From: Parafrankia sp. EUN1f
GTDB lineage: Bacteria > Actinomycetota > Actinomycetes > Frankiales > Frankiaceae
Assembly: GCF_000177675.1 (NCBI RefSeq)
Contig: NZ_ADGX01000014.1
Location: forward strand, 1-64,000
Direction: 5' to 3'
Length of the DNA: 64,000 bases
Position 1 is the stretch's first letter. Each line of letters starts with the position of its first letter. Below the pieces are notes generated by a model, which was not told the DNA's origin, searched no databases, and saw only the letters and a list, made by a program, of their open reading frames with translations. Shown in pieces: positions 1 to 64,000 of this stretch. Made by a program: the position numbers and the translations under genes.

Positions 1-1
1 C

Positions 2-598
2 TTCTACACCCCGATCGAGCCGTTCCCCGCCCTGCACATCGACGTGATGACGATGCAGCGCGACCCCGTCTTCCAGAGCATCGTGGTCGGGCGTCCCCCC
101 CAGGAGGACGGGCCGATGGGCAAGGCCACCGAGCGGATCTTCCTGCCACTGATCCGGATGATGATCCCTGAGATCGTCGACTACGACCTGCCCGAGGCCG
201 GGGTCTTCCACAACTGCGCGATCGTGTCGATCGAGAAGCGCTTCCCCAAGCACGCGCAGAAGGTCATGAACGCGGTCTGGGGGGCCGGCCTGCTGTCGCT
301 GTCGAAGCTGATCGTCGTCGTCGACGCCGACTGTGACGTGCACGACTACCACGAGGTGGCCTGGCGGGCCTTCGGCAATGTGGACTACGCGCATGACCTG
401 GTCACCACGGTGGGGCCGGTGGACCACCTCGACCACGCCTCCTACGAGCAGTTCTACGGCGGCAAGATCGGGGTCGACGCCACCCGCAAGCTGCCGACCG
501 AGGGCTACCGGCGCGACGGCGGCTGGCCCGAGGAGATCGTGATGGACGAGGCCGTCCGGGAGACCGTGACCCGGCGGTGGAAGGAGTACGGCCTGTGA
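2..598 (+). CDS. UbiD-family decarboxylase, C-terminal part (cut by window start)
   Basis: This is the C-terminal 198 residues of a UbiD-type, prenyl-FMN-dependent decarboxylase. The reading frame is open to the first base, so the start lies upstream of the window. Visible family features are the FHNCAIVSIEKRFPKHA stretch and the later DADCDVHD segment. UbiD enzymes decarboxylate aromatic acids with prenylated FMN made by UbiX, and ubiX lies two genes downstream. With a UbiA-type prenyltransferase, mqnE and mqnA alongside, a decarboxylation step late in the futalosine menaquinone pathway is the likely role. The stop codon overlaps the next GTG start, which suggests translational coupling. The family call is firm; the exact substrate is inferred. 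Confidence 0.88.
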   Translation, partial: FYTPIEPFPALHIDVMTMQRDPVFQSIVVGRPPQEDGPMGKATERIFLPLIRMMIPEIVDYDLPEAGVFHNCAIVSIEKRFPKHAQKVMNAVWGAGLLSLSKLIVVVDADCDVHDYHEVAWRAFGNVDYAHDLVTTVGPVDHLDHASYEQFYGGKIGVDATRKLPTEGYRRDGGWPEEIVMDEAVRETVTRRWKEYGL

Positions 599-1560
599 GC
601 GACGCCGCGTTCGCGCCCAGCGCCTCCGGGACGTCCAGCGCGTCCGGCGCGTCCGGTCTGCCGGGACGTGCGTCCGATGGCCCGGCCCACAGCCGGGTGC
701 GGGCCTTCCTGCGGCTGGTCGTCATCGAGCACTCGGTCTTCGCGTTGCCGTTCGCCTACGTGGCCGCGTTCGCGGCGTGTTTCGACATGTCCCGGTCCGT
801 CCACTGGCGTGATCTCGCGCTGGTGACGGTCGCGATGGTGGCGGCACGCACGTTCGCGATGGCGACCAACCGCATCATCGACCGGGCGATCGACGCCCGG
901 AACCCGCGGACGGCGGGCCGGGAGCTCGTCACCGGTGTGGTGTCGGTGCGCACCGCGGTGGTCGGGTCGATCGTCGCGCTGGCGGTGTTCCTCGGCTCGG
1001 CCGCGATGCTGTCGTGGCTGTGCCTCGCGCTCGCTCCGGTCGCGGTCGCACCGCTGATCGTCTACTCGTACGCGAAGCGCTTCACGGACTTCCCGCACGC
1101 GGTGCTGGCGATCGCGCAGGCGGTGGCCCCGGTCGGCGCGTGGATCGCGATCACAGACACCTGGTCCTGGCCGGCGGTGCTGCTCGGGCTGGCCGTGGGC
1201 ACCTGGATCGGCGGCTTCGACCTGATCTACTCCTGCCAGGATGCCGAGGTCGACCGGCGGATCGGCGTTCGGTCCGTGCCCGCCCGCTTCGGGGTCCGGG
1301 CCGCGCTGGCCGCGTCGGTCGTGACCCATGTCGTGACCTTCGCACTGTTCGTCTGGTTCGGCCTGGTCGAGGACTTCGGTGTCTGGTGGTGGGCGGGCCT
1401 GGCACTGACCGCCGCCGCGTTCTGCTACGAGCACAGCATCGTGTCACCGACCGACCTCTCCCGGGTGAACCGCGCCTTCCTCACCGCCAACGGGTTCGTC
1501 GGGATCACCCTGTTCGCCTTCGCCCTGGTGGACCTGATCGACCGCGGCCTCGGCGCCTGA
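595..1560 (+). CDS. mqnP: UbiA-family prenyltransferase (menaquinone, MqnP-like)
   Basis: This is an integral membrane prenyltransferase of 321 aa. It should attach a polyprenyl chain to the aromatic menaquinone precursor of the futalosine pathway. Two Asp-rich UbiA motifs are visible: NRIIDRAID near residue 92 and YSCQDAEVD near residue 212. They bind the magnesium-diphosphate of the prenyl donor. Several hydrophobic helices span the rest. The GTG start overlaps the preceding stop, and the first 30 residues are Ser/Ala/Gly-rich and probably disordered. A longer reading from 577 would overlap the upstream gene more. The UbiD and UbiX neighbours support quinone synthesis; a generic 4-hydroxybenzoate-type transferase is the main alternative. 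Confidence 0.88.
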   Translation: MSDAAFAPSASGTSSASGASGLPGRASDGPAHSRVRAFLRLVVIEHSVFALPFAYVAAFAACFDMSRSVHWRDLALVTVAMVAARTFAMATNRIIDRAIDARNPRTAGRELVTGVVSVRTAVVGSIVALAVFLGSAAMLSWLCLALAPVAVAPLIVYSYAKRFTDFPHAVLAIAQAVAPVGAWIAITDTWSWPAVLLGLAVGTWIGGFDLIYSCQDAEVDRRIGVRSVPARFGVRAALAASVVTHVVTFALFVWFGLVEDFGVWWWAGLALTAAAFCYEHSIVSPTDLSRVNRAFLTANGFVGITLFAFALVDLIDRGLGA

Positions 1561-1628
1561 GCTTGACGGGCGGCAACGTGCCAACCGGCGGGACGAATGC
1601 CACGGCCGCCACCGCCGGTACGGCCGCC

Positions 1629-2342
1629 ATGGCAGCCGGCGAGGTGGTCAGGGTGCCGTGGATCGTCGGGGTCAGCGGTGCCAGCGGAACCCCGTACGCG
1701 GCCGCTGTGCTGCGGGGTCTGCTCGCGGCCCAGCTGCCGGTCGATCTCGTGCTCTCCCGTGCCGCCCGGCTCACCCTGCTGGACGAGACGGGCATCGGCT
1801 GGCGCGACGCCGCCTGGCTCGACCCGCTGTCGACCTGGCTGGGCAGGCGCGCCGACGGGACACGCCGACGGGACGCCGACGAGGTGAGCGCCCGGATAGA
1901 CCGCCTGGTCGAGGTGCATCCACCGGCCGATCTCGGTGCGCGCCCCAGCAGCGGGTCGTACCCGACCCGCGGCATGATCGTCGTTCCGGCCAGCACGGCG
2001 TCGCTCGCCGGGGTCGCGCTCGGCCTGTCCAAGGACCTGCTGCAACGCGCGGCCGACGTCACCCTCAAGGAGGGGCGGCGCCTCGTCGTGGTGCCCCGGG
2101 AGATGCCCTACACCCGCGCGACGCTGCGCCACATGCTCGATCTCGATGCCGCCGGCGCGGTCGTGGCGGCGGCGAGCCCGGGCTTCTACGCGGGCGCCCG
2201 CGACGTCGACGACCTTGCCGACTTCGTCGCGGGCCGGGTCCTCGACGCCGCCGGGGTGCCCAACGACCTGTTCCGCCGCTGGACGGGCACCCTGGGCGAG
2301 GCCCGCTCCGCCGCGGCCGGGCCCCAGCCCGATCCGACCTGA
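1629..2342 (+). CDS. ubiX: UbiX-type flavin prenyltransferase
   Basis: The product prenylates FMN to form the cofactor that UbiD decarboxylases need. The N-terminal nucleotide-binding motif VGVSGASGTPYA follows the ATG closely, and the conserved VPASTASLAG...LSKDLLQRAADVTLKE and VPREMPYT segments are present. At 237 aa it is longer than the usual 190-200 aa. Much of the excess is an insert near residues 60-100 rich in Arg and Asp. In-frame TTG (1563) and GTG (1578) codons lie upstream, but they would add a low-complexity Thr/Ala/Gly tail, so the ATG at 1629 is preferred. It sits between the prenyltransferase gene and mqnE, with the UbiD-like gene two genes upstream. Confidence 0.87.
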   Translation: MAAGEVVRVPWIVGVSGASGTPYAAAVLRGLLAAQLPVDLVLSRAARLTLLDETGIGWRDAAWLDPLSTWLGRRADGTRRRDADEVSARIDRLVEVHPPADLGARPSSGSYPTRGMIVVPASTASLAGVALGLSKDLLQRAADVTLKEGRRLVVVPREMPYTRATLRHMLDLDAAGAVVAAASPGFYAGARDVDDLADFVAGRVLDAAGVPNDLFRRWTGTLGEARSAAAGPQPDPT

Positions 2343-2376
2343 CCCGGGTGGGCCCGATCCGGGTACAACAGACCGC

Positions 2377-3216
2377 ATGAACAGGCCGCTCACCGCGGCC
2401 ACCCGAGGCGATGAGGAGCGGACAGGGGCCATGGCAGGGAGGCGGACGGAGCGGCCGGGGAGCACCGGGAAGTCGGCAGCCCGGAAGGGGCCGGCCGCGG
2501 GGCGTTCCATGAAGGGGCAGCCGGAGCCGGAGCCGGGGCGCGGGCCGGCGGCACAGCCCGGTAGGGCGGTGCAGCCCGGTAGGGCGGTGCAGTCCGGTAA
2601 GGCGGTGCAGTCCGGTAAGGCGGTGCAGCCCGGTAAGGCAGTTCAGCCCGGTAAGGCAGTTCAGCCCGGTAAGGCGGCGCAGTCCGGGAAGCCGGCCGAG
2701 GTCGCCCCCGACCTGCGTGTCCAGCTGCCGTACTTTCTGGCCCGGCTGGTCGTTCTGGTGGTCCTTGCCGTGGTCCTCATCGTCGCGGGCGTCAACCTGG
2801 TGCTGGCGCTCATCATCGCCTTCGCGGTCGCGGGATTGCTCACCTGGCCATTGGGGCGCATGCAGCGCCGGGCCGCCGAGCGTTCCCGTGACGAGGGCCC
2901 CCGGGACCCCCGTCGGGCGGCTGACGTCCACTTTCGGGGCAGGTGGGAACGAACTGCGTCCTGCGTCACGGCTCTGATGGCGGATGTGACCGCCATGGCC
3001 CGACGGTCCGCGGCGCTAGTCTGGGATCCATGGATGCCGGGCTCAAGCGAGAGATCGAAGCCAAGGTCCACGAAGGAGCCCGGCTCAGCCGGGCCGACGG
3101 CGAGGCGCTGTATGCCAGCGACGACCTCGCCTGGCTCGGTGGGCTTGCTCACGAGGTGCGGACCCGGAAGAACGGTGACCAGACCTTCTTCAACGTCAAC
3201 CGGCATCTCAACCTGA
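2377..3216 (+). CDS. DUF4229-like small membrane protein with hexapeptide repeats
   Basis: The first 110 residues are basic and low-complexity and contain eight tandem Q-P/S-G-K/R-A-V units. Two adjoining hydrophobic segments follow, starting LPYFLARLVVLVVL and ending at PLGRMQRRAAERSR. That two-helix plus basic-tail layout matches DUF4229 actinobacterial proteins, whose function is unknown. A similar protein lies at 4562. The open frame continues to 3216 and overlaps mqnE by 187 nt; the tail after about residue 180 does not look like the family. The true end may be earlier if the C/G-rich runs near 2900-2925 hide a frameshift. Start: ATG at 2377, 34 nt after ubiX. Confidence 0.6.
   Translation: MNRPLTAATRGDEERTGAMAGRRTERPGSTGKSAARKGPAAGRSMKGQPEPEPGRGPAAQPGRAVQPGRAVQSGKAVQSGKAVQPGKAVQPGKAVQPGKAAQSGKPAEVAPDLRVQLPYFLARLVVLVVLAVVLIVAGVNLVLALIIAFAVAGLLTWPLGRMQRRAAERSRDEGPRDPRRAADVHFRGRWERTASCVTALMADVTAMARRSAALVWDPWMPGSSERSKPRSTKEPGSAGPTARRCMPATTSPGSVGLLTRCGPGRTVTRPSSTSTGIST
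2554..2697 (+). repeat. Eight 18-nt tandem repeats inside a coding region
   Basis: Eight consecutive 18-nt units of the type cagcccggtaaggcggtg encode a Q(P/S)G(K/R)AV-like hexapeptide. Units differ by a few substitutions, several of them shared by neighbouring units, as expected from recent duplication. The array lies in the disordered N-terminal part of the DUF4229-like protein and keeps the frame. Confidence 0.95.
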
Positions 3217-4178
3217 CGAACGTCTGCTCCGCGTCCTGCGCCTACTGCTCGTTCCAGCGCAAGCCCGGCGAGTCGGACGCCTACACGATGCGTATCGAGG
3301 AGGCGGTGCGGCTCGCGAAGGAGATGGAGCCGGCCGGTATCACCGAACTGCACATCGTCAACGGCCTGCACCCGACCCTGCCGTGGCGCTACTACCCGCG
3401 CTCGCTGCGCGAGCTGGGGAAGGCACTGCCCGGCGTCGCGCTCAAGGCCTTCACCGCGACCGAGATCCACTGGTTCGAGAAGATCAGCGGCCTGCCTGCC
3501 GACGAGATCCTCGACGAGCTCATCGACGCCGGCCTCGAGTCCCTGACGGGCGGCGGCGCGGAGATCTTCGACTGGGAGGTCCGGCAGCACATCGTCGGGC
3601 ACGAGACCCACTGGGAGGACTGGTCGCGGATCCACCGGCTCGCTCACGCCAAGGGCCTGCGGACACCGTGCACCATGCTTTACGGGCACGTCGAGGAGCC
3701 GCGGCACCGGGTCGACCACGTGCTTCGCCTGCGTGAGCTGCAGGACGAGACCGGTGGCTTCGCGGTGTTCATCCCGCTGCGCTTCCAGCACGACTCGGTG
3801 GGGGATCCGCGGAACCGGCTGATGGGGCAGCCGATGGCGACGGGCGCCGAGGCGCTGAAGACCTTCGCCGTCTCCAGGCTGTTGTTCGACAACGTCGACC
3901 ACATCAAGTGCTTCTGGGTGATGCACGGGCTGACCACGGCCCAGCTCGCGCTCAACTTCGGCGCGGACGACCTCGACGGGTCGGTGGTCGAATACAAGAT
4001 CACACATGATGCGGACGGGTTCGGCACGCCCACCACGATGACCCGTGACGACCTGCTCGGCGTGATCCGCGACGCCGGGTTCCGCCCGGTCGAGCGGGAC
4101 ACCCGCTACCGGGTCATTCGTACCTACGACGGTCCGGACTCCACCAGGCGGGACAAGCCCGTCGCGATCGACGCCTGA
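3030..4178 (+). CDS. mqnE: Aminofutalosine synthase MqnE (radical SAM)
   Basis: MqnE is a radical SAM enzyme of the futalosine menaquinone pathway. It joins the MqnA product to an adenosyl radical to give 6-amino-6-deoxyfutalosine. The CX3CX2C cluster motif CSASCAYCSF is at residues 66-73, followed by QRKPGES. Later family stretches include HIVNGLHPTLPW, LTGGGAEIF and FIPLRFQHD. At 382 aa it has the usual length. The ATG at 3030 was chosen because the protein then begins MDAGLKREIE; an upstream in-frame start at 2943 would add unrelated sequence. mqnA follows after two small genes, and mqnC lies 13 kb downstream. Confidence 0.95.
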   Translation: MDAGLKREIEAKVHEGARLSRADGEALYASDDLAWLGGLAHEVRTRKNGDQTFFNVNRHLNLTNVCSASCAYCSFQRKPGESDAYTMRIEEAVRLAKEMEPAGITELHIVNGLHPTLPWRYYPRSLRELGKALPGVALKAFTATEIHWFEKISGLPADEILDELIDAGLESLTGGGAEIFDWEVRQHIVGHETHWEDWSRIHRLAHAKGLRTPCTMLYGHVEEPRHRVDHVLRLRELQDETGGFAVFIPLRFQHDSVGDPRNRLMGQPMATGAEALKTFAVSRLLFDNVDHIKCFWVMHGLTTAQLALNFGADDLDGSVVEYKITHDADGFGTPTTMTRDDLLGVIRDAGFRPVERDTRYRVIRTYDGPDSTRRDKPVAIDA

Positions 4179-4184
4179 CCGGTC

Positions 4185-4561
4185 ATGACCAGCGACGAGA
4201 GATCCCCGGCCGGCCCTGCCGGGGGCGAGGCTGGGCCCGTGCGGGCCGAGGCGGTGGCTGTGTCCGGATCTGGTGGCCCCTCGGGCGGCGCGGCGGGCCC
4301 TGTGCGGGCCGGTCAGGCTCGTCCGAACCGGCCGGCGGGTGCGCCCGGCATGGGCTCGATCTTCGTGCTGGCGTTCCTGGTGATCCTCGTCCCGGGGCTG
4401 GTCGCCTACAGCCTGCTGCGCTGGGCCGGCCTCGCGATCGGCCCGGCCGGTCTGCTCGGGCTGCTGATCATCTTTCTCGGGCTGGGCTTCTATCCGGCGT
4501 TGCTGCAGCGCCTTGGCTGGGTACGCCGCCGAGCACGCCGTACCTCCAGAAACCGGAGCGC

Positions 4562-4565
<4 letters not shown>
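4185..4565 (+). CDS. Hypothetical small membrane protein
   Basis: This 126-aa protein has a Gly/Ala/Pro-rich N-terminal half and two hydrophobic segments, FVLAFLVILVPGLVAYSLL and then a Gly/Leu-rich helix ending GLGFYPALL. It closes with a strongly basic tail. No family was recognised. It starts 6 nt after mqnE, and its stop overlaps the next start in ATGA, so it is probably co-transcribed with mqnE and mqnA. The topology resembles the DUF4229-like neighbours, so it could be a diverged relative. Confidence 0.65.
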
Positions 4566-5889
<1,324 letters not shown>

Positions 5890-5948
5890 CGCACCGTCGC
5901 CGATAATCGGCGCGGCGGGACCACGTTTCCTCGATCGCTTCGATCAAT

Positions 5949-6015
5949 GATCCTTCTTCGTCTCACGGTGCCTGGTCGGGGATGCCGCAGGTATGGGTCG
6001 CGACGAAAAAGGATC
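5949..6015 (+). repeat. Palindromic element copy A (family I)
   Basis: This 67-nt element lies between convergent genes. Its 14-nt arms, GATCCTTCTTCGTC and GACGAAAAAGGATC, pair with one mismatch. The centre carries TCACGG and GCCGCAGGT, which are shared or nearly shared with copies at 34780 and 50241. It may act as a bidirectional terminator, a REP-like or mobile palindrome, or a structured RNA; the sequence alone does not decide. Confidence 0.85.
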
Positions 6016-6030
6016 AATCGGTCTATAGAT

Positions 6031-7197
6031 TCAGACCGGCGGGCGGAAAGCCTGGGAGATGCCCACCGGTGGAGTAGCTCGCTGGGCCGACGCCGTGGCG
6101 AAGCGAGCGATCCGCCTTTTGACGAGAGCGATCAGCCGGGGCGGAGTCGCGCGCCCGCCCGGAGCAATCAACATCTCGTCGACGCTCGGCGACGGGCCGA
6201 ACGGCGAATCGCCGAAACTGGATGCGGACAGTGACGAGAGTTCCTCGGCCTGCCGGTGGGGGAGCACCGGACGGGCGTCGGACGGGCCACTCGCCAGCGG
6301 AGGCTCCCCACGGTTCTGCTGCTCGTCGGTGTACCCGGAGTTACGGGGAGGTGTTTCCAGCGCCAGGTCGGGGTCGCGGCTGGCCGGCGGCCGAGAAGCG
6401 CGACTCCCCGAGCCGATGTCAGGATTCCTGACAGTTCGCGCCGTCACCAGCCTCGGCTCCGAGCGTTCGGCCGTTGCCCCCGCGCCCGCCACCGCCGAGG
6501 CTCCGGTCTCGTCCGCATGCCGGGCCGCGGCGTCGATGAGACTGTTGATCGCCAGCGTCCACGCTCGTAGCCCTTCGTGCCCGGTCAGCTCGGTGAAGAC
6601 CGCGGCCTCCAGGCAGCAGGTGCTCGCCTTCGCCAGCTCGTCCATGTCGAGCAGGGAGATCGCCAGCAGGCCTGCGAGGTGGCCGGCGATCATGAAGAGC
6701 CGGAACTGCTGGTGCGGCAGCATCGGGGTCGCCAGGAGCTGGTCGACGAAGGTCTGCTGGTCGAGCACCCGGGCGGTGACGTCGGCCGGTTCCAGCGCGT
6801 CCGCGGCGGCGATGAGATCCGCGGCAAGCCGGTCGAGATAGTCCAGCTCGCGATCGGAGCGACGGTGGTCGAGCAGGTCGCCGATCCGACGGCGGGATTC
6901 GACCTCGGCGTCCGGCTGCTGCCCGCGCCGTTCGGCGCGTTCGGCGACGGCAGCCTCACGCAGGTCGACGAGTGCGCCGCCGGCTTCCAGTGCCGCGTCC
7001 ACCGCGGCCAGGACCGGCCGGGCCGGGATGCCGCGGCTGGGCTGCTCCAACTGGCTGATGTACTGGCGGCTGTAACCAGTCCGGCCAGCAAGCTCCTCCC
7101 GGGTCAGGCCACGTTCGCAACGGCGCCGTCGGATCTCCGTCGGGAGCATGTCCTCCGCGGTACTCAAACCCTGCCGGCCCCGGCTCCGTTGCCGCAT
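6031..7197 (-). CDS. XRE-type helix-turn-helix regulator
   Basis: An XRE-type HTH lies near residues 20-75 (IRRRRCERGLTREELAGRTG then YSRQYISQLEQPSRG). It is followed by a helical region (about 110-230) resembling the ligand- or dimer-related part of Frankia and Streptomyces XRE regulators, and by a disordered Ser/Pro/Arg tail. It is probably a DNA-binding regulator; its target is unknown. The reading frame is open to 7656, but residues encoded upstream of 7197 look non-coding. The ATG at 7197 has GGAAGGA about ten bases upstream. A start at 7149 is possible but poorly spaced from its purine-rich stretch. It is convergent with mqnA. Confidence 0.78.
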   Translation of the reverse strand: MRQRSRGRQGLSTAEDMLPTEIRRRRCERGLTREELAGRTGYSRQYISQLEQPSRGIPARPVLAAVDAALEAGGALVDLREAAVAERAERRGQQPDAEVESRRRIGDLLDHRRSDRELDYLDRLAADLIAAADALEPADVTARVLDQQTFVDQLLATPMLPHQQFRLFMIAGHLAGLLAISLLDMDELAKASTCCLEAAVFTELTGHEGLRAWTLAINSLIDAAARHADETGASAVAGAGATAERSEPRLVTARTVRNPDIGSGSRASRPPASRDPDLALETPPRNSGYTDEQQNRGEPPLASGPSDARPVLPHRQAEELSSLSASSFGDSPFGPSPSVDEMLIAPGGRATPPRLIALVKRRIARFATASAQRATPPVGISQAFRPPV

Positions 7198-7999
7198 GTG
7201 CGCCGATCCTTCCGCTGCCCGGGGCTCCGAGACGCGACCACTCCGGCGTGCTTCATCCAGTGGGCGGGGCGGATGAAACGCCGGTCGTGCGCCGCTGTCG
7301 TCGGCTGCCCGCTCACTGTCGTGGGGGCGTGGCGACACCGTTGACGACGGGGTGGATGCTCCCTGGCTGAGGTCGCGCCCACGCTCCGGACAATCCGATG
7401 CCTGCCACCGTGTGCGTACGGGGTTATCTGTGTCTGCTTGGGTTGTCTCTGACGCTGCTGCGCCTGCGGCTAGCTGTACCTGTGCGTAGAGGTGACCGGG
7501 TGAAGCATCACCTGGAGTGATGACAATACTCCTCCTGGCACAAGGAGTGCCTTGGGTCAAAGGTCCCGGACACGGACAGTTACCTCTCTCGTGCGGGCCT
7601 GTGGTAGCGGTGTTGCCTTCGTGATGGCTACTCTTCGTAGTCGGACGGCTGTTCACGGCTTAGGGTGTGAGGTGCTCCCGCGGTCCATGTCGTTGTGTCG
7701 CGAGCTGGATCGGCGCCCCGCCGCGCGTCTCGCGCCCGTGCCGTTGGGCGCCGTTCTATTGTGAATTGGTTGTGTGCTGGGCGTTTTTATTGACGCGCCG
7801 GAAATGGGACCGAAAAAGCGTTGGTCGCCGTCGCGTCGCCACAATTCGTCGCAGTGTCGCGGGTATCCGGAGTGGATGGCCCGAGAGGGGCTTCAAGCCG
7901 GAGCGAACGGGTGGGTGTCCAGCGCGTTTGGGTCATACCGTGGAACCATCCCGAATGACGATGGGCGCGGCGCCGGGTAGCGCGTACAAAAGACGAGTG
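7198..7999. other. Intergenic region between divergent regulator and receiver genes
   Basis: About 800 nt with no supported gene. It should hold the promoters of the flanking divergent genes. Two short inverted repeats are visible: CATCAC-5 nt-GTGATG at 7506-7522 and ACTCCT-9 nt-AGGAGT at 7528-7548. They sit roughly 300 nt upstream of the HTH start and might be operators. No clear sigma-70-type promoter was recognised. Confidence 0.5.
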
Positions 8000-8545
8000 A
8001 TGGACTCCTGGCCGTCGACGGATGAGGAGATCGACCTCACTGGGGTTGATGTCCCCGGGGTTGATGTCCCTGAGGCTGGTGTCTCGGCGGCCGGCCTCCC
8101 CGAGGTCGGTATCGCCGGGGCGGCGCACCGGGTTTCGGTGGCCCGCGGCCGCGGCGGCCGGCGGGGTCCCTACCGTGTGGTCGTCGCGGACGACGCCGAC
8201 GGGCTCCGCGAGCTTCTGTGCCTCCTGTTCGACACCGAGCCGGACTTCACCGTGGTCGGCCGGGCGGCCAACGGTGCCGAAGCGGTCGAGGTCGTCGCCC
8301 GGACGGAGCCGGACCTGGTGCTGCTGGACGTGGCGATGCCCGTCCTCGACGGGCTCGGTGCGCTGCCACGCGTCCGCCGGGCCGTGCCCGAGGCGCGAGT
8401 GGTGATCTTCACGGGCTTCTCGGAGCGAAGCCTGCGTGAGGAGGCCATGGCGCTCGGTGCCGACGAGCTCATGGAGAAGGACCTGTCCACCGGGGCCCTG
8501 CTGGACCGGATTCGCCAGATGTGTCGCAGGCCCCGTCTGGTCTGA
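8000..8545 (+). CDS. Stand-alone response-regulator receiver protein
   Basis: A CheY-like receiver domain occupies about residues 55-175. The acidic pocket is in VVVADDADG, the phospho-acceptor is Asp110 in LVLLDVAMP, the conserved Thr is in VVIFTGF, and the Lys is in MEKDLS. No DNA-binding or enzymatic output domain follows. The first 50 residues are low-complexity, with a short VDVPGVDVPEA-type repeat. No histidine kinase lies next to it, so its partner is unknown. It may be a phosphorelay intermediate or act by protein contact. ATG 8000 is used; GTG 7997 or ATG 7955 are alternatives. Confidence 0.82.
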   Translation: MDSWPSTDEEIDLTGVDVPGVDVPEAGVSAAGLPEVGIAGAAHRVSVARGRGGRRGPYRVVVADDADGLRELLCLLFDTEPDFTVVGRAANGAEAVEVVARTEPDLVLLDVAMPVLDGLGALPRVRRAVPEARVVIFTGFSERSLREEAMALGADELMEKDLSTGALLDRIRQMCRRPRLV

Positions 8546-8602
8546 GCCCTGCCCGGGGTCGGAACCCGCCCCGCCCGAACGTGGACTTGGTTGCCGGTTG
8601 TG

Positions 8603-8677
8603 GCTGGCCTGTGACCCAGATGAGGTGTGACGACGTATCCACGACGTCTGCGCCTCATCTGTGGGAACATGGCCAGC
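8603..8677 (+). other. Long three-tier hairpin upstream of the sulfite reductase leader
   Basis: Three nested inverted repeats can form one long hairpin. The outer pair is GCTGGCC (8603-8609) with GGCCAGC (8671-8677). The middle pair is CAGATGAGG (8617-8625) with CCTCATCTG (8653-8661). The inner pair is GACGaCGT (8629-8636) with ACGaCGTC (8641-8648), closing a 4-nt loop. No T-run follows. It lies 58 nt after the receiver gene and 127 nt before the leader peptide. Confidence 0.7.
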
Positions 8678-8803
8678 GTGACTGCCCGGGTCCACGCGCT
8701 GGAGCCGTCGGGCGAGCGGCGGATGGTCGCTCGGCGCCGGCGTGCTGGCGCGTTCCCTGTGGCCGGGCTGTCAGGCCTCGGGGCCCCCTCGCGGGTCGGG
8801 CCC

Positions 8804-8908
8804 ATGCCGCGGCCGACTGATGTCGGTCCCATCGACCCTCGCCTGGTCGCGCGTCTCCACGTCGACCTGTTGCGCGTCTCCAGCGCCGGCTGTCGCCGCT
8901 CCCGCTGA
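8804..8908 (+). CDS. Actinobacterial sulfur-gene leader peptide
   Basis: This short frame of about 34 aa ends LVARLHVDLLRVSSAGCRRSR and stops 55 nt before sirA. The R-x-HVDL-x-R-x-SS-x-C signature is that of the small putative leader peptides found upstream of actinobacterial sulfur and cysteine genes. They are thought to sense cysteine through translation of the Cys codon near the C-terminus. The single Cys is at residue 30. The ATG at 8804 is the simplest start; a later start giving a peptide of 20-25 aa is possible. Regulation by attenuation or translational coupling is inferred. Confidence 0.72.
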   Translation: MPRPTDVGPIDPRLVARLHVDLLRVSSAGCRRSR

Positions 8909-8963
8909 CTCCGCCCACCTCGGCGTGTCACGCCTGGGTGGACCCTGCTCACCGAGAGATACC

Positions 8964-10691
8964 ATGACTTCTCCTGCTCCGAACCCGCGTGCCGCGCGCT
9001 CGAACGCTCCGTCCCGACCGAAGGGGCAGGGCCAGTGGGCGTTGGGCTACACCGAGCCGCTGAACGCCAACGAGCGGATGAAGAAGGACCAGAACGGTCT
9101 CGATGTCCGTGACCGCATTCTGAACCTCTACCCGCAGACGGGCTTCGACGGGATCGACCCGCAGGACCTGCGCGGTCGGTTCCGCTGGTGGGGGCTCTAC
9201 ACGCAGCGCCGGCCGGGGATCAGTGGCGGGCGTACCGCCGTGCTGGAGCCCGAGGAGCTCGACGACCGCTACTTCATGCAGCGCATCCGCCTCGACGGCG
9301 GCCGGTTGACGTCCGATCAGCTTCGGGTCATCGGGGACATCTCCACCCGGTACGGGCGCGACGTCGCCGACGTGACCGACCGCCAGAACATCCAGCTGCA
9401 CTGGATCCGCATCGAGGACGTGCCGGCCATCTGGGGCGCGCTCGAGGCCGCGGGGATGACGGTCGAGGAGTCCTGTGGCGACACGCCCCGGGTCATCCTC
9501 GGCTGCCCGTTGGCGGGCGTGGACGACGACGAGGTCATCGACGCCACCGGCGTGATCGACGAGGTCGTCGAGCGGTTCGTGGGGGACCGGTCACTGTCCA
9601 ACCTGCCGCGCAAGTTCAAGAGCGCGATGTCGGGTTGCGCGGACCAGTGCACCCTGCACGAGATCAACGACATCGCGTTCGTCGGCGTGGTGCACCCCGA
9701 GCTCGGCGCCGGCTACGACCTGTGGGTCGGCGGCGGCCTGTCGACGAACCCGAAGCTCGGCGTGCGCCTCGGCACGTTCGTGACGCCCGACCGGGTGGCC
9801 GAGGTGTGGCACGGCGTCATCCAGCTCTTCCGTGACTACGGGTACCGGCGGATGCGGACCCGGGCCCGGCTGAAGTTCCTCGTCGCCGACATGGGTGTCG
9901 AGTGGGTGCGGTCGACCCTGGAGAAGGAGTACCTCGCCTCGCCGCTGCCGGACGGCCCGCCGCCGCCTCCGCCGCGCAACGAGGGGCGCGACCACATCGG
10001 GATCCACCGCCAGCGCGACGGGCGCTTCGCCGTCGGTTTCGCACCCCGGGCCGGCCGGGTGAGCGGCACCATCCTCACCGCCGTCGCGAACCTGGCGGAC
10101 CGTTTCGGCCAGGGCCGGATCCGGGCGACCACCATGCAGAAGCTGGTGATCCTCGACGTGCCGGAGAGCGACCTCGACGCGCTCGAGGCCGAGCTCGCCG
10201 AGCTCGACCTGGTCGTGAAGCCGAGCGTGTTCCGCCGCAGCACGATGGCCTGCACCGGCATCGAGTTCTGCAAGCTGGCGATCGTCGAGACCAAGGGCAA
10301 CGCCCGCGACCTCATCCTCGAGCTCGAGCGCCGGCTGCCGGACTTCGACGAGCCGATCGGCATCAACATCAACGGGTGCCCGAACGCCTGCGCCCGCTTC
10401 CAGGTGGCGGACATCGGCCTCAAGGGCTCCCTCGTCCCCGACGACAAGGGCGAGATGGTCGAGGGCTTCCAGGTCCACCTCGGTGGGCACCTCGGCACCC
10501 GTTCCCGGCTGGGCCGCAAGTCCCGTGGGCTCAAGGTGACCGCGGACGGCCTCGTCGACTATGTCGTCGGGCTGCTGGAGACCTACCAGGCGAACCGGTC
10601 CGACGGCGACACGTTCGCCGACTGGGCGGAGCACGCCGACGAGGCGCTGCTGACGGCGCCCAGCCACGGCGCCTCAGGAGGCGCGACGTGA
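8964..10691 (+). CDS. sirA: Ferredoxin-type sulfite (or nitrite) reductase
   Basis: This siroheme- and [4Fe-4S]-containing reductase of 575 aa probably carries out the six-electron reduction of sulfite to sulfide in the cytoplasm. The cluster/siroheme ligands are Cys430 and Cys436 (ACTGIEFC) and Cys472 and Cys476 (NGCPNAC). The substrate-binding region DVTDRQNIQLHW is also present. Nitrite reductases share the fold, but cysH downstream, the siroheme genes and a cysteine-type leader upstream favour sulfite. The first 35 residues and a PPPPPP stretch near residue 333 are low-complexity. The stop overlaps the next GTG. Confidence 0.92.
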   Translation: MTSPAPNPRAARSNAPSRPKGQGQWALGYTEPLNANERMKKDQNGLDVRDRILNLYPQTGFDGIDPQDLRGRFRWWGLYTQRRPGISGGRTAVLEPEELDDRYFMQRIRLDGGRLTSDQLRVIGDISTRYGRDVADVTDRQNIQLHWIRIEDVPAIWGALEAAGMTVEESCGDTPRVILGCPLAGVDDDEVIDATGVIDEVVERFVGDRSLSNLPRKFKSAMSGCADQCTLHEINDIAFVGVVHPELGAGYDLWVGGGLSTNPKLGVRLGTFVTPDRVAEVWHGVIQLFRDYGYRRMRTRARLKFLVADMGVEWVRSTLEKEYLASPLPDGPPPPPPRNEGRDHIGIHRQRDGRFAVGFAPRAGRVSGTILTAVANLADRFGQGRIRATTMQKLVILDVPESDLDALEAELAELDLVVKPSVFRRSTMACTGIEFCKLAIVETKGNARDLILELERRLPDFDEPIGININGCPNACARFQVADIGLKGSLVPDDKGEMVEGFQVHLGGHLGTRSRLGRKSRGLKVTADGLVDYVVGLLETYQANRSDGDTFADWAEHADEALLTAPSHGASGGAT

Positions 10692-10969
10692 GCGCCCGTG
10701 CCGTCCCCTTCTACTGCCCGTACTGCGGCGAGGAGGAGCTCGTACCCGAGCCCGCCCCGGGCGGTACGGGCGAGGGGCACGGGCACTGGGCCTGCCGGGC
10801 CTGCCGGCGGGCTTTCCGGCTCAGCCTCACGGCGCTGGTAGCGGCGACACCCGATCACAGCAGCCCCGATCAGACCAGCAGGGACGTCGCCGTCGGGACG
10901 ACGGCCAGAACACCGGGTTCGGCGAACGGCACCGCCGCAGCGCCGTCGGACGTGGAGGAGACGAACTGA
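10688..10969 (+). CDS. Small zinc-ribbon-like protein of the sulfur operon
   Basis: This 93-aa protein has two CX2C pairs, FYCPYCGEEE and HWACRACRRA, that could bind zinc. A Ser/Thr/Ala/Pro-rich tail without predicted structure follows. It overlaps sirA by 4 nt and cysH by 1 nt, so all three should be translated together. A small protein in this position also occurs in other actinobacterial sulfite/APS reductase operons. Its role is not known; metal binding is inferred from the cysteines only. Confidence 0.8.
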   Translation: MSARAVPFYCPYCGEEELVPEPAPGGTGEGHGHWACRACRRAFRLSLTALVAATPDHSSPDQTSRDVAVGTTARTPGSANGTAAAPSDVEETN

Positions 10970-11640
10970 TGGATGCCGCGCTGAAGGCCCGGGCACTGCG
11001 GGCCGGCGAGGAGCTCGAAGGCGCGCCAGCCGAGGAGATCCTCGGCTGGGCGGTGGAGGAGTTCGGCGCCGGGCTGGCTGTCGCGGCCTCCATGGCCGAG
11101 GCGGTTCTCGCCGACATGCTGTCGCGGATCCGGTCGGACGTTCCGGTGATCTTCGTCGACACCGGTTACCACTTCGCCGAGACCATCGGCACCCGCGACG
11201 CCGTCGCGCAGACCTACTCCCTGCCGATCATCAGCGCGAGCCCGCAGCTCACCGTCGCCGGGCAGGACGCCGTGCACGGCCCGCGGCTCTACGAGAGCGA
11301 CCCGGACCTGTGCTGCCGGATGCGGAAGGTCGTCCCGCTGGACCGTGCGCTCGCGCCGTACCGGGCCTGGGCCGCCGGCTCCCGCCGCGCCGAGTCGGCG
11401 GGGCGGCGCAACCTGCCGGTCATCGGCTGGGACCAGCGCCGCGGCAAGGTCAAGGTGCTTCCCCTGGCCGCGTGGACGGACGAGGACGTCAACCGGTACG
11501 TCCAGGAGCACAACGTGATCGTCAACCCGCTGCTCAGCGACGGCTACGACTCGGTGGGCTGCTGGCCGTGCACCAGGCGGGGCACCGGCCGGGACGGCCG
11601 CTGGGCCGGCACCAGCAAGACCGAGTGCGGCATCCACTAG
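10969..11640 (+). CDS. cysH: Adenylylsulfate (APS/PAPS) reductase CysH
   Basis: CysH reduces activated sulfate to sulfite using thioredoxin. The [4Fe-4S] ligand set typical of the APS-reducing subtype is complete: Cys115-Cys116 in LCCRMRK and Cys198/Cys201 in VGCWPCTRR. The catalytic Cys220 is in the C-terminal ECGIH. Further family segments are VIFVDTGYHFAET and LPLAAWTDEDV. Length 223 aa is normal. Because the iron-sulfur cysteines are present, APS is the more likely substrate. The ATG overlaps the stop of the zinc-ribbon gene. Sulfate-activating genes are not in the window. Confidence 0.93.
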   Translation: MDAALKARALRAGEELEGAPAEEILGWAVEEFGAGLAVAASMAEAVLADMLSRIRSDVPVIFVDTGYHFAETIGTRDAVAQTYSLPIISASPQLTVAGQDAVHGPRLYESDPDLCCRMRKVVPLDRALAPYRAWAAGSRRAESAGRRNLPVIGWDQRRGKVKVLPLAAWTDEDVNRYVQEHNVIVNPLLSDGYDSVGCWPCTRRGTGRDGRWAGTSKTECGIH

Positions 11641-11686
11641 TACAGCGGCCTCCGGCGGCGGCAGCTCGTAGCCGCAGCCTGAGGAT

Positions 11687-11724
11687 CTGAGGATCTTGGT
11701 TGTTCCGGTGACCACGATCCTCAG
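11687..11724 (+). repeat. TGAGGAT hairpin repeat, copy 1 (family II)
   Basis: The 14-nt arms, CTGAGGATCTTGGT and ACCACGATCCTCAG, pair with one mismatch around a 10-nt loop. A 15-nt direct repeat, gcggcagctcgtagc, flanks it at 11658-11672 and 11741-11755. The element lies between cysH and the SUMT fusion gene and may end cysH-operon transcription, although no T-run follows. Confidence 0.8.
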
Positions 11725-11816
11725 GTACTGCTCGGCAGCAGCGGCAGCTCGTAGCTGATGGTGACCCCGACCTGCGGTGACCTCTGGCCTGTACCGTGCA
11801 CGCCGTGGTTCTCGCG

Positions 11817-13451
11817 ATGATCGGGCCGGGCGCCCATCAACCTGGATCGGCCCCGGCCCCGGGCTCGGCCTCGGCCCTGGAGCCCACGACGACCGGGCGC
11901 CCGAGCACCGGCCGCGGCGGCCCTGGTGAGGTCTGGCTGGTGGGTGCCGGGCCGGGTGATCCCGGGCTGCTGACGGTCCGTGGCCGCGAGCTGCTCGCCG
12001 CCGCGGACGTGGTGGTCGCCGACCGGTTGGCCGCGGCCGTGCTGCTCGACGTGGTCCGGCCGGACGCTCGCATCATCCATGTCGGCAAGAGCCCGACGCG
12101 ATCGCGCAGCCAGGACGAGGTCAACCAGATCCTGGTGGCTGAGGCCCGAACCGGTGCGATGGTGGTGCGGCTCAAGGGCGGTGACCCGTTCCTGCTCGGC
12201 CGCGGTGGTGAGGAGGCCGAGGCCTGCGCCGCCGCCGGTATCCGCGCCACCGTGGTCCCCGGTGTGACCTCCGCGATCGCCGCGCCGGCCTACGCCGGCA
12301 TTCCCGTCACCCATCGCGGGGTGGCGCAGGACCTCACCATCGTGTCGGGCCACGTCCCGCCGGGTCATCCCGACTCGACGGTGGACTGGGCTGCGCTGGC
12401 GTCCTCACGCGCCACGGTCGTCGTGCTCATGGGGGTCGCCCGACTGATCGACATCGCCGACGCCCTGCTGCGCGGCGGACGTCCGCCGGAGACCCCGGCC
12501 GCTGTCATCGAACGTGGGACGACGCCCGCCCAGCGGGTGCTGCGGACGACGCTGGAGTCCATCGCCGTCGACGCCGTCGCCTTTCGGCTGCGCTCACCGG
12601 CCGTGCTGGTGGTCGGCCCGGTCGCGGCTCGGCGCGACGCCGCCGTTCTGCCTGATCAGGCGGCGGTGGGCTCGGCGGCCGATACCGGCGGCGACCGATC
12701 GACGGTCACCGGGCCCACCGGGCCGCTGGCGGGCGTCCGAGTGCTCGTGCCGCGGACGCGGGCTCGGCACAGCCTGCTCGCCCGCAGGCTGCGCGAGCTC
12801 GGCGCGGAGGCGGTCGAGACCGTGGTCAGCCGTCTCGTCCCGGCCACCGACGGCGCCGCCCTGCGGGAGGCGCTGCCGGGCGCGGACGGCCTGGTGCTGG
12901 CGGACGCGGACGAGGTCGCGGCGACCGTGACGCTGCTGCGTGCGGCCGGCGCCGACGTACGGGCCCTCGCCGGTCTGACCCTCATCGCCGCCTCCGACTC
13001 GGCCGCCGCCGCCCTGGACGCGCTGGGACTCGTCTCGGTGCGCTCCTCGGCCGAGGTCCAGGTCGCCAACCGAGTGGTGACCGAGGTGCCTGTGCCGGGG
13101 CTGCGGGTGGTGATCTGCGGGTCGGCGCCGCCGCCGGCGGGGATTCGGACGCTGCGCCGGGTCAGGCTGCTCACGGACGTCGCGGCGGAGCCGGACCCGA
13201 GGATCGCCGAGGAACTGCGGCACGGTGACCTCGACGCCGTCGCGCTCGCCTCCTCGACCGCGGCGCGCTGCCTGTTCGAGCTGTACGGGCCGCTGCCCGA
13301 CACCGTCCGGGTCGCTGCCATGGGCCGCCGGACCGTCGAGGCCTGCGAGGCGGTGGGGCTGCGGGTGGACGCCGTGCCGGCGGAGCCCGGGATCTACCCC
13401 CTCGCGGCGGTCGTCGGCGAGCTTGTGACCGGTCGGCCGACACCCGGGTAG
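11817..13451 (+). CDS. Uroporphyrinogen-III C-methyltransferase / HemD fusion
   Basis: The N-terminal domain (about residues 35-280) is an SAM-dependent uroporphyrinogen-III methyltransferase. GPGDPGLLTVRG, VVADRL, VRLKGGDPFLLGRGGEEAE and the later MGV(A) segment are visible. The C-terminal half (about 300-540, from LAGVRVLVPRTRARHS to [12 protein letters not shown]) resembles uroporphyrinogen-III synthase (HemD). The pair would make the tetrapyrrole and methylate it to precorrin-2 for siroheme or cobalamin. Next to sirA, siroheme for sulfite reductase is the obvious product. Such fusions are common in actinobacteria. ATG 11817 is chosen; GTG 11796 is possible. The last 58 nt overlap the convergent chelatase gene. 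Confidence 0.88.
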   Translation: MIGPGAHQPGSAPAPGSASALEPTTTGRPSTGRGGPGEVWLVGAGPGDPGLLTVRGRELLAAADVVVADRLAAAVLLDVVRPDARIIHVGKSPTRSRSQDEVNQILVAEARTGAMVVRLKGGDPFLLGRGGEEAEACAAAGIRATVVPGVTSAIAAPAYAGIPVTHRGVAQDLTIVSGHVPPGHPDSTVDWAALASSRATVVVLMGVARLIDIADALLRGGRPPETPAAVIERGTTPAQRVLRTTLESIAVDAVAFRLRSPAVLVVGPVAARRDAAVLPDQAAVGSAADTGGDRSTVTGPTGPLAGVRVLVPRTRARHSLLARRLRELGAEAVETVVSRLVPATDGAALREALPGADGLVLADADEVAATVTLLRAAGADVRALAGLTLIAASDSAAAALDALGLVSVRSSAEVQVANRVVTEVPVPGLRVVICGSAPPPAGIRTLRRVRLLTDVAAEPDPRIAEELRHGDLDAVALASSTAARCLFELYGPLPDTVRVAAMGRRTVEACEAVGLRVDAVPAEPGIYPLAAVVGELVTGRPTPG

Positions 13452-13957
13452 TAGCCGGGGCCGAGCCGGCCGACGGCGTCGTCGATGCGGGCCCGCACCG
13501 CCTGTACGACGCCCGCATGCAGCCCGAGCGGGCGGGTGATCGTCCAGCGGGTCGTGGGGTGCTCCGCCTGGGCGGCGGCCAGTGCCGCGGGTATGTCGCG
13601 GGTGGTGTGGTTGCCCTCGAACAGGAAGAACGGGTGCGCGATGATCTCCGAGCAGCCGGCACGGACCAGCGCGGCATAGCCCTGGGCGATGTCCGGGTGG
13701 ACGACGTCGAGGAAGGCGGGTTCCACCGCCTGCCAGGCCGGTGCGGTGCTCGCCGTGCCCGCGCTCGCCGTGCCCGCGCTCGCCGTGCCTGCGTCTGCTG
13801 TGCCTGCGTCTGGCGAGCCCGCGTCTGCCGTGCCGGCGTGGAACAGCTCCTCGCCCACGGGGTCGCCGCCGCGGCCGAGCGCGCGCGCGAGCTCGATCAC
13901 CATGGCATTCGCCTCGTCTCGGCGTGAGCCGTGTCCGATCACCAGTAGACCGCGCAT
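13394..13957 (-). CDS. Sirohydrochlorin chelatase (CbiX/SirB type)
   Basis: The start MRGLLVIGHGSRRDEAN contains the metal-binding HGSR motif of CbiX/SirB chelatases. The second conserved His is in IAHPFFLFEGNH. The enzyme should insert ferrous iron into sirohydrochlorin to make siroheme; cobalt insertion for cobalamin is the alternative. An Ala/Gly/Thr-rich pentapeptide repeat interrupts the protein near residues 40-70. The 3' end overlaps the convergent SUMT fusion gene by 58 nt, which is unusual but both frames are well supported. ATG 13957 puts the motif right at the N-terminus. Confidence 0.85.
   Translation of the reverse strand: MRGLLVIGHGSRRDEANAMVIELARALGRGGDPVGEELFHAGTADAGSPDAGTADAGTASAGTASAGTASTAPAWQAVEPAFLDVVHPDIAQGYAALVRAGCSEIIAHPFFLFEGNHTTRDIPAALAAAQAEHPTTRWTITRPLGLHAGVVQAVRARIDDAVGRLGPGYYPGVGRPVTSSPTTAARG
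13748..13837 (-). repeat. Six 15-nt tandem repeats in the chelatase gene
   Basis: Six 15-nt units (gctcgccgtgcccgc and variants on the plus strand) encode AGTAS/AGTAD-like pentapeptides on the minus strand. They form an in-frame insertion in the chelatase and probably a flexible loop. The first three units are nearly identical, suggesting recent expansion. Confidence 0.93.
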
Positions 13958-14567
13958 GACCTCAAGTCTGCCGCCGCCCGCCCTGCGCCGCCGCTGGGGG
14001 ACCGGGGGAGATGGGGCCGGAGCCACGGCAGGTATCGGGCGGAGCGGGAGAATACCGGGCGAATCGCCCCGACCACCCGGTTGAGTAACACGCCCGGGTG
14101 GTCGAAGTCCGTGCAAGCCCACGAGAACGGGCTTTCACTCCCCAATGGTGTGAACAGGCGTTCGACATGGGCGGGTCGGCGATGGTGTGCTCTTCCCGTA
14201 CCTGCTGCCGCCGGCCCTGTCCCGTCGGCGGCCGCAGGTAGGCTCTCTCCTCGCCGGGTGCCCGAAGCGCCAGGCCCGCGCCGAAGCCGGCCTCTTTCTC
14301 CGCTTCCTCCGCTTCTCGCGAGAACGCGACCAGCGAGATCGTGCCGATCAGGCTACCGGTCGGCGCCGCGGCGTCGGAATGCGGACAGCGCACGGCCGCG
14401 CGGTCGCGGGCGCGTTAGCGTCGCGGTCGGCGATGCGTTTCATGACCCGGGTTCGGAGGTCTGTCATGGGCGCCGCCGAAGCGTGATGATGGCTGTGTTC
14501 GCGCGATGCGCGCGAACACCGGGCGCGTCGTTCGTGGCCGCGCCGACGAGCGGAGAGCGGGCGAGAC
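13958..14567. other. Intergenic region between chelatase and kinase genes
   Basis: About 610 nt with no convincing gene on either strand; the short open frames have no recognisable motifs. A small hairpin AGCCC-8 nt-GGGCT lies near 14115. Divergent promoters for the flanking genes are expected here, but none was clear. Confidence 0.45.
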
Positions 14568-16328
14568 GTGGCGGACCGATCGGCCCTCCGGTCGCAGGGA
14601 GAACCTCTGCACCCGGACGATCCGACGTCGATCGGGCGGTATGAGGTGATCGGCCGGCTGGGTGCCGGTGGCATGGGCCGGGTCTACCTCGCCCTCGACC
14701 AGCAGGGCCGCAAGGTGGCCATCAAGGTGATCCGGTCGGATCTCGCGGTGGATCCCCAGTTCCGGGACCGTTTCGCCGACGAGGTCGCCGCCGCGCGCCG
14801 GGTCGCTCCCTTCTGCACCGCACAGGTCCTCGACGCGGACCCGCACGCGCGCCGCCCCTACCTGGTCACCGAGTTCATCGACGGCGCCCGCCTCGACCGG
14901 GTGGTGGACGAATCCGGGGCGCTTCCGCTGTCGACCCTGCAGGGTGTGGCCGTGGGTGTCGCCTCGGCGCTGACCGCGATCCACGGCGCTGGCATCGTCC
15001 ACCGCGATCTCAAGCCGAGCAACGTCCTGCTGTCCTACTCCGGCCCCAGGGTGATCGACTTCGGGATCGCCCGCGCGCTCGACGCGGTCAGCGGGAGGAC
15101 CCAGACCGGGCTGGTCCTGGGCTCGGTCGGCTGGATGGCCCCGGAGCAGATGGAGGGCACGGCGCCGGTAGGCCCGGCCACCGACGTCTTCGCCTGGGGC
15201 CTGCTCGTCGCGTATGCCGCGGCCGGTGACCACCCCTACGGCGACGGCACCTACCTGGAGATGTCGGAGCGGGTGCTCACCACCGAACCCGATCTGCGCC
15301 AGGTTCCGCCCGCGCTGGCCGGCATCGTCAGCTCCGCCCTGCATCGTGATCCGCGGCGCCGTCCGTCCGCGGAGCAGCTGCTGCTGCGCCTGCTCGGTGA
15401 CCGGGGTGGTGCCAAGGCGAACCCCCGGGTCGCGGCCACCGAGGTCATCGACAACACCTGGCCCAGCAGCCGGTCCGCCGCCGCGGCAGCGGCCGGTCTC
15501 GGGCTGGGCGCGGGCGCCGCGGGTGCGGGTGCGGGTGCCGCGTACGGTGCCGGCGCGGCCCAGCGGCCGGCGCAGACCCGGGTCGCGGGCGCCGGTGACG
15601 TCAGTGGCCGTTGGTGGGAGGCACCACCGGATGCCGCCCGCGGCGGCTCCGCGGGGGCGGGCCAGGCATACCAGCCCGGCCAGCCCGCGCCGGGCGCGGG
15701 CGGTCCGCAGCCGGCGCGTCGACGCAAGGGTGGATTCGTCCAGTACGGCGACCAACCCGACCTGGCCCGGTCAGGTGCCCCCTACCCGGCGGGCTCGGCC
15801 GGCCCCGGGCAGGCCGCACCGCGCGCCGCCCGCCCGGCGCCGCCACCCGCACCACCCGCGGCCCCCTACTACGAGGACGCCCCGCGCTCCGCGTACCGCG
15901 ACGCCCACCGTCCGCCCTATGGTGACGCGCACCGCCCGCCGCCCGCGCCTCCGCCCGCGCCGGAACCAGCTCCCTACCGCGAGCCGCGCCGTCCGCGGCG
16001 GCGGTGGCGGCTGCGGATCCCGTTCAAGCGGACGATCATCTTCGTGTTGATGGTGTTGCTTCTGCTGTCCGCGGCCGACCAGATCGCGACGATGGTGGAC
16101 GACAAGCGCCAGCAGATCTGGGACAAGATCGTCACCTCGGTCCGGGACACGGTGGACGACGAGATCATCGACCGGTTCCGGGGCAAGAGCGACGATCTGC
16201 GTAACCAGATCCCGGAGCTGAACAACGACAACATTGAGATTCCGTCCGCGGGCGACGAGAGTCTGCGCAGCCGGCTTGAGGACCTGCCCGGCGGGCTCTC
16301 GGGCCTGCTGCCGAACGGTTCGGGGTGA
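14568..16328 (+). CDS. Membrane Ser/Thr protein kinase (PknB-like)
   Basis: A complete Hanks-type kinase domain covers about residues 20-280. The Gly loop is LGAGGMGRVY, the ATP-anchoring Lys is in KVAIKVI, the catalytic loop is HRDLKPSN at about 145, the metal site is DFGIAR and the P+1 region is APEQ. A long Ala/Gly/Pro/Arg-rich linker follows, then one transmembrane helix near 486-505 (TIIFVLMVLLLLSAADQ). The external tail of about 80 residues has no PASTA repeats. The extracellular part is short, so the signal sensed is unclear. GTG 14568 is used; no closer start leaves the kinase fold intact. It is monocistronic or paired with the next small gene. Confidence 0.9.
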   Translation: MADRSALRSQGEPLHPDDPTSIGRYEVIGRLGAGGMGRVYLALDQQGRKVAIKVIRSDLAVDPQFRDRFADEVAAARRVAPFCTAQVLDADPHARRPYLVTEFIDGARLDRVVDESGALPLSTLQGVAVGVASALTAIHGAGIVHRDLKPSNVLLSYSGPRVIDFGIARALDAVSGRTQTGLVLGSVGWMAPEQMEGTAPVGPATDVFAWGLLVAYAAAGDHPYGDGTYLEMSERVLTTEPDLRQVPPALAGIVSSALHRDPRRRPSAEQLLLRLLGDRGGAKANPRVAATEVIDNTWPSSRSAAAAAAGLGLGAGAAGAGAGAAYGAGAAQRPAQTRVAGAGDVSGRWWEAPPDAARGGSAGAGQAYQPGQPAPGAGGPQPARRRKGGFVQYGDQPDLARSGAPYPAGSAGPGQAAPRAARPAPPPAPPAAPYYEDAPRSAYRDAHRPPYGDAHRPPPAPPPAPEPAPYREPRRPRRRWRLRIPFKRTIIFVLMVLLLLSAADQIATMVDDKRQQIWDKIVTSVRDTVDDEIIDRFRGKSDDLRNQIPELNNDNIEIPSAGDESLRSRLEDLPGGLSGLLPNGSG

Positions 16329-16402
16329 CCCGGGCGCTGCCGTGTCTCCACGCGTGCGGGGTTGTCGGCATGAACCGGGCCTGACGCAGGTACACCGAGG
16401 GT

Positions 16403-16675
16403 ATGGCGAACTTCACCAGCAAGGTCCAGGAGCTGCTCCACAGCCCCAAGGCCCAGGAGATGGTCGACAAGGCCCGGACGGTGGCGAACAAGCCGGAGAA
16501 CCGGGAGAAGTTCAAGCACCTGACCAGCAAGTTCACCGGCAAGGGCCGGGGACCGGGCGGCGGCTCGACCGGCCAGGGCCACACGTCGAGCACGCCGAGC
16601 ACCGGGCCCTCCGGTCCGATCGGTGGCGCGGGGCGCGGCTCCGGCGACAACCCGTCGGACTACGGGCCCTTTTGA
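16403..16675 (+). CDS. Small basic protein, possibly MT0933-antitoxin-like
   Basis: The 90-aa product starts MANFTSKVQELLHSPKAQEM. It has a helical, Lys-rich first half (KARTVANKPENREKFKHL) and a Gly/Ser/Pro-rich tail. The amphipathic Lys/Ala helix resembles the small actinobacterial proteins annotated as MT0933-like antitoxins, but the similarity is weak and no toxin gene is next to it. Codon use looks coding. It lies 74 nt after the kinase gene on the same strand and could be a substrate or partner; that is speculation. Confidence 0.6.
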   Translation: MANFTSKVQELLHSPKAQEMVDKARTVANKPENREKFKHLTSKFTGKGRGPGGGSTGQGHTSSTPSTGPSGPIGGAGRGSGDNPSDYGPF

Positions 16676-16816
16676 GTAGTCGGGTGGTTGGGCCCTTCTG
16701 CGTAGCTCGTGACGGCGAGCGGCCGGGCCTCGCCTCCGCCCGGGCCGGTGCCCCCGGAGGCCCGGATCCGGCCAGGGCGAACTGGCGAACCGTCGGTGCC
16801 GTCGCTGCTGTTGAGC

Positions 16817-16864
16817 AAGATCTGAGGATTCTGGTCGCCGGCACGACCAGAATCCTCAGATCTT
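16817..16864 (+). repeat. TGAGGAT hairpin repeat, copy 2: 21-bp perfect stem (family II)
   Basis: The left arm 16817-16837 begins aagatctgagg and the right arm 16844-16864 is its exact complement. They enclose a 6-nt loop, giving a 21-bp perfect stem. It lies between the small gene ending at 16675 and mqnC. No T-run follows, so a classical terminator is uncertain. The core is shared with copies near 11687, 20352 and 41587, and its upstream flank is also present at 41363. Confidence 0.9.
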
Positions 16865-16995
16865 CGAGCGGTGGCTTCGGGTCTTCGAACGGTGGCTTCG
16901 GGCCGCCGTCGGCCAACAACCGATCGTGGTTGTCCGGGAGCGGGTGCGCTCGCGTTCCGATCGGTCCAGGCGGTACAGGTCGTACGATCTGACGG

Positions 16996-18201
16996 GTGAG
17001 CCTTGTTGATGCCGACGGTGAGTCCCCGGCGGGTCCGGCCCGCGTGGCTGACGGCGAGATCCGCGCCCTGCTGGATCGCGCGGCCGACGGCGGGCGGATC
17101 TCGCCGGAAGAGGCGTTGCTGCTTTACACGTCCGCGCCGCTGCACGCGCTCGGCCTGGCCGCCGACACCGTGCGCCGCCGCCGGTTCCCCGACGGGATCG
17201 CGACCTACATCATCGACCGGAACATCAACTACACGAACGTCTGCGTGACCGCCTGCCGGTTCTGCGCCTTCTACCGGGCGCCGAAGCACGCCGAGGGCTG
17301 GGTGCGCGAGCTGGACGACATCGTGGCCAAGTGCGGTGAGGCCGTCGAACTCGGGGCGACGCAGATCATGCTCCAGGGCGGCCACCATCCCGAGTTCGGG
17401 ATCGAGTGGTACGAGCGGACGTTCGCCGGCATCAAGGCGGCGTATCCGCAGCTGGCACTGCACTCGCTCGGGGCCAGCGAGGTCGTCCACATCGCCCGGA
17501 CGTCCGGCCTGGAGCACGCGGAGGTCATCACCAGGCTGCGTGACGCCGGGCTGGACAGTTTCGCCGGTGCCGGTGCCGAGATCCTCACCGAGCGGCCGCG
17601 GCACGCGATCGCCCCGCTCAAGGAGCCGGGTCATGTCTGGCTGTCGGTGATGGAGACGGCGCACGGCCTCGGCCTGGAGTCGACGGCGACGTTCATGATG
17701 GGCACCGGCGAGACGAACGCCGAGCGCATCGAGCACATGCGGATGATCCGGGACGTCCAGGACCGTACCGGTGGTTTCCGGTCGTTCATCCCGTGGACGT
17801 ACCAGCCGGAGAACAACCACCTGGGCGGTCGGACGCAGGCGACCACCCTCGAGTACCTGCGGCTGGTGGCCGTCGCGCGGCTGTTCTTCGACAACGTCGC
17901 GCACCTGCAGGGCTCGTGGCTGACGACCGGCAAGGAGGTCGGGCAGCTCACCCTGCACATGGGCGCCGACGATCTCGGCTCGGTCATGCTGGAGGAGAAC
18001 GTCGTCTCCTCCGCCGGTGCCCGGCACCGGACCAACCGCGCCGAGCTGATCCACCTGATCCGCTCGGCGGGGCGGATTCCGGCCCAGCGGGACACCCTCT
18101 ACCGGCACCTCGTCGTGCACAGCGACCCGGCGTTGGACCCGGTCGACGACCGGGTGGCCTCCCACTTCTCGTCGACGGCCCTGCCGCTGGTGGCGAGCTG
18201 A
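16996..18201 (+). CDS. mqnC: Cyclic dehypoxanthinyl futalosine synthase MqnC (radical SAM)
   Basis: MqnC uses radical SAM chemistry to cyclise dehypoxanthinyl futalosine, building the second ring of the naphthoquinone. The CX3CX2C motif CVTACRFCAF is at residues 83-90, followed by YRAPKHAEGW, which separates it from MqnE. IMLQGGHHPEFGIEWYE and FAGAGAEIL are further family segments. Length 401 aa is normal. The GTG at 16996 gives a 25-residue leader before the conserved ALLDRAADGGRIS. Downstream come a deaminase-like gene and menG, so this is a second menaquinone cluster. Confidence 0.95.
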   Translation: MSLVDADGESPAGPARVADGEIRALLDRAADGGRISPEEALLLYTSAPLHALGLAADTVRRRRFPDGIATYIIDRNINYTNVCVTACRFCAFYRAPKHAEGWVRELDDIVAKCGEAVELGATQIMLQGGHHPEFGIEWYERTFAGIKAAYPQLALHSLGASEVVHIARTSGLEHAEVITRLRDAGLDSFAGAGAEILTERPRHAIAPLKEPGHVWLSVMETAHGLGLESTATFMMGTGETNAERIEHMRMIRDVQDRTGGFRSFIPWTYQPENNHLGGRTQATTLEYLRLVAVARLFFDNVAHLQGSWLTTGKEVGQLTLHMGADDLGSVMLEENVVSSAGARHRTNRAELIHLIRSAGRIPAQRDTLYRHLVVHSDPALDPVDDRVASHFSSTALPLVAS

Positions 18202-18275
18202 CCCCCGAGCGGGCCGCCGCGGCGGCCTCTGGGCCTGCGGCGTCCGCGTACGGGTCGGCGTCCGAGGTCGGGTCG

Positions 18276-19514
18276 GTGTCCGAGACCGGGCCGAAGATCG
18301 AGTTGCACGTCCACCTGGAGGGGACGGTGCGGCCTGAGATGCTGCTCGCGATGGGCCGCCGCAACAACGAGGCGCTGCCGGCCCGCACCGTCGAGGGCAT
18401 CGCCGAGCTTTACCGGTTCCGGGACTTCGACCACTTCATCAAGGTCTGGGTCCTCACCACCCACGTCATGCGGACGGCCGACGACTTCCGGGAGGTCGTC
18501 GTCGACTACGCCCGCCGCGCGGCCGAGCAGGGCGCCGTGTACCTGGAGGGGATCTTCTCCCCCTGGTACCGGGTGCACCGGGGCGTGCCGTGGGAGGAGA
18601 TCTTCACCGGCTACGCGGACGGCGCGTGCGAGGCACGCGAGCGGTTCGGGGTCGAGGTGCGGCTAACCCCCGACATCGACCGGGTGCTCCCCCCGGAGGC
18701 CGCGATGGACGTCGTGCGCTGGTCGTCGCGGTTCGTCGACCGCGGTGTCGTCGGGATCGGCCTCGGCGGCCCCGAGGTGGGCTATCCGCCGGAGCCGTAC
18801 GCGCCGGTCTTCGCCGCCGCCGCCGACGCGGGGCTCGCCGCCGTCCCGCACGCGGGGGAGACTGCCGGGGCGGAGTCGGTGCGTGGCGCGCTGCACGCGC
18901 TGGGCGCACGGCGGATCCGCCACGGCGTGCGCGCGCTGGAGGACCCCGACCTGGTCGCGGAGCTCGTCGAGCGGAACATCGTGCTGGACGTCTGCCCGGT
19001 GTCGAACCTGCGCACCGGCGTCGTGCGCGACCTGGCCGACCATCCGCTGCCCGCGCTGGTCGCGGCCGGACTGCGCTGCTCGCTGGCGACGGACGACCCC
19101 GCGATGTTCGGCACCGACCTCGAACGGGAGTACGCGATCGCCGCGGGCCTCGGGGTGTCGCTGCGGGAGGTGTTCGCCGCCGGGCTGGCCGGTGCGCTCT
19201 GTGACGAGGGCACCCGGGTGAGGCTGGCGGCGGCCGCCGCGCGTACCGACTGGGACCGGGTGCAGGCCGCGGCAGCCGCCGCCAGCGCCGCGGCGATCGC
19301 CGGCAGCCCCGTGGTATCCGGCAGCGTCCGCGACGGCGGCCGTGGCAGCGACGGCGGCCGTGGCAGCGACGGCGGCTGTGGCAGCGACGGCGGCTGTGGC
19401 AGCGACGGCGGCCGTGACGGCGGAGCCGACCGTGGCAGCGGCAGCGGCATCGCGGTGGCGGTCGACCGGACCGGGGTAGAGCAGGCACCGTCGATGGCGA
19501 GCACAGAGGGATGA
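18276..19514 (+). CDS. Adenosine-deaminase family protein, probable aminofutalosine deaminase
   Basis: The zinc site of the adenosine deaminase fold is complete: His11 and His13 in ELHVHLEGT, His192 in PHAGE and Asp273-Asp274 in LATDDP, with RIRHGVRA between them. Actinobacterial relatives in menaquinone clusters deaminate 6-amino-6-deoxyfutalosine to futalosine, and the position between mqnC and menG supports that role. Plain adenosine deaminase is the alternative. GTG 18276 places HVH ten residues from the start, as usual. The C-terminal 75 residues are Ala-rich, then Gly/Ser/Asp-rich tandem repeats, outside the catalytic fold. Confidence 0.83.
19335..19406 (+). repeat. 18-nt tandem repeats in the deaminase tail
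   Basis: Four 18-nt units of the type ggcggccgtggcagcgac encode GG(R/C)GSD, followed by degenerate partial units. Two of the units create cysteines in an otherwise disordered tail. The frame is kept. Confidence 0.93.
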
Positions 19515-19518
19515 ACCA

Positions 19519-20304
19519 GTGAGCCGAGCGGGACTGGACAAGAAGCCCGACCAGGTCGCCGCGATGTTCGACCAGGTCGCACGGCGTTACGACCTGACGA
19601 ACGCGGTGCTGTCGGCCGGCCTTGACCGAACCTGGCGGACGGCCACCGCGCGGGCGCTGGATCTGGCCCCCGGTCTGCGTGTCCTCGACGTCGCGGCCGG
19701 CACCGCCACGTCGTCGCGGGCGTTCGCGGACTCCGGTTCGGACGTGGTGGCCTGCGACTTCTCCCTCGGGATGCTGGCGGAGGGCCGTCGGCGCCTCGCC
19801 GACCGCGCGCGGTCGGCCGCCACGGCCGCGACCACGACGGCCTCGGGCACAGGCGCCGGCGCGGGCGGTCCGGTCGGCGGCCGGGTGCTGCTCACGGCGG
19901 GTGACGGTCTGCGGCTGCCCTTCGCCGACGAGTCGTTCGACCGGGTGACCATCTCGTTCGGGCTGCGTAACGTCGCCTCCGTCGACGTCTGCCTCGGCGA
20001 GCTGCTGCGCGTCACCCGGCCGGGCGGTGTGCTGGCGGTCTGCGAGTTCAGCCGGCCGGTGTGGCGGCCGGTGCGCACGGTGTACATGGAGTACCTGATG
20101 CGCGCCCTGCCCGCGGTGGCGCGGGCGGTCAGCAGCAACCCCGACTCTTATGTGTACCTCGCCGAGTCCATCCGGGCCTGGCCCGGGCAGGCGGAGCTGG
20201 CGGAGCTCGTCCGCTCGGCGGGCTGGACGAGGGTGAACTGGCGCAACCTCAGCGGCGGCATCGTCGCCGTGCACCGGGCGGTGCGGCCCGGCGGGCAGGA
20301 CTGA
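19519..20304 (+). CDS. menG: Demethylmenaquinone methyltransferase (UbiE/MenG)
   Basis: This SAM-dependent methyltransferase makes menaquinone from demethylmenaquinone, the last ring step. The first UbiE signature, [20 protein letters not shown] motif I ([12 protein letters not shown]), [13 protein letters not shown] and the second signature region [17 protein letters not shown] are all present, with ISFGLRNV between. An Ala/Thr/Gly-rich insert occurs near residues 95-120. The GTG start follows the deaminase gene by 4 nt, so the two are probably co-transcribed with mqnC. Length 261 aa is slightly above normal because of the insert. Confidence 0.93.
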
Positions 20305-20351
20305 CCAGGCACCCCTCGCGACCTGCCGGACCGGTCTGGGCTCGTCGCTCG

Positions 20352-20563
20352 TCCGAAGAGCTGAGGACCTTCGTCGTCCCGGCGCCCGGCGCGGAATCCC
20401 GAGCTTCGGGCTCCGCTGTCCCCGAGCAAGAAGCTCCGCTGCCCCCTGTCCCTGAGCAAGAAGCTCTGCTGTCCCCGAGTAAAGAGTGAGGATTTTGGCT
20501 GTTGCAGCGACCGAAATCCGTACTTCTTGCGGATCGTCTATTGACTCCGCGTCCGTTTTTGTC
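20352..20563 (-). repeat. Family II repeat, long copy 3 (minus orientation)
   Basis: Read on the minus strand, this 212-nt block aligns with 41587-41757. Shared stretches include gacgatccgcaaga, ggatttcggt, aatcctc, gctcgggattccgcg and tcagc-cttcg. It fills most of the space between menG and the dienelactone hydrolase gene. The middle contains about three diverged copies of a gctccgctgtccccgagcaagaa-like unit that the other copy lacks. It may be a non-autonomous mobile or structured RNA element. Confidence 0.8.
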
Positions 20564-20767
20564 CGCGTTTGCGTGAATTGCGCTGCATGGCGGCGCGGGA
20601 TCAGCGGGATTTCCCGATGGGTTGCCGTGCGCGGGTAGGCACGGACCGCCAGCGGCGGCTCGGCCGGCAGCCGGACTGGACGGGCTGACTGGGTCGGGAC
20701 TGGACGGGCTGACTGGGCTGGGACTGGGCCGGGCAGGACTGGCTGGCTGGCTGGCGTGGACGCGAGG

Positions 20768-21483
20768 CTACCGGGGGACGTGGGCCTCGAGCCAGGCGAG
20801 AGTGCGGGCCCAGGCATCGTGGGCGGCCGCGGCGTCGTAGGAGTCCGGTCGGGCGTCGTTGTGGAACGAGTGGCCGACCCCGGGGTAGAGCACGATCTCC
20901 GTGTCGACGTCGGCGAGGGAGACCGCCATCCGCAGGTGCTCCACCTGCTCGACCGGTGTCGACGGGTCGAGGTCGCCGTACAGGCCCAGCCAGGGGCTCT
21001 GCAGGCTGGTGGCGACCTCGAGCTGAGAGGGCTCCCCGAAGCGCCCGTCCTCGATCCCGCCCCCGTAGAACGTGACCGCCGCCGCGAGCGGGCGGTGGAC
21101 CGCGGCGTGGAAGGCGAGGCTGCCGCCCATGCAGAATCCGACGACCGCGCTTCGGTCGATCGGTGTTCCCGACTCGGCGAGGACCATCAGCCCGGAGTCC
21201 AGGTCGTCGAGGATGTCGTCACCGGCCAGCCGCCCGCGCAGCGCGAGCGCCGCTCCGGCGTCCGAGTGGTCGAACACGGGCGATCCCTGCCGGTGGTAGA
21301 GGTCCGGGGCGACGGCCCGCCAGCCGGCGTCCGCGAACCTGCGGCACACGTCGGTGATGTGGTCGGTGAGACCGAACACCTCGTGCAGGATGAGCACTCC
21401 GCCGCGGACGGTACGCCCGGGTTCCGCGATGAAGGCGGGGTGGGGCCGTCCGCCGTGGTGAGGACGACTGTTTCTGATGTCAT
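20768..21483 (-). pseudogene. Dienelactone hydrolase family protein, apparent frameshift
   Basis: An alpha/beta hydrolase of the dienelactone hydrolase family is readable in two frames. The start at 21483 gives MTSETVVLTTADGPTP, but the conserved continuation AFIAEPG...GVLILHEVFGLTDH is in the next frame. The break falls in the GGGG runs at 21437-21445, where one base appears to be missing. The catalytic Cys (GFCMGG), Asp (LDPSTP) and His (VGHSFH) all lie downstream in one intact frame. It could be a real lesion or a sequence error. The alternative of an unshifted start at 21598 would give an unlikely N-terminus. The natural substrate is unknown. Confidence 0.75.
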
Positions 21484-22033
21484 GACCGCGTCGCTCTCGG
21501 AGGTCGGTGGGGCCTGTCGATCCGTGCCGGAGATGATCGGCGGGCTCCGGGTCAGTGGGGGCGTCGGTCCGTGAGCGCGCGGGCCAGCGCGGGGTCATCC
21601 AGCTTTCGGGAACTACCCGGTTCGGATGGTCATGTCACCTCCTGGGCCGGGCCGGGCCCCGTCGGGCCCCCTCTGGCGGCGTCGGGTCGCTCGGGTCGGG
21701 CCCTGTCTGGTCGTATCGCCTCGCTCGCGTCGGCCCTGTCCGGCCGTGTCGGCCCGCTCGGGTCGGGTGCTGTCGGGCGGGTCGGTCCGTCGCCGGTCTG
21801 GCCCGGACGGGCCAGAACGAAGGTGCCATCGGTTGCCGGGCTGTAGCGCTGTGTCGTCGCCCTGGGGTGTCGGTTGACTGTTCTTCTTTTCTGGAGGTCC
21901 TGGTTGGTGCCTCAGGGCCGGCCAAGGCCTACACTTCGGCGTGGCGCTCGTGAAGAATTTCACGAGCGCGCAAGCAGGGGATCTGGAACAAGGCCGGCGA
22001 TCGGCCGACAGGCGTGGGAATCCGGAGCAGCGT
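21484..22033. other. Intergenic region upstream of the flavoprotein reductase gene
   Basis: About 550 nt. The segment 21640-21790 is a GC-rich stretch of degenerate repeats (tcgggtcgggcc, cggccgtgtcgg) that leaves frames open on several strands without protein-like content. The last 110 nt contain a perfect hairpin at 21944-21969. Confidence 0.5.
21944..21969. promoter_or_regulatory. Perfect 11-bp inverted repeat upstream of the reductase gene
   Basis: GCGCTCGTGAA-GAAT-TTCACGAGCGC is a perfect inverted repeat with a 4-nt spacer, 65 nt before the chosen start. A TACACT hexamer at 21929-21934 could be a -10 box, which would put the palindrome just after the transcription start. It could be a repressor operator or a 5' RNA hairpin. 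Confidence 0.6.
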
Positions 22034-23344
22034 GTGACCACAGGGATGGCGAAACGAGACGGCGCCCGAACGGACGACCGCCGCGACGCCGACGTCATCG
22101 TGGTGGGCGCGGGGCCCGGCGGGTCGGCGGCGGCCTACCACCTGGCCCGCACCGGCCTCGATGTGCTGCTGCTGGAGAAGAGCACCTTCCCGCGTGAGAA
22201 GGTCTGCGGTGACGGGCTGACCCCCCGTGCCGTGCGCAGCCTCGTCGAGATGGGGATCGACACCTCCACCGAGGCCGGCTGGCTGCGGAACAAGGGGCTG
22301 CGCATCGTCGGTGGCGGGGTGCGGCTCGAGCTGCCGTGGCCGGAGCTCGCGAGCTGGCCCGACTACGGGCTCGTCCGGCCCCGCGCGGACTTCGACGAGA
22401 TGCTCGCGCGACACGCCGTGAAGGCCGGGGCGCGGTTGCGGGAGGCGACGTCGGTGACCGGCCCGCTGCGCGACGAGCGCACGGGGCGGGTGATCGGGGT
22501 GACCGCCCGGTCGGGGGTGGACCGGGCGCCGGTGAACTTCCACGCGCCGGTCGTCGTCGCGGCGGACGGGAACAGCGCGCGTATCGCGCTCGCGCTCGGG
22601 ATTCGCCGGCGGGAGGACCGACCGCTCGGCGTGGCGGTGCGCCGCTACTACCGCAGCCCGCGTACCAACGACGACTTCCTGGAGTCCCATCTCGAGCTGT
22701 GGGAGGGCAAGCCGAGGGAGAGCCGGCTCCTTCCCGGATACGGCTGGATCTTCGGTATGGGTGACGGCACCAGCAATGTCGGCCTGGGCATGCTGAACAC
22801 CGCGACGGCCTTCCAGAACACCGACTACCGGGACCTGCTGGGGCGATGGCTGTCGCCGCTGCCGGCGGAGTGGGGATTCGGCGAGGAGAACGCGCTCGGG
22901 CCGGTGCGCGGGAGTGCCCTGCCGATGGCGTTCAACCGCACCCCGCACTACCAGGACGGTGTTCTGCTCGTCGGTGACGCCGGCGGGATGGTGAACCCGT
23001 TCAACGGTGAGGGCATCGCCTATGCGATGGAGTCGGGCCGCATTGCGGCGGAGACGATCGTGCTCGCGCTCGCCCGGCACTCGGGGCCGGCCCGTGAGCG
23101 GGCGCTGGCCCGTTATCCGGAGATCATCCGGGAGACCTATGGGGGCTATTACACCCTGGGTCGCTTCTTTGTACAGCTCATCGGGAATCCAACCGTGATG
23201 GGCCTCGGTACCCGGTACGGACTGCCTCGGCCGACGCTGATGCGCTTCGTCCTGAAGATCATGGCTAATCTCACCGATCCGCAGGGAGGTGATGCCGCCG
23301 ACCGACTGATCAACGCACTTACCCGGCTGACTCCCGCATCCTGA
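22034..23344 (+). CDS. Geranylgeranyl reductase family flavoprotein (MenJ-like)
   Basis: This FAD-dependent reductase has the N-terminal dinucleotide motif DVIVVGAGPGGSAAAYHLA. The conserved FPREKVCGDGLTPRAV follows, then the second FAD site LLVGDAGGMVNPFNGEGIAYAMESG. The family saturates isoprenoid chains; mycobacterial MenJ acts on the menaquinone side chain. Position between menG and nuoA suggests the same here, though other prenyl lipids are possible. GTG 22034 has GGAG seven bases upstream. ATG 22046 is an alternative, and a start at 21941 would run through a perfect hairpin. Length 436 aa is typical. Confidence 0.87.
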   Translation: MTTGMAKRDGARTDDRRDADVIVVGAGPGGSAAAYHLARTGLDVLLLEKSTFPREKVCGDGLTPRAVRSLVEMGIDTSTEAGWLRNKGLRIVGGGVRLELPWPELASWPDYGLVRPRADFDEMLARHAVKAGARLREATSVTGPLRDERTGRVIGVTARSGVDRAPVNFHAPVVVAADGNSARIALALGIRRREDRPLGVAVRRYYRSPRTNDDFLESHLELWEGKPRESRLLPGYGWIFGMGDGTSNVGLGMLNTATAFQNTDYRDLLGRWLSPLPAEWGFGEENALGPVRGSALPMAFNRTPHYQDGVLLVGDAGGMVNPFNGEGIAYAMESGRIAAETIVLALARHSGPARERALARYPEIIRETYGGYYTLGRFFVQLIGNPTVMGLGTRYGLPRPTLMRFVLKIMANLTDPQGGDAADRLINALTRLTPAS

Positions 23345-23672
23345 CTGCCGCCTCCGACGTCCGCCCACCGGCCCGCGACCCTCGACCCGGTCGAGTGAAG
23401 CGGATTTTCGTCCGGCCCGCGGGCTACGGACGGAAGAGTGTTTCGGCCGCGATCCGTCCGTGCTCGGGCGGGTGTCGCGGCGCTGGTCGGGAGAACAATC
23501 CCGGTGCGACCGGGAAAAGAGAGGTCGCGTAGGCTGCACCCGCACTCACGCCGCTGGCCGGGGTGGGAGCGTGAAGTACCGGTTGGCCCGGGAGGGGCGC
23601 GTTACGGCGACCGCGCCCGGCGAACCGCCACCAAGACGTCCGCACCAAACATTCGAAGGAGAGGAGTTCGGC

Positions 23673-24035
23673 ATGCTTGACAGTTATGTGCCGATCCTCG
23701 TTCTGCTCGCGATCGCGATGCTGTTCGCGGTTGGTTCCGTGGTGGTGAGCACCCTGGTCGGCCCGAAACGGTTCAACCGTGCCAAGGTCGACATCTACGA
23801 GTGCGGTATCGAACCCGAGCCGGTGCCGGCCGGGCCGCACCGGTTCCCGGTGAAGTACTACATCACCGCGATGCTCTTCATCGTCTTCGACATCGAGATC
23901 ATCTTCCTGTTCCCGTGGGCCGTCGCGTTCGACAGTCTCGCGGTCTTCGGTCTCGGCGCGATGGTGTCGTTCATGGCGACGATCTTCGTCGCCTACGCCT
24001 ACATGTGGCGCCGGGGGGGTCTGGAATGGGACTAG
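23673..24035 (+). CDS. nuoA: NADH-quinone oxidoreductase subunit A
   Basis: NuoA is a small membrane subunit of respiratory Complex I at the junction of the membrane and peripheral arms. It has three hydrophobic helices and the conserved loop YECGIEP followed by [19 protein letters not shown]. The 120-aa length is standard. GGAGAGGAG lies just upstream of the ATG. It opens the 14-gene nuo operon and overlaps nuoB by 10 nt. The preceding 330 nt after the reductase gene hold no other gene and should contain the operon promoter. Confidence 0.96.
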
Positions 24036-24820
24036 AAGAGAAGCTTCCCGGTGGAGTGCTGCTGACCACCGTCGAGATGCTGGCCAACTGGTCACGACGC
24101 TCGTCGCTGTGGCCGGCCACCTTCGGCCTGGCCTGCTGTGCCATCGAGATGATGTCGACCGGTGCCGGTCGGTACGACCTGTCCCGCTTCGGGATGGAGG
24201 TCTTCCGGGCCAGCCCCCGCCAGGCCGACCTCATGATCGTGGCCGGCCGGGTCAGCCAGAAGATGGCCCCGGTGCTGCGCCAGATCTACGACCAGATGCC
24301 CGAGCCCAAGTGGGTGCTGTCGATGGGTGTCTGCGCGAGCAGCGGCGGGATGTTCAACAACTACGCGATCGTGCAGGGCGTCGACCACATCGTGCCGGTC
24401 GACATGTACCTGCCCGGGTGCCCGCCGCGTCCCGAGATGCTGATGGACGCGATCATCAAGCTGCACGAGAAGATCCTCGCCGGGTCGGTCGCGGGCAAGG
24501 TCGAGCACACGAAGATCGGCTCGGCGCCCTACGCCAAGCCCATCGAGGTCGCTACCGCCCAGGCCGGCCTGCCGGCGGGGGCGCTCGACACCCGCACGCT
24601 GTCGGTCAACGACCGCAAGCGTTTCAGCATCCCCGAGGGCGCACCGGTCCCGGCCGGCCTCGGCGCCGTCGAGCCTTCGCTGGATGCCCGCCGCCCCGCC
24701 GCGATCGCCCCGCCGTCGGTCTTCGGCCGAGGCAAGCGGGTGCCGTTCGACGCGAAGCCGACCGACGAGTCCCGGGCCGGTGGTCCCGGCCCGAGCACGG
24801 AGACCCTGACCGATGACTGA
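24026..24820 (+). CDS. nuoB: NADH-quinone oxidoreductase subunit B
   Basis: NuoB carries the terminal N2 [4Fe-4S] cluster that hands electrons to menaquinone. The tandem cysteines in [10 protein letters not shown], the Cys in [11 protein letters not shown] and the Cys in [10 protein letters not shown] are the ligands. The conserved part ends near residue 165. A tail of about 100 residues rich in Ala, Pro and Gly extends it to 264 aa, well beyond the usual 160-190. It overlaps nuoA by 10 nt and nuoC by 8 nt. Confidence 0.96.
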
Positions 24821-25502
24821 GCTGGTTCCGGGCAGCGCCGGAGTGCCGGGGGGCCCGGGCGGCCGTCGCCGGGACGCCTTCGGCGCGCGCGGCAGCGGTG
24901 ACACCTCCGGGTTCGGCGGGCTCGTGCCGCCGGTGCCCAGCCTGGCCTCCAGCGTCAGGCCGTTCGGGGACGACGCCGCGGACTCGGTGTACGACACCCT
25001 GGAGCGGGTCTTCCCCGAGCTGGGTGACGCCGTCGAGCGGGTCGTGTTCGCGTACGGCGAGCTGACGATCCACGTGCGCCGCGAGCGGCTGCTGGATGTA
25101 GCCTGGACGCTGCGCGACGACCCGGGCCTGCGCTTCGAGCTGCTGTCGTCGCTGTCCGGCGTCGACTATCCGGACGACCTCACCGGCCGCCGCCTGCATT
25201 CGGTCGTGCACCTGACCTCGATGACCCACCGCCGCCGGCTGCGCGTCGAGGTCTCGGTGGCCGACGGCGACCCGCACCTGCCGAGCCTGACCCCGGTCTG
25301 GCCGACCGCGGACTGGCACGAGCGCGAGGCCTACGACCTGTTCGGCCTCGTCTACGAGGGCCACCCGGGCCTGGCCCGGATCATGATGCCGGACGACTGG
25401 GTGGGCCACCCGCAGCGCAAGGACTATCCGCTCGGCGGCATCGCCGTCGACTACAAGGGCGCGCAGATCCCGCCCCCTGACACCCGCCGGAGCTACTCGT
25501 GA
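24813..25502 (+). CDS. nuoC: NADH-quinone oxidoreductase subunit C
   Basis: NuoC is a peripheral-arm subunit without cofactors that packs against NuoD near the quinone site. The 30-kDa signature [20 protein letters not shown] and the following [19 protein letters not shown] are present. The first 45 residues are Gly/Pro-rich and variable. It is a separate protein and not fused to NuoD. The gene overlaps nuoB; 124 nt separate it from nuoD. Confidence 0.95.
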
Positions 25503-25626
25503 CCGGGCTGCCGACCAGGCACCGCCCGGGTTGCACGCCGGAGCGGGTGGAGGCCGGGGCCGCGACTGGTACAGCCGCCCATATCCCGGCTGGCAGGTAC
25601 ACCCGAGCCGACATCCGAGGTTCGCT

Positions 25627-27024
25627 ATGAGCACGCACACCGAGACGCCCGTCGACGCCGCGGGCGGGATGGCACCCGGCGGTCCGGCCGAGCCCGTCAC
25701 CGGGGCGCAGCCCTACGAGGCAGGCTTCACCGAGTCGTCAGCCGGCCGCGTCTACACCGTCACCGGTGGTGACTGGGAGCAGGTCCTGGGCTCCGGCGAG
25801 TCCGACGGCGAGCGCATCACCGTCAACATGGGCCCCCAGCATCCGTCCACGCACGGCGTGCTGCGGCTGGTGCTGGAGATCGAGGGCGAGACGGTCACCG
25901 AGACCCGGATCGTCATCGGCTACCTGCACACCGGCATCGAGAAGAGCTGCGAGTACCGCACCTGGACTCAGGCGGTCACCTTCCTGACCCGGGCGGACTA
26001 CCTGTCCCCGCTGTACAACGAGGCGGCCTACTGCCTGTCGGTGGAGAAGCTGCTCGGCATCACCGACGAGGTCCCCGAGCGGGCGACCGTCATCCGGGTG
26101 CTGGTCATGGAGCTGCAGCGGATCGCCTCGCACCTGGTGTGGCTGGCGACCGGCGGTATGGAGCTCGGCGCCACCACCGGCATGATCTTCGGTTTCCGTG
26201 AGCGGGAGAAGATCCTCGACCTGCTCGAGCTGATCACCGGCCTGCGGATGAACCACGCCTACATCCGCCCCGGCGGCCTCGCCCAGGACATCCCGGACGA
26301 GGCGATCCCGCGGATCCGCGAGTTCCTGGTCGACATGCCGAAGAGGATCCGCGAATACCACGCGCTGCTGACCGGCCAGCCCATCTGGAAGGCGCGGATG
26401 GTCGACGTCAACTTCCTCGACGCGGCCGCCTGCATCGCGCTGGGGACGACCGGCCCGGTGCTGCGTGCCGCCGGCCTGCCGTGGGACCTGCGCAAGACCA
26501 TGCCGTACTGCGGCTACGAGACCTACGACTTCGACGTCCCCACCGCGCTTGAGGGCGACTCCTACGCCCGGTACCTGGTGCGGCTGGAGGAGATGGGCGA
26601 GTCCCTCAAGATCATCGAGCAGTGCCTGGACCGGCTGCGGCCCGGGCCGGTCATGGTCGCCGACAAGAAGATCGCCTGGCCGTCCCAGCTCTCGATCGGC
26701 TCCGACGGCATGGGTAACTCGCTCGACCACATCCGCAAGATCATGGGCACCTCGATGGAGGCCCTGATCCACCACTTCAAGCTCGTCACCGAGGGCTTCC
26801 GGGTGCCGGCCGGCCAGGTCTACACACAGATCGAGTCGCCGCGCGGCGAACTCGGCTACCACGTGGTCAGCGACGGCGGCACCAGGCCGTTCCGCGTCCA
26901 CGTGCGTGACCCAAGCTTCGTCAATCTGCAGGCCGTGCCCGCGATGACGGAGGGCGGGCAGGTGGCCGACGTGATCGTCGGAGTTGCCTCCGTGGACCCG
27001 GTGCTCGGGGGAGTTGACCGCTGA
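25627..27024 (+). CDS. nuoD: NADH-quinone oxidoreductase subunit D
   Basis: NuoD is the 49-kDa-type subunit that forms the quinone-binding cavity with NuoB. Family segments include [40 protein letters not shown] and the C-terminal DPVLGGVDR. Length 465 aa is normal apart from a variable N-terminus of 45 residues. ATG 25627 is preferred over an upstream start at 25531, which would add an Arg/Gly-rich segment. The stop overlaps the ATG of nuoE by one base. Confidence 0.96.
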
Positions 27025-27752
27025 TGCCACTGACCGAACAGACCCGGGCTGCCGCCCGCGAGATCATCGCGCGCTACCCGGAGGGGCGTTCCCGCTCCGC
27101 GCTGCTGCCCATGCTGCACCTGGTGCAGTCGGAGGAGGGGGCGGTCACCGCGGAGGGCGTGGACTTCTGCGCCGAGCAGCTCGGCCTCACCCACGCCGAG
27201 GTCGGCGCGGTCGCGACCTTCTACACGATGTACAAGCGCCGTCCGGTCGGTGACTGGCTGGTCTCGGTGTGCACGAACCTGTCCTGCCTGCTGCGCGGCG
27301 GTGAGGACGTCTACAAGCGGCTGTCGGCGAACCTCGGGGTCGGGCACGACCAGACCACCGAGGACGGAACGATCACGCTGGAGCACGCCGAGTGCCTGGC
27401 GGCCTGCGACTACGCGCCGGTCATGACCGTGAACTACGAGTTCTACGACCAGGTCACCCCGGACTCCGCCGAGGGCATCGTGGACGCGCTGCGGCGCGGC
27501 GAGCGCCCGGCGCCGACCCGCGGCGGCCCGCTGTGCACGTTCGCCGAGGCGTCCTTCCAACTCGCCGGGTTCGCCGACCCGCGGCCCGACGGCGTCGCCG
27601 GCCCGGGCGTGGGGGAGCCGTCGCTCGCCGGGGTGCTGATCGCCGAGGCCGGCGGCTGGAAGCCCGAGGACGGCGTCGCCGGCGCCCCGCCGCTGACCCC
27701 GCTCCCGTCGACCGCGCCGCCGGCGGCCGCGCCGCAGACGAAGGTGAACTGA
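27024..27752 (+). CDS. nuoE: NADH-quinone oxidoreductase subunit E
   Basis: NuoE holds the N1a [2Fe-2S] cluster of the NADH-dehydrogenase module. The thioredoxin-like ligand cysteines are in VCTNLSCLL and AECLAACDYAP. The upstream helical domain contains VATFYTMY. A Pro/Ala-rich tail of about 70 residues follows the conserved domain, making it 242 aa. It is sandwiched between nuoD and nuoF with almost no gap. Confidence 0.95.
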   Translation: MPLTEQTRAAAREIIARYPEGRSRSALLPMLHLVQSEEGAVTAEGVDFCAEQLGLTHAEVGAVATFYTMYKRRPVGDWLVSVCTNLSCLLRGGEDVYKRLSANLGVGHDQTTEDGTITLEHAECLAACDYAPVMTVNYEFYDQVTPDSAEGIVDALRRGERPAPTRGGPLCTFAEASFQLAGFADPRPDGVAGPGVGEPSLAGVLIAEAGGWKPEDGVAGAPPLTPLPSTAPPAAAPQTKVN

Positions 27753-27754
27753 CC

Positions 27755-29092
27755 ATGCCTGTCACCCCGGTCCTCACCCGGCGCTGGAACGTGCCCGAGT
27801 CGTGGACGCTGGCGACCTACGAGCGTCTCGACGGCTACCAGGGCCTGCGCCGGGCGCTGGCGCAGGCGCCGGACGACCTCATCAAGCTCGTCAAGGACTC
27901 CGGCCTGCGCGGCCGGGGCGGCGCGGGCTTCCCCACCGGCATGAAGTGGGGCTTCATCCCGCAGGGCGACGGCAAGCCGCACTACCTCGTCATCAACGCC
28001 GACGAGGGCGAGCCGGGCACCTGCAAGGACGCCCCGCTGATGAAGGCCGACCCGCACTCGCTGATCGAGGGCATCGTGATCGCCGCCTACGCGGTGCGCG
28101 CGAACCGGGCCTTCATCTACCTGCGCGGCGAGCTGATCCACGCCGCGCGCCGCCTGCGGGCGGCCGTCGCGGAGGCGTACGAGGCCGGCTACCTGGGGCG
28201 GGACATCCTCGGTAGCGGTTTCGACCTCGAACTGGTGGTGCACTCCGGCGCCGGCGCCTACATCTGCGGCGAGGAGACCGCCCTGCTGGACTCGCTGGAG
28301 GGCCGGCGCGGCCAGCCGCGGCTGCGCCCGCCGTTCCCGGCGACCCACGGGCTGTACGCGTCCCCCACGGTCGTGAACAACGTCGAGACCATCGCCACGG
28401 TGCCCTTCATCGTGAACTACGGCGTCGACTGGTTCCGCTCGATGGGGCGGGAGCGGGCCCCGGGCCCGAAGATCTACAGCCTGTCCGGCCATGTGACCAG
28501 GCCCGGCCAGTACGAGGCACCGATGGGCACGACTCTGCGCGAGCTGCTGGAGATGGCGGGCGGTGTGCTCGGCGGCCGGAAGCTGAAGGCCTGGACGCCC
28601 GGTGGCTCGTCCACCCCGCTGCTCACCGCCGACCACCTGGACGTCCCGCTGGACTTCGAGGGCGTGCAGGAGGCCGGGTCACTGCTCGGCACCGCGGCAC
28701 TGATGATCATGGATGAGACCGTCGACATGCTGCCGGTGGTCCGCCGCCTCACCCAGTTCTACGCACACGAGTCGTGCGGCAAGTGCACTCCCTGCCGGGA
28801 AGGCACCACCTGGATGGTGCAGATCCTCTCCCGGATGGAGCGCGGCCACGGCGACTCCGACGACGTCGACACCCTCGTCGACGCCTGCGACAACATCTTC
28901 GGACGCGCGTTCTGCGCGCTCGCGGACGGCGCCACCTCGCCGATCGTCTCCGGGATCAAGCACTTCCGGAACGAGTTCCTCCCGATCACTCCGGTGGGCC
29001 CGTCGGGCTCCACCCCGTCCGGCTCGGCGAACGGCACGGCCGCTGCAAGCAAGGCCGCGGACACGCCGGGCGCCTACGCGGGAGCGCACTGA
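27755..29092 (+). CDS. nuoF: NADH-quinone oxidoreductase subunit F
   Basis: NuoF binds NADH, FMN and the N3 [4Fe-4S] cluster. The Gly-rich NADH site is [16 protein letters not shown] and the FMN region is [14 protein letters not shown]. The segment [15 protein letters not shown] and the cluster motif [13 protein letters not shown] are present, with a fourth Cys in [11 protein letters not shown] short Ala/Ser/Gly tail follows. It starts 2 nt after nuoE and ends 4 nt before nuoG. Confidence 0.96.
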
Positions 29093-29096
29093 GATC

Positions 29097-31529
29097 ATGA
29101 CTGTCGCCCCAGAGAAGCCGGCCGCGCCGGCCGCCCCCGACCACGTCACGCTCACCGTCGACGGCCTCGAGGTGAGCGTGCCGAAGGGCACCCTGATCAT
29201 CCGGGCCGCGGAGCAGCTGGGAATCGAGATCCCGCGCTTCTGCGACCATCCGCTGCTGGACCCGGTCGGGGCCTGCCGGCAGTGCATCGTCGAGGTCGAG
29301 GGCCAGCGCAAGCCGGTCGCGTCCTGCACGACCACGGTCGCCGCGGACATGGTGGTGAAGACCCAGCTCTCCTCGCCGGTGGCCGCGAAGGCCCAGGCGG
29401 GGACGCTGGAGTTCCTTCTCCTCAACCACCCGCTCGACTGCCCGATCTGCGACAAGGGCGGTGAGTGCCCGCTGCAGAACCAGTCGATGGCGAACGGCGC
29501 CGCCACCTCCCGGTTCAAGGAGACGAAGCGGGCCTACCCCAAGCCGCTGGCGATCTCCACCCAGATCCTGCTGGACCGCGAGCGCTGCGTGCTGTGCGCG
29601 CGGTGTACCCGGTTCTCCGCGCAGATCGCCGGTGACCCGTTCATCGAGCTGTTCGAGCGGGGCGCGGCCGAGCAGGTCGCCGTCAGCGACGGGCAGCCGT
29701 TCTCGTCCTACTTCTCCGGCAACACCGTGCAGATCTGCCCGGTCGGCGCGCTCACCAGCGCCGCCTACCGGTTCCGGGCCCGGCCGTTCGACCTGGTGTC
29801 GACGCCGACGTCCTGCGAGCACTGCGCGGCCGGCTGCTCGCTGCGCACCGACCACCGTCGCGGCAAGGTGACCCGGCGCCTCGCCGCCGAGGACCCGGCG
29901 GTGAACGAGGAGTGGAACTGCGACAAGGGCCGCTTCGCGTTCACCTACGCCCGCCAGGCCGATCGGCTCACCACCCCGCTGATCCGCGACGACAACACCG
30001 GTGAGCTGGTCGAGGCCAGCTGGTCCGAGGCGTTGGAGTACGCGGCCCGGGGGCTGGCCGAGTGCCGCGACCGCAACGGTGTCGGCGTCCTGGCCGGCGG
30101 CCGGCTGACCCGCGAGGACGCCTACGCCTACGCCAAGTTCGCCCGGCTGGCGCTGCGCACCAACGACGTGGACTTCCGCGCCCGCCCGCACTCCGCCGAG
30201 GAGGAGGCCTTCCTCGGCAGCGTCGTCGCGGGCACCGGGATCGGTGTCACCTACGCCGATCTGGAGGCCGCGCCCGCCGTCCTGCTCGTGGCGTTCGAGC
30301 CCGAGGAGGAGTCCGCCGTCGTCTTCCTGCGGCTGCGCAAGGCCGCCACCAAGCGCGGCACCGCGGTGCACGCGCTCGCGCCGCTGACCACCCGTGGGCT
30401 GCGCAAGCTGGCCGGCACGCTGATCCCGGTCCTGCCCGGCGGCGAGGCCGCGGTGCTGGACGAGCTGGCAGCCGGGTCGTCGGCCACCGTCGAGGCGCTG
30501 CGCGCCCCCGGTGCGGTGATCCTGGTCGGCTCCCGGGCCGCCGAGTCACCCGGTGCGCTGTCGGCGGCCCTGCGGCTCGCCGCGGCCACCGGCGCCGCGC
30601 TGGCCTGGGTTCCACGCCGCGCCGGTGAGCGCGGGGCGGTCTCCGCCGGCCTGCTGCCGTCGCTGCTTCCGGGCGGGCGCCCGGTGGCGGACGTCGGTGC
30701 CCGCGCCGAGGTCGAGTCCTTCTGGGGCGCTCCGCTGCTCGGCGCGCCGGGCCGGGACACCGCCGGCATCCTGGCCGCCGCCGAGGCGGGCCGGCTCGAC
30801 GCGGTCATCGTCGCCGGCGTGGACGCCGAGGACCTGCCCGACCCGGCCGGCGCGCTGGCCACCCTGGCCCGGGTGCCGTTCTGCGTGTCGCTGGAGATCC
30901 GCCGCTCGTCCATCGCGGCGGTCGCGGACGTGGTGTTCCCGGTCGCTCCGGTCGCGGAGAAGGCGGGCGCGTTCGTGAACTGGGAGGGGCGCCTGCGCCC
31001 GTTCCAGCGGGCGCTGGACACCCCCGCGCTGCCCGACCTGCGGGTGCTGCACCTGCTCGCCGCCGAGATGGGCGTCGACCTGCTCCTGCCGGATGCGGGC
31101 GCGGCCGCGCGGGAGCTGAACGAGCTCGGCCGGGCCGGCGACGAGACCCACCGCAGCCAGCCGCCGACCGACATCGGGCTCGCCCCGGCGACCGCCGGGC
31201 CGGGGGAGGCGCTGCTCGCGACCTGGCACCTCAACCTCGACGACGGTGCCCTGCAGGCCGGTGAGATCTACCTCGCCGGGACCGCGCGCCCGCCGCGTCT
31301 GCTGCTGTCCGCGGCGACTGCGGCCGAGATCGGCGCGGTCGAGGGCCAGCCGGTCACCGCGAGCACGGCCCGCGGTTCGGTGACCCTGCCGCTGGAGATC
31401 ATCGAGATGCCGGACCGGGTGGTCTGGGTACCGACCCACTCCCCGGGCTCCCACGTCCGCCGTTCGCTGGCGGAGCACGCCGGGGTGCTGGTCCGCCTCA
31501 CCACCGACATCACCGGAGGCCGGGCATGA
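29097..31529 (+). CDS. nuoG: NADH-quinone oxidoreductase subunit G
   Basis: NuoG is the large iron-sulfur subunit of the peripheral arm, 810 aa. In order it has an N-terminal [2Fe-2S] domain ([15 protein letters not shown]), the His/Cys N5 region ([17 protein letters not shown]) and the N4 site (CVLCARC with CPVGAL). Next is an additional cysteine set, CEHCAAGC plus NCDKGRF, that matches the N7 cluster found only in some bacteria. The C-terminal half is a molybdopterin-oxidoreductase-like domain without an obvious cofactor site. It overlaps nuoH by 4 nt. Confidence 0.95.
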
Positions 31530-32860
31530 CCGGGACCTCGACGCTCCTGCTCGCCGCGAACGTCGGCGACCCGGACACATCCGTCCTCACCGACGACCCG
31601 TTCTGGCTCATCCTGCTCAAAGCGGTCGTGGTCTTCGGGTTCCTGCTCGTGATGACGCTGTTCTCGATCGTCTTCGAGCGCAAGGTCGTCGCGAAGATGC
31701 AGCAGCGGATCGGGCCGAACCGGCACGGCCCGCGCGGCTGGCTGCAGAGCCTCGCCGACGGCGTGAAGCTCATGCTCAAGGAAGACATCATCCCGGCGCT
31801 GGCCGACAAGCCGATCTTCATCCTGGCGCCGATCATCTCGGCGGTGCCGGCGTTCGCGGCGTTCGCCTGCATCCCGTTCGGGCCCGAGGTGTCGATCTTC
31901 GGTGAGCGCACCCTGCTGCAGCTCGCGGACCTGCCGGTCGGCGTGCTGTACCTGCTGGCGGCCGCGTCGATCGGGGTATACGGCCTGATCCTCTCCGGCT
32001 GGTCCAGCGGGTCGACGTACCCGCTGCTGGGCTCGCTGCGGTCGGCCGCGCAGATCATCTCCTACGAGGTCGCGATGGGCCTGGCGTTCGTCGCGGTCTT
32101 CATCTACGCCGGCACGCTCAGCACCGCGGGCATCGTGCAGAGCCAGCACGACTGGTGGTATGTCGCGCTGCTGCCGTCGTTCGTCCTGTACGTCATCGCG
32201 ATGGTCGGTGAGACGAACCGGACCCCCTTCGACCTGCCCGAGGCCGAGGGCGAGCTGGTCGGTGGCTTCCACACCGAGTACAGCTCGATCAAGTTCGCGT
32301 TCTTCTTCCTCGCCGAGTACATCAACATGGTCACCGTGTCGGCGATCGCGACCACGCTGTTCCTCGGCGGCTGGCAGCCGCCGCCGATTCCGGGGCTGTC
32401 CGGGCTGGACCACGGGTGGTTCCCGCTGATCTGGTTCGTCGGCAAGCTGCTGGCGTTCATCTTCTTCTTCATCTGGCTGCGGGGAACGCTGCCGCGGCTG
32501 CGCTACGACCAGTTCATGGCCTTCGGCTGGAAGGTCCTGATCCCGGTCGGACTCGTCTGGGTGTGCGCGGTCGCCACGTTCCGCGCCTACCAGCAGCACG
32601 TCACCGACCGGACACCCTGGCTCATCGGCTTCGGGGTCGTGGTCGGCATCCTGCTCATCGTCGCGATCATCGATCCGGGCGCGGCCAAGGCAGCGCGCGA
32701 GCAGGAGGAGGCCGAGCGGGAACGGGCCGAATCGGCTCCGAGCCTGGACAACATTCCCTGGCCGCCGCCGCAGGGCGGCCCGGCACGGGCGATCGCCGGG
32801 CTCGACAAGGGAAACACCACCGTCATCCCCGCGGGCGCCGGCCCGCGTCAGGAGAGCTGA
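31526..32860 (+). CDS. nuoH: NADH-quinone oxidoreductase subunit H
   Basis: NuoH is a membrane subunit with about eight helices that closes the quinone channel. The signatures [20 protein letters not shown] and [20 protein letters not shown] are intact. The C-terminal tail of about 70 residues is charged and Pro-rich and longer than in many homologues. It starts inside the end of nuoG and ends 3 nt before nuoI. Confidence 0.96.
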
Positions 32861-32863
32861 ACC

Positions 32864-33535
32864 ATGGGGATCCTCGACCCCTACAAGGGTTTCGGCGTCA
32901 CCTTCTCGACGATGTTCAAGAAGCCGACGACCGAGCAGTACCCGGAGTACAAGAAGGAGACGGCGCCGCGGTTCCACGGGCGTCACCAGCTCAACCGGCA
33001 CCCCGACGGGCTGGAGAAGTGCGTCGGGTGCGAGCTGTGCGCCTGGGCCTGCCCGGCGGACGCGATCTACGTCGAGGGCGCGGACAACACCGACGAGGAG
33101 CGTTACTCCCCGGGTGAGCGGTACGGCCGCGTCTACCAGATCAACTACCTGCGCTGCATCCTGTGCGGGCTGTGCATCGAGGCATGCCCGACCCGGGCGC
33201 TCACGATGTCGAACGAGTACGAGCTCGCCGACGACAGCCGCCAGGACCTGATCTTCACCAAGGAGCAGCTCCTCGCGCCGCTGCGGGAGGGGATGCAGGC
33301 ACCGCCGCATCCGATGTTCCTCGGCGAGAGCGAGACCGACTACTACACCCGCGACCCCGAGGCCCCGCTGCCCTGGCAGGTCGGCAGCGACACCCAGGCG
33401 GACGGCGACACCCAGGCGGACGGCGACACCCAGACGGGCGGCGACACCCAGACGGGCGGCGACACCCAGACGGGCGGCGACACCCAGACGGGCGCGGTGC
33501 CAGCCAACGGCGCGGGTTCGGAGCGGGCGCGATGA
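32864..33535 (+). CDS. nuoI: NADH-quinone oxidoreductase subunit I
   Basis: NuoI carries the two [4Fe-4S] clusters N6a and N6b that link the peripheral arm to NuoB. The motifs [12 protein letters not shown] and [12 protein letters not shown] are complete. The conserved protein ends near residue 170. The rest, up to 223 aa, is six DTQ(A/T)(D/G)G hexapeptides and a short tail, which is not a family feature. It overlaps nuoJ by 4 nt. Confidence 0.96.
33389..33496 (+). repeat. Six 18-nt tandem repeats in the nuoI tail
   Basis: Six 18-nt units (gacacccagacgggcggc and variants) encode DTQTGG or DTQADG at the NuoI C-terminus. The last units are identical or nearly so, which indicates recent copying. 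Being a multiple of three, copy-number change would leave the frame and the catalytic part intact. Confidence 0.95.
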
Positions 33536-34485
33536 GCCCGCAGATCCTCGCCCAGGCGGCCGAGATCACCAGCACGTCGAACGGCGAGGCCTGGACCTTC
33601 TGGCTGCTCGCGCCGGTGGCGCTGATCGCCGGGCTCGGGATGGTGCTGATGCGCAGCGCCGTGCACTCGGCGTTGCTGCTCGTGGTGAACCTGTTCTGCG
33701 TGGCGGTGTTCTACCTGCTCCAGGACGCGCCCTTCCTGGGTTTCGTCCAGATCATCGTCTATACCGGCGCGATCATGGTTCTGTTCCTGTTCGTGCTGAT
33801 GCTGGTCGGGGTGGACTCGTCCGACTCACTCGTCGAGACGCTGCGCGGCCAGCGAATCGCCGCGGTGATCCTCGGCCTGGGCTTCGCCGGGCTGCTGGTC
33901 TTCCCGATCGGGCGGGCGATCGACGGCGGCAGCGCCGCCGGCCTCGACGCGGCGAACTCCGAGGGCAACGTCACGGCGATCGGGAAGCTGCTCTTCAGCG
34001 AGTACGTCTTCGTCTTCGAGGCGATCTCGGCACTGCTCGTCGTGGCCGCCATCGGGACGATGGTGCTCGGCCACCGTGAGCACACCGGCGAGAAGCTGAC
34101 GCAGAAGGAGCGGATGCGCCGCCGCTTCACCGAGGGCGGCCCGATCACCCCGCGGCCCGGGCCGAAGGTCTTCGCGATCAACCCGGATCTGGAGCAGGCC
34201 GTGCGCGGCTCCGGGGAGCCGGCGGTCGTCGGCGGTCCGTCCCACGACGAGGGGCCGGACGCGAGCGGTACCGGCGGCACCGGCCTCGGGGGTCCTGGCT
34301 CCTCCGGGCCTTCCGGCGGTCCCGGTTCAGGCGGGCCCGATTCAGGCGACTCCGGAGCAGGCGGTCCCCAGGTCGGCGGCGGCGGTCAGCATGTCAACGG
34401 CTCCGCCGTGGCGGAGGACGCGGACGGCGCGAACGCTGTCGGCGAGGCGGCGCCGGTCGGCGCGGGCAGCGGGGGTGGTCGGTGA
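33532..34485 (+). CDS. nuoJ: NADH-quinone oxidoreductase subunit J
   Basis: NuoJ is a membrane subunit with five predicted helices. The conserved region [17 protein letters not shown]-(gap)[20 protein letters not shown] is present. The membrane part ends near residue 185. A Gly/Ser/Pro-rich tail of about 120 residues, likely disordered and cytoplasmic, follows. GTG of nuoK overlaps the stop by 4 nt. Confidence 0.94.
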
Positions 34486-34781
34486 ACCCGGCGAACTATC
34501 TGATCCTGGCGGGGCTGCTGTTCACCATCGGGGCGACGGGTGTCCTGGTCCGCCGCAACGCGATCGTCGTGTTCATGTCCATCGAGCTGATGCTCAACTC
34601 GGTGAACCTGACGCTGGTGACGTTCTCCCGGATCCACGGGACGCTGGAGGGCCAGATCATGGCCTTCTTCGTCATGGTGGTGGCCGCCGCCGAGGTGGTC
34701 GTGGGCCTCGCGATCATCCTGGCGATCTTCCGGACGCGCAGATCCGCCTCCGTCGACGACGTGAACCTGCTGAAGTACTGA
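34482..34781 (+). CDS. nuoK: NADH-quinone oxidoreductase subunit K
   Basis: NuoK is a 99-aa subunit with three helices that takes part in proton translocation. It contains the conserved Glu in [13 protein letters not shown] and a second one in [11 protein letters not shown]. Length is standard. The GTG start is coupled to nuoJ. Its stop codon overlaps the first bases of palindromic element B, and a gap of 277 nt follows before nuoL. Confidence 0.95.
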
Positions 34782-34845
34782 GCCATTTCCATCTCACGGT
34801 GTACGGCCGGATACCGCAGGTCGGCGCCGACGGTGGAAAAGACTC
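34780..34845 (+). repeat. Palindromic element copy B (family I), between nuoK and nuoL
   Basis: This 66-nt element starts in the nuoK stop codon. Its arms are GAGCCATTTCCATC and GGTGGAAAAGACTC, with some mismatches and wobble pairs. The centre has TCACGG and ACCGCAGGT, as in copies A and C. Two 20-21 nt direct repeats (accctttcgacgtactcggg) follow at 34851-34891. Inside an operon it may cause partial termination or mRNA processing. Confidence 0.8.
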
Positions 34846-34850
34846 ACTGA

Positions 34851-34891
34851 ACCCTTTCGACGTACTCGGGACCCTTTTCGACGTACTCGGG
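34851..34891 (+). repeat. Tandem 20-nt duplication upstream of nuoL
   Basis: The sequence accctttcgacgtactcggg is repeated once, with one extra T in the second copy, directly after palindromic element B. It lies in the 277-nt nuoK-nuoL gap, which has no gene and could hold a secondary promoter; none was identified. Confidence 0.85.
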
Positions 34892-35058
34892 CCTCCTCCA
34901 GGCCTGTCCCCGGCCGCCGCAGGCGCGGCCGCGACCGGGACCTCCGGTCACGGAAGAACGGACGACACTGCAGTGACGCTTTGCGCAACAGGGGCGGCGC
35001 GGCCCGGACCACCTGCGGTGGCCCTGGCGCTGGCGCACGCGCCCGGAACCGGACCACG

Positions 35059-37044
35059 ATGAGCGCCCCCGCGGCCCTCCTCGCGGCCGAGGAGCACGGC
35101 GGTGGGGCCGTGCACTACGCCACCGCGTCCGGGGCGTTCTCGCTGACCTGGCTGCTCATCGCACTTCCGCTGGCCGGGGCGGCGATCCTCCTGCTCGGCG
35201 GGAAGCGCACCGACCGGTGGGGCCACCTGCTCGGCACGGCCACGGCGGCGGCGTCGTTCGTCGTCGGCCTGGTGCTGTTCTTCGGGCTGCTCGACCGCGG
35301 CGGCGACGGCCGCGCGGTCTCCCAGCACCTGTTCAGCTGGGTGCCGGTCAACGGTTTCCAGGTGGACGTCGGCCTGCTGGTCGACCAGCTCTCCGTTCTG
35401 TTCGTGCTGCTGATCACCGGTGTGGGCACGCTGATCCACATCTACTCGATCGGCTACATGTCGCACGATCCGGGCCGGCGGCGCTTCTTCGCCTACATGA
35501 ACCTCTTCCTGGCCTCGATGCTGCTGCTGGTGCTGGGCAACAACTTCCTGGTCCTCTACGGCGGGTGGGAGCTGGTCGGCCTCTCCTCCTTCCTGCTCAT
35601 CAAGTTCTGGGAGTACAAGCCCGCGGCGGCCACCGCCGCGAACAAGGCCTTCTACATGAACCGGGTCGGTGACGTCGGCCTGGCGCTCGCGATCATGTTC
35701 ATGTTCGCCACCGTCGGCAGCACCAACTACGACGACGTGTTCGGCGCCGCCGCCGCGGACGTGATCGGGTACGGGACCATCAGCGCGATGGCGCTGCTGC
35801 TCCTGCTCGGCGCCTGCGGCAAGTCCGGCCAGTTCCCGCTGCAGGCCTGGCTCCCGGACGCCATGGAGGGCCCGACCCCGATCTCGGCGCTGATCCACGC
35901 GGCGACGATGGTCACCGCCGGCGTGTACCTGATCGTCCGCTCGGCTCCGATCTTCGACCAGACGCAGGCCGCGCGCACCGTGGTCCTGATCATCGGCGCC
36001 GTCACGATCATGATCGGGTGCGTCATCGGCTGCGCCTACGACGACATCAAGAAGGTCCTGGCGTACTCGACGGTCAGCCAGATCGGCTACATGTTCCTGG
36101 CCGTCGGGCTCGGGCCCGCGGGATACGCGCTGGGCATCATGCACCTGCTCGCGCACGGCTTCTTCAAGGCCGGCCTCTTCCTCGGGTCCGGCTCCGTCAT
36201 CCACGCGATGGACGACGAGCAGGACATGCGCCGCTACGGAAACCTGCGCAAGTACATGCCGATCACCTGGATCACCTTCGGGCTCGGCTACCTGGCGATC
36301 ATCGGCTTCCCGGGCCTGTCCGGCTTCTTCACCAAGGACCGGATCATCGAGACCGCGCTGGCCAAGGGCGGCACGAGCGGCTACGTCCTCGGTGGCGTGG
36401 CCCTGCTCGGCGCCGGGATCACCGCCTTCTACATGACCCGGCTGTTCCTGATGACCTTCCACGGCGAGGAGCGCTGGGCGCACGACGGGCCGGAGGCGAA
36501 GCACCCGCACGAGTCGCCGGCCAGCATGACCGGCCCGATGCTGCTGCTGGCGGTCGGCTCCGTGTTCGCCGGTGGTCTGTTCGTCCTCGGTGACTCGATG
36601 CAGAACTGGCTCGCCCCGGTGGTCGGCGAGCACGGCGAGGCCCATCACGACATCTCGCCGGCCGTGGTCACCGCGCTCACGCTGGTCGTCTCGGCCGGTG
36701 GTTTCGCCGGCGCCTTCCTGCGCTACCAGCTCCGCCCGGTCGAGGCCGTCGCCCGGACCGACGCCGAGGTCAGCGTGCTGACCGTCGCCGCGCGGCACGA
36801 CCTCTATGCGAACACGATCAACGAGACCGTCGCCATGCGGCCGGGGCAGTACCTGACCCGCTTCCTGGTATGGGCGGACAACGTCGGGATCGACGGCTTC
36901 GTGCGCGGCAGCGCTGCGGCCATCGGTGGACTGTCCGGCCGGCTGCGACGCACCCAGACCGGCTTCGTCCGGTCCTACGCACTGTCGATGTTGGGAGGTA
37001 CCGTCCTCGTGGTCGGTGCTCTGCTGCTGACCAGGGCCGGCTGA
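35059..37044 (+). CDS. nuoL: NADH-quinone oxidoreductase subunit L
   Basis: NuoL is the distal proton-pumping antiporter-like subunit, with about 16 helices in 661 aa. Conserved features include [51 protein letters not shown] and the discontinuous-helix region near [20 protein letters not shown] 35059 begins [13 protein letters not shown]; a longer frame from 34981 adds an Arg/Gly-rich stretch unlike the family. nuoM follows after 1 nt. Confidence 0.96.
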
Positions 37045-37045
37045 C

Positions 37046-38611
37046 ATGAGTACGGCTCCCTGGCTGACGATCATGCTGATCGTCCCCGCGGTCGGTTCGC
37101 TTCTGGTCGCGCTGCTTCCGCGCCGCTCCGCGCTGCTCGCCAAGCAGCTCGCACTGGCCGTCTCGCTGGTCGTGCTGGTGCTCGCGGTGCTGGCCACCGC
37201 CGCCTACGACCCGGACAAGGCCGGCTTCCAGTTCGGCCAGAAGCACGAATGGATCAAGCAGTTCGGCGTCTCCTACTCGGTCGGCGCCGACGGCATCTCG
37301 CTGGTGCTGATGCTGCTCGCCGCGCTGCTGGTCCCGGTGGTCGTGCTGGCCTCCTGGGACGAGGCGGACAACGTCAACCGGTCCGTCCCGGCGTTCTTTG
37401 CGCTGCTGCTGGCGCTGGAGACGGGCATGATCGGCGTCTTCGCGGCGACCGACGTGTTCCTCTTCTACGTCTTCTTCGAGGCCATGCTCATCCCGATGTA
37501 CTTCCTCATCGGGAGCTACGGGCCCGTCGAGGAGAAGGCGCAGCGGTCGTACGCGGCGGTGAAGTTCCTGCTCTACAGCCTGTTCGGCGGGCTGCTGATG
37601 CTCGCCGCGGTGATCGGCCTCTACGTGCTCTCCTCGCAGCAGTTCGACACCGGCGGCACGTTCGACTTCGCCACGCTGCGCCAGCACCTGGTCATCACGC
37701 CGGACACGCAGAAGCTGCTCTTCCTCGGCTTCTTCATCGCCTTCGCGATCAAGGCGCCGTTGTTCCCGTTCCACACCTGGCTGCCCGACGCCGGTGCCCA
37801 GTCGCCGACCGGTGGCGCCGTGCTGCTCGTCGGCGTCCTGGACAAGGTCGGCACGTTCGGCCTCATCCGCTACTGCATCCCGCTGTTCCCGGACGCCTCC
37901 GAGTACTTCGCGCCGATGGTGCTGGCGCTCGCGGTGATCGGCATCTTCTACGGCGCGCTGCTGGCGATCGGGCAACGGGACATGAAACGCCTGGTCGCCT
38001 ACACCTCGCTGGCGCACTTCGGGTTCATCGCGCTGGGCACGTTCGCCTTCACCTCGCAGGCCGGGACCGGCGCCGTGCTCTACATGGTCAACCACGGCCT
38101 GTCGACCGGCCTGCTGTTCGTGGTGGTCGGCTTCCTGGTCTCCCGCCAGGGCAGCCGGGACGTCGGCGCCTACGGCGGCATGGCCCAGGTGACACCGATG
38201 CTCGCCGGGGTGTTCCTGATCGCCGGCCTCTCCTCGCTGGCGCTGCCGGGGACGAACAGCTTCGTGAGCGAGTTCCTCGTCCTGGTGGGGACGTTCACCG
38301 AGTACCGCGCGCTGGCGATCGTCGCGACCTGCGGGATCGTGCTGGCCGCGATCTACATCCTGTTCCTGTACCAGCGCACGATGACCGGTCCGGTGAAGGA
38401 CGAGAAGCTTCGCCTCGTCAAGGACCTGAGCGTGCGGGAACGGGTCGTGGTCGCGCCGATGGTGGCGCTGATCATCGGGCTCGGGGTCTACCCGAAGCCG
38501 CTGCTTGACATCATCACGCCCGCGGTGACCAGCACGTTCGAGGACATCGGGAAGTCCGACCCGGCCCCGACGGCCCCGGTGGCCGCAACGCAGTCCGGAG
38601 GCCATTCGTGA
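37046..38611 (+). CDS. nuoM: NADH-quinone oxidoreductase subunit M
   Basis: NuoM is a second antiporter-like proton-pumping subunit of 521 aa. It has the conserved Glu in FYVFFEAMLIPMYFLIG, the Lys in AFAIKAPLFPFHTWLPDA, and the LVAYTSLAHFGFIALG and NHGLSTGLLF segments. About 14 helices are predicted from the hydrophobicity pattern. It overlaps nuoN by 4 nt in GTGA. Confidence 0.96.
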   Translation: MSTAPWLTIMLIVPAVGSLLVALLPRRSALLAKQLALAVSLVVLVLAVLATAAYDPDKAGFQFGQKHEWIKQFGVSYSVGADGISLVLMLLAALLVPVVVLASWDEADNVNRSVPAFFALLLALETGMIGVFAATDVFLFYVFFEAMLIPMYFLIGSYGPVEEKAQRSYAAVKFLLYSLFGGLLMLAAVIGLYVLSSQQFDTGGTFDFATLRQHLVITPDTQKLLFLGFFIAFAIKAPLFPFHTWLPDAGAQSPTGGAVLLVGVLDKVGTFGLIRYCIPLFPDASEYFAPMVLALAVIGIFYGALLAIGQRDMKRLVAYTSLAHFGFIALGTFAFTSQAGTGAVLYMVNHGLSTGLLFVVVGFLVSRQGSRDVGAYGGMAQVTPMLAGVFLIAGLSSLALPGTNSFVSEFLVLVGTFTEYRALAIVATCGIVLAAIYILFLYQRTMTGPVKDEKLRLVKDLSVRERVVVAPMVALIIGLGVYPKPLLDIITPAVTSTFEDIGKSDPAPTAPVAATQSGGHS

Positions 38612-40185
38612 GCGCGGTTTCGACCGTGGTGGCGCAGGGCGTCACACAGAAGATCACACCACCGTCGATCGAGTACTCGGCGCTCAGCCCGATGCTCATC
38701 CTGTTCGGCGTCGCGCTGGCCGGGGTGCTCGTCGACGCCTTCGCACCGCCGAAGGCGCGGCGGCTGATCCAGCCGCTGCTCGCCGGTGCCGGGTTCATCG
38801 GCGCGTTCGTCGCCGTGGTGCTCCTGCACGCCCGCCGGCAGATCCTCGCGGCCGGCGCGGTGGCCATCGACGGCCCGACCCTGTTCATGCAGGGCACCAT
38901 CCTGGTCTTCGCGGCGCTGGCCGTGCTGCTGGTGGCCGAGCGCTCGCTGGACTCCTCCGGCGGTGCGCTCGTCGCCTCCGCGGCCGTGGTGCCCGGCTCG
39001 AAGGGCTCCACGGCGCAGCGCACCTCCCCGGAGGTGCAGACCGAGGCGTACCCGCTGATGGTCTTCTCGGTCACCGGGATGCTGCTGTTCGTCGCGTCGA
39101 ACAACCTGCTCGTCATGTTCGTCGCGCTGGAGATCCTCTCCCTGCCGCTGTACCTGCTGGCCGGGCTTGCCCGCCGGCGCCGGCTGCTGTCGCAGGAAGC
39201 GGCGATGAAGTACTTCCTGCTCGGCGCGTTCTCCTCCGCCTTCTTTCTGTACGGCGTCGCGTTCGCCTACGGCTACGCCAGCAGCGTCGAGCTCGGCCGG
39301 GTCGCTGACGCGGTCGGCACGGTCGGGAAGAACGACACCTACCTCTACCTGTCGCTCGCGCTGATCGGGGTCGGTCTCTTCTTCAAGATCGGCGCCGCCC
39401 CGTTCCACTCCTGGACGCCGGACGTCTACCAGGGTTCACCGACGCCGATCACCGCCTTCATGGCCGCCGGTACCAAGGTCGCGGCCTTCGGCGCGCTGCT
39501 GCGGGTCTTCTACGTGGCCTTCGGTGGCATGCGGTGGGACTGGCGCCCGGTGATCTGGGCCGTCGCGATCCTCACCATGGTCGTGGGTGCCGTGCTCGCG
39601 CTGACCCAGCGCGACATCAAGCGGATGCTGGCCTACTCGGCCGTCGCGCACGCCGGCTTTCTGCTGGTCGGCATGGCCGGGTCGAACTCCGACGGCCTGC
39701 GCGGCGCGATGTTCTACCTGGTGACCTACGGCTTCACCACCATGGCCGCGTTCGCCGTCGTCTCGCTGGTCCGGACCGGGGACGGCGAGGCCAGCGACCT
39801 GTCCCAGTGGCAGGGCGTGGGCCGCACCTCACCGGTGCTGGCGGGCATCTTCGCCTTCCTGCTGCTCGCACTCGCCGGAATCCCGCTGACCAGCGGCTTC
39901 ACCGGCAAGTTCGCGGTCTTCCAGGCCGCGATCGACGGTGACGCGACCCCGCTGGTCATCGTCGCGCTCGTGTGCAGCGCGATCGCCGCGTTCTTCTACG
40001 TCCGTGTGATCGTTGTCATGTTCTTCTCCGAACCGCTCGCCGACGGTCCTGTCGTCGTCACCCGACCGACGTTGACCTTTGCGACAGTGGGCATCGGCGC
40101 GCTCATGACGCTTCTGCTGGGTGTTGTTCCACAGCCGCTTCTCGACCTGGCGAACACCGCAGCGACCTCCGGCTTCGTACGCTGA
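38608..40185 (+). CDS. nuoN: NADH-quinone oxidoreductase subunit N
   Basis: NuoN is the third antiporter-like subunit, nearest the quinone site. Conserved parts include LLVMFVALEILSLPLYLLAG, FKIGAAPFHSWTPDVYQGSPTPITAFMA (read in pieces) and MLAYSAVAHAGFLLVG. Its 525 aa are in the normal range. A Ser/Gly/Thr-rich loop interrupts the sequence near residues 112-145. It closes the nuo operon; the prenyl synthase gene follows after 7 nt. Confidence 0.95.
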   Translation: MSAVSTVVAQGVTQKITPPSIEYSALSPMLILFGVALAGVLVDAFAPPKARRLIQPLLAGAGFIGAFVAVVLLHARRQILAAGAVAIDGPTLFMQGTILVFAALAVLLVAERSLDSSGGALVASAAVVPGSKGSTAQRTSPEVQTEAYPLMVFSVTGMLLFVASNNLLVMFVALEILSLPLYLLAGLARRRRLLSQEAAMKYFLLGAFSSAFFLYGVAFAYGYASSVELGRVADAVGTVGKNDTYLYLSLALIGVGLFFKIGAAPFHSWTPDVYQGSPTPITAFMAAGTKVAAFGALLRVFYVAFGGMRWDWRPVIWAVAILTMVVGAVLALTQRDIKRMLAYSAVAHAGFLLVGMAGSNSDGLRGAMFYLVTYGFTTMAAFAVVSLVRTGDGEASDLSQWQGVGRTSPVLAGIFAFLLLALAGIPLTSGFTGKFAVFQAAIDGDATPLVIVALVCSAIAAFFYVRVIVVMFFSEPLADGPVVVTRPTLTFATVGIGALMTLLLGVVPQPLLDLANTAATSGFVR

Positions 40186-40192
40186 TGGTGGT

Positions 40193-41209
40193 ATGAGCGC
40201 TATCGGGTTGGACGTGATGGGGATCAGGGCTGACCCTGATCTGGAGAAGGCTGTCCGGGTGGGGCTGGCCGCGGTCGAGGAGATGCTGCGGCTTTCCGTC
40301 CACAGCGAGTTCTCCTTTGTCACCGAGGCCTCGCGGCACCTCGTTGACGCGGGCGGCAAGCGGTTCCGGCCGATGGTCGTGCTGCTGGCCGCCCAGTTCG
40401 CCGATCCCGAGGCGGCCGGCGTCGTGCCGGCCGCCGTCGCGATCGAGCTGACGCATCTTTCGACGCTCTACCACGACGACGTCATGGACGAGGCGCCGCT
40501 GAGGCGCGGAGCGGCGTCGGCGAACGCGCGCTGGACGAACACCGTCGCGATCCTCACCGGCGACTTCCTGTTCGCCCGCGCCTCCGAGATCACGGCCGAC
40601 CTGGGCCCGGAGGCGACGCGCATTCTCGCCCGCACCATCGCGACACTGTGCGAAGGGCAGATCCGGGAGACCGTCGGCCCCGGGCCCGGCCAGAACCAGA
40701 TCGAGCACTACCTGCGGGTCATCACCGACAAGACCGCGTCGCTGATCGCCACCTCGGGCCGGCTCGGTGCGATGCTGGCCGGTGCCGACCGGGTCACGGC
40801 CGACGTCCTGGCGGCCTTCGGTGAGCGGTTCGGTGTCGCCTTCCAGCTTTCCGACGACATCATCGACCTCGCGTCACCGACCGAGACCTCCGGGAAGACC
40901 CCCGGAACCGATCTTCGTGAGGGAATTCCGACCCTGCCCGTCCTCTACGCCCTTGAGGGCGAGGACGCGGGTGCGCGCCGGCTGCGTGACCTGCTCGGCG
41001 CGGACCCGTGGGCGAGCTCCGGGGTGACCGAAAGCGCCGTCGTGGAGGCACTGGAGGTGCTGCGGGAGCATCCCGCGATGGACCGGGCCCGAGCGGAGCT
41101 GGCGCGCTGGTCGGGCGAAGCCCGGGCCTGCCTCGCCCCGCTGCCCGACGGTCCCGCGAAGACGGCTCTGGAGTCGCTGGCCGACTTCGTCGTCGACCGC
41201 ACCAGCTGA
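40193..41209 (+). CDS. Polyprenyl diphosphate synthase
   Basis: This trans-prenyl diphosphate synthase of 338 aa elongates isoprenoid diphosphates. The first Asp-rich motif, YHDDVMDEAPLRRG, and the second, QLSDDIIDLAS, are intact, as are GGKRFRPM and GDFLFARA. It probably supplies the menaquinone tail (heptaprenyl to nonaprenyl), given its position 7 nt after nuoN and the quinone genes nearby. Chain length cannot be read from the sequence with confidence. ATG 40193 is the first start after nuoN. Confidence 0.92.
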   Translation: MSAIGLDVMGIRADPDLEKAVRVGLAAVEEMLRLSVHSEFSFVTEASRHLVDAGGKRFRPMVVLLAAQFADPEAAGVVPAAVAIELTHLSTLYHDDVMDEAPLRRGAASANARWTNTVAILTGDFLFARASEITADLGPEATRILARTIATLCEGQIRETVGPGPGQNQIEHYLRVITDKTASLIATSGRLGAMLAGADRVTADVLAAFGERFGVAFQLSDDIIDLASPTETSGKTPGTDLREGIPTLPVLYALEGEDAGARRLRDLLGADPWASSGVTESAVVEALEVLREHPAMDRARAELARWSGEARACLAPLPDGPAKTALESLADFVVDRTS

Positions 41210-41362
41210 CCACACGGCACCAGCTGAGGGCGGGACCAGCTGCGCACCGGCTGACACATCGCCGTACCAGGACGCATCGCCGTATCAGCCGACCCAGGCC
41301 CAACTCTCCTCGGGGTCGGCTTCGGTTGCTGGACCGGAGATCAGCTTCGGGTCCCCCACGGC

Positions 41363-41402
41363 CGCTGTTGCTGCCAAGCAAGATCTGAGGACTGTGGCCG
41401 CC
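41363..41402 (+). repeat. Half copy of family II repeat
   Basis: This segment shares agcaagatctgagga and flanking bases with the left half of the 16817 hairpin. Its right arm is absent; the 17-nt tandem array begins exactly where the loop should be. It looks like an element interrupted by repeat expansion. Confidence 0.7.
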
Positions 41403-41517
41403 AGGGATCCGGGGTCGCCAGGGATCCGGGGTCGCCAGGGATCCGGGGTCGCCAGGGATCCGGGGTCGCCAGGGATCCGGGGTCGCCAGGGATCCGGGGT
41501 CGCCAGGGGTCCGGACT
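41401..41517 (+). repeat. 17-nt tandem repeats, about seven units
   Basis: Six perfect units of ccagggatccggggtcg run from 41401 to 41502, followed by one diverged unit. Each unit contains a BamHI-type GGATCC palindrome. There are no spacers, so it is a minisatellite and not CRISPR. The period of 17 does not keep a reading frame, fitting a non-coding location. Confidence 0.96.
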
Positions 41518-41586
41518 CACCCGCCGCACGGCGACCCACCGGCGATCCCGCGCTGCCGAGCAGCGCCAGCAATTCATACCAATGGC

Positions 41587-41757
41587 GACAAAAAGTGACG
41601 TAGAGTCACTTGACGATCCGCAAGAGTCGAGGATTTCGGTTGCTGTAGCAGCCAGAATCCTCGACTTTTGCTCTAAAGCAACGGCGGCAGCGGAGGTCCG
41701 AGGCTCGGGATTCCGCGACGGGCTCCCGCAACGACCAAAATCATCAGCGCTTCGAGC
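41587..41757 (+). repeat. Family II repeat, long copy 4 with hairpin
   Basis: This block of about 170 nt aligns with 20352-20563 read on the other strand. It contains a hairpin at 41621-41670: caagagtcgaggatt on the left pairs with aatcctcgacttttg on the right with one wobble, and GGTTGCTG faces CAGCC near the loop. Translated, both long copies keep a similar D(D)PQE-x-RISVA...(K/R)IL string, which may reflect shared ancestry and not a protein. Confidence 0.82.
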
Positions 41758-41861
41758 CGCCAACTCCGGGCGGGCAGTCCGAGATCGGCCTTCAGGACTG
41801 CACGCCCGGCGGGGGCGCCCCCTGGGGACGCGGAGACACCGGTTCAGGCGGACGAGGACGT

Positions 41862-43292
41862 CTACTCGACGGTGATGGACGGGATGCTGACGTCCCAGAT
41901 CGGCGTGACCTCCACCGGATCCGGGTTGAACGGCAACGAGCCCTCGCCGGAGGTCTGCGTAGCCGTCGTCGCGGGCGGAGTCGTCGACGTGGCCGAGGTC
42001 GTCGGCCGCCGAGTCGTCGTCGCCGTCGAACGCGGCGTCGTGGTGCTCCCGGAGGTCGTCGAGATCGCCGTGGGAGTGGACGCCGGTTTGGTCGTGGGTT
42101 TCGGTTCCGGCTGGTCCGGGCTCGCCGAAGCGCTCGGCGTCGGCGTGGGCACGCCTGGAGTGCTCGGGTCGGACGTCTCGTCGTCCGAGGTGTCAGTTCC
42201 GTTCGTCGGGGTCGCCGCGGTGGTCTGCGGAGTGAGCGGCACGAACGGAAGCTCGTAGCCGGACAGGTCGTTGCTCTCGCTCTCGGCGGCGAGGCTCTGC
42301 TCCGGCGACGGAGCCTGGGCGGACGCGGGCGTCTGGGTGGCGTGGTACTGCGACGAGTAGCGGGAGACCTGCAGATAGTCGGTTTCCGCCGGGGTGGAAC
42401 CCTCGTCGGAGGCGGTGGGCCCAGTGGTCGCGGTGGGCTGGGGAGTCGGCAGCTCGGTGCGGCTGCTGCGAGACGCCTGCGTGTCGGCGGAGCCGAACGC
42501 GTCGCGTGCCTGGTCCGCCTGGACGAGTGGGTTGGCGCCGGTGGTGGGCCCCGCGGAGATCACTGGGGTCTCCGCGGTGAGCGCCATACCGGTCACGATC
42601 GCCGAAAGCCCGGCGAGTGAGGCGGTGCCCGCGACGACCATGCGGGTGCGGCCCGGCGCGCGGCGTGGCGCGGGGGCTCGGTGTGCCCCCCGGCCCGTCG
42701 CCGAACCCGGCCGGGTGCCGTTCTGGCGCGGCACCACCACCGGCCGCGGGCCGGCTCCAGCGGTCGGCGCGGACGGAGGCATCGGCTCGAACAGTGACCC
42801 GACCGGCCGCTCCGACCCGACCGGCCGCTCCGACCCGACCGGCTGCTCCGACCCGACCCGTCGCTCCGACCCGACCGGCCGCTCCGACCGGGCCGGCTCG
42901 AAGGCGGAGAACCGGGCCGTGTGCGCGGTACGGGCGGGCCTGACCGACGAACTGGTCGAGATCGGCCCGGTGAGGGTGTCGATCTCCCCGGGTGGCAGAA
43001 TCGGCGGCCGTGGCGGCGGTGAGCGCCTGGGGAGCGAAGCCGTCCCCGCCGAGGGGTTGCTGCTCCACTCACTGGTCACCCAGTTCGAGCGCGGCTCGGA
43101 CCGCGTGCGCCGCGGAAGATCGTTCCACTGCGCGAGCTGGGGTGTGACGGCGCCGTGAGCGGTGGAGCCAGACGCGGCTCCGCCCGGAGCGGGAGCACGC
43201 TCGGCCGGTGCCGACTGGGGCAGAACCGGCCGGCGGAACTCGCCGGTGGTCTCGGCGCCCCGGCTGTGCCGGCCCGCGGAGTGGCTACCCAC
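41862..43292 (-). CDS. Ser/Thr/Pro-rich single-pass membrane protein, unknown function
   Basis: The 476-aa product has a Pro/Arg/Ser-rich N-terminal half of about 215 residues, one hydrophobic segment (MVVAGTASLAGLSAIVTGMAL) and a long Thr/Ser/Pro-rich C-terminal half. That half is probably outside the cell and is typical of wall-spanning or glycosylated stretches. It ends in a more ordered motif, VEVTPIWDVSIPSITVE. Five SERPVG-type hexapeptide repeats lie before the membrane segment. No enzymatic motif is visible. Composition makes the exact start uncertain; ATG 43292 is used. Confidence 0.65.
   Translation of the reverse strand: MGSHSAGRHSRGAETTGEFRRPVLPQSAPAERAPAPGGAASGSTAHGAVTPQLAQWNDLPRRTRSEPRSNWVTSEWSSNPSAGTASLPRRSPPPRPPILPPGEIDTLTGPISTSSSVRPARTAHTARFSAFEPARSERPVGSERRVGSEQPVGSERPVGSERPVGSLFEPMPPSAPTAGAGPRPVVVPRQNGTRPGSATGRGAHRAPAPRRAPGRTRMVVAGTASLAGLSAIVTGMALTAETPVISAGPTTGANPLVQADQARDAFGSADTQASRSSRTELPTPQPTATTGPTASDEGSTPAETDYLQVSRYSSQYHATQTPASAQAPSPEQSLAAESESNDLSGYELPFVPLTPQTTAATPTNGTDTSDDETSDPSTPGVPTPTPSASASPDQPEPKPTTKPASTPTAISTTSGSTTTPRSTATTTRRPTTSATSTTPPATTATQTSGEGSLPFNPDPVEVTPIWDVSIPSITVE
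42796..42885 (-). repeat. Five 18-nt tandem repeats in the membrane-protein gene
   Basis: Five units of gacccgaccggccgctcc (plus strand) encode (G)SERPVG-type hexapeptides on the minus strand. Substitutions are few. The array sits in the presumed cytoplasmic, disordered part of the protein. Confidence 0.93.
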
Positions 43293-43722
43293 GCTGACCG
43301 CCCGCTGCCGCCAGGGCGCAGAACATGGCCTGGGTTAACGGTGAGCCCCGGTGACGGGCTCGGTGATCTCGCACTGCGTAAGCCCGCACTGCGCCTCCGG
43401 CTGCTGCATTGGTGTTGTGAGCCCCCCCGGGCCACACGGCACCCCCACCCGGGGGTCACCATACCGCATGCTGATCAGAGGGCCGCAACCAATGCATACG
43501 TCCACTAATTGGGCAATCAGTGCAGATGGCACTTCTGGGCATGCTGGGAGCGGGCGGTGCAACGACTGGCGCTCAGACGACCAGCGACCGAAGCTCCGGA
43601 CGACCAGCGACCGAAGCTCCGGACGAGCAGCGACCGAAGGCTCCGGACGGCGAAGGCCGGGGTGGCAGTTCGCCACCCCGGCCTTCTAGGTACCACCGGT
43701 ACCCGTCACATGGATGGATCCG
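43293..43722. other. Intergenic region holding the korB terminator
   Basis: About 430 nt without a supported gene. From 43568 to 43650 a 23-nt unit like cgaccagcgaccgaagctccgga occurs three times with small changes. The last 70 nt carry the korB terminator hairpin. The upstream part should include the promoter of the Ser/Thr-rich protein gene. Confidence 0.5.
43652..43686 (-). terminator. Strong hairpin terminator after korB
   Basis: A perfect 15-bp stem (gaaggccggggtggc paired with gccaccccggccttc) with a 5-nt loop lies 36 nt past the korB stop. No long T-run is present, which is usual for GC-rich actinobacterial terminators. Confidence 0.8.
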
Positions 43723-44784
43723 TCAGTTGATGGTCCAGGTCTCGTTGCCCGAGATGAGCCCGAGCAGATCGCCCTTGCCCAGCTTGGTACGAGCCTGCGC
43801 CACCTGGTCGTTGAGCGCCTCGTCGTAGGTCGGCATGTCGACGTTGCGGAACACGCCGATGGGAGTCACCCCGTGTGCGTCTCCGGTCAGCCGCGACAAC
43901 GCGAACGCCTGGCTCGGGTCGAGGTTCGCCGCGTCGTGCACGAGGACGTTCTCGTCGGTCGCCGCGCAGACCTCCAGGCCGCCCGACGCCGCGCGCCGAA
44001 TGCCCTTGTCCCGCTCCGCGCCGAAGAGCAGCGGCTCGCCGTCGACCATCTTCAGCGTCGCGTCGTCCCGGGTGTCCCGGTCCTTCAGCGCCTCGAACGC
44101 GCCGTCGTTGAAGATGTTGCAGTTCTGGAAGATCTCGACGAACGCGGTGCCCGGGTGCTCCGCCGCCGCGCGCAGCGTCGCGGTCAGGTGGGCCCGGTCC
44201 GAGTCGATCGACCGGGCGACGAAGGTCGCCTCCGCGCCCAGCGCCAGCGACGCCGGGTTGTACGGGCGGTCGAGCGAGCCGAACGGCGTCGACTTGGTGA
44301 TCTTCCCGACCTCGGAGGTCGGCGAGTACTGCCCCTTGGTCAGGCCGTAGATCCTGTTGTTGAACATCAGGATCTTGATGTTGACGTTGCGGCGCATCGC
44401 GTGGAGCAGGTGGTTGCCGCCGATGGACAGGGCGTCACCGTCACCGGTGACCACCCACACCGACAGGTCCGGCCGCGACGTGGCCAGCCCCGTCGCGATC
44501 GCCGGCGCGCGCCCGTGGATGGAGTGCATCCCGTAGGTCTGCAGGTAGTACGGGAAGCGCGAGGAGCATCCGATGCCCGAGATGAACGCGATGTTCTCCC
44601 GGGCGATGCCCAGCTCGGGCAGGAAGCCCTGGACGGTGGCCAGGATGGCGTAGTCGCCGCATCCCGGGCACCACCGGACCTCCTGGTCGGAGGTGAAGTC
44701 CTTGCGGGTGAGCTGGTTCGGCGTGGCGGGGATCAGGTCGAGGAGCCGGTTGGAGATCCCGCTGCCGTTCGTCGTCACGGTCAC
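43723..44784 (-). CDS. korB: 2-oxoacid:ferredoxin oxidoreductase subunit beta
   Basis: KorB is the thiamine-diphosphate subunit of 2-oxoglutarate:ferredoxin oxidoreductase, which forms succinyl-CoA, CO2 and reduced ferredoxin. The segment VRWCPGCGDYAIL, the ThDP motif GDGDALSIGGNHLLHAMRRN and GLTKGQYSPTSE are present. Length 353 aa is normal for the actinobacterial type. The GTG start overlaps the korA stop (GTGA), and a terminator follows. Reduced ferredoxin from this enzyme could feed sulfite reduction; that link is inferred. Pyruvate as substrate is less likely but not excluded. Confidence 0.92.
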   Translation of the reverse strand: MTVTTNGSGISNRLLDLIPATPNQLTRKDFTSDQEVRWCPGCGDYAILATVQGFLPELGIARENIAFISGIGCSSRFPYYLQTYGMHSIHGRAPAIATGLATSRPDLSVWVVTGDGDALSIGGNHLLHAMRRNVNIKILMFNNRIYGLTKGQYSPTSEVGKITKSTPFGSLDRPYNPASLALGAEATFVARSIDSDRAHLTATLRAAAEHPGTAFVEIFQNCNIFNDGAFEALKDRDTRDDATLKMVDGEPLLFGAERDKGIRRAASGGLEVCAATDENVLVHDAANLDPSQAFALSRLTGDAHGVTPIGVFRNVDMPTYDEALNDQVAQARTKLGKGDLLGLISGNETWTIN

Positions 44785-46667
44785 TGGTTGATCACGTCCT
44801 CCAAGACGCCCGCGAGTTCCGCGGCCTTGAACGGCAGTCCGCGGACCTGGTTGTACCCGATCGCGTCCACCAGGAACTGCGACCTGATCAGCATGCGGAG
44901 CTGGCCGAGGTTCATCTCGGGAATCAGCACCTTGTCGTAGGAGCGCAGCACCTCGGCCGTGTTGGCCGGGAACGGGTTGAGGTGGCGCAGGTGCGCCTGG
45001 GCCACGTGCAGGCCCTTGGCGCGCACCCGACGGCAGCCGGCGGCGATCGGCCCGAAGGTCGACCCCCAGCCGAGCACGAGGACCTCCGCCATGCCGGACG
45101 GGTCGTCGACCTCGAGCGGGGCGATGTCGCGCGCGATGCCCTCGACCTTCGCCTGGCGCAGCCGCACCATCCGGTCGTGGTTCGCCGGGTCGTAGGAGAT
45201 GTTGCCCGACCCGTCGGCCTTCTCCAGACCACCGATCCGGTGCTCGAGGCCCGGGGTGCCGGGAACCGCCCAGGGGCGGGCCAGCGTCTCGGGATCGCGC
45301 AGGTAGGGCCAGAACTCGGGGCCCTTGGGCCCTTCGTGGTTCGGCTCGGTGGTGAAGGTGACCGTGAGGTCCGGGAGCTCGTCGATGGTCGGCAGCAGCC
45401 ACGGCTCGGAGCCGTTCGCCAGGTAGCCGTCGGAGAGCAGGAAGACCGGTGTGCGGTACTTCGTCGCGATCCGGGCGGCCTCCACCGCGGCGTCGAAGCA
45501 GTCGGCCGGCGAGCGCGGCGCGATGATCGGCACCGGAGCCTCGCCGTTGCGGCCGAACATCGCCTGCAGCAGGTCGGCCTGCTCGGTCTTCGTCGGCAGA
45601 CCGGTCGACGGGCCGCCGCGCTGAATGTCCACGATCAGCAGCGGCAGCTCGAGGCTGACCGCGAGACCGATCGTCTCGCTCTTGAGCGCGACACCCGGGC
45701 CGGAGGTCGTCGTCACGCCCAGCGACCCACCGAACGAGGCGCCGAGTGCCGCACCGATGCCGGCGATCTCGTCCTCGGCCTGGAAGGTCCGGATGCCGAA
45801 CTGCTTGTGCTTGCTCAGCTCGTGCAGGATGTCCGACGCCGGCGTGATCGGGTAGGTGCCGAGGAACAGCGGCAGCTTCGTCAGCTCACCGGCCGCGATC
45901 AGCCCATAGGACATCGCGATGTTGCCGGTGATCCGCCGGTACGTGCCCGCGCGCATCCGGGCCGGGGCGACCTCGTAGGTGACCGAGAAGGACTCGGTGG
46001 TCTCGCCGTAGTTGAAGCCGGCGCGGAAGGCGGCGATGTTGGCTGCCGCGATCTCCGGCCGCTTGGCGAACTTCTTCTTGAGGAAGCCCTCGGTGCCGTC
46101 GGTGGGCCGGTGGTACAGCCAGCTCATCAGGCCGAGCGCGAACATGTTCTTCGCTCGCTCGGCCTCCTTCTTGTTGACCGCGCCGCCGACGCCTTCGGCG
46201 GCGTTGACAGCGTTGATCGTCATCGAGGTCAGCGGGACCCGGTGGACGGTGTAGCTGTCGAGCGTCCCGTCCGTCAGCGGGTCGTCCGCGTAGCCGGCCT
46301 TCTTGAGGTTGCCGCCGGTGAACGCGTCGGTGTTGACGATCAGGTCGGCCCCGGGCGGCAGATCCTTGAGGTTCGCCTTCAGCGCGGCCGGGTTCATCGC
46401 GACGAGGACGTCCGGGGCGTCGCCCGGGGTGAGAATATCGTGATCGGAGAAATGGAGCTGGAAGCCAGAAACTCCGGCCGGAGTGCCAGCTGGCGCCCGG
46501 ATTTCCGCGGGAAAGTCCGGAAGCGTGGACAGATCGTTGCCGAATGCCGCCGTCTCGCTCGTGAACTGTTCTCCGGTGAGCTGCATACCGTCGCCGGAGT
46601 CGCCGGCGAACCGCACGACGACCCGGTCGAGCCGGCGGGTCTCCCTCTCCCTGACCTGCTCAGACAC
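44781..46667 (-). CDS. korA: 2-oxoacid:ferredoxin oxidoreductase subunit alpha (gamma-alpha fusion)
   Basis: KorA is a fused gamma-alpha subunit. The N-terminal gamma domain starts VVVRFAGDSGDGMQLTGEQF. The alpha domain begins near residue 250 (GTYPITPASDILHELSKHK) and includes TTSGPGVALKSETIGLA. At 628 aa it has the expected fused length. A strong AGGAGGT ribosome-binding site lies at 46676-46682 on the minus strand. It forms an operon with korB. A long gene-free stretch lies upstream. Confidence 0.93.
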   Translation of the reverse strand: MSEQVRERETRRLDRVVVRFAGDSGDGMQLTGEQFTSETAAFGNDLSTLPDFPAEIRAPAGTPAGVSGFQLHFSDHDILTPGDAPDVLVAMNPAALKANLKDLPPGADLIVNTDAFTGGNLKKAGYADDPLTDGTLDSYTVHRVPLTSMTINAVNAAEGVGGAVNKKEAERAKNMFALGLMSWLYHRPTDGTEGFLKKKFAKRPEIAAANIAAFRAGFNYGETTESFSVTYEVAPARMRAGTYRRITGNIAMSYGLIAAGELTKLPLFLGTYPITPASDILHELSKHKQFGIRTFQAEDEIAGIGAALGASFGGSLGVTTTSGPGVALKSETIGLAVSLELPLLIVDIQRGGPSTGLPTKTEQADLLQAMFGRNGEAPVPIIAPRSPADCFDAAVEAARIATKYRTPVFLLSDGYLANGSEPWLLPTIDELPDLTVTFTTEPNHEGPKGPEFWPYLRDPETLARPWAVPGTPGLEHRIGGLEKADGSGNISYDPANHDRMVRLRQAKVEGIARDIAPLEVDDPSGMAEVLVLGWGSTFGPIAAGCRRVRAKGLHVAQAHLRHLNPFPANTAEVLRSYDKVLIPEMNLGQLRMLIRSQFLVDAIGYNQVRGLPFKAAELAGVLEDVINQ

Positions 46668-47022
46668 CTTAAGTAACCTCCTCAGGTACCACCCCAGCGT
46701 ACCGGGCGGCTCAATACGGCACGAGGATCGCGCCGCCTGGTGGCACTGGGAAGTGTGATGCGCCGTGGCTTACGGCTGGATTATCCCGGCCACCCCCCCT
46801 TGCAGGCCGTGCGCGACTGGTTGCGGTATGCGTTTTCTGGTAACGGTGCCGAGTCCAGCTGAAGTGGAGTTGCCGGGCGGCTCGGCGGGGCTGGTCGATC
46901 ATGCTCCGACAGGCCGGGACCTTACGCTCCCAACACGCCGGACATGAGTCATGTGATCAGTCGAGCCCGCTGGGCGTGATCGCCGATCCGGCTGCCTGTA
47001 GGCCCACCACGTGCGACATCAC

Positions 47023-47058
47023 CTGCCTGCACACACCCTGACGGGTGTCCGCAGGCAG
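47023..47058 (+). other. Two-step hairpin in the korA upstream region
   Basis: CTGCCTGC pairs with GCAGGCAG and, after a 2-nt symmetric internal loop, ACACCC pairs with GGGTGT around a TGAC tetraloop. The hairpin is stable, but there is no T-run and no gene directly upstream. It could be part of a small RNA or a regulatory site. Confidence 0.6.
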
Positions 47059-47274
47059 ACACCCGGGTCGGTGGTCCGTCCGGCCGTCCGGTAGGCCCCC
47101 TGGTCGTGCCTGGCCCGGCAGTGGGCGCCATGCCGCCGGCGCGGGCGGACGACGCTGATGATGTCTGGCCGGGTGTGTCCGAAGGGGGATCTATTCAGCG
47201 GCTCTCCCTTCCTGAGGTGTCTCCCGGGGCGTAGCGGTCGAGTTGTCGGTGAAACGACCATCTGGCCTGGTGGT

Positions 47275-47304
47275 GGTATCACCGACCGGTCTGACGGTGA
47301 TATC
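47275..47304. promoter_or_regulatory. Imperfect inverted repeat, possible operator
   Basis: GGTATCACCG and CGGTGATATC form arms that are complementary at 9 of 10 positions around a 10-nt spacer. It lies about 610 nt upstream of korA and 535 nt upstream of the DUF2520 gene. A binding-site role is a guess from symmetry only. Confidence 0.4.
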
Positions 47305-47838
47305 ACGACGCCGTCGTCGGCGGGTCGTCAGTGGCAGGACCGACTCTCTTCCGGACGTTCGTCGGTATAGCGGTGACTGGCTGGAAGCAGCACGGCGACC
47401 CGGAGTCGTCAACGATGAGCATTGCATGCCACCGGCTGGCGGGGGGGTACTCGCCCATTCGAACGGCGGGACGGGAGATCGCCGCTACAGGGTGGTATCC
47501 GCTCGAAACCGGACGTGTACGGAACGCCATAAGGGGATCGCTGAGGCAGCAGACCTGGCCACGTAGGACGGCCGGCCGGGGCCGACTAAGTTTCCGCTCA
47601 GTAGGTTTCATCGTGAATGGCCGCGGAGAAGGCCGTGAAGCGGCCGGCCTTCCTCTCGGCGGACAGCTGGTGGCCAGCTGATCGAGCCGCTGGAAGGCGG
47701 GTGGGTCCGGACACCTGCCCGCCGTGGCGGAGGAGATCTGTCGACATGTCATGAGCCGGGTACCGGCCGGAGACGGGCGAGGAGGATCGAGCCGGGTACC
47801 GGCGGCGCATCGGCGGGCGTTCGGGGGAGTGGGGCGTG

Positions 47839-48825
47839 ATGGAGCACACGTGCGCGGCGGTGCCGGTCGCCGGCCGGTCGGTCGCGGGCCAGTCGGCCGC
47901 CGGTCTGTCGGCCGCCGGTCTGTCGGCCGCCGGTCTGTCGATCGCCATCGTCGGGCCGGGTCGGGCCGGCGCAGCGGTGGGCAGGGCGCTCGTGGCCGCG
48001 GGGCATCAGGTGCGCGCGCTCCACAGCCGGACGCGGGCCGGGCGGGAACGAGCCGCGGCCCTCTTCCCCGCGGCTGAGGTCTGCGCCACGCCGGCCGAGG
48101 CGGCCGCGCGCGCCGACGTGGTCCTGCTCGGGGTTCCGGACGACAGCATCGAACAGACGGCCGGGCGGATCGCGCCCGGTGTCGCGCGCACGCCCGCTGT
48201 GCTGGTCGCCCATCTGAGCGGGCGCCATGGGATCGCGCCACTCGCACCGGCGGCCGCGGTGGGCGCCCGGCCGGCCGCGATCCATCCGATCATGACGCTG
48301 ACCGGTGCGGCGACTGACCCCGACCAGCTCGTCGGCGCGACCTTCGGGGTCACCACCGCGCCCGGTGATGAGGACACGGCCGGGCTCGTCCGCCGCCTGG
48401 TGGAAGGCATCGGAGGCCGGGTTGCGGTCATTCCCGAGGAGCGACGCGCGAGCTACCACGCGGCGCTGGTGCTGGGGGGCAACTTTCTGGCCACGCTGGT
48501 CACGGCTGCGGGGCAGCTGCTCGCCGCCGCAGGCGTCCCCGATCCGGCGGAGGCGCTCGGACCGCTCCTGCGGATGTCGCTCGACAACGCCCTGGCGCAC
48601 GGGGAGGGCGCGATGACCGGTCCGGTCCGACGCGGGGATGTCGGCACCGTCACAGCGCAGTGGTCGGAGCTGGCGCGCCTGGACCCCCACCTCGCGGACG
48701 CGTACGGCGCGCTGGCGGTGTTGACGGCCGATCGCCTCGAGCGCTCCGGCCTGCTGCCCGCCCAGGCCGCCGCCGCGCTACGGGCCGGCGTGGCCCGCCC
48801 GGACGACAGGCCGCATGGACCGTGA
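47839..48825 (+). CDS. Rossmann-fold DUF2520 protein
   Basis: The N-terminal Rossmann motif SIAIVGPGRAGAAVGRAL and the ADVVLLGVPDDSI segment indicate NAD(P) binding. The C-terminal part (HAALVLGGNFLATLV...RRGDVGTV) matches the DUF2520 helical domain of proteins related to NADP-dependent reductases. In other actinobacteria this gene often neighbours pantothenate genes; here it is followed by htpX. A 25-residue repetitive SAAGL N-terminus precedes the fold. ATG 47839 or GTG 47836 may be used; a GGGGGAG stretch lies upstream. The reaction is unknown. Confidence 0.8.
   Translation: MEHTCAAVPVAGRSVAGQSAAGLSAAGLSAAGLSIAIVGPGRAGAAVGRALVAAGHQVRALHSRTRAGRERAAALFPAAEVCATPAEAAARADVVLLGVPDDSIEQTAGRIAPGVARTPAVLVAHLSGRHGIAPLAPAAAVGARPAAIHPIMTLTGAATDPDQLVGATFGVTTAPGDEDTAGLVRRLVEGIGGRVAVIPEERRASYHAALVLGGNFLATLVTAAGQLLAAAGVPDPAEALGPLLRMSLDNALAHGEGAMTGPVRRGDVGTVTAQWSELARLDPHLADAYGALAVLTADRLERSGLLPAQAAAALRAGVARPDDRPHGP
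47893..47937 (+). repeat. Three 15-nt repeats at the DUF2520 N-terminus
   Basis: Three identical units of tcggccgccggtctg encode SAAGL; a diverged unit precedes them. They add a flexible N-terminal extension before the Rossmann fold. Confidence 0.9.
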
Positions 48826-48962
48826 GAGCGGGGGGCGGCGGGGACGGTGGGTGCTGCGAGGGCGGTGGCTCGGCGTGGACGCCCGAGCGTTGGGAACGAG
48901 GAGTGTCAGGTCCTTCGTTGATGTAGTCGCAACAGGTCGACAGGACGGATGCGCGACAAGCC

Positions 48963-49835
48963 ATGCCTCATCGCAGTCTCAACGGGCTGAAGACGGCCCT
49001 TCTCCTTGGCGTGCTCTCCGCAGTGATCGTGTGGTTCGGTTCGCTGTTCGGCCAGCACGGGCTCGTCATCGCGGTCGTTCTCGCCGTCGTGATGAACGCC
49101 GTCTCCTACTTCTACTCGGACCGGATCGCATTGCGGGCGATGCGGGCCTATCCGGTCAGCCAGGTCCAGCAGCCTCGGCTGTACGCGATCGTGCAGGAAC
49201 TCGCGACCAGGGCTCGCATGCCGATGCCACGGCTGTACCTGAGCCCAACCGCCTCACCGAACGCCTTTGCCACCGGTCGCAACCCTCGCAACGCCGCGGT
49301 GTGCTGCACCGAGGGAATTCTCGAGATCATGGACGATCGTGAGCTTCGCGGCGTGCTCGGGCATGAGCTCAGCCACGTGTACAACCGCGACATCCTGATC
49401 GCCTCGGTCGCTGGCACCCTGGCGGCGATCATCGTCTACATCGCGAACATGATGCAGGTCTTCGCCTTCTTCGGCGGCGGTCGGGACGAGGACGGCCCAG
49501 GCGTGGCCGAGATGCTCGCGATCATCATTGTCGGGCCGATTGCCGCGTCAATCATTCAGCTGGCGATCAGTCGCGCCCGTGAATACCAGGCAGACGAATC
49601 CGGGGCGACGCTGACGGGTGACCCGCTCGGGCTGGCCAGCGCCCTGCGCAAGCTGGAGGCGGGGACGGCGGCGCGTCCGATGCCCGCGAACTCCCGGCTG
49701 GGCCCGGCCTCCGCCATGATGATCGCGAACCCGTTCCGCGGAGGCGGTGTGGCCAAGCTGTTCTCGACCCATCCGCCGCTGACCGAGCGAATCGCCCGGT
49801 TGGAGCAGCGCGCCCGGATGAATCCGTACCGGTAG
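48963..49835 (+). CDS. htpX: Membrane zinc metalloprotease HtpX
   Basis: HtpX is a membrane M48 protease for quality control of membrane proteins. Two N-terminal helices (ALLLGVLSAVIVWFGSLFG and the next) and two more after the active site are present. The zinc motif is LGHELSHVYNRD, and the third ligand Glu is in REYQADESGA. Length 290 aa is standard. ATG 48963 begins MPHRSLNGLKTALLLG, as in relatives. It appears monocistronic; the 6C RNA follows about 180 nt after the stop. Confidence 0.93.
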   Translation: MPHRSLNGLKTALLLGVLSAVIVWFGSLFGQHGLVIAVVLAVVMNAVSYFYSDRIALRAMRAYPVSQVQQPRLYAIVQELATRARMPMPRLYLSPTASPNAFATGRNPRNAAVCCTEGILEIMDDRELRGVLGHELSHVYNRDILIASVAGTLAAIIVYIANMMQVFAFFGGGRDEDGPGVAEMLAIIIVGPIAASIIQLAISRAREYQADESGATLTGDPLGLASALRKLEAGTAARPMPANSRLGPASAMMIANPFRGGGVAKLFSTHPPLTERIARLEQRARMNPYR

Positions 49836-50011
49836 GGCGGCCCGGTCGGGTCCGGCCCCGACCGCGTGACCGGGGCGGGCGCGCCCGGCATGGAACGGGT
49901 ACGACGGGCGGGTGTGAGAAGCCACATGTCGGGCACATCAAGTTCACTGTGGTGAAATAGAGAGACCCGCGGAAGGCACGCTGCGCCGCGCGAATGAGAG
50001 TAGTCTCAAAG

Positions 50012-50097
50012 CTCCCAGGACAGCGGCGGAGCGTACCCCCCAGGTTCCGCCGCCTGCACCCCGCCCGAAACCCCCCATCGGGCGGGGTGCACTTTTT
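50012..50097 (+). ncRNA. 6C RNA
   Basis: Two consecutive hairpins each carry a run of six cytosines in the loop. The first has the stem gcggcgga/tccgccgc with CCCCCC at 50036-50041. The second has a 14-bp stem (50055-50068 with 50078-50091) and CCCCCC at 50071-50076, followed by CTTTTT as a rho-independent terminator. This matches the actinobacterial 6C small RNA. A TAGTCT at 50001-50006 is a candidate -10 box, so the 5' end near 50012 is an estimate. Family members act on mRNAs through the C-rich loops; targets here are unknown. Confidence 0.88.
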
Positions 50098-50240
50098 CTG
50101 AGGAACATCACCGGGAGCGCCCGAAGCGCTCCCGGCCCGGTCAGCCACCGGAATCCTCGCACACGCTTCTTCCCGTGCATATGCGCGTGAATTCGCCCGG
50201 TACGGGCTGTCGCGTGCGCGACTGTTGTTGACGAAACGGT

Positions 50241-50306
50241 GAGCCTTTTCCGTCTCCCGGCCCAGGCCAGGGACGCCGCAGGTCCGAGTCGACGACGGAA
50301 AGGCTC
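50241..50306 (+). repeat. Palindromic element copy C (family I)
   Basis: This 66-nt element has arms GAGCCTTTTCCGTC and GACGGAAAGGCTC that pair fully except for one bulged T. The centre has TCCCGG and GCCGCAGGT. It lies between the 6C RNA and the convergent yajQ gene, similar in context to copy A between convergent genes. It could end the yajQ transcript. Confidence 0.88.
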
Positions 50307-50349
50307 AATCTCCCATTCGTCGGCTGCCACCAGATGCGCGGGCCACGGT

Positions 50350-50838
50350 TCAGCGGTAGTTGACAAACTGCAGCGGGACCTCGAAGTCCTCCTCCTTGAG
50401 GAGCTGGATGACCCGCTGCAGGTCATCCCGCTTCTTGCCGGTGACGCGCAGCTGGTCGCCCTGGATCTGCGCCTGCACGCCCTTCGGCCCGTCCGCGCGG
50501 ATCTTCTTCGCGATCGCCTTGGCCTTGTCGTCCGCGATGCCCTGCTGCACGGTGACCGTCAGCCGGAACTCCTTGCCGGACTGCCGGGGCTCGCCGTACT
50601 CCAGGGACTTGAGCGAGATGCCGCGCTTCACGCACTTCTCCTGGAGGACGTCCAGGACGGCCTTCACCCGCTCCTCGCTGTTGGCCTGCAGCTGGATCGC
50701 CTCGCCGGAGAGCTCCGCGGACGCGCCGGTGTCGCGGAAGTCGAACCGGGTCTTGATCTCCTTCGCCGTCTGGTTGACCGCGTTGTCGATCTCCTGGGTG
50801 TCGACCTTGCTGACGATGTCGAAGGACGGATCTGCCAC
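50350..50838 (-). CDS. YajQ family nucleotide-binding protein
   Basis: This 162-aa YajQ/DUF520 protein begins [20 protein letters not shown]. It contains the typical [16 protein letters not shown] and [10 protein letters not shown] segments and ends FVNYR. YajQ proteins have two ferredoxin-like domains; some bind cyclic di-GMP and act as effectors, but function is not settled in actinobacteria. The GTG at 50838 matches the conserved N-terminus, and an upstream ATG at 50901 would add an Arg/Pro-rich stretch. Confidence 0.92.
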
Positions 50839-50965
50839 GGGCACGGACCTCCTGGGTCGAGTCGTTCGGTGCGGGCGACGGGCCCCGCGACCCGCGGGCA
50901 CGCGTCGCGGGGCCCGTCGGGGATGTACTTGGGGACCCTCCCGTCAGCATGCTCGGAGCAACCGG

Positions 50966-50971
50966 TATGCT
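50966..50971 (+). promoter_or_regulatory. Candidate -10 box for tRNA-Tyr
   Basis: TATGCT lies 11 nt before the mature tRNA 5' end, a plausible -10 for a start a few bases ahead of the tRNA. No good -35 was seen. The same hexamer precedes tRNA-Trp at 59447. Confidence 0.4.
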
Positions 50972-50981
50972 TGCCGAGTAC

Positions 50982-51066
50982 GGCAGGTTGCCCGAGTGGC
51001 CAAAGGGAGCGGTCTGTAAAACCGTCGGCTCAGCCTACGATGGTTCGAATCCATCACCTGCCACCA
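50982..51066 (+). tRNA. tRNA-Tyr (GTA)
   Basis: The acceptor GGCAGGT pairs with ACCTGCC, and a CCA end is encoded. The anticodon loop CTGTAAA gives anticodon GTA. A long variable arm (tcggctcagccta region) fits class II tRNA-Tyr, and the T-loop is GGTTCGAATCC. A strong hairpin follows. Confidence 0.95.
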
Positions 51067-51093
51067 CCCCGGGCTACCCGGGGCACACTCTTT

Positions 51094-51129
51094 GACTCAG
51101 GCCCGGAGGAAACTCTCCGGGCCTGAGTC
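51094..51129 (+). terminator. Hairpin terminator after tRNA-Tyr
   Basis: A perfect 15-bp stem (gactcaggcccggag with ctccgggcctgagtc) encloses a 6-nt loop 27 nt after the tRNA. It probably separates tRNA transcription from pyrE. Confidence 0.8.
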
Positions 51130-51206
51130 GTTCCCAGCGCCGTTCCCGCCATCAGCGAGCGGGACGAGAACGGGCGGGAGCAGGGCGAGCCGTAGAGTCG
51201 CCAGAT

Positions 51207-51743
51207 GTGGCCGACATCGACGCGCTGGCTGCCCGAGTCCGGGCGGCATCCCATCTGACCGGCACCTTCGTCCTACGGTCGGGGCGCACCAGTACGGAGT
51301 ACTTCGACAAGTACCTGTTCGAGGCTGAGCCCACGCTGCTCGCGGAGATCGCTGCCGCGATGGCGGAGCACCTCCCGGCCGGGACGGAACTTCTCGGCGG
51401 GCTCGAGCTCGGCGGCATCCCGCTGGTGACACTGCTTTCGGCGCGGACCGGCCTGCCGGCCAGGTTCGTGCGCAAGAAGGCCAAGGAGTACGGCACCCGG
51501 CAGATCGCCGAGGGCGGCGAGGTCGCGGGCCGGCGGATCGTCCTGGTCGAGGATGTCGTGACCAGCGGTGGTGCCGTGCTGGACGCCACCCGGGTGCTGC
51601 GGGAGCAGGGCGCGATCGTGGAGGACGTCCTGTGCGTCATCGATCGGCAGGAGGGCGGTCGCGAGCGGCTCGCCGAGATCGGGCTCACGCTGCGCCCCGC
51701 GCTCACCCGGGCCGACCTTGAAGCGGCGGAGCCCCGGGGGTGA
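51207..51743 (+). CDS. pyrE: Orotate phosphoribosyltransferase
   Basis: PyrE makes orotidine 5'-phosphate from orotate and PRPP in pyrimidine synthesis. The PRPP loop IVLVEDVVTSGGA and the catalytic KKAKEYGT region are present, with FVLRSGRTSTEYFDKY near the start. Length 178 aa is usual. GTG 51207 gives the expected N-terminus. It overlaps the next gene by 4 nt, but no other pyrimidine gene is adjacent. Confidence 0.92.
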   Translation: MADIDALAARVRAASHLTGTFVLRSGRTSTEYFDKYLFEAEPTLLAEIAAAMAEHLPAGTELLGGLELGGIPLVTLLSARTGLPARFVRKKAKEYGTRQIAEGGEVAGRRIVLVEDVVTSGGAVLDATRVLREQGAIVEDVLCVIDRQEGGRERLAEIGLTLRPALTRADLEAAEPRG

Positions 51744-52225
51744 CCCAGGGCGTTCCGGCCGGCGCCGGCGCCAGCGGCGGCAGCGGTCCGGGCCGGGCGC
51801 CGACGCTGTTCGTCTACGGAACGCTGCAGTTTCCCGAGGTCGTCGAGGCGCTGCTCGCGCGGCGTCCGGTCATGAGCCCGGCATCGGCCGCGGGTTGGCG
51901 GGCGGCGGAGCTGCGGAGCCAGACCTACCCGGGGCTGGTTCCCGCCGGTCCCACCGAGATCTGCGCCGGCGCCTGCCTGCACGGTCTCACCTCGGCGGAA
52001 CGCGAGCTGCTCGACCTGTTCGAGGGCGACTACTACGAGGCACGCGAGGTTTCGCTGGTGGGCGGCGAAGTCGCTGTCGCGTACCTGTGGCGGGGACCCG
52101 TGGCGCAGGTTCCGGTGCTGGCCTCGAACTGGGACGCAGGCCGGTTCGCGGCCAGGCATCTCGCCGAGTTCGTCCGGCGCTGCCAGCAGTGGCGGGCCCA
52201 GGTCGTGCCGGAGCCGCCGCGGTGA
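51740..52225 (+). CDS. Gamma-glutamylcyclotransferase/AIG2-like protein
   Basis: The GGCT/AIG2 motif FVYGTLQFPE lies near residue 25 and the catalytic-region Glu is in LLDLFEGDYYEA. The fold covers about residues 20-135. Proteins of this family remove 5-oxoproline from gamma-glutamyl amines or act as unknown cyclotransferases, so substrate cannot be assigned. The GTG start is coupled to pyrE by a 4-nt overlap. Confidence 0.82.
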   Translation: MTQGVPAGAGASGGSGPGRAPTLFVYGTLQFPEVVEALLARRPVMSPASAAGWRAAELRSQTYPGLVPAGPTEICAGACLHGLTSAERELLDLFEGDYYEAREVSLVGGEVAVAYLWRGPVAQVPVLASNWDAGRFAARHLAEFVRRCQQWRAQVVPEPPR

Positions 52226-52313
52226 CAGGTGCCGCGGCGGCCCCGGCGGTCAGGACGTCGATGGCCTGGCCAGGACGTCGTGGACTACCAGGACGTCCTG
52301 GACGGTCAGGACG

Positions 52314-53063
52314 TCATCGGTCGAGGCCGTCGTTCCGGGTCGGCGGTTCGTCGCCGCCTCGGTGACCGACGTCGCCCTGGGCGTTCCGGTAGCCGGTGTC
52401 CGGGCGTTCGGCTCCGAGGTGTTCGGAGGTTCCGGCGCCGGAGCGGGTGCCCGGGCCGGCCGTGGTCGGCTGGAAGAAGTCGCCGCCGCTGTCACCTGCC
52501 GCGCGGTCTCCGCCGCCGGTCGCGACGGCGCTACCTCGGGTTCGCGGACCGGCACCGCCGGAGCTACCCGCGTAGGCGCCGCTGCGGACCTGCTCCGCGG
52601 AGCCGCGCGCCAGGCCGGGCCGGTCTCCTGGGTAGGGCTGGACCGCTCCGCCTGTGCTGACCCGGCTCGGATAGGTCGCCAGAGCGTAGATCACCAGGAT
52701 GTCGAGCGCGATGATGATCACCGACCAGACCGGGAAGGCGGCGAGGAAGGCCAGCTGACCGATGGCGTTCAGCGCGGCGATCATGATTCCGACCCAGCGG
52801 GCGAGCTCGTTGCCGGCCGCGATGGCGAACGCGATGCACATCTCGACGATGCCGACCGCGATCCAGAGCCAGCCCCAGAAGGTGGTGCCGGCGTAGATCA
52901 CTCCGTTGCCGTTCGAGCTGGAGCTCAGGTTGTCCACCACCACGACGTAGTCGCGCAGGGACGCGATGCCGTAGATGAGGTTGTGGAAACCGACGATGAA
53001 CATGACGACGGCGGCGAAGATCAGCCAACCGTCCGTGCTGCGTGCCTGCCGCAGGTCTACCAT
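52314..53063 (-). CDS. DUF7144-like membrane protein
   Basis: Four hydrophobic segments occupy about residues 12-135, beginning STDGWLIFAAVVMFIVGFHNLIYG and ending IIALDILVIYALATY. This is the pattern of DUF7144 actinobacterial membrane proteins. A disordered Gly/Arg/Thr-rich tail of about 110 residues follows. Function is unknown. The start at 53063 (MVDLRQ) has GGGAGG six bases upstream; starts at 53114 or 53150 would add a basic leader. It is convergent with the GGCT-like gene. Confidence 0.75.
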   Translation of the reverse strand: MVDLRQARSTDGWLIFAAVVMFIVGFHNLIYGIASLRDYVVVVDNLSSSSNGNGVIYAGTTFWGWLWIAVGIVEMCIAFAIAAGNELARWVGIMIAALNAIGQLAFLAAFPVWSVIIIALDILVIYALATYPSRVSTGGAVQPYPGDRPGLARGSAEQVRSGAYAGSSGGAGPRTRGSAVATGGGDRAAGDSGGDFFQPTTAGPGTRSGAGTSEHLGAERPDTGYRNAQGDVGHRGGDEPPTRNDGLDR

Positions 53064-53495
53064 CTGGTCCTCCCGGCTGCGCGGCAACGCTTGCTGTAGC
53101 CAGGCGGCCACCATGCGCCGCACCCGAATCAGATACCCCCGTCGGCCCATGTCACTCCCCGCGTCTGTCACTCCCCGCGTCGGGTGCACTCCCGCGATCC
53201 GCGACTCGTCCCGGTCGCTCGTGTGACGTCAGATCCGCGTCGCCGGGCGTTAGCCCAACGGCCTGATCTCGGCGGAGTCGCGTAGCGCGCGACGAACTAC
53301 TGAAGCGACTTCCGGCGATCAGCGCAGGTAGCGATCAGCGCAGGTAGTGCGAGCAGGCTCGGCATGCCGGCGACCCGGAGCGTCGAGCTGGCGGGCGAGG
53401 TCCTGGCGGGTGGTATCGAGGTCGATCGTGGCTCGCGCTAGCGTCTTGATCGCATGCCCATGGCTACACCACCGCGGAGACGGGGGAACGGGGCG
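53064..53495. other. Intergenic region with 16-nt direct repeat
   Basis: About 430 nt between divergent genes with no supported gene. A 16-nt unit cgatcagcgcaggtag is duplicated in tandem at 53316-53347. Promoters for both neighbours are expected here; none was clear. Confidence 0.5.
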
Positions 53496-54038
53496 ATGAC
53501 GGACGACGACGCCGCCGAGCTTGGGGTCTTTCCGATGGTTCCCTTCCGGTGGGACTGGCGGTCGCTGCGGGCCTTCGTGGACGACACGATCCACGAGGCG
53601 GCGTGGGCCGGCCGGGCGCCGACGTGGCGGCTGCCGCCAGCGCGGGATCCAGGCGACGAGTTCGTCCTGCAGGTGCGCCGCGCGGCGCTGCTGTTCATGC
53701 TCATGCTTCCCGGCGAGGTCCTCGGCGCGGCCGAGGAGCGGACCATCCAGGGGGCGAATGCGCACTTCAACGAGGCCTTGGTGCAGTTCCTGCTCCGCCG
53801 GGACCGGCGCGGTGACCCGCGGCGTCTGCCCCGCTGGATTGGCGGCTGGTCCGCGTGGCGGGACGCCAACTCGGTCATCGCGTTCGAGGTCGACGGCTTT
53901 GACGTCCTCGCGAACTTCGGCTCCAGGCCCGCGGCCGTGCCCGACGGCTCGCTGATCGCTGCGTCCGACGAAGGCGCAGACTCCGACTCCCTCGAGGGAC
54001 TGCCACCCTTCGCGACCATCCTGTTCGCGAGCAAGTAA
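53496..54038 (+). CDS. Hypothetical protein, 180 aa
   Basis: No family was recognised. The protein is soluble-looking, with FPMVPFRWDWRSLRAFVDDT near the start, an amphipathic middle (ALLFMLMLPGEVLGAAEERT) and an acidic C-terminus. Codon use looks coding throughout. ATG 53496 follows a GGGGG-AACGGGG purine stretch; ATG 53454 would add 14 basic residues. It is convergent with the lysozyme-like gene and has no obvious partner. Confidence 0.62.
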   Translation: MTDDDAAELGVFPMVPFRWDWRSLRAFVDDTIHEAAWAGRAPTWRLPPARDPGDEFVLQVRRAALLFMLMLPGEVLGAAEERTIQGANAHFNEALVQFLLRRDRRGDPRRLPRWIGGWSAWRDANSVIAFEVDGFDVLANFGSRPAAVPDGSLIAASDEGADSDSLEGLPPFATILFASK

Positions 54039-54127
54039 CCCGCGCGCCGAGGACGCACCACGCGCTCTTCTCCTATGTCTTCCGTCTCCTATGTCTTCCG
54101 CCGGAGGTATCCCTCGGACTGATCGAG

Positions 54128-55786
54128 CTACTGGGGTGCCAGCGCGGCCCCCGCCGCCGCTCCTGCGGTAGAGGCCGCACCGCCCACGCCAGGTGTGGCC
54201 GGCAGCAGCACGACCGAGTTCGTCGCCGCCATCCATCGCAGCCGGCCGAACTGGAACGCGCTCTCCCGGCCGCCCGGCACCGAGTACTCGTCCGTGACCG
54301 GCAGCCCCAGGCTCGACACGGAACCGCCGAGATCCAGGTAGTGCCGCAGGATCTGGCCGTGCACCTCGTGCGCGCCGGTGGCCAGGCTCCAGTAGATCCA
54401 GCCGCCCTCGAACATCGCCTGATGCGCGCCGGGTGCCGCGGCCCACTCGACGTCGCTCAGCGGGCGTTTTAGGAAGCTGTCGGAGCCGCCGAGGGCCAGG
54501 TACTTCCGGGCCACCTCACCGTGCAGCGCCCGTGCTCCGGTCCGGACCGACCAGAAGAGCAGTCCGTTCGTGAACGGCCGCCAGCGTCCGCCGCCGCCGG
54601 CCGCGAGCTCCGTGTTGGTCGGAGCGCCCAGGGCTATCCGCATGAGACCGCCCGATGCGTACCTCCTGTCGAGCTCGGACTGGGTTCCGTCGGCGAGCGC
54701 GGCCAGGGAGGCGGGCGAGCAGCAGGCGGCGTTCATGTCGACGTTCCCGATGATGCCCGGGACGTCGCCGGACGAGCTGTACTGCCAGATCGCCCAGTTG
54801 GACCAGCCGCCGGGTAGCCACCCCGGAGTGTCCTCGTTGTTGTAGATCGCGAACCAGAACGGATAGAGGGCGAAGTCGTCCGTGTCGGCCATGTGGTCCG
54901 TCCAGAACGACCGATAGGTGTAGATGATGGGCGCGCGGCCGGTCTGGGTCTCGATCTCCTCGAGGAAGGCCCGGGTCCACGCGGCGAGCGCGACCGGGTC
55001 CAGGCCGCCGGTCGTCTCGAGGTCGAGGACGGGGGCCAGATGCCCGGCCGAGCGAGTGAGACCTGTCACAGCCAGAAAGTGCCGTGCCTGGTCGACCGCG
55101 GTGGAGATCGGGGCCGCCGGGCGGGCGTAGTGGTAGGCACCCACGGTGAGCCCCGCCAGCCCGGCCGCGTCGCGGTCCGCGGCGAAGTACGGGTTGGTGT
55201 ACTCGGTGCCCTCGGTGGCCTTCACGATCGTGAAGGCCACCCCGGAGCCCTTGACCGCGTTCCAGTCGATCGGTGCCGAGCCGGGGTGCTGCCACGAGGC
55301 GATGTCGACGCCCTTGGGCCAGGTGGGAGACGGCGCCGCGGAGGCGGTCGGTGCGGACAACGCGACCGCGGTGACGGCGACCGTCGCCGCACTGAGAACG
55401 CGCACGGAGAACCGGCGGGCGTTGCGCAGCCGCCAGGCGGCGACTGAGCGATGGATCACAGCCGGATCGTCGTCATCCTGGCCACCGGACTGGCCGGTCG
55501 CCTCCCGGCCGGTCGCTTCGCTGCCGACCTCCTCCCGGCCGACCGTCATCCTCGCGCGGGCCCTGTCCGCGGCCAGCTTCCGGTCGGCCGGTCTCGGCTG
55601 AGCCTGGAACGCGGCGTGCAGCGTCGCGTAGGACGTCCCGGGCGGGAGGGACGCTCCCGCCGGGACGTGCAGCCCACCCCACGGAACCGGCCGGCTGGCC
55701 ATCGCTCGCGGGTGCGGCCCAGCTGGGACGTCGGGTGCCGCATCCGGTGTTCGGGAGTCTCGGGGCGGACGGTGCGTGGGCGGCAT
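54128..55786 (-). CDS. GH25 lysozyme-like secreted protein with LGFP repeats
   Basis: The catalytic GH25-like domain (about residues 145-330) starts GVDIASWQHPG and has LDLETTGG with the expected acidic residues, then YTYRSFWTDHM. Two or more LGFP-type repeats (LALGGSDSFLKRPLSD, YLDLGGSVSSLGLPVTDE) follow and probably bind the cell envelope. A signal-like helix VLSAATVAVTAVALSAPTASA precedes the domain. The chosen start at 55786 has GAGG seven bases upstream but puts about 110 residues before that helix. GTG 55459 would give a normal signal peptide. It probably cleaves peptidoglycan. Confidence 0.82.
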   Translation of the reverse strand: MPPTHRPPRDSRTPDAAPDVPAGPHPRAMASRPVPWGGLHVPAGASLPPGTSYATLHAAFQAQPRPADRKLAADRARARMTVGREEVGSEATGREATGQSGGQDDDDPAVIHRSVAAWRLRNARRFSVRVLSAATVAVTAVALSAPTASAAPSPTWPKGVDIASWQHPGSAPIDWNAVKGSGVAFTIVKATEGTEYTNPYFAADRDAAGLAGLTVGAYHYARPAAPISTAVDQARHFLAVTGLTRSAGHLAPVLDLETTGGLDPVALAAWTRAFLEEIETQTGRAPIIYTYRSFWTDHMADTDDFALYPFWFAIYNNEDTPGWLPGGWSNWAIWQYSSSGDVPGIIGNVDMNAACCSPASLAALADGTQSELDRRYASGGLMRIALGAPTNTELAAGGGGRWRPFTNGLLFWSVRTGARALHGEVARKYLALGGSDSFLKRPLSDVEWAAAPGAHQAMFEGGWIYWSLATGAHEVHGQILRHYLDLGGSVSSLGLPVTDEYSVPGGRESAFQFGRLRWMAATNSVVLLPATPGVGGAASTAGAAAGAALAPQ

Positions 55787-56216
55787 GGGCAAACCTCGAT
55801 GCTCGGCGGCGCGGCAGCGGCTGCGGGAGCTCCCGGAAGGGCGCGTATCCGGGGGCATGGCACACGCTAAGCACTCGAGTGATTACTTACAGCTATCGAC
55901 GTGGGAGGCGTGTCGGGCCGGCCGTCACTCGGATCCGCGCCGATGCGGCCTTGGTGGTGCTTCGTCCCTCGAGGTCGTCGCGCAGCGTCGACAACCCGGC
56001 GGTGGGTGGTCGACGGCGTCGTGACGTCCCGCAGTCGCGCGGCGGCGATCAGGGTGGCGGTCGAGGGTTGTGATCAAGGGGCGATGTTGCGGGGAGTGGG
56101 GTGTTGTGGGGTGAGTTGGCGGCCTGCCCGGCTGGCCATGTGTCGGCTCGTCAAACTGGTGGGGGCCCGCCCGCCACGAAGGCTCCGGAGTCGTGTAACG
56201 TGAGTTCCGCGAACGC
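55787..56216. other. Intergenic region before tRNA-Thr
   Basis: About 430 nt with no supported gene. The last 30 nt include TAACGT at 56196-56201, a possible -10 box for tRNA-Thr. Nothing else was recognised. Confidence 0.45.
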
Positions 56217-56289
56217 GCCCCTTTAGCTCAGTCGGCAGAGCGTCTCCATGGTAAGGAGAAGGTCTACGGTTCGATTCCGTAAAGGGGCT
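56217..56289 (+). tRNA. tRNA-Thr (GGT)
   Basis: The acceptor GCCCCTT pairs with AAGGGGC. The anticodon stem tctcc/ggaga encloses ATGGTAA, giving anticodon GGT. The D-arm AGCTCAGTCGG and T-loop GGTTCGATTCC are normal. No CCA is encoded. Confidence 0.95.
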
Positions 56290-56343
56290 CAGGCGGTCCG
56301 GTGCCGGGTGGGATCGTGATCGGCAGTAAGTGGTACGTCCGCT

Positions 56344-56349
56344 TATACT
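56344..56349 (+). promoter_or_regulatory. Candidate -10 box for tRNA-Met
   Basis: TATACT lies 35 nt before the tRNA-Met 5' end, so the tRNA may have its own promoter apart from tRNA-Thr. The -35 region is not obvious. Confidence 0.4.
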
Positions 56350-56383
56350 GTCTTCGGGTCTTCGCCCGGCGGTGATCCGTCCT

Positions 56384-56460
56384 GGCGGTGTAGCTCAGTC
56401 TGGCAGAGCAAGCGGCTCATAATCGCTGTGTCGCCGGTTCAAGTCCGGCCACCGCTACCA
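56384..56460 (+). tRNA. tRNA-Met (CAT)
   Basis: The acceptor GGCGGTG pairs with CACCGCT (one G-T pair at the end), and CCA is encoded. The anticodon loop CTCATAA gives CAT. The lack of initiator features (three G-C pairs below the anticodon loop) favours the elongator type. Confidence 0.92.
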
Positions 56461-56554
56461 TCGGGTCGCGGCACACCGTGTAACCCCCAGGGGGTCTGGT
56501 GAGTCGCGACCCCTTGGCTTGTTAAGCATTCGAGACAGGAAGAGGCCTCTCGCC

Positions 56555-56719
56555 GTGGCTGCCACCGACGTTCGTCCGAAGATCACAATGGCGTGTCAGG
56601 TGTGCAAGCACCGCAACTACATCACGCGCAAGAACCGGCGGAACGACCCCGACCGTCTCGAGCTGCGCAAGTTCTGCCCGAACTGCCGCACGCACACGGA
56701 GCACCGCGAGACCCGCTGA
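56555..56719 (+). CDS. rpmG: 50S ribosomal protein L33
   Basis: The 54-aa protein has two CX2C pairs, [11 protein letters not shown] and [10 protein letters not shown], so this is the zinc-binding form of L33. GTG 56555 with AGGAAGAGG 8-18 nt upstream gives the usual length; an earlier start at 56519 would add 12 odd residues. It lies between tRNA-Met and the dehydratase pair, as in other actinobacteria. Confidence 0.95.
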
Positions 56720-56818
56720 CCGATCGAGGTCGCACTCTCGCGGCAGGCGGCGGATCGTATCGCCGCTCCCGGCGCTGGCGGTGTTTCAGGTTCCGCCGGT
56801 GGCCGTAAGAGATGTTTG

Positions 56819-56860
56819 CCCGGGCGGGTCCGAAATCTCTCGGACCCGCCCGGGTTCTTT
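56819..56860 (+). terminator. Rho-independent terminator after rpmG
   Basis: A perfect 15-bp stem (cccgggcgggtccga with tcggacccgcccggg) and a 6-nt loop are followed by TTCTTT. It lies 100 nt after rpmG. Confidence 0.88.
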
Positions 56861-56987
56861 GCTGTTCTGGCCTCTGTCCAGGAGGGCACGACGCTGCGCC
56901 CGGTAGGGTCCTGAACCGGTCGGATGGACCGGCGTAGCCCGATCCGATCCCGCCGACGTCGGGCCCTCGTCGAGATCGGAGCGTGCT

Positions 56988-57443
56988 GTGCCGCTGAACC
57001 AGGACTTCGTCGGTCGTAGCTACACGTCCGAGGTGCCCTTCCAGGTGGGCCGTGAGCACATCCGCCAGTTCGCCCGTGCGATCGGCGACGACAATCCGCT
57101 CTACCACGACGTGGCGGCGGCGAAGGCGGCCGGTCACGCCGATCTGCTCGCGCCGCCGACCTTCCTGGTCACCACCATTCCGGGAAGCCTCGGCCTGCCG
57201 ACCGACGATCCGGCGCTGGGGTTGGACTACTCGCTCGTCGTGCACGGCGAGCAGAGATTCACCTTCCACCGGCCGTTGGTGGCCGGCGACGAGCTGGTCG
57301 TGCGGTCCACGCTGGCCTCCATTCGGCCGGTCGGGCGCAACGAGGTGCTCGTCACGGCGTACGACTTCCTGACGACGAGCGGCGAGCTCGTCGCCGAGGG
57401 GACCTGCAGTCTGGTGTCCCGCGGCACGGCTCCGCCGCGGTGA
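56988..57443 (+). CDS. MaoC-like dehydratase subunit (HadA/FAS1-dehydratase type)
   Basis: This 151-aa hotdog-fold protein begins VPLNQDFVGRSYTSEVPFQV. It contains FARAIGDDNPLYHD and APPTFLVTTI, typical of the non-catalytic partner in HadAB-type (3R)-hydroxyacyl dehydratases. GTG 56988 is preceded by GGAG. The gene is followed directly by a catalytic-type partner. In mycobacteria HadAB works in mycolic acid synthesis; here the substrate is unclear, and fatty acid or polyketide roles are possible. Confidence 0.85.
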   Translation: MPLNQDFVGRSYTSEVPFQVGREHIRQFARAIGDDNPLYHDVAAAKAAGHADLLAPPTFLVTTIPGSLGLPTDDPALGLDYSLVVHGEQRFTFHRPLVAGDELVVRSTLASIRPVGRNEVLVTAYDFLTTSGELVAEGTCSLVSRGTAPPR

Positions 57444-57463
57444 ACGACCGATCGGAGCTGTGG

Positions 57464-57901
57464 ATGCCTTCCACTGTCAGCGCTGTCAGCTACGACGAGG
57501 TTGCTGTGGGTACCGAGATCGGCGACCGGATCTTCACCCTGCGCCGGTCCGATCTGGTGCGGTATGCCGGTGCCTCGGGAGACTTCAATCCCATCCACTG
57601 GAACGAACGGGTGGCCCAGGAGGCGGGGCTGCCAGGGGTGCTCGCGCACGGCATGCTGACGATGGCCACCGCGGGTCGTCTGGTCACCGACTGGGCCGGT
57701 GATCCGGGGGCAGTGATCGAGTACGGTGTGAAGTTTTCCTCACCGGTTGTGGTGCCTGACGACGACGAGGGCGCCCAGGTCTCGGTCCAGGGCGTTGTCG
57801 AGAAGAAGCTGGACGGTGGCCGCGTCGTGGTGAACCTCACAGTTCGCCACCAGGGTGCCAAGGTCCTCATGGCCGCGCGGGCGACGGTCCAGCTTTCCTG
57901 A
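57464..57901 (+). CDS. MaoC-like dehydratase subunit (HadB type, catalytic)
   Basis: The hydratase-2 motif is complete: YAGASGDFNPIHWNE holds the catalytic Asp and His. LPGVLAHGMLTMATAGRLVTDW follows. With the upstream HadA-like protein it should form a heterodimeric (3R)-hydroxyacyl-ACP dehydratase. ATG 57464 has GGAG five bases upstream and gives the usual N-terminus. A GTG at 57440 overlaps the previous stop and is an alternative. Both genes are likely one transcript. Confidence 0.87.
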   Translation: MPSTVSAVSYDEVAVGTEIGDRIFTLRRSDLVRYAGASGDFNPIHWNERVAQEAGLPGVLAHGMLTMATAGRLVTDWAGDPGAVIEYGVKFSSPVVVPDDDEGAQVSVQGVVEKKLDGGRVVVNLTVRHQGAKVLMAARATVQLS

Positions 57902-57973
57902 GCGGCGGCCGGGGCCCGTCGGCGAGCCGGCCCCACTCGCCGGCGAGTGGGGCCGGCCGCCAGGCCACGGAAT

Positions 57974-58068
57974 GGCTGTGGGCCCGTGAGACGGCTGTGG
58001 GCCCGTGAGACGGCTCTGAGGCCACGAGAGGGCTCTGAGACCACGAGAGGGCACTGAGACCACGAGAC
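57974..58068 (+). repeat. Five 19-nt tandem repeats
   Basis: Five 19-nt units (ggctgtgggcccgtgagac drifting to ggcactgagaccacgagac) lie directly before the terminator between convergent genes. The period is not a multiple of three, in line with a non-coding position. Confidence 0.9.
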
Positions 58069-58069
58069 G

Positions 58070-58106
58070 GCACGGGCCCCGCGGCGGCTCGCCGCGGGGC
58101 CCGTGC
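58070..58106. terminator. Bidirectional hairpin terminator
   Basis: A perfect 17-bp stem (gcacgggccccgcggcg with its complement) and a 3-nt loop lie between the convergent hadB-like and aminotransferase genes. It can serve both strands. No T-run is present. Confidence 0.82.
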
Positions 58107-58132
58107 TGGGAACTCGGAGTGCTTCGGAGCGC

Positions 58133-59332
58133 TCAGGCCGCCTCGGCCAGCAGGGCCGCGAGCCGCCGGACACCCTCGACCAGGTCGTTGTCCCCGAGGG
58201 CGTAGGACAGCCGGGCGAAGTTCGGGGTGCCGAAGGCCTCGCCGGGGACGATCGCGACGCCGGCCTCCTCCAGGATGAGCTGGCACAGGTCGCCGGACGT
58301 GGTCGGGGTCTTCCCCCGCAGGGTGCGGCCGATCACGCCCTCCAGCGACGGGTAGGCGTAGAAGGCGCCGTCCGGGAGCGGGCACTGCACGCCCGGGATC
58401 TGGACGAGCATCTCGTGCATGGTCTTGCGGCGGCGGTCGAACGCCGTCCGCATCTCGTAGACGGCGTCGAGGGGACCCGCGACGGCCGCGAGCGCCGCGG
58501 CCTGCGCGACGTTGCAGACGTTCGACGTGGCGTGGGACTGCATGTTGGTGGCGGCCTTGATGATGTCGAGAGGGGCGATCATCCAGCCGACCCGCCAACC
58601 GGTCATCGCGTAGGTCTTGGCCACACCGTTGACGACGATCCAGCGGTCGCCGAGCTCCGGTGCCTCGACGGGCATCGAGGAGAAGCGCGCGTCGCCGTAG
58701 ACGAGGTGCTCGTAGATCTCGTCGCTGATCACGTAGATGCCGGCCTCGGCTGCCCAGCGGCCGATGGCGCGGACTTCCTCCGGTGTGTGGACGGCGCCGG
58801 TCGGGTTCGACGGCGAGCAGAACAGCAGAACCTTGGTGCGGGGGGTCCGGGCGGCCTCGAGCTGCTCGACGGTCACCCGATAACCGGCGTCAGGGCCGGT
58901 CACGACATCGACGGGGACACCGCCGGCGAGTCGGATCGCCTCGGGATAGGTCGTCCAGTAGGGCGCCGGCAGGAGGACCTCGTCGCCGGGGTCGAGCAGG
59001 GTCGCGAACGACTGGTAGACGGCCTGCTTGCCGCCGTTGGTGATGAGGACCTGACTCGGCTCGATGACCAGGTTGGAATCCCGCCTGGTCTTCTCCGCGA
59101 CGGCCTCACGCAGGTCCGGCAGGCCCGCGGCCGGGGTGTAGCGGTGCATGGCCGGTGCGCGGCACGCCTTCTCCGCGGCGGCGACGATGTGCTCGGGCGT
59201 GGGAAAATCGGGCTCGCCGGCACCGAAGCCGATCACGTCCCTGCCCGCGGCGCGCATCGCCTTGGCGGTCGCGTCGACGGCTAGGGTCGCGGAGGGCGCG
59301 ATGCCTGCGATGCGGTGGGAGATCCTGCTCAT
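58133..59332 (-). CDS. Aspartate aminotransferase (class I PLP)
   Basis: This type I-beta aminotransferase of 399 aa transfers amino groups between aspartate and 2-oxoglutarate. [11 protein letters not shown], the PLP contact [23 protein letters not shown] and the PLP lysine in [15 protein letters not shown] are visible. The C-terminal Arg is in FARLSYA. Start 59332 ([16 protein letters not shown]) matches relatives; ATG 59350 adds six residues. Its location between the dehydratase pair and secE is conserved in actinobacteria. Confidence 0.92.
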
Positions 59333-59446
59333 GGGTCGCCATGCTGCCACGGGGGAGCGGTCTGGGGCCGGCCCGTCCGGCCCGTCCTGGGGCGACTAGC
59401 GGACGTCCAAGAGCACCGTGTGGCGAGCTTCTGGGCGATGACGGGG

Positions 59447-59452
59447 TATGCT
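59447..59452 (+). promoter_or_regulatory. Candidate -10 box for tRNA-Trp/secE
   Basis: TATGCT lies about 55 nt before tRNA-Trp. An 8-bp hairpin (59470-59487) lies between. A matching -35 was not found. Confidence 0.35.
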
Positions 59453-59506
59453 CGATCCGCTCGGTCTGTCGGGCCCGCTTGCGGGCCCAAAAGTTCGAGT
59501 ACGTCT

Positions 59507-59579
59507 AAGGGGCGTGGCTCAATTGGTAGAGCACCGGTCTCCAAAACCGGCGGTTGCAGGTTCGAGTCCTGTCGCCCCT
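59507..59579 (+). tRNA. tRNA-Trp (CCA)
   Basis: The acceptor AGGGGCG pairs with CGCCCCT and the discriminator is G. The anticodon loop CTCCAAA between ccggt/accgg gives CCA. No 3' CCA is encoded. It directly precedes secE, a very conserved arrangement. Confidence 0.96.
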
Positions 59580-59612
59580 GCGTTGGACCGACGAACGAGT
59601 GGGTGGAGCTGA

Positions 59613-59876
59613 GTGGCGACCGATACGCGTGACGCGGCACCGCGGGCCGGCCGGTCCGCGCGGGCTGACCGTCGTCGGTCGCCGTTCTCGATTGTCCGCA
59701 GGATTCGTCAGTTCGTCCGCGAGGTCATCGGGGAGCTCCGCAAGGTCGTCTACCCGGGGCGTAGCGAGCTGGTCACCTACGTGATCGTCGTGCTTGTCTT
59801 CGTCACGGTGATGACGGCCTTCGTTGCTGGCCTTGACTTCGGCCTGACGAAGGCGGTCCTCGCGGTCTTCGGCTGA
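59613..59876 (+). CDS. secE: Preprotein translocase subunit SecE
   Basis: SecE is the small essential subunit of the SecYEG channel. The 87-aa protein has a charged N-terminus, the amphipathic VREVIGELRKVVYPGRSEL segment and one C-terminal helix (YVIVVLVFVTVMTAFVAGL). GTG 59613 has GGAG about seven bases upstream. It lies between tRNA-Trp and nusG as in most bacteria. Confidence 0.95.
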   Translation: MATDTRDAAPRAGRSARADRRRSPFSIVRRIRQFVREVIGELRKVVYPGRSELVTYVIVVLVFVTVMTAFVAGLDFGLTKAVLAVFG

Positions 59877-60115
59877 TACCGAGGCCGCGTCGGGTTCCGA
59901 GCCGGGCTGACCGATGGTCGGCGTGGCCCGGTGCCTGGCCTGGCGGGTTCTGGCCTGATCCCGGTTCGCCCCGTCGCGTCGTGCGCGGGTTGAGGTGCCG
60001 GCCACAGGCGGGCACCGCGGGCGGGTCCAGTCCAGAAGGGCCGTTCGGCGGGTGACGGCCGTCAGCGACAGAACCACCCACTAGTGCATCCGTCCACGAG
60101 AGAAGGATCGGCCGC

Positions 60116-60916
60116 GTGTCCCAGTCTCCCGAGCACGCTTCCTCCGAGCAGGGGGAGGCGCTCGAACGCCTCGACCCCGTCGCGGCGTTCGAGCGCGATG
60201 AGGTCGCGAGCACGGATGCCGCGGCTGAACCCGACGTGGACGACGCCGAGTCGGTAGACCAGGCCGAATCGGCCGACCAGGCGGAGGTGGACGTGCCCTC
60301 GGCGGCGGCCTCGGCCCCAGGCGCCGAGGCCGAGCCGGCGGAGGACGACGCCGACGACCTGCTCCGTGCGCTGGAGGAGGCGCCGGGCGAGTGGTACGTC
60401 GTGCACTCCTACGCGGGTTACGAGAACAAGGTCAAGGCCAATCTCGAGACCCGGATCTCCAGCCTCAACATGGAGGACTACATCTTCCAGATCGAGGTGC
60501 CCACCGAGGAGGTCCCGGTGGTCAAGAACGGCAAGCGCCAGCTCGTCCTGCAGAAGAAGTACCCCGGCTACATCTACGTCCGGATGGATCTCACCGACCA
60601 GTCCTGGTCGGCGGTCCGGAACACGCCGGGTGTGACCGGGTTCGTGGGCCTCACGAACCGGCCTTCGCCGCTGCGCCGCGAAGAGGTGGTCGCCATCCTC
60701 GCGCCGGTCGCGCCGAAGGAGAAGAAGGTCGAGACGGTCAAGGCCCAGGAGTTCGAGGTCGGGGAGTCCGTCACGGTCATGGACGGCCCGTTCGCCACCC
60801 TGCCTGCCACCATCAGCGAGATCAACCTCGACGCGCAGCGCCTCAAGGTGCTTGTCTCCATCTTCGGTCGGGAGACGCCGGTCGAGCTCCAGTTCAACCA
60901 GGTCGCGAAGATCTGA
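60116..60916 (+). CDS. nusG: Transcription antitermination factor NusG
   Basis: NusG binds RNA polymerase and couples transcription with Rho or ribosomes. The NGN domain starts [19 protein letters not shown] near residue 93 and includes GYIYVRMDL and TPGVTGFVG. The KOW motif [15 protein letters not shown] is near residue 217. A 90-residue acidic Ala/Glu/Asp-rich extension precedes the NGN domain, as in many actinobacteria. GTG 60116 follows AGAAGGA. 239 nt separate it from secE. Confidence 0.95.
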
Positions 60917-60951
60917 TCCGCTCCGTAGAACTCCGGTAGGAAGACGAACAG

Positions 60952-61386
60952 ATGCCTCCCAAGAAGAAGAAGATCACTGCGCTGATCAAGCTCCAGATCA
61001 ACGCCGGCAAGGCGACCCCGGCCCCGCCGGTCGGCCCGGCCCTCGGCCAGCACGGCGTGAACATCATGGAGTTCTGCAAGCAGTACAACGCGGCCACCGA
61101 GTCGCAGGCCGGCAACGTCGTGCCGGTCGAGATCACGGTGTACGAGGACCGTTCCTTCACCTTCGTCACCAAGACCCCGCCGGCCGCGCGGCTGATCCTC
61201 AAGGCCGCCGGTGTCGACAAGGGCAGCGGCACGCCGCACCGGGTCAAGGTCGCGAAGCTGACGCCGGCCCAGGTCCGTGAGATCGCCCAGACGAAGCTGC
61301 CCGACCTGAACGCGAACAGCATCGAGGCGGCAGAGAAGATCATCGCGGGCACCGCTCGGTCGATGGGTATCACCGTCGGCGAGTGA
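60952..61386 (+). CDS. rplK: 50S ribosomal protein L11
   Basis: L11 of 144 aa binds the GTPase-associated centre of 23S rRNA. The sequence [37 protein letters not shown] (seen in pieces) and the C-terminal [19 protein letters not shown] are characteristic. It follows nusG by 35 nt with AGGAAG upstream, in the standard nusG-rplK-rplA order. Confidence 0.96.
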
Positions 61387-61560
61387 GGCCCTTCCGTGGT
61401 CGCCGCGTGACCACGGAGCTGTACGACCACGAACACGGTGCCGCGACGACTCCGTCGCGGCCAGGTATGTGGGAGGGCCTGTCCCGTTCCGACCCTGTCC
61501 GGGATCACTCCGGACCCGGTGTCGGGTGGCCAGGACCCGCCAACACCACAGGGAGAGCAC

Positions 61561-62274
61561 ATGAAGCGCAGCAAGGCGTACCGCGCCGCGGCTGAGAAGA
61601 TCGACCGGGCCGCTCTCTACAGCCCGCTTGAGGCCGCGAAGCTGGCCCGCGAGACGTCCTCCACGAAGTACGACGCGACCGTCGAGGTCGCGATCCGTCT
61701 CGGTGTGGACCCGCGCAAGGCGGACCAGATGGTCCGCGGCACGGTCAACCTGCCGCACGGCACCGGAAAGTCGCCGCGGGTCGCCGTCTTCGCCGCCGGT
61801 GAGAAGGCCGCCGAGGCCGCCGCCGCCGGTGCGGATGTCGTCGGCAGCGACGACCTGGTCGCGCGGATCCAGGAGGGCTTCCTCGACTTCGACGCCACGG
61901 TGGCCACGCCGGACCAGATGGCGAAGGTCGGGCGGATCGCCCGTATCCTCGGCCCGCGTGGCCTGATGCCCAACCCGAAGACCGGGACGGTCACCCTCGA
62001 CGTGGCCAAGGTCGTCGGTGACATCAAGGGCGGTAAGATCAACTTCCGGGTCGACAAGCAGGGCAACCTGCACATCGTCATCGGCAAGGTGAGCTTCTCG
62101 GAGGCACAGCTCATCGAGAACTACGGCGTGGCGCTGGACGAGATCGTCCGGGTCAAGCCGTCCGCGGCGAAGGGCCGTTACCTCAAGAAGATCACCTTCG
62201 CGACGACGATGGGCCCCGGTATCCCGGTGGACCCGAACCGGACCCGCAACCTCCTGGAGGAGACCCCGGTCTGA
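61561..62274 (+). CDS. rplA: 50S ribosomal protein L1
   Basis: L1 of 237 aa forms the L1 stalk and can repress its own operon. Typical parts are [44 protein letters not shown] and the [18 protein letters not shown] region. ATG 61561 has GGGAGA upstream. The 174-nt gap after rplK contains nothing else recognisable; an upstream in-frame start at 61438 would add a non-conserved stretch. Confidence 0.96.
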
Positions 62275-62317
62275 CCGGGCGTCGCGGACGTCGCGCGTCG
62301 ACATCGCGCGCGGACTC

Positions 62318-62363
62318 CGAAGGGGCACGCACCGTTTTTCGGGCGTGCCCCTTCGTTCGTTCC
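62318..62363 (+). terminator. Terminator after rplA
   Basis: The 13-bp stem cgaaggggcacgc/gcgtgccccttcg with a 12-nt loop rich in T is followed by TTCGTTCC. It separates rplKA from rplJL transcription. Confidence 0.82.
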
Positions 62364-62369
62364 TACGCC

Positions 62370-62676
62370 GGTGCCTGCTACCATTGCCAACAGTTCCACA
62401 CCGAAGACCGCTGGTCGTTCTTCAGCTGTCAGGGTTCCGGTTTGTCGCGGGATCCAGGCGCTGGAGGCCGAAGGCTCGGGTTTCCGAGCGGCCCGCGCAG
62501 GTGGCGAACGGGAAGTCGCTACGAAGACCGTCAGGTTCGCTGGTCGTCCACTTCGATGGGCCGCCAGCCTCCCGGGCACAGTCGGATGTTCATGACGCCC
62601 CCGCGCCTCTCTGCGCCGGGGCGTTCGTTGTTTCCAGGGCTTGTCGGCATGGCCGGCCGACACCTGAAGGAGCCCG
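62370..62676 (+). promoter_or_regulatory. L10 leader of rplJL with attenuator hairpin
   Basis: The 5' region of rplJ resembles the ribosomal L10 leader (RF00557), which binds L10 or the L10-L12 complex for autoregulation. Conserved-looking parts include ccgaagaccgctggtc and the later ctacgaagaccgtcagg. A hairpin at 62595-62624 (acgcccc...ggggcgt with one C-C mismatch) followed by TCGTTGTTT looks like an attenuator. The leader 5' end is an estimate. Confidence 0.68.
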
Positions 62677-63255
62677 ATGGCGAACTCGGAGAAGACCGCC
62701 GCCGTGGCGGAGATCGCCGAGGAGTTCCGTGGTTCGACCGCCGCGGTGCTGACCGAGTATCGCGGCCTCACGGTGAGCCAGCTCACCGAGCTGCGTCGCA
62801 CCCTCGGCGAGACCACTCGTTACGCGGTGGTCAAGAACACCCTCACCAAGATCGCGGCAGAGCAGGCCGGGGTCTCCGGCCTCGATGACCTGCTCGTCGG
62901 CCCGACCGCCGTGGCCTTCGTCGGGGGCGACCCCGTCGAGGCGGCGAAGGGGCTGCGGGACTTCGCCCGCGCCAACCCGGCCCTGATCGTCAAGGGCGGG
63001 TACGTCGAGGGCAAGGCGATGACCGCGGACGAGATCCGCAAGCTCGCCGACCTGGAATCCCGCGAGGTGCTGCTCGCCAAGCTCGCCGGGGCGATGAACG
63101 GCTCCCTGGCGAAGGCGGTCGGCCTGTTCGCGGCTCCGCTGTCCCAGGTCGCCCGCCTCGTGGAGGCGCTGCGCGCACAGCGCGAGGCGACGGCCGGCGC
63201 CGAGCCGGCTGCGGCCGAGGCGGTCGCGGTCGAGGCAGCTGCCACCGACGCCTGA
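62677..63255 (+). CDS. rplJ: 50S ribosomal protein L10
   Basis: L10 of 192 aa anchors the L7/L12 stalk. The N-terminus [20 protein letters not shown] and the segments [28 protein letters not shown] and [13 protein letters not shown] are typical. An Ala/Glu-rich tail follows, as in other actinobacteria. AAGGAG lies seven bases upstream of ATG 62677. It is followed by rplL after 96 nt. Confidence 0.96.
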
Positions 63256-63351
63256 GCGATCCCCGCTCACCACGGACCATCCCCCGCACGAAGGCCCGGC
63301 TGACCGGGCGCCGGATCACCTGATCGGCATTACCAGGAAGGAACCGCCACC

Positions 63352-63744
63352 ATGGCGAAGCTTTCGACCACCGAGCTCCTCGACGCCTTCAAGGAGATGA
63401 CTCTCCTCGAGCTCTCCGAGTTCGTGAAGGAGTTCGAGGACACCTTCGGCGTGACCGCTGCCGCTCCGGTCGCCGTCGCGGCCGCGCCGGCTGCCGGTGG
63501 CGGCGGCGGCGAGGCTGCCGCGGCCGAGGAGCAGGACGAGTTCGACGTGATCCTCGAGTCCGTCGGCGACAAGAAGATCCAGGTCATCAAGGAAGTCCGC
63601 GCGCTCACCAGCCTGGGCCTCAAGGAGGCCAAGGACCTCGTCGACGGCGCGCCGAAGCCCGTCCTCGAGAAGGTTGCCAAGGAGGCCGCTGAGAAGGCCA
63701 AGGCGGCTCTCGAGGGCGCTGGCGCCACGGTCACCGTCAAGTAG
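63352..63744 (+). CDS. rplL: 50S ribosomal protein L7/L12
   Basis: L7/L12 of 130 aa recruits translation GTPases. The N-terminal dimer region [20 protein letters not shown], the Ala/Gly hinge near residue 40-60 and the C-terminal domain ([30 protein letters not shown]) are complete. AAGGAA lies upstream. Two hairpins follow the stop. Confidence 0.97.
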
Positions 63745-63750
63745 TTCGCC

Positions 63751-63815
63751 AGGTGCCGCTGAGCGGCACCTGTGGCATCTGAAGCCCCGTCCTGGACGCT
63801 CCAGGGCGGGGCTTC
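63751..63815 (+). terminator. Tandem hairpins after rplL
   Basis: The first inverted repeat, aggtgccgct/agcggcacct, spans 63751-63771. The second, 63781-63815, has a 16-bp stem (gaagccccgtcctgga) with one G-T pair and a 3-nt loop. Together they probably end rplJL transcription. No T-run is seen. The remaining 185 nt of the window hold no gene, only GC-rich repeats (ggccgg units near 63860). Confidence 0.78.
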
Positions 63816-64000
63816 GCCGCGTCCGGTGGTGGGTCTGTGCGGCTGCGGGCCGCGCGGGCCGGGGCCGGGGCCGGGGCCGGGGGCCGCGTCATTCCGGCGA
63901 CCAGCCTGTCGCGGAATCGCGCCAGCCGAGATCGGTAACCGGGCGGACGCGGCTGCTGTCGCCACGGGCAGGCGGCAGTCGCAGCGGCGGCCCGAAGCGT

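Follow-up and report, generated by a model that had tools for sequence, protein, structure and literature searches.

The described systems that lie closest to the repeat family reported here are the bacterial MITEs, the IS of the IS5 family whose transposases are of the HTH_Tnp_4/DDE_Tnp_4 type, and the REP/BIME palindromes. In common with bacterial MITEs, the family is short and non-coding, has inverted repeats and target duplications, and occurs in high copy number at polymorphic sites, but it is very small and almost wholly palindromic, its ends restore a TGA, and its parent IS has not been found in the assemblies of its hosts. With the IS5-family IS it shares identical 14-bp ends and the ANT duplications that are seen in relatives of the IS, a 3-bp ANT duplication being usual in the ISL2 group of IS5; it differs from them in being non-coding, in measuring 67 bp against about 970-1000 bp, and in its unrelated interior. 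REPs, finally, are palindromes that measure 20-40 bp and bear an unpaired tag, GTAG or CGTC, on one of their ends (PMC3733652); compared with these GTAG and CGTC families, which are likewise short intergenic palindromes, the present elements are longer, lack the unpaired tag, show target duplications, and have a candidate mover of the DDE type. No earlier description of MITEs or palindromic repeats in Frankia has been found in the open-access literature.

We have analysed a window of 64,000 nucleotides (the whole stretch of DNA under study), which belongs to a genome of 9.35 Mb (G000), and we have compared this genome with that of a sister species (G004) and with those of four other congeners (G001, G002, G003 and G005). 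Very probably, the family is a MITE that is moved by an IS5-family transposase with the same 14-bp ends and ANT targets; what has been observed is a high copy number, sharply defined ends, duplicated ANT targets, sites that are unoccupied in the sister, and, in relatives, an IS that carries this repeat. We regard it as a new family within a kind of element that is well known, the MITEs, most likely derived from IS5, and not as a new RNA. It accounts for a repeat of which two Frankia-type genomes carry more than 100 copies each; its points of interest are the missing partner transposase and the ends that are compatible with stop codons, while in kind it is otherwise ordinary.

A preliminary description had reported three palindromes in the window, all of which we have found where it had placed them (Table 1); the ends that it noted are exact, i.e. 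they are the outermost bases of the terminal inverted repeats, from the G of GAGCC or GATCC to the C of GGCTC or GGATC. The family model scores the three copies at 68-81 bits (all three are among its 26 training copies), and on the + strand each of them is more stably folded than its shuffled versions (z of -4.4, -3.4 and -3.0). The three copies can be aligned well with one another. Since the flanks of copy C do not match, this copy would be old or rearranged.

Table 1. Positions of the MITE copies and associated features in the window, and own-genome insertion sites that are empty in the sister species G004.
Feature	Position	Strand	Remarks
Left target site duplication AAT, copy A	5946..5948		Single AAT and no element in sister G004
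MITE copy A	5949..6015	+	67 bp; variant ends GATCCTTCTTCGTC...GACGAAAAAGGATC; insertion evidenced by empty sister site
Right target site duplication AAT, copy A	6016..6018
nuoK host gene	34482..34781	+	PF00420, E 1.5e-29; stop codon overlaps first two bases of copy B
Left target site duplication ACT, copy B	34777..34779		Empty site in G004 reads AAGTACTGACGCC
MITE copy B	34780..34845	+	66 bp; between nuoK and nuoL
Right target site duplication ACT, copy B	34846..34848		From window sequence and empty site in G004
MITE copy C	50241..50306	+	66 bp; unmatched flanks GGT (50238-50240) and AAT (50307-50309)
Empty in G004: copy A site			CTTCGATCAATCGGTC continuous; 98% identical over 164 nt
Empty in G004: copy B site			nuoK-nuoL spacer
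Empty in G004	C308:6852
Empty in G004	C373:73937
Empty in G004	C336:18629
Empty in G004	C374:48400		Nearby 24-nt tandem duplication downstream (L097), absent in sister
Empty in G004	C354:26971		Sister reads ATC

The search of the genome and its relatives with a covariance model, which the preliminary description had suggested, has been carried out with a model built from 26 copies and has yielded at least about 126 copies at E<=1e-5 in the own genome, where at least one additional copy was missed, and at least 105 copies in the sister species; the same search has given none in the four other congeners. Likewise, GAGCCTTTTCC occurs 89 times in the own genome, against a single occurrence of the reversed control; the palindrome family is far beyond chance. 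The copies are typically 66-70 bp long (about 67 bp for the family) and carry no transposase gene, and a second subfamily among them has a different loop, TCTCACGTTTGTCGAGYGCTGTAGCC.... The patchy distribution across species fits a mobile element. The exact long pattern has no match in the GTDB contig collection, which may not include the own genome of the window, while a 19-base pattern of the ends gives scattered matches in GTDB and viral contigs, none of which matches the family-level model. In a second genus, a few diverged palindromes share the ends of the MITE; these loci (L229, L239, L242 and L245) are of low copy number and similar size, with different loops, which suggests a MITE that is related, older or separate.

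Most copies carry at both ends the 14-bp terminal inverted repeat GAGCCTTTTCCRTC. The base that precedes TGAGCC is identical to the base that follows GGCTCA in 87 of 121 copies, whereas shuffles give a mean of 33 and a maximum of 51, and the consensus layout of left flank, element and right flank is C-ANT, GAGCCTTTTCC...GGAAAAGGCTC, ANT. On account of this identity and this layout, we read ANT as a 3-bp target site duplication, although identical 3-base flanks are kept in only 44 of the 121 copies and are absent in copy C. When the empty sites are rebuilt, they read C-A-N-T, with a weaker preference outside. Tandem copies that are located one base apart occur on six contigs (C238, C289, C296, C373, C202 and C394), probably because the junction of two copies, GGCTCANTGAGCC, itself offers an ANT target whose flanks are the preferred ones.

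Seven insertion sites of the own genome are empty in G004, each consistently with a single ANT (Table 1), and 11 of the sites that could be resolved carry the element in both genomes; because of these shared and empty sites, the family appears to have been active both before and after the split of the two species, unless copies have been lost cleanly. At two further sites (C363:13089 and C204:9202), the sister has other sequence; at the latter of them, palindromes of the type GAGTTGAGGATTTTGGTCGCCAGA...CCGAAATCCTCAACTC are repeated in its locus L190, and these may be a second miniature element that is nested in the first.

A concrete candidate for the transposase is provided by the relatives. 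In G001, the 14-bp repeat GAGCCTTTTCCATC, identical to the MITE ends, is located at contig ends beside a transposase reading frame; the left and right ends of this IS are seen in separate contigs, and beyond the repeat the interior of the MITE is unlike it. The candidate transposase matches PF13359 (92 bits) and PF13613 (63 bits), both above the cut-off, and its best NCBIfam model is NF033581 of the IS5 family (117 bits, below the cut-off of 140); the protein of a relative in G048 is nearly complete, has both an HTH_Tnp_4 and a DDE_Tnp_4 domain, and comes closest to models of the IS5 family. Matching ANT duplications flank several full-length relatives of the IS, i.e. L252 (968 bp) and L277 (1003 bp), both with AAT/AAT and GAGCCTTTTC-type ends, L262 (ACT/ACT) and L272 (ATT/ATT), while the ANT-like flanks of several other full-length relatives do not match. 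The candidate parent IS may belong to the ISL2 group of IS5, an assignment that we offer as a lead and not as a result. Six of the loci (L261, L262 and L270-L273) form a second IS group, with about 36% transposase identity and ends GAGCCTTTCCC, in which two copies have matching ANT duplications.

Homologues of the candidate are present in 19 of the 35 genomes of the taxonomic family, none of them being G000 or G004; a search with PF13359 has turned up a single weak match in G000 and nothing in G004, and an intact transposase with the MITE ends has not been found in either assembly. The mover has thus not been seen together with the MITE, and the insertion of the latter is read from sequence comparison. 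In the mechanism that we propose, a DDE transposase of the HTH_Tnp_4 + DDE_Tnp_4 type of the IS5 family would recognise the 14-bp repeats and move a palindromic DNA transposon, non-autonomous and about 67 bp long, which would insert at an ANT target with duplication of the three bases; an IS of the G001 type would have supplied the transposase, and this would since have been lost from both MITE-rich genomes or would have acted from a replicon outside the assemblies.

The absence of the transposase type that matches the terminal repeats, together with the presence in G000 of other IS5-like transposases (PF13340, PF01609), leaves some room for a different mover, i.e. another enzyme of the IS5 group or an unrelated DDE enzyme that is present in both G000 and G004. 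We consider this unlikely, since the ANT target and the GAGCCTTTTC ends match the HTH_Tnp_4/DDE_Tnp_4 group, and no PF13340 or PF01609 locus of the own genome has these repeats at both of its ends. Solitary repeats in the own genome have proved to be degenerate or missed copies or chance occurrences, and no IS. A REP/BIME family with a RAYT tyrosine transposase as its mover would also be short, palindromic, mostly extragenic and abundant, with occasional tandems, but the symmetric paired ends, the length of 67 bp, the ANT duplications and the DDE-type IS with the same ends in relatives are so different from it that we give this origin next to no credence. Of the readings that had been offered at the outset, the mobile palindrome is correct, though as an inverted-repeat transposon with target duplications and not as a REP, while the terminator class and the structured RNA are not supported.

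The last two of these, taken together as a structured RNA or a bidirectional terminator family whose hairpin is selected at the 3' ends of genes, would account for the stable folds and for copies that are mostly intergenic, some of them exactly at stop codons; we nevertheless hold them to be very improbable. The hairpin ends in ...GGCUCA and is not followed by a U-run, and its U stretch lies within the 5' arm. Among 85 intergenic copies, classified with a simple, crude gene caller based on codon bias, 51 are located between co-directional, 20 between divergent and 14 between convergent genes; the placement of the window copies, two of which have convergent neighbours while the third lies in the nuoK-nuoL spacer, had been described correctly but is not typical of the whole family. 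Orientation relative to the flanking genes shows no clear bias (20 same, 31 opposite, p 0.16). Searches of Rfam at gathering and relaxed thresholds have returned only tRNAs in the window; a typical copy scores no more than 13 bits, where the threshold is 100. The patchy distribution and the sites that are empty in the sister also speak against an RNA or terminator family.

The argument for selection on structure in the preliminary description, i.e. that differences between copies A and C are compensated in the opposite arm, is not supported, although the paired differences themselves are real. Across 113 distinct copies, both-side changes of a pair fill 51 cells, compared with 27.6 in shuffles, and the proportion paired is in slight excess (87.4% vs 85.9%), but about four-fifths of the deviating arm positions are altered in one arm and not in the other. 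GATCC/GGATC and similar paired variants are found again in several copies (e.g. C388:34774 and C238:16799) and can therefore be co-inherited; paired variants are also known to arise when the arms of a palindrome are corrected against each other during replication. In 11 orthologous copies from the two species, the arms change nearly as fast as the loops (7.0% and 9.1% of positions), and of 22 altered arm pairs, 6 have lost and 6 have gained pairing by one change, 4 are still paired through one change, and in none has pairing been maintained by changes in both arms. These 11 orthologous copies, whose power is limited, do not support selection on the hairpin once the element has inserted. Covariation between the arms of repeat copies calls for caution, as it can stem from transposon ends and co-inheritance rather than from RNA function.

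Under the MITE reading, the contact of some copies with stop codons would follow from their ends: since the element starts with GA and the target ends with T, insertion at ANTGA would rebuild the TGA. In 14 cases, the upstream frame is terminated by the TGA of the element itself (TAG in one case), and in 10 of these the same codon is also a stop in the empty site as rebuilt; some adjoin another copy. A further case is nuoK, where the T of the left ACT is the first base of the stop codon and the GA of copy B completes it (34779-34781). The 32 copies that are scored as lying within genes mostly represent short overlaps and are not readable as gene disruptions. A TGA is located beside the target base, on either strand, in 34 of 77 rebuilt sites, compared with about one in ten estimated from composition with T fixed; this excess may arise from target choice, from purging of harmful insertions or from both. 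That these ends and this target make insertion at a TGA harmless and have let more than 100 copies persist, some of them perhaps co-opted as 3'-end elements, is a tentative idea, and rather a doubtful one. The empty sites offer natural comparisons of expression with and without the element, e.g. inside the nuo operon. Just past copy B, the nuoK-nuoL spacer contains two direct CCCTTTTCGACGTACTCGGG-like copies (window positions 34852-34892), to which repeats at the corresponding place in G001 are related.
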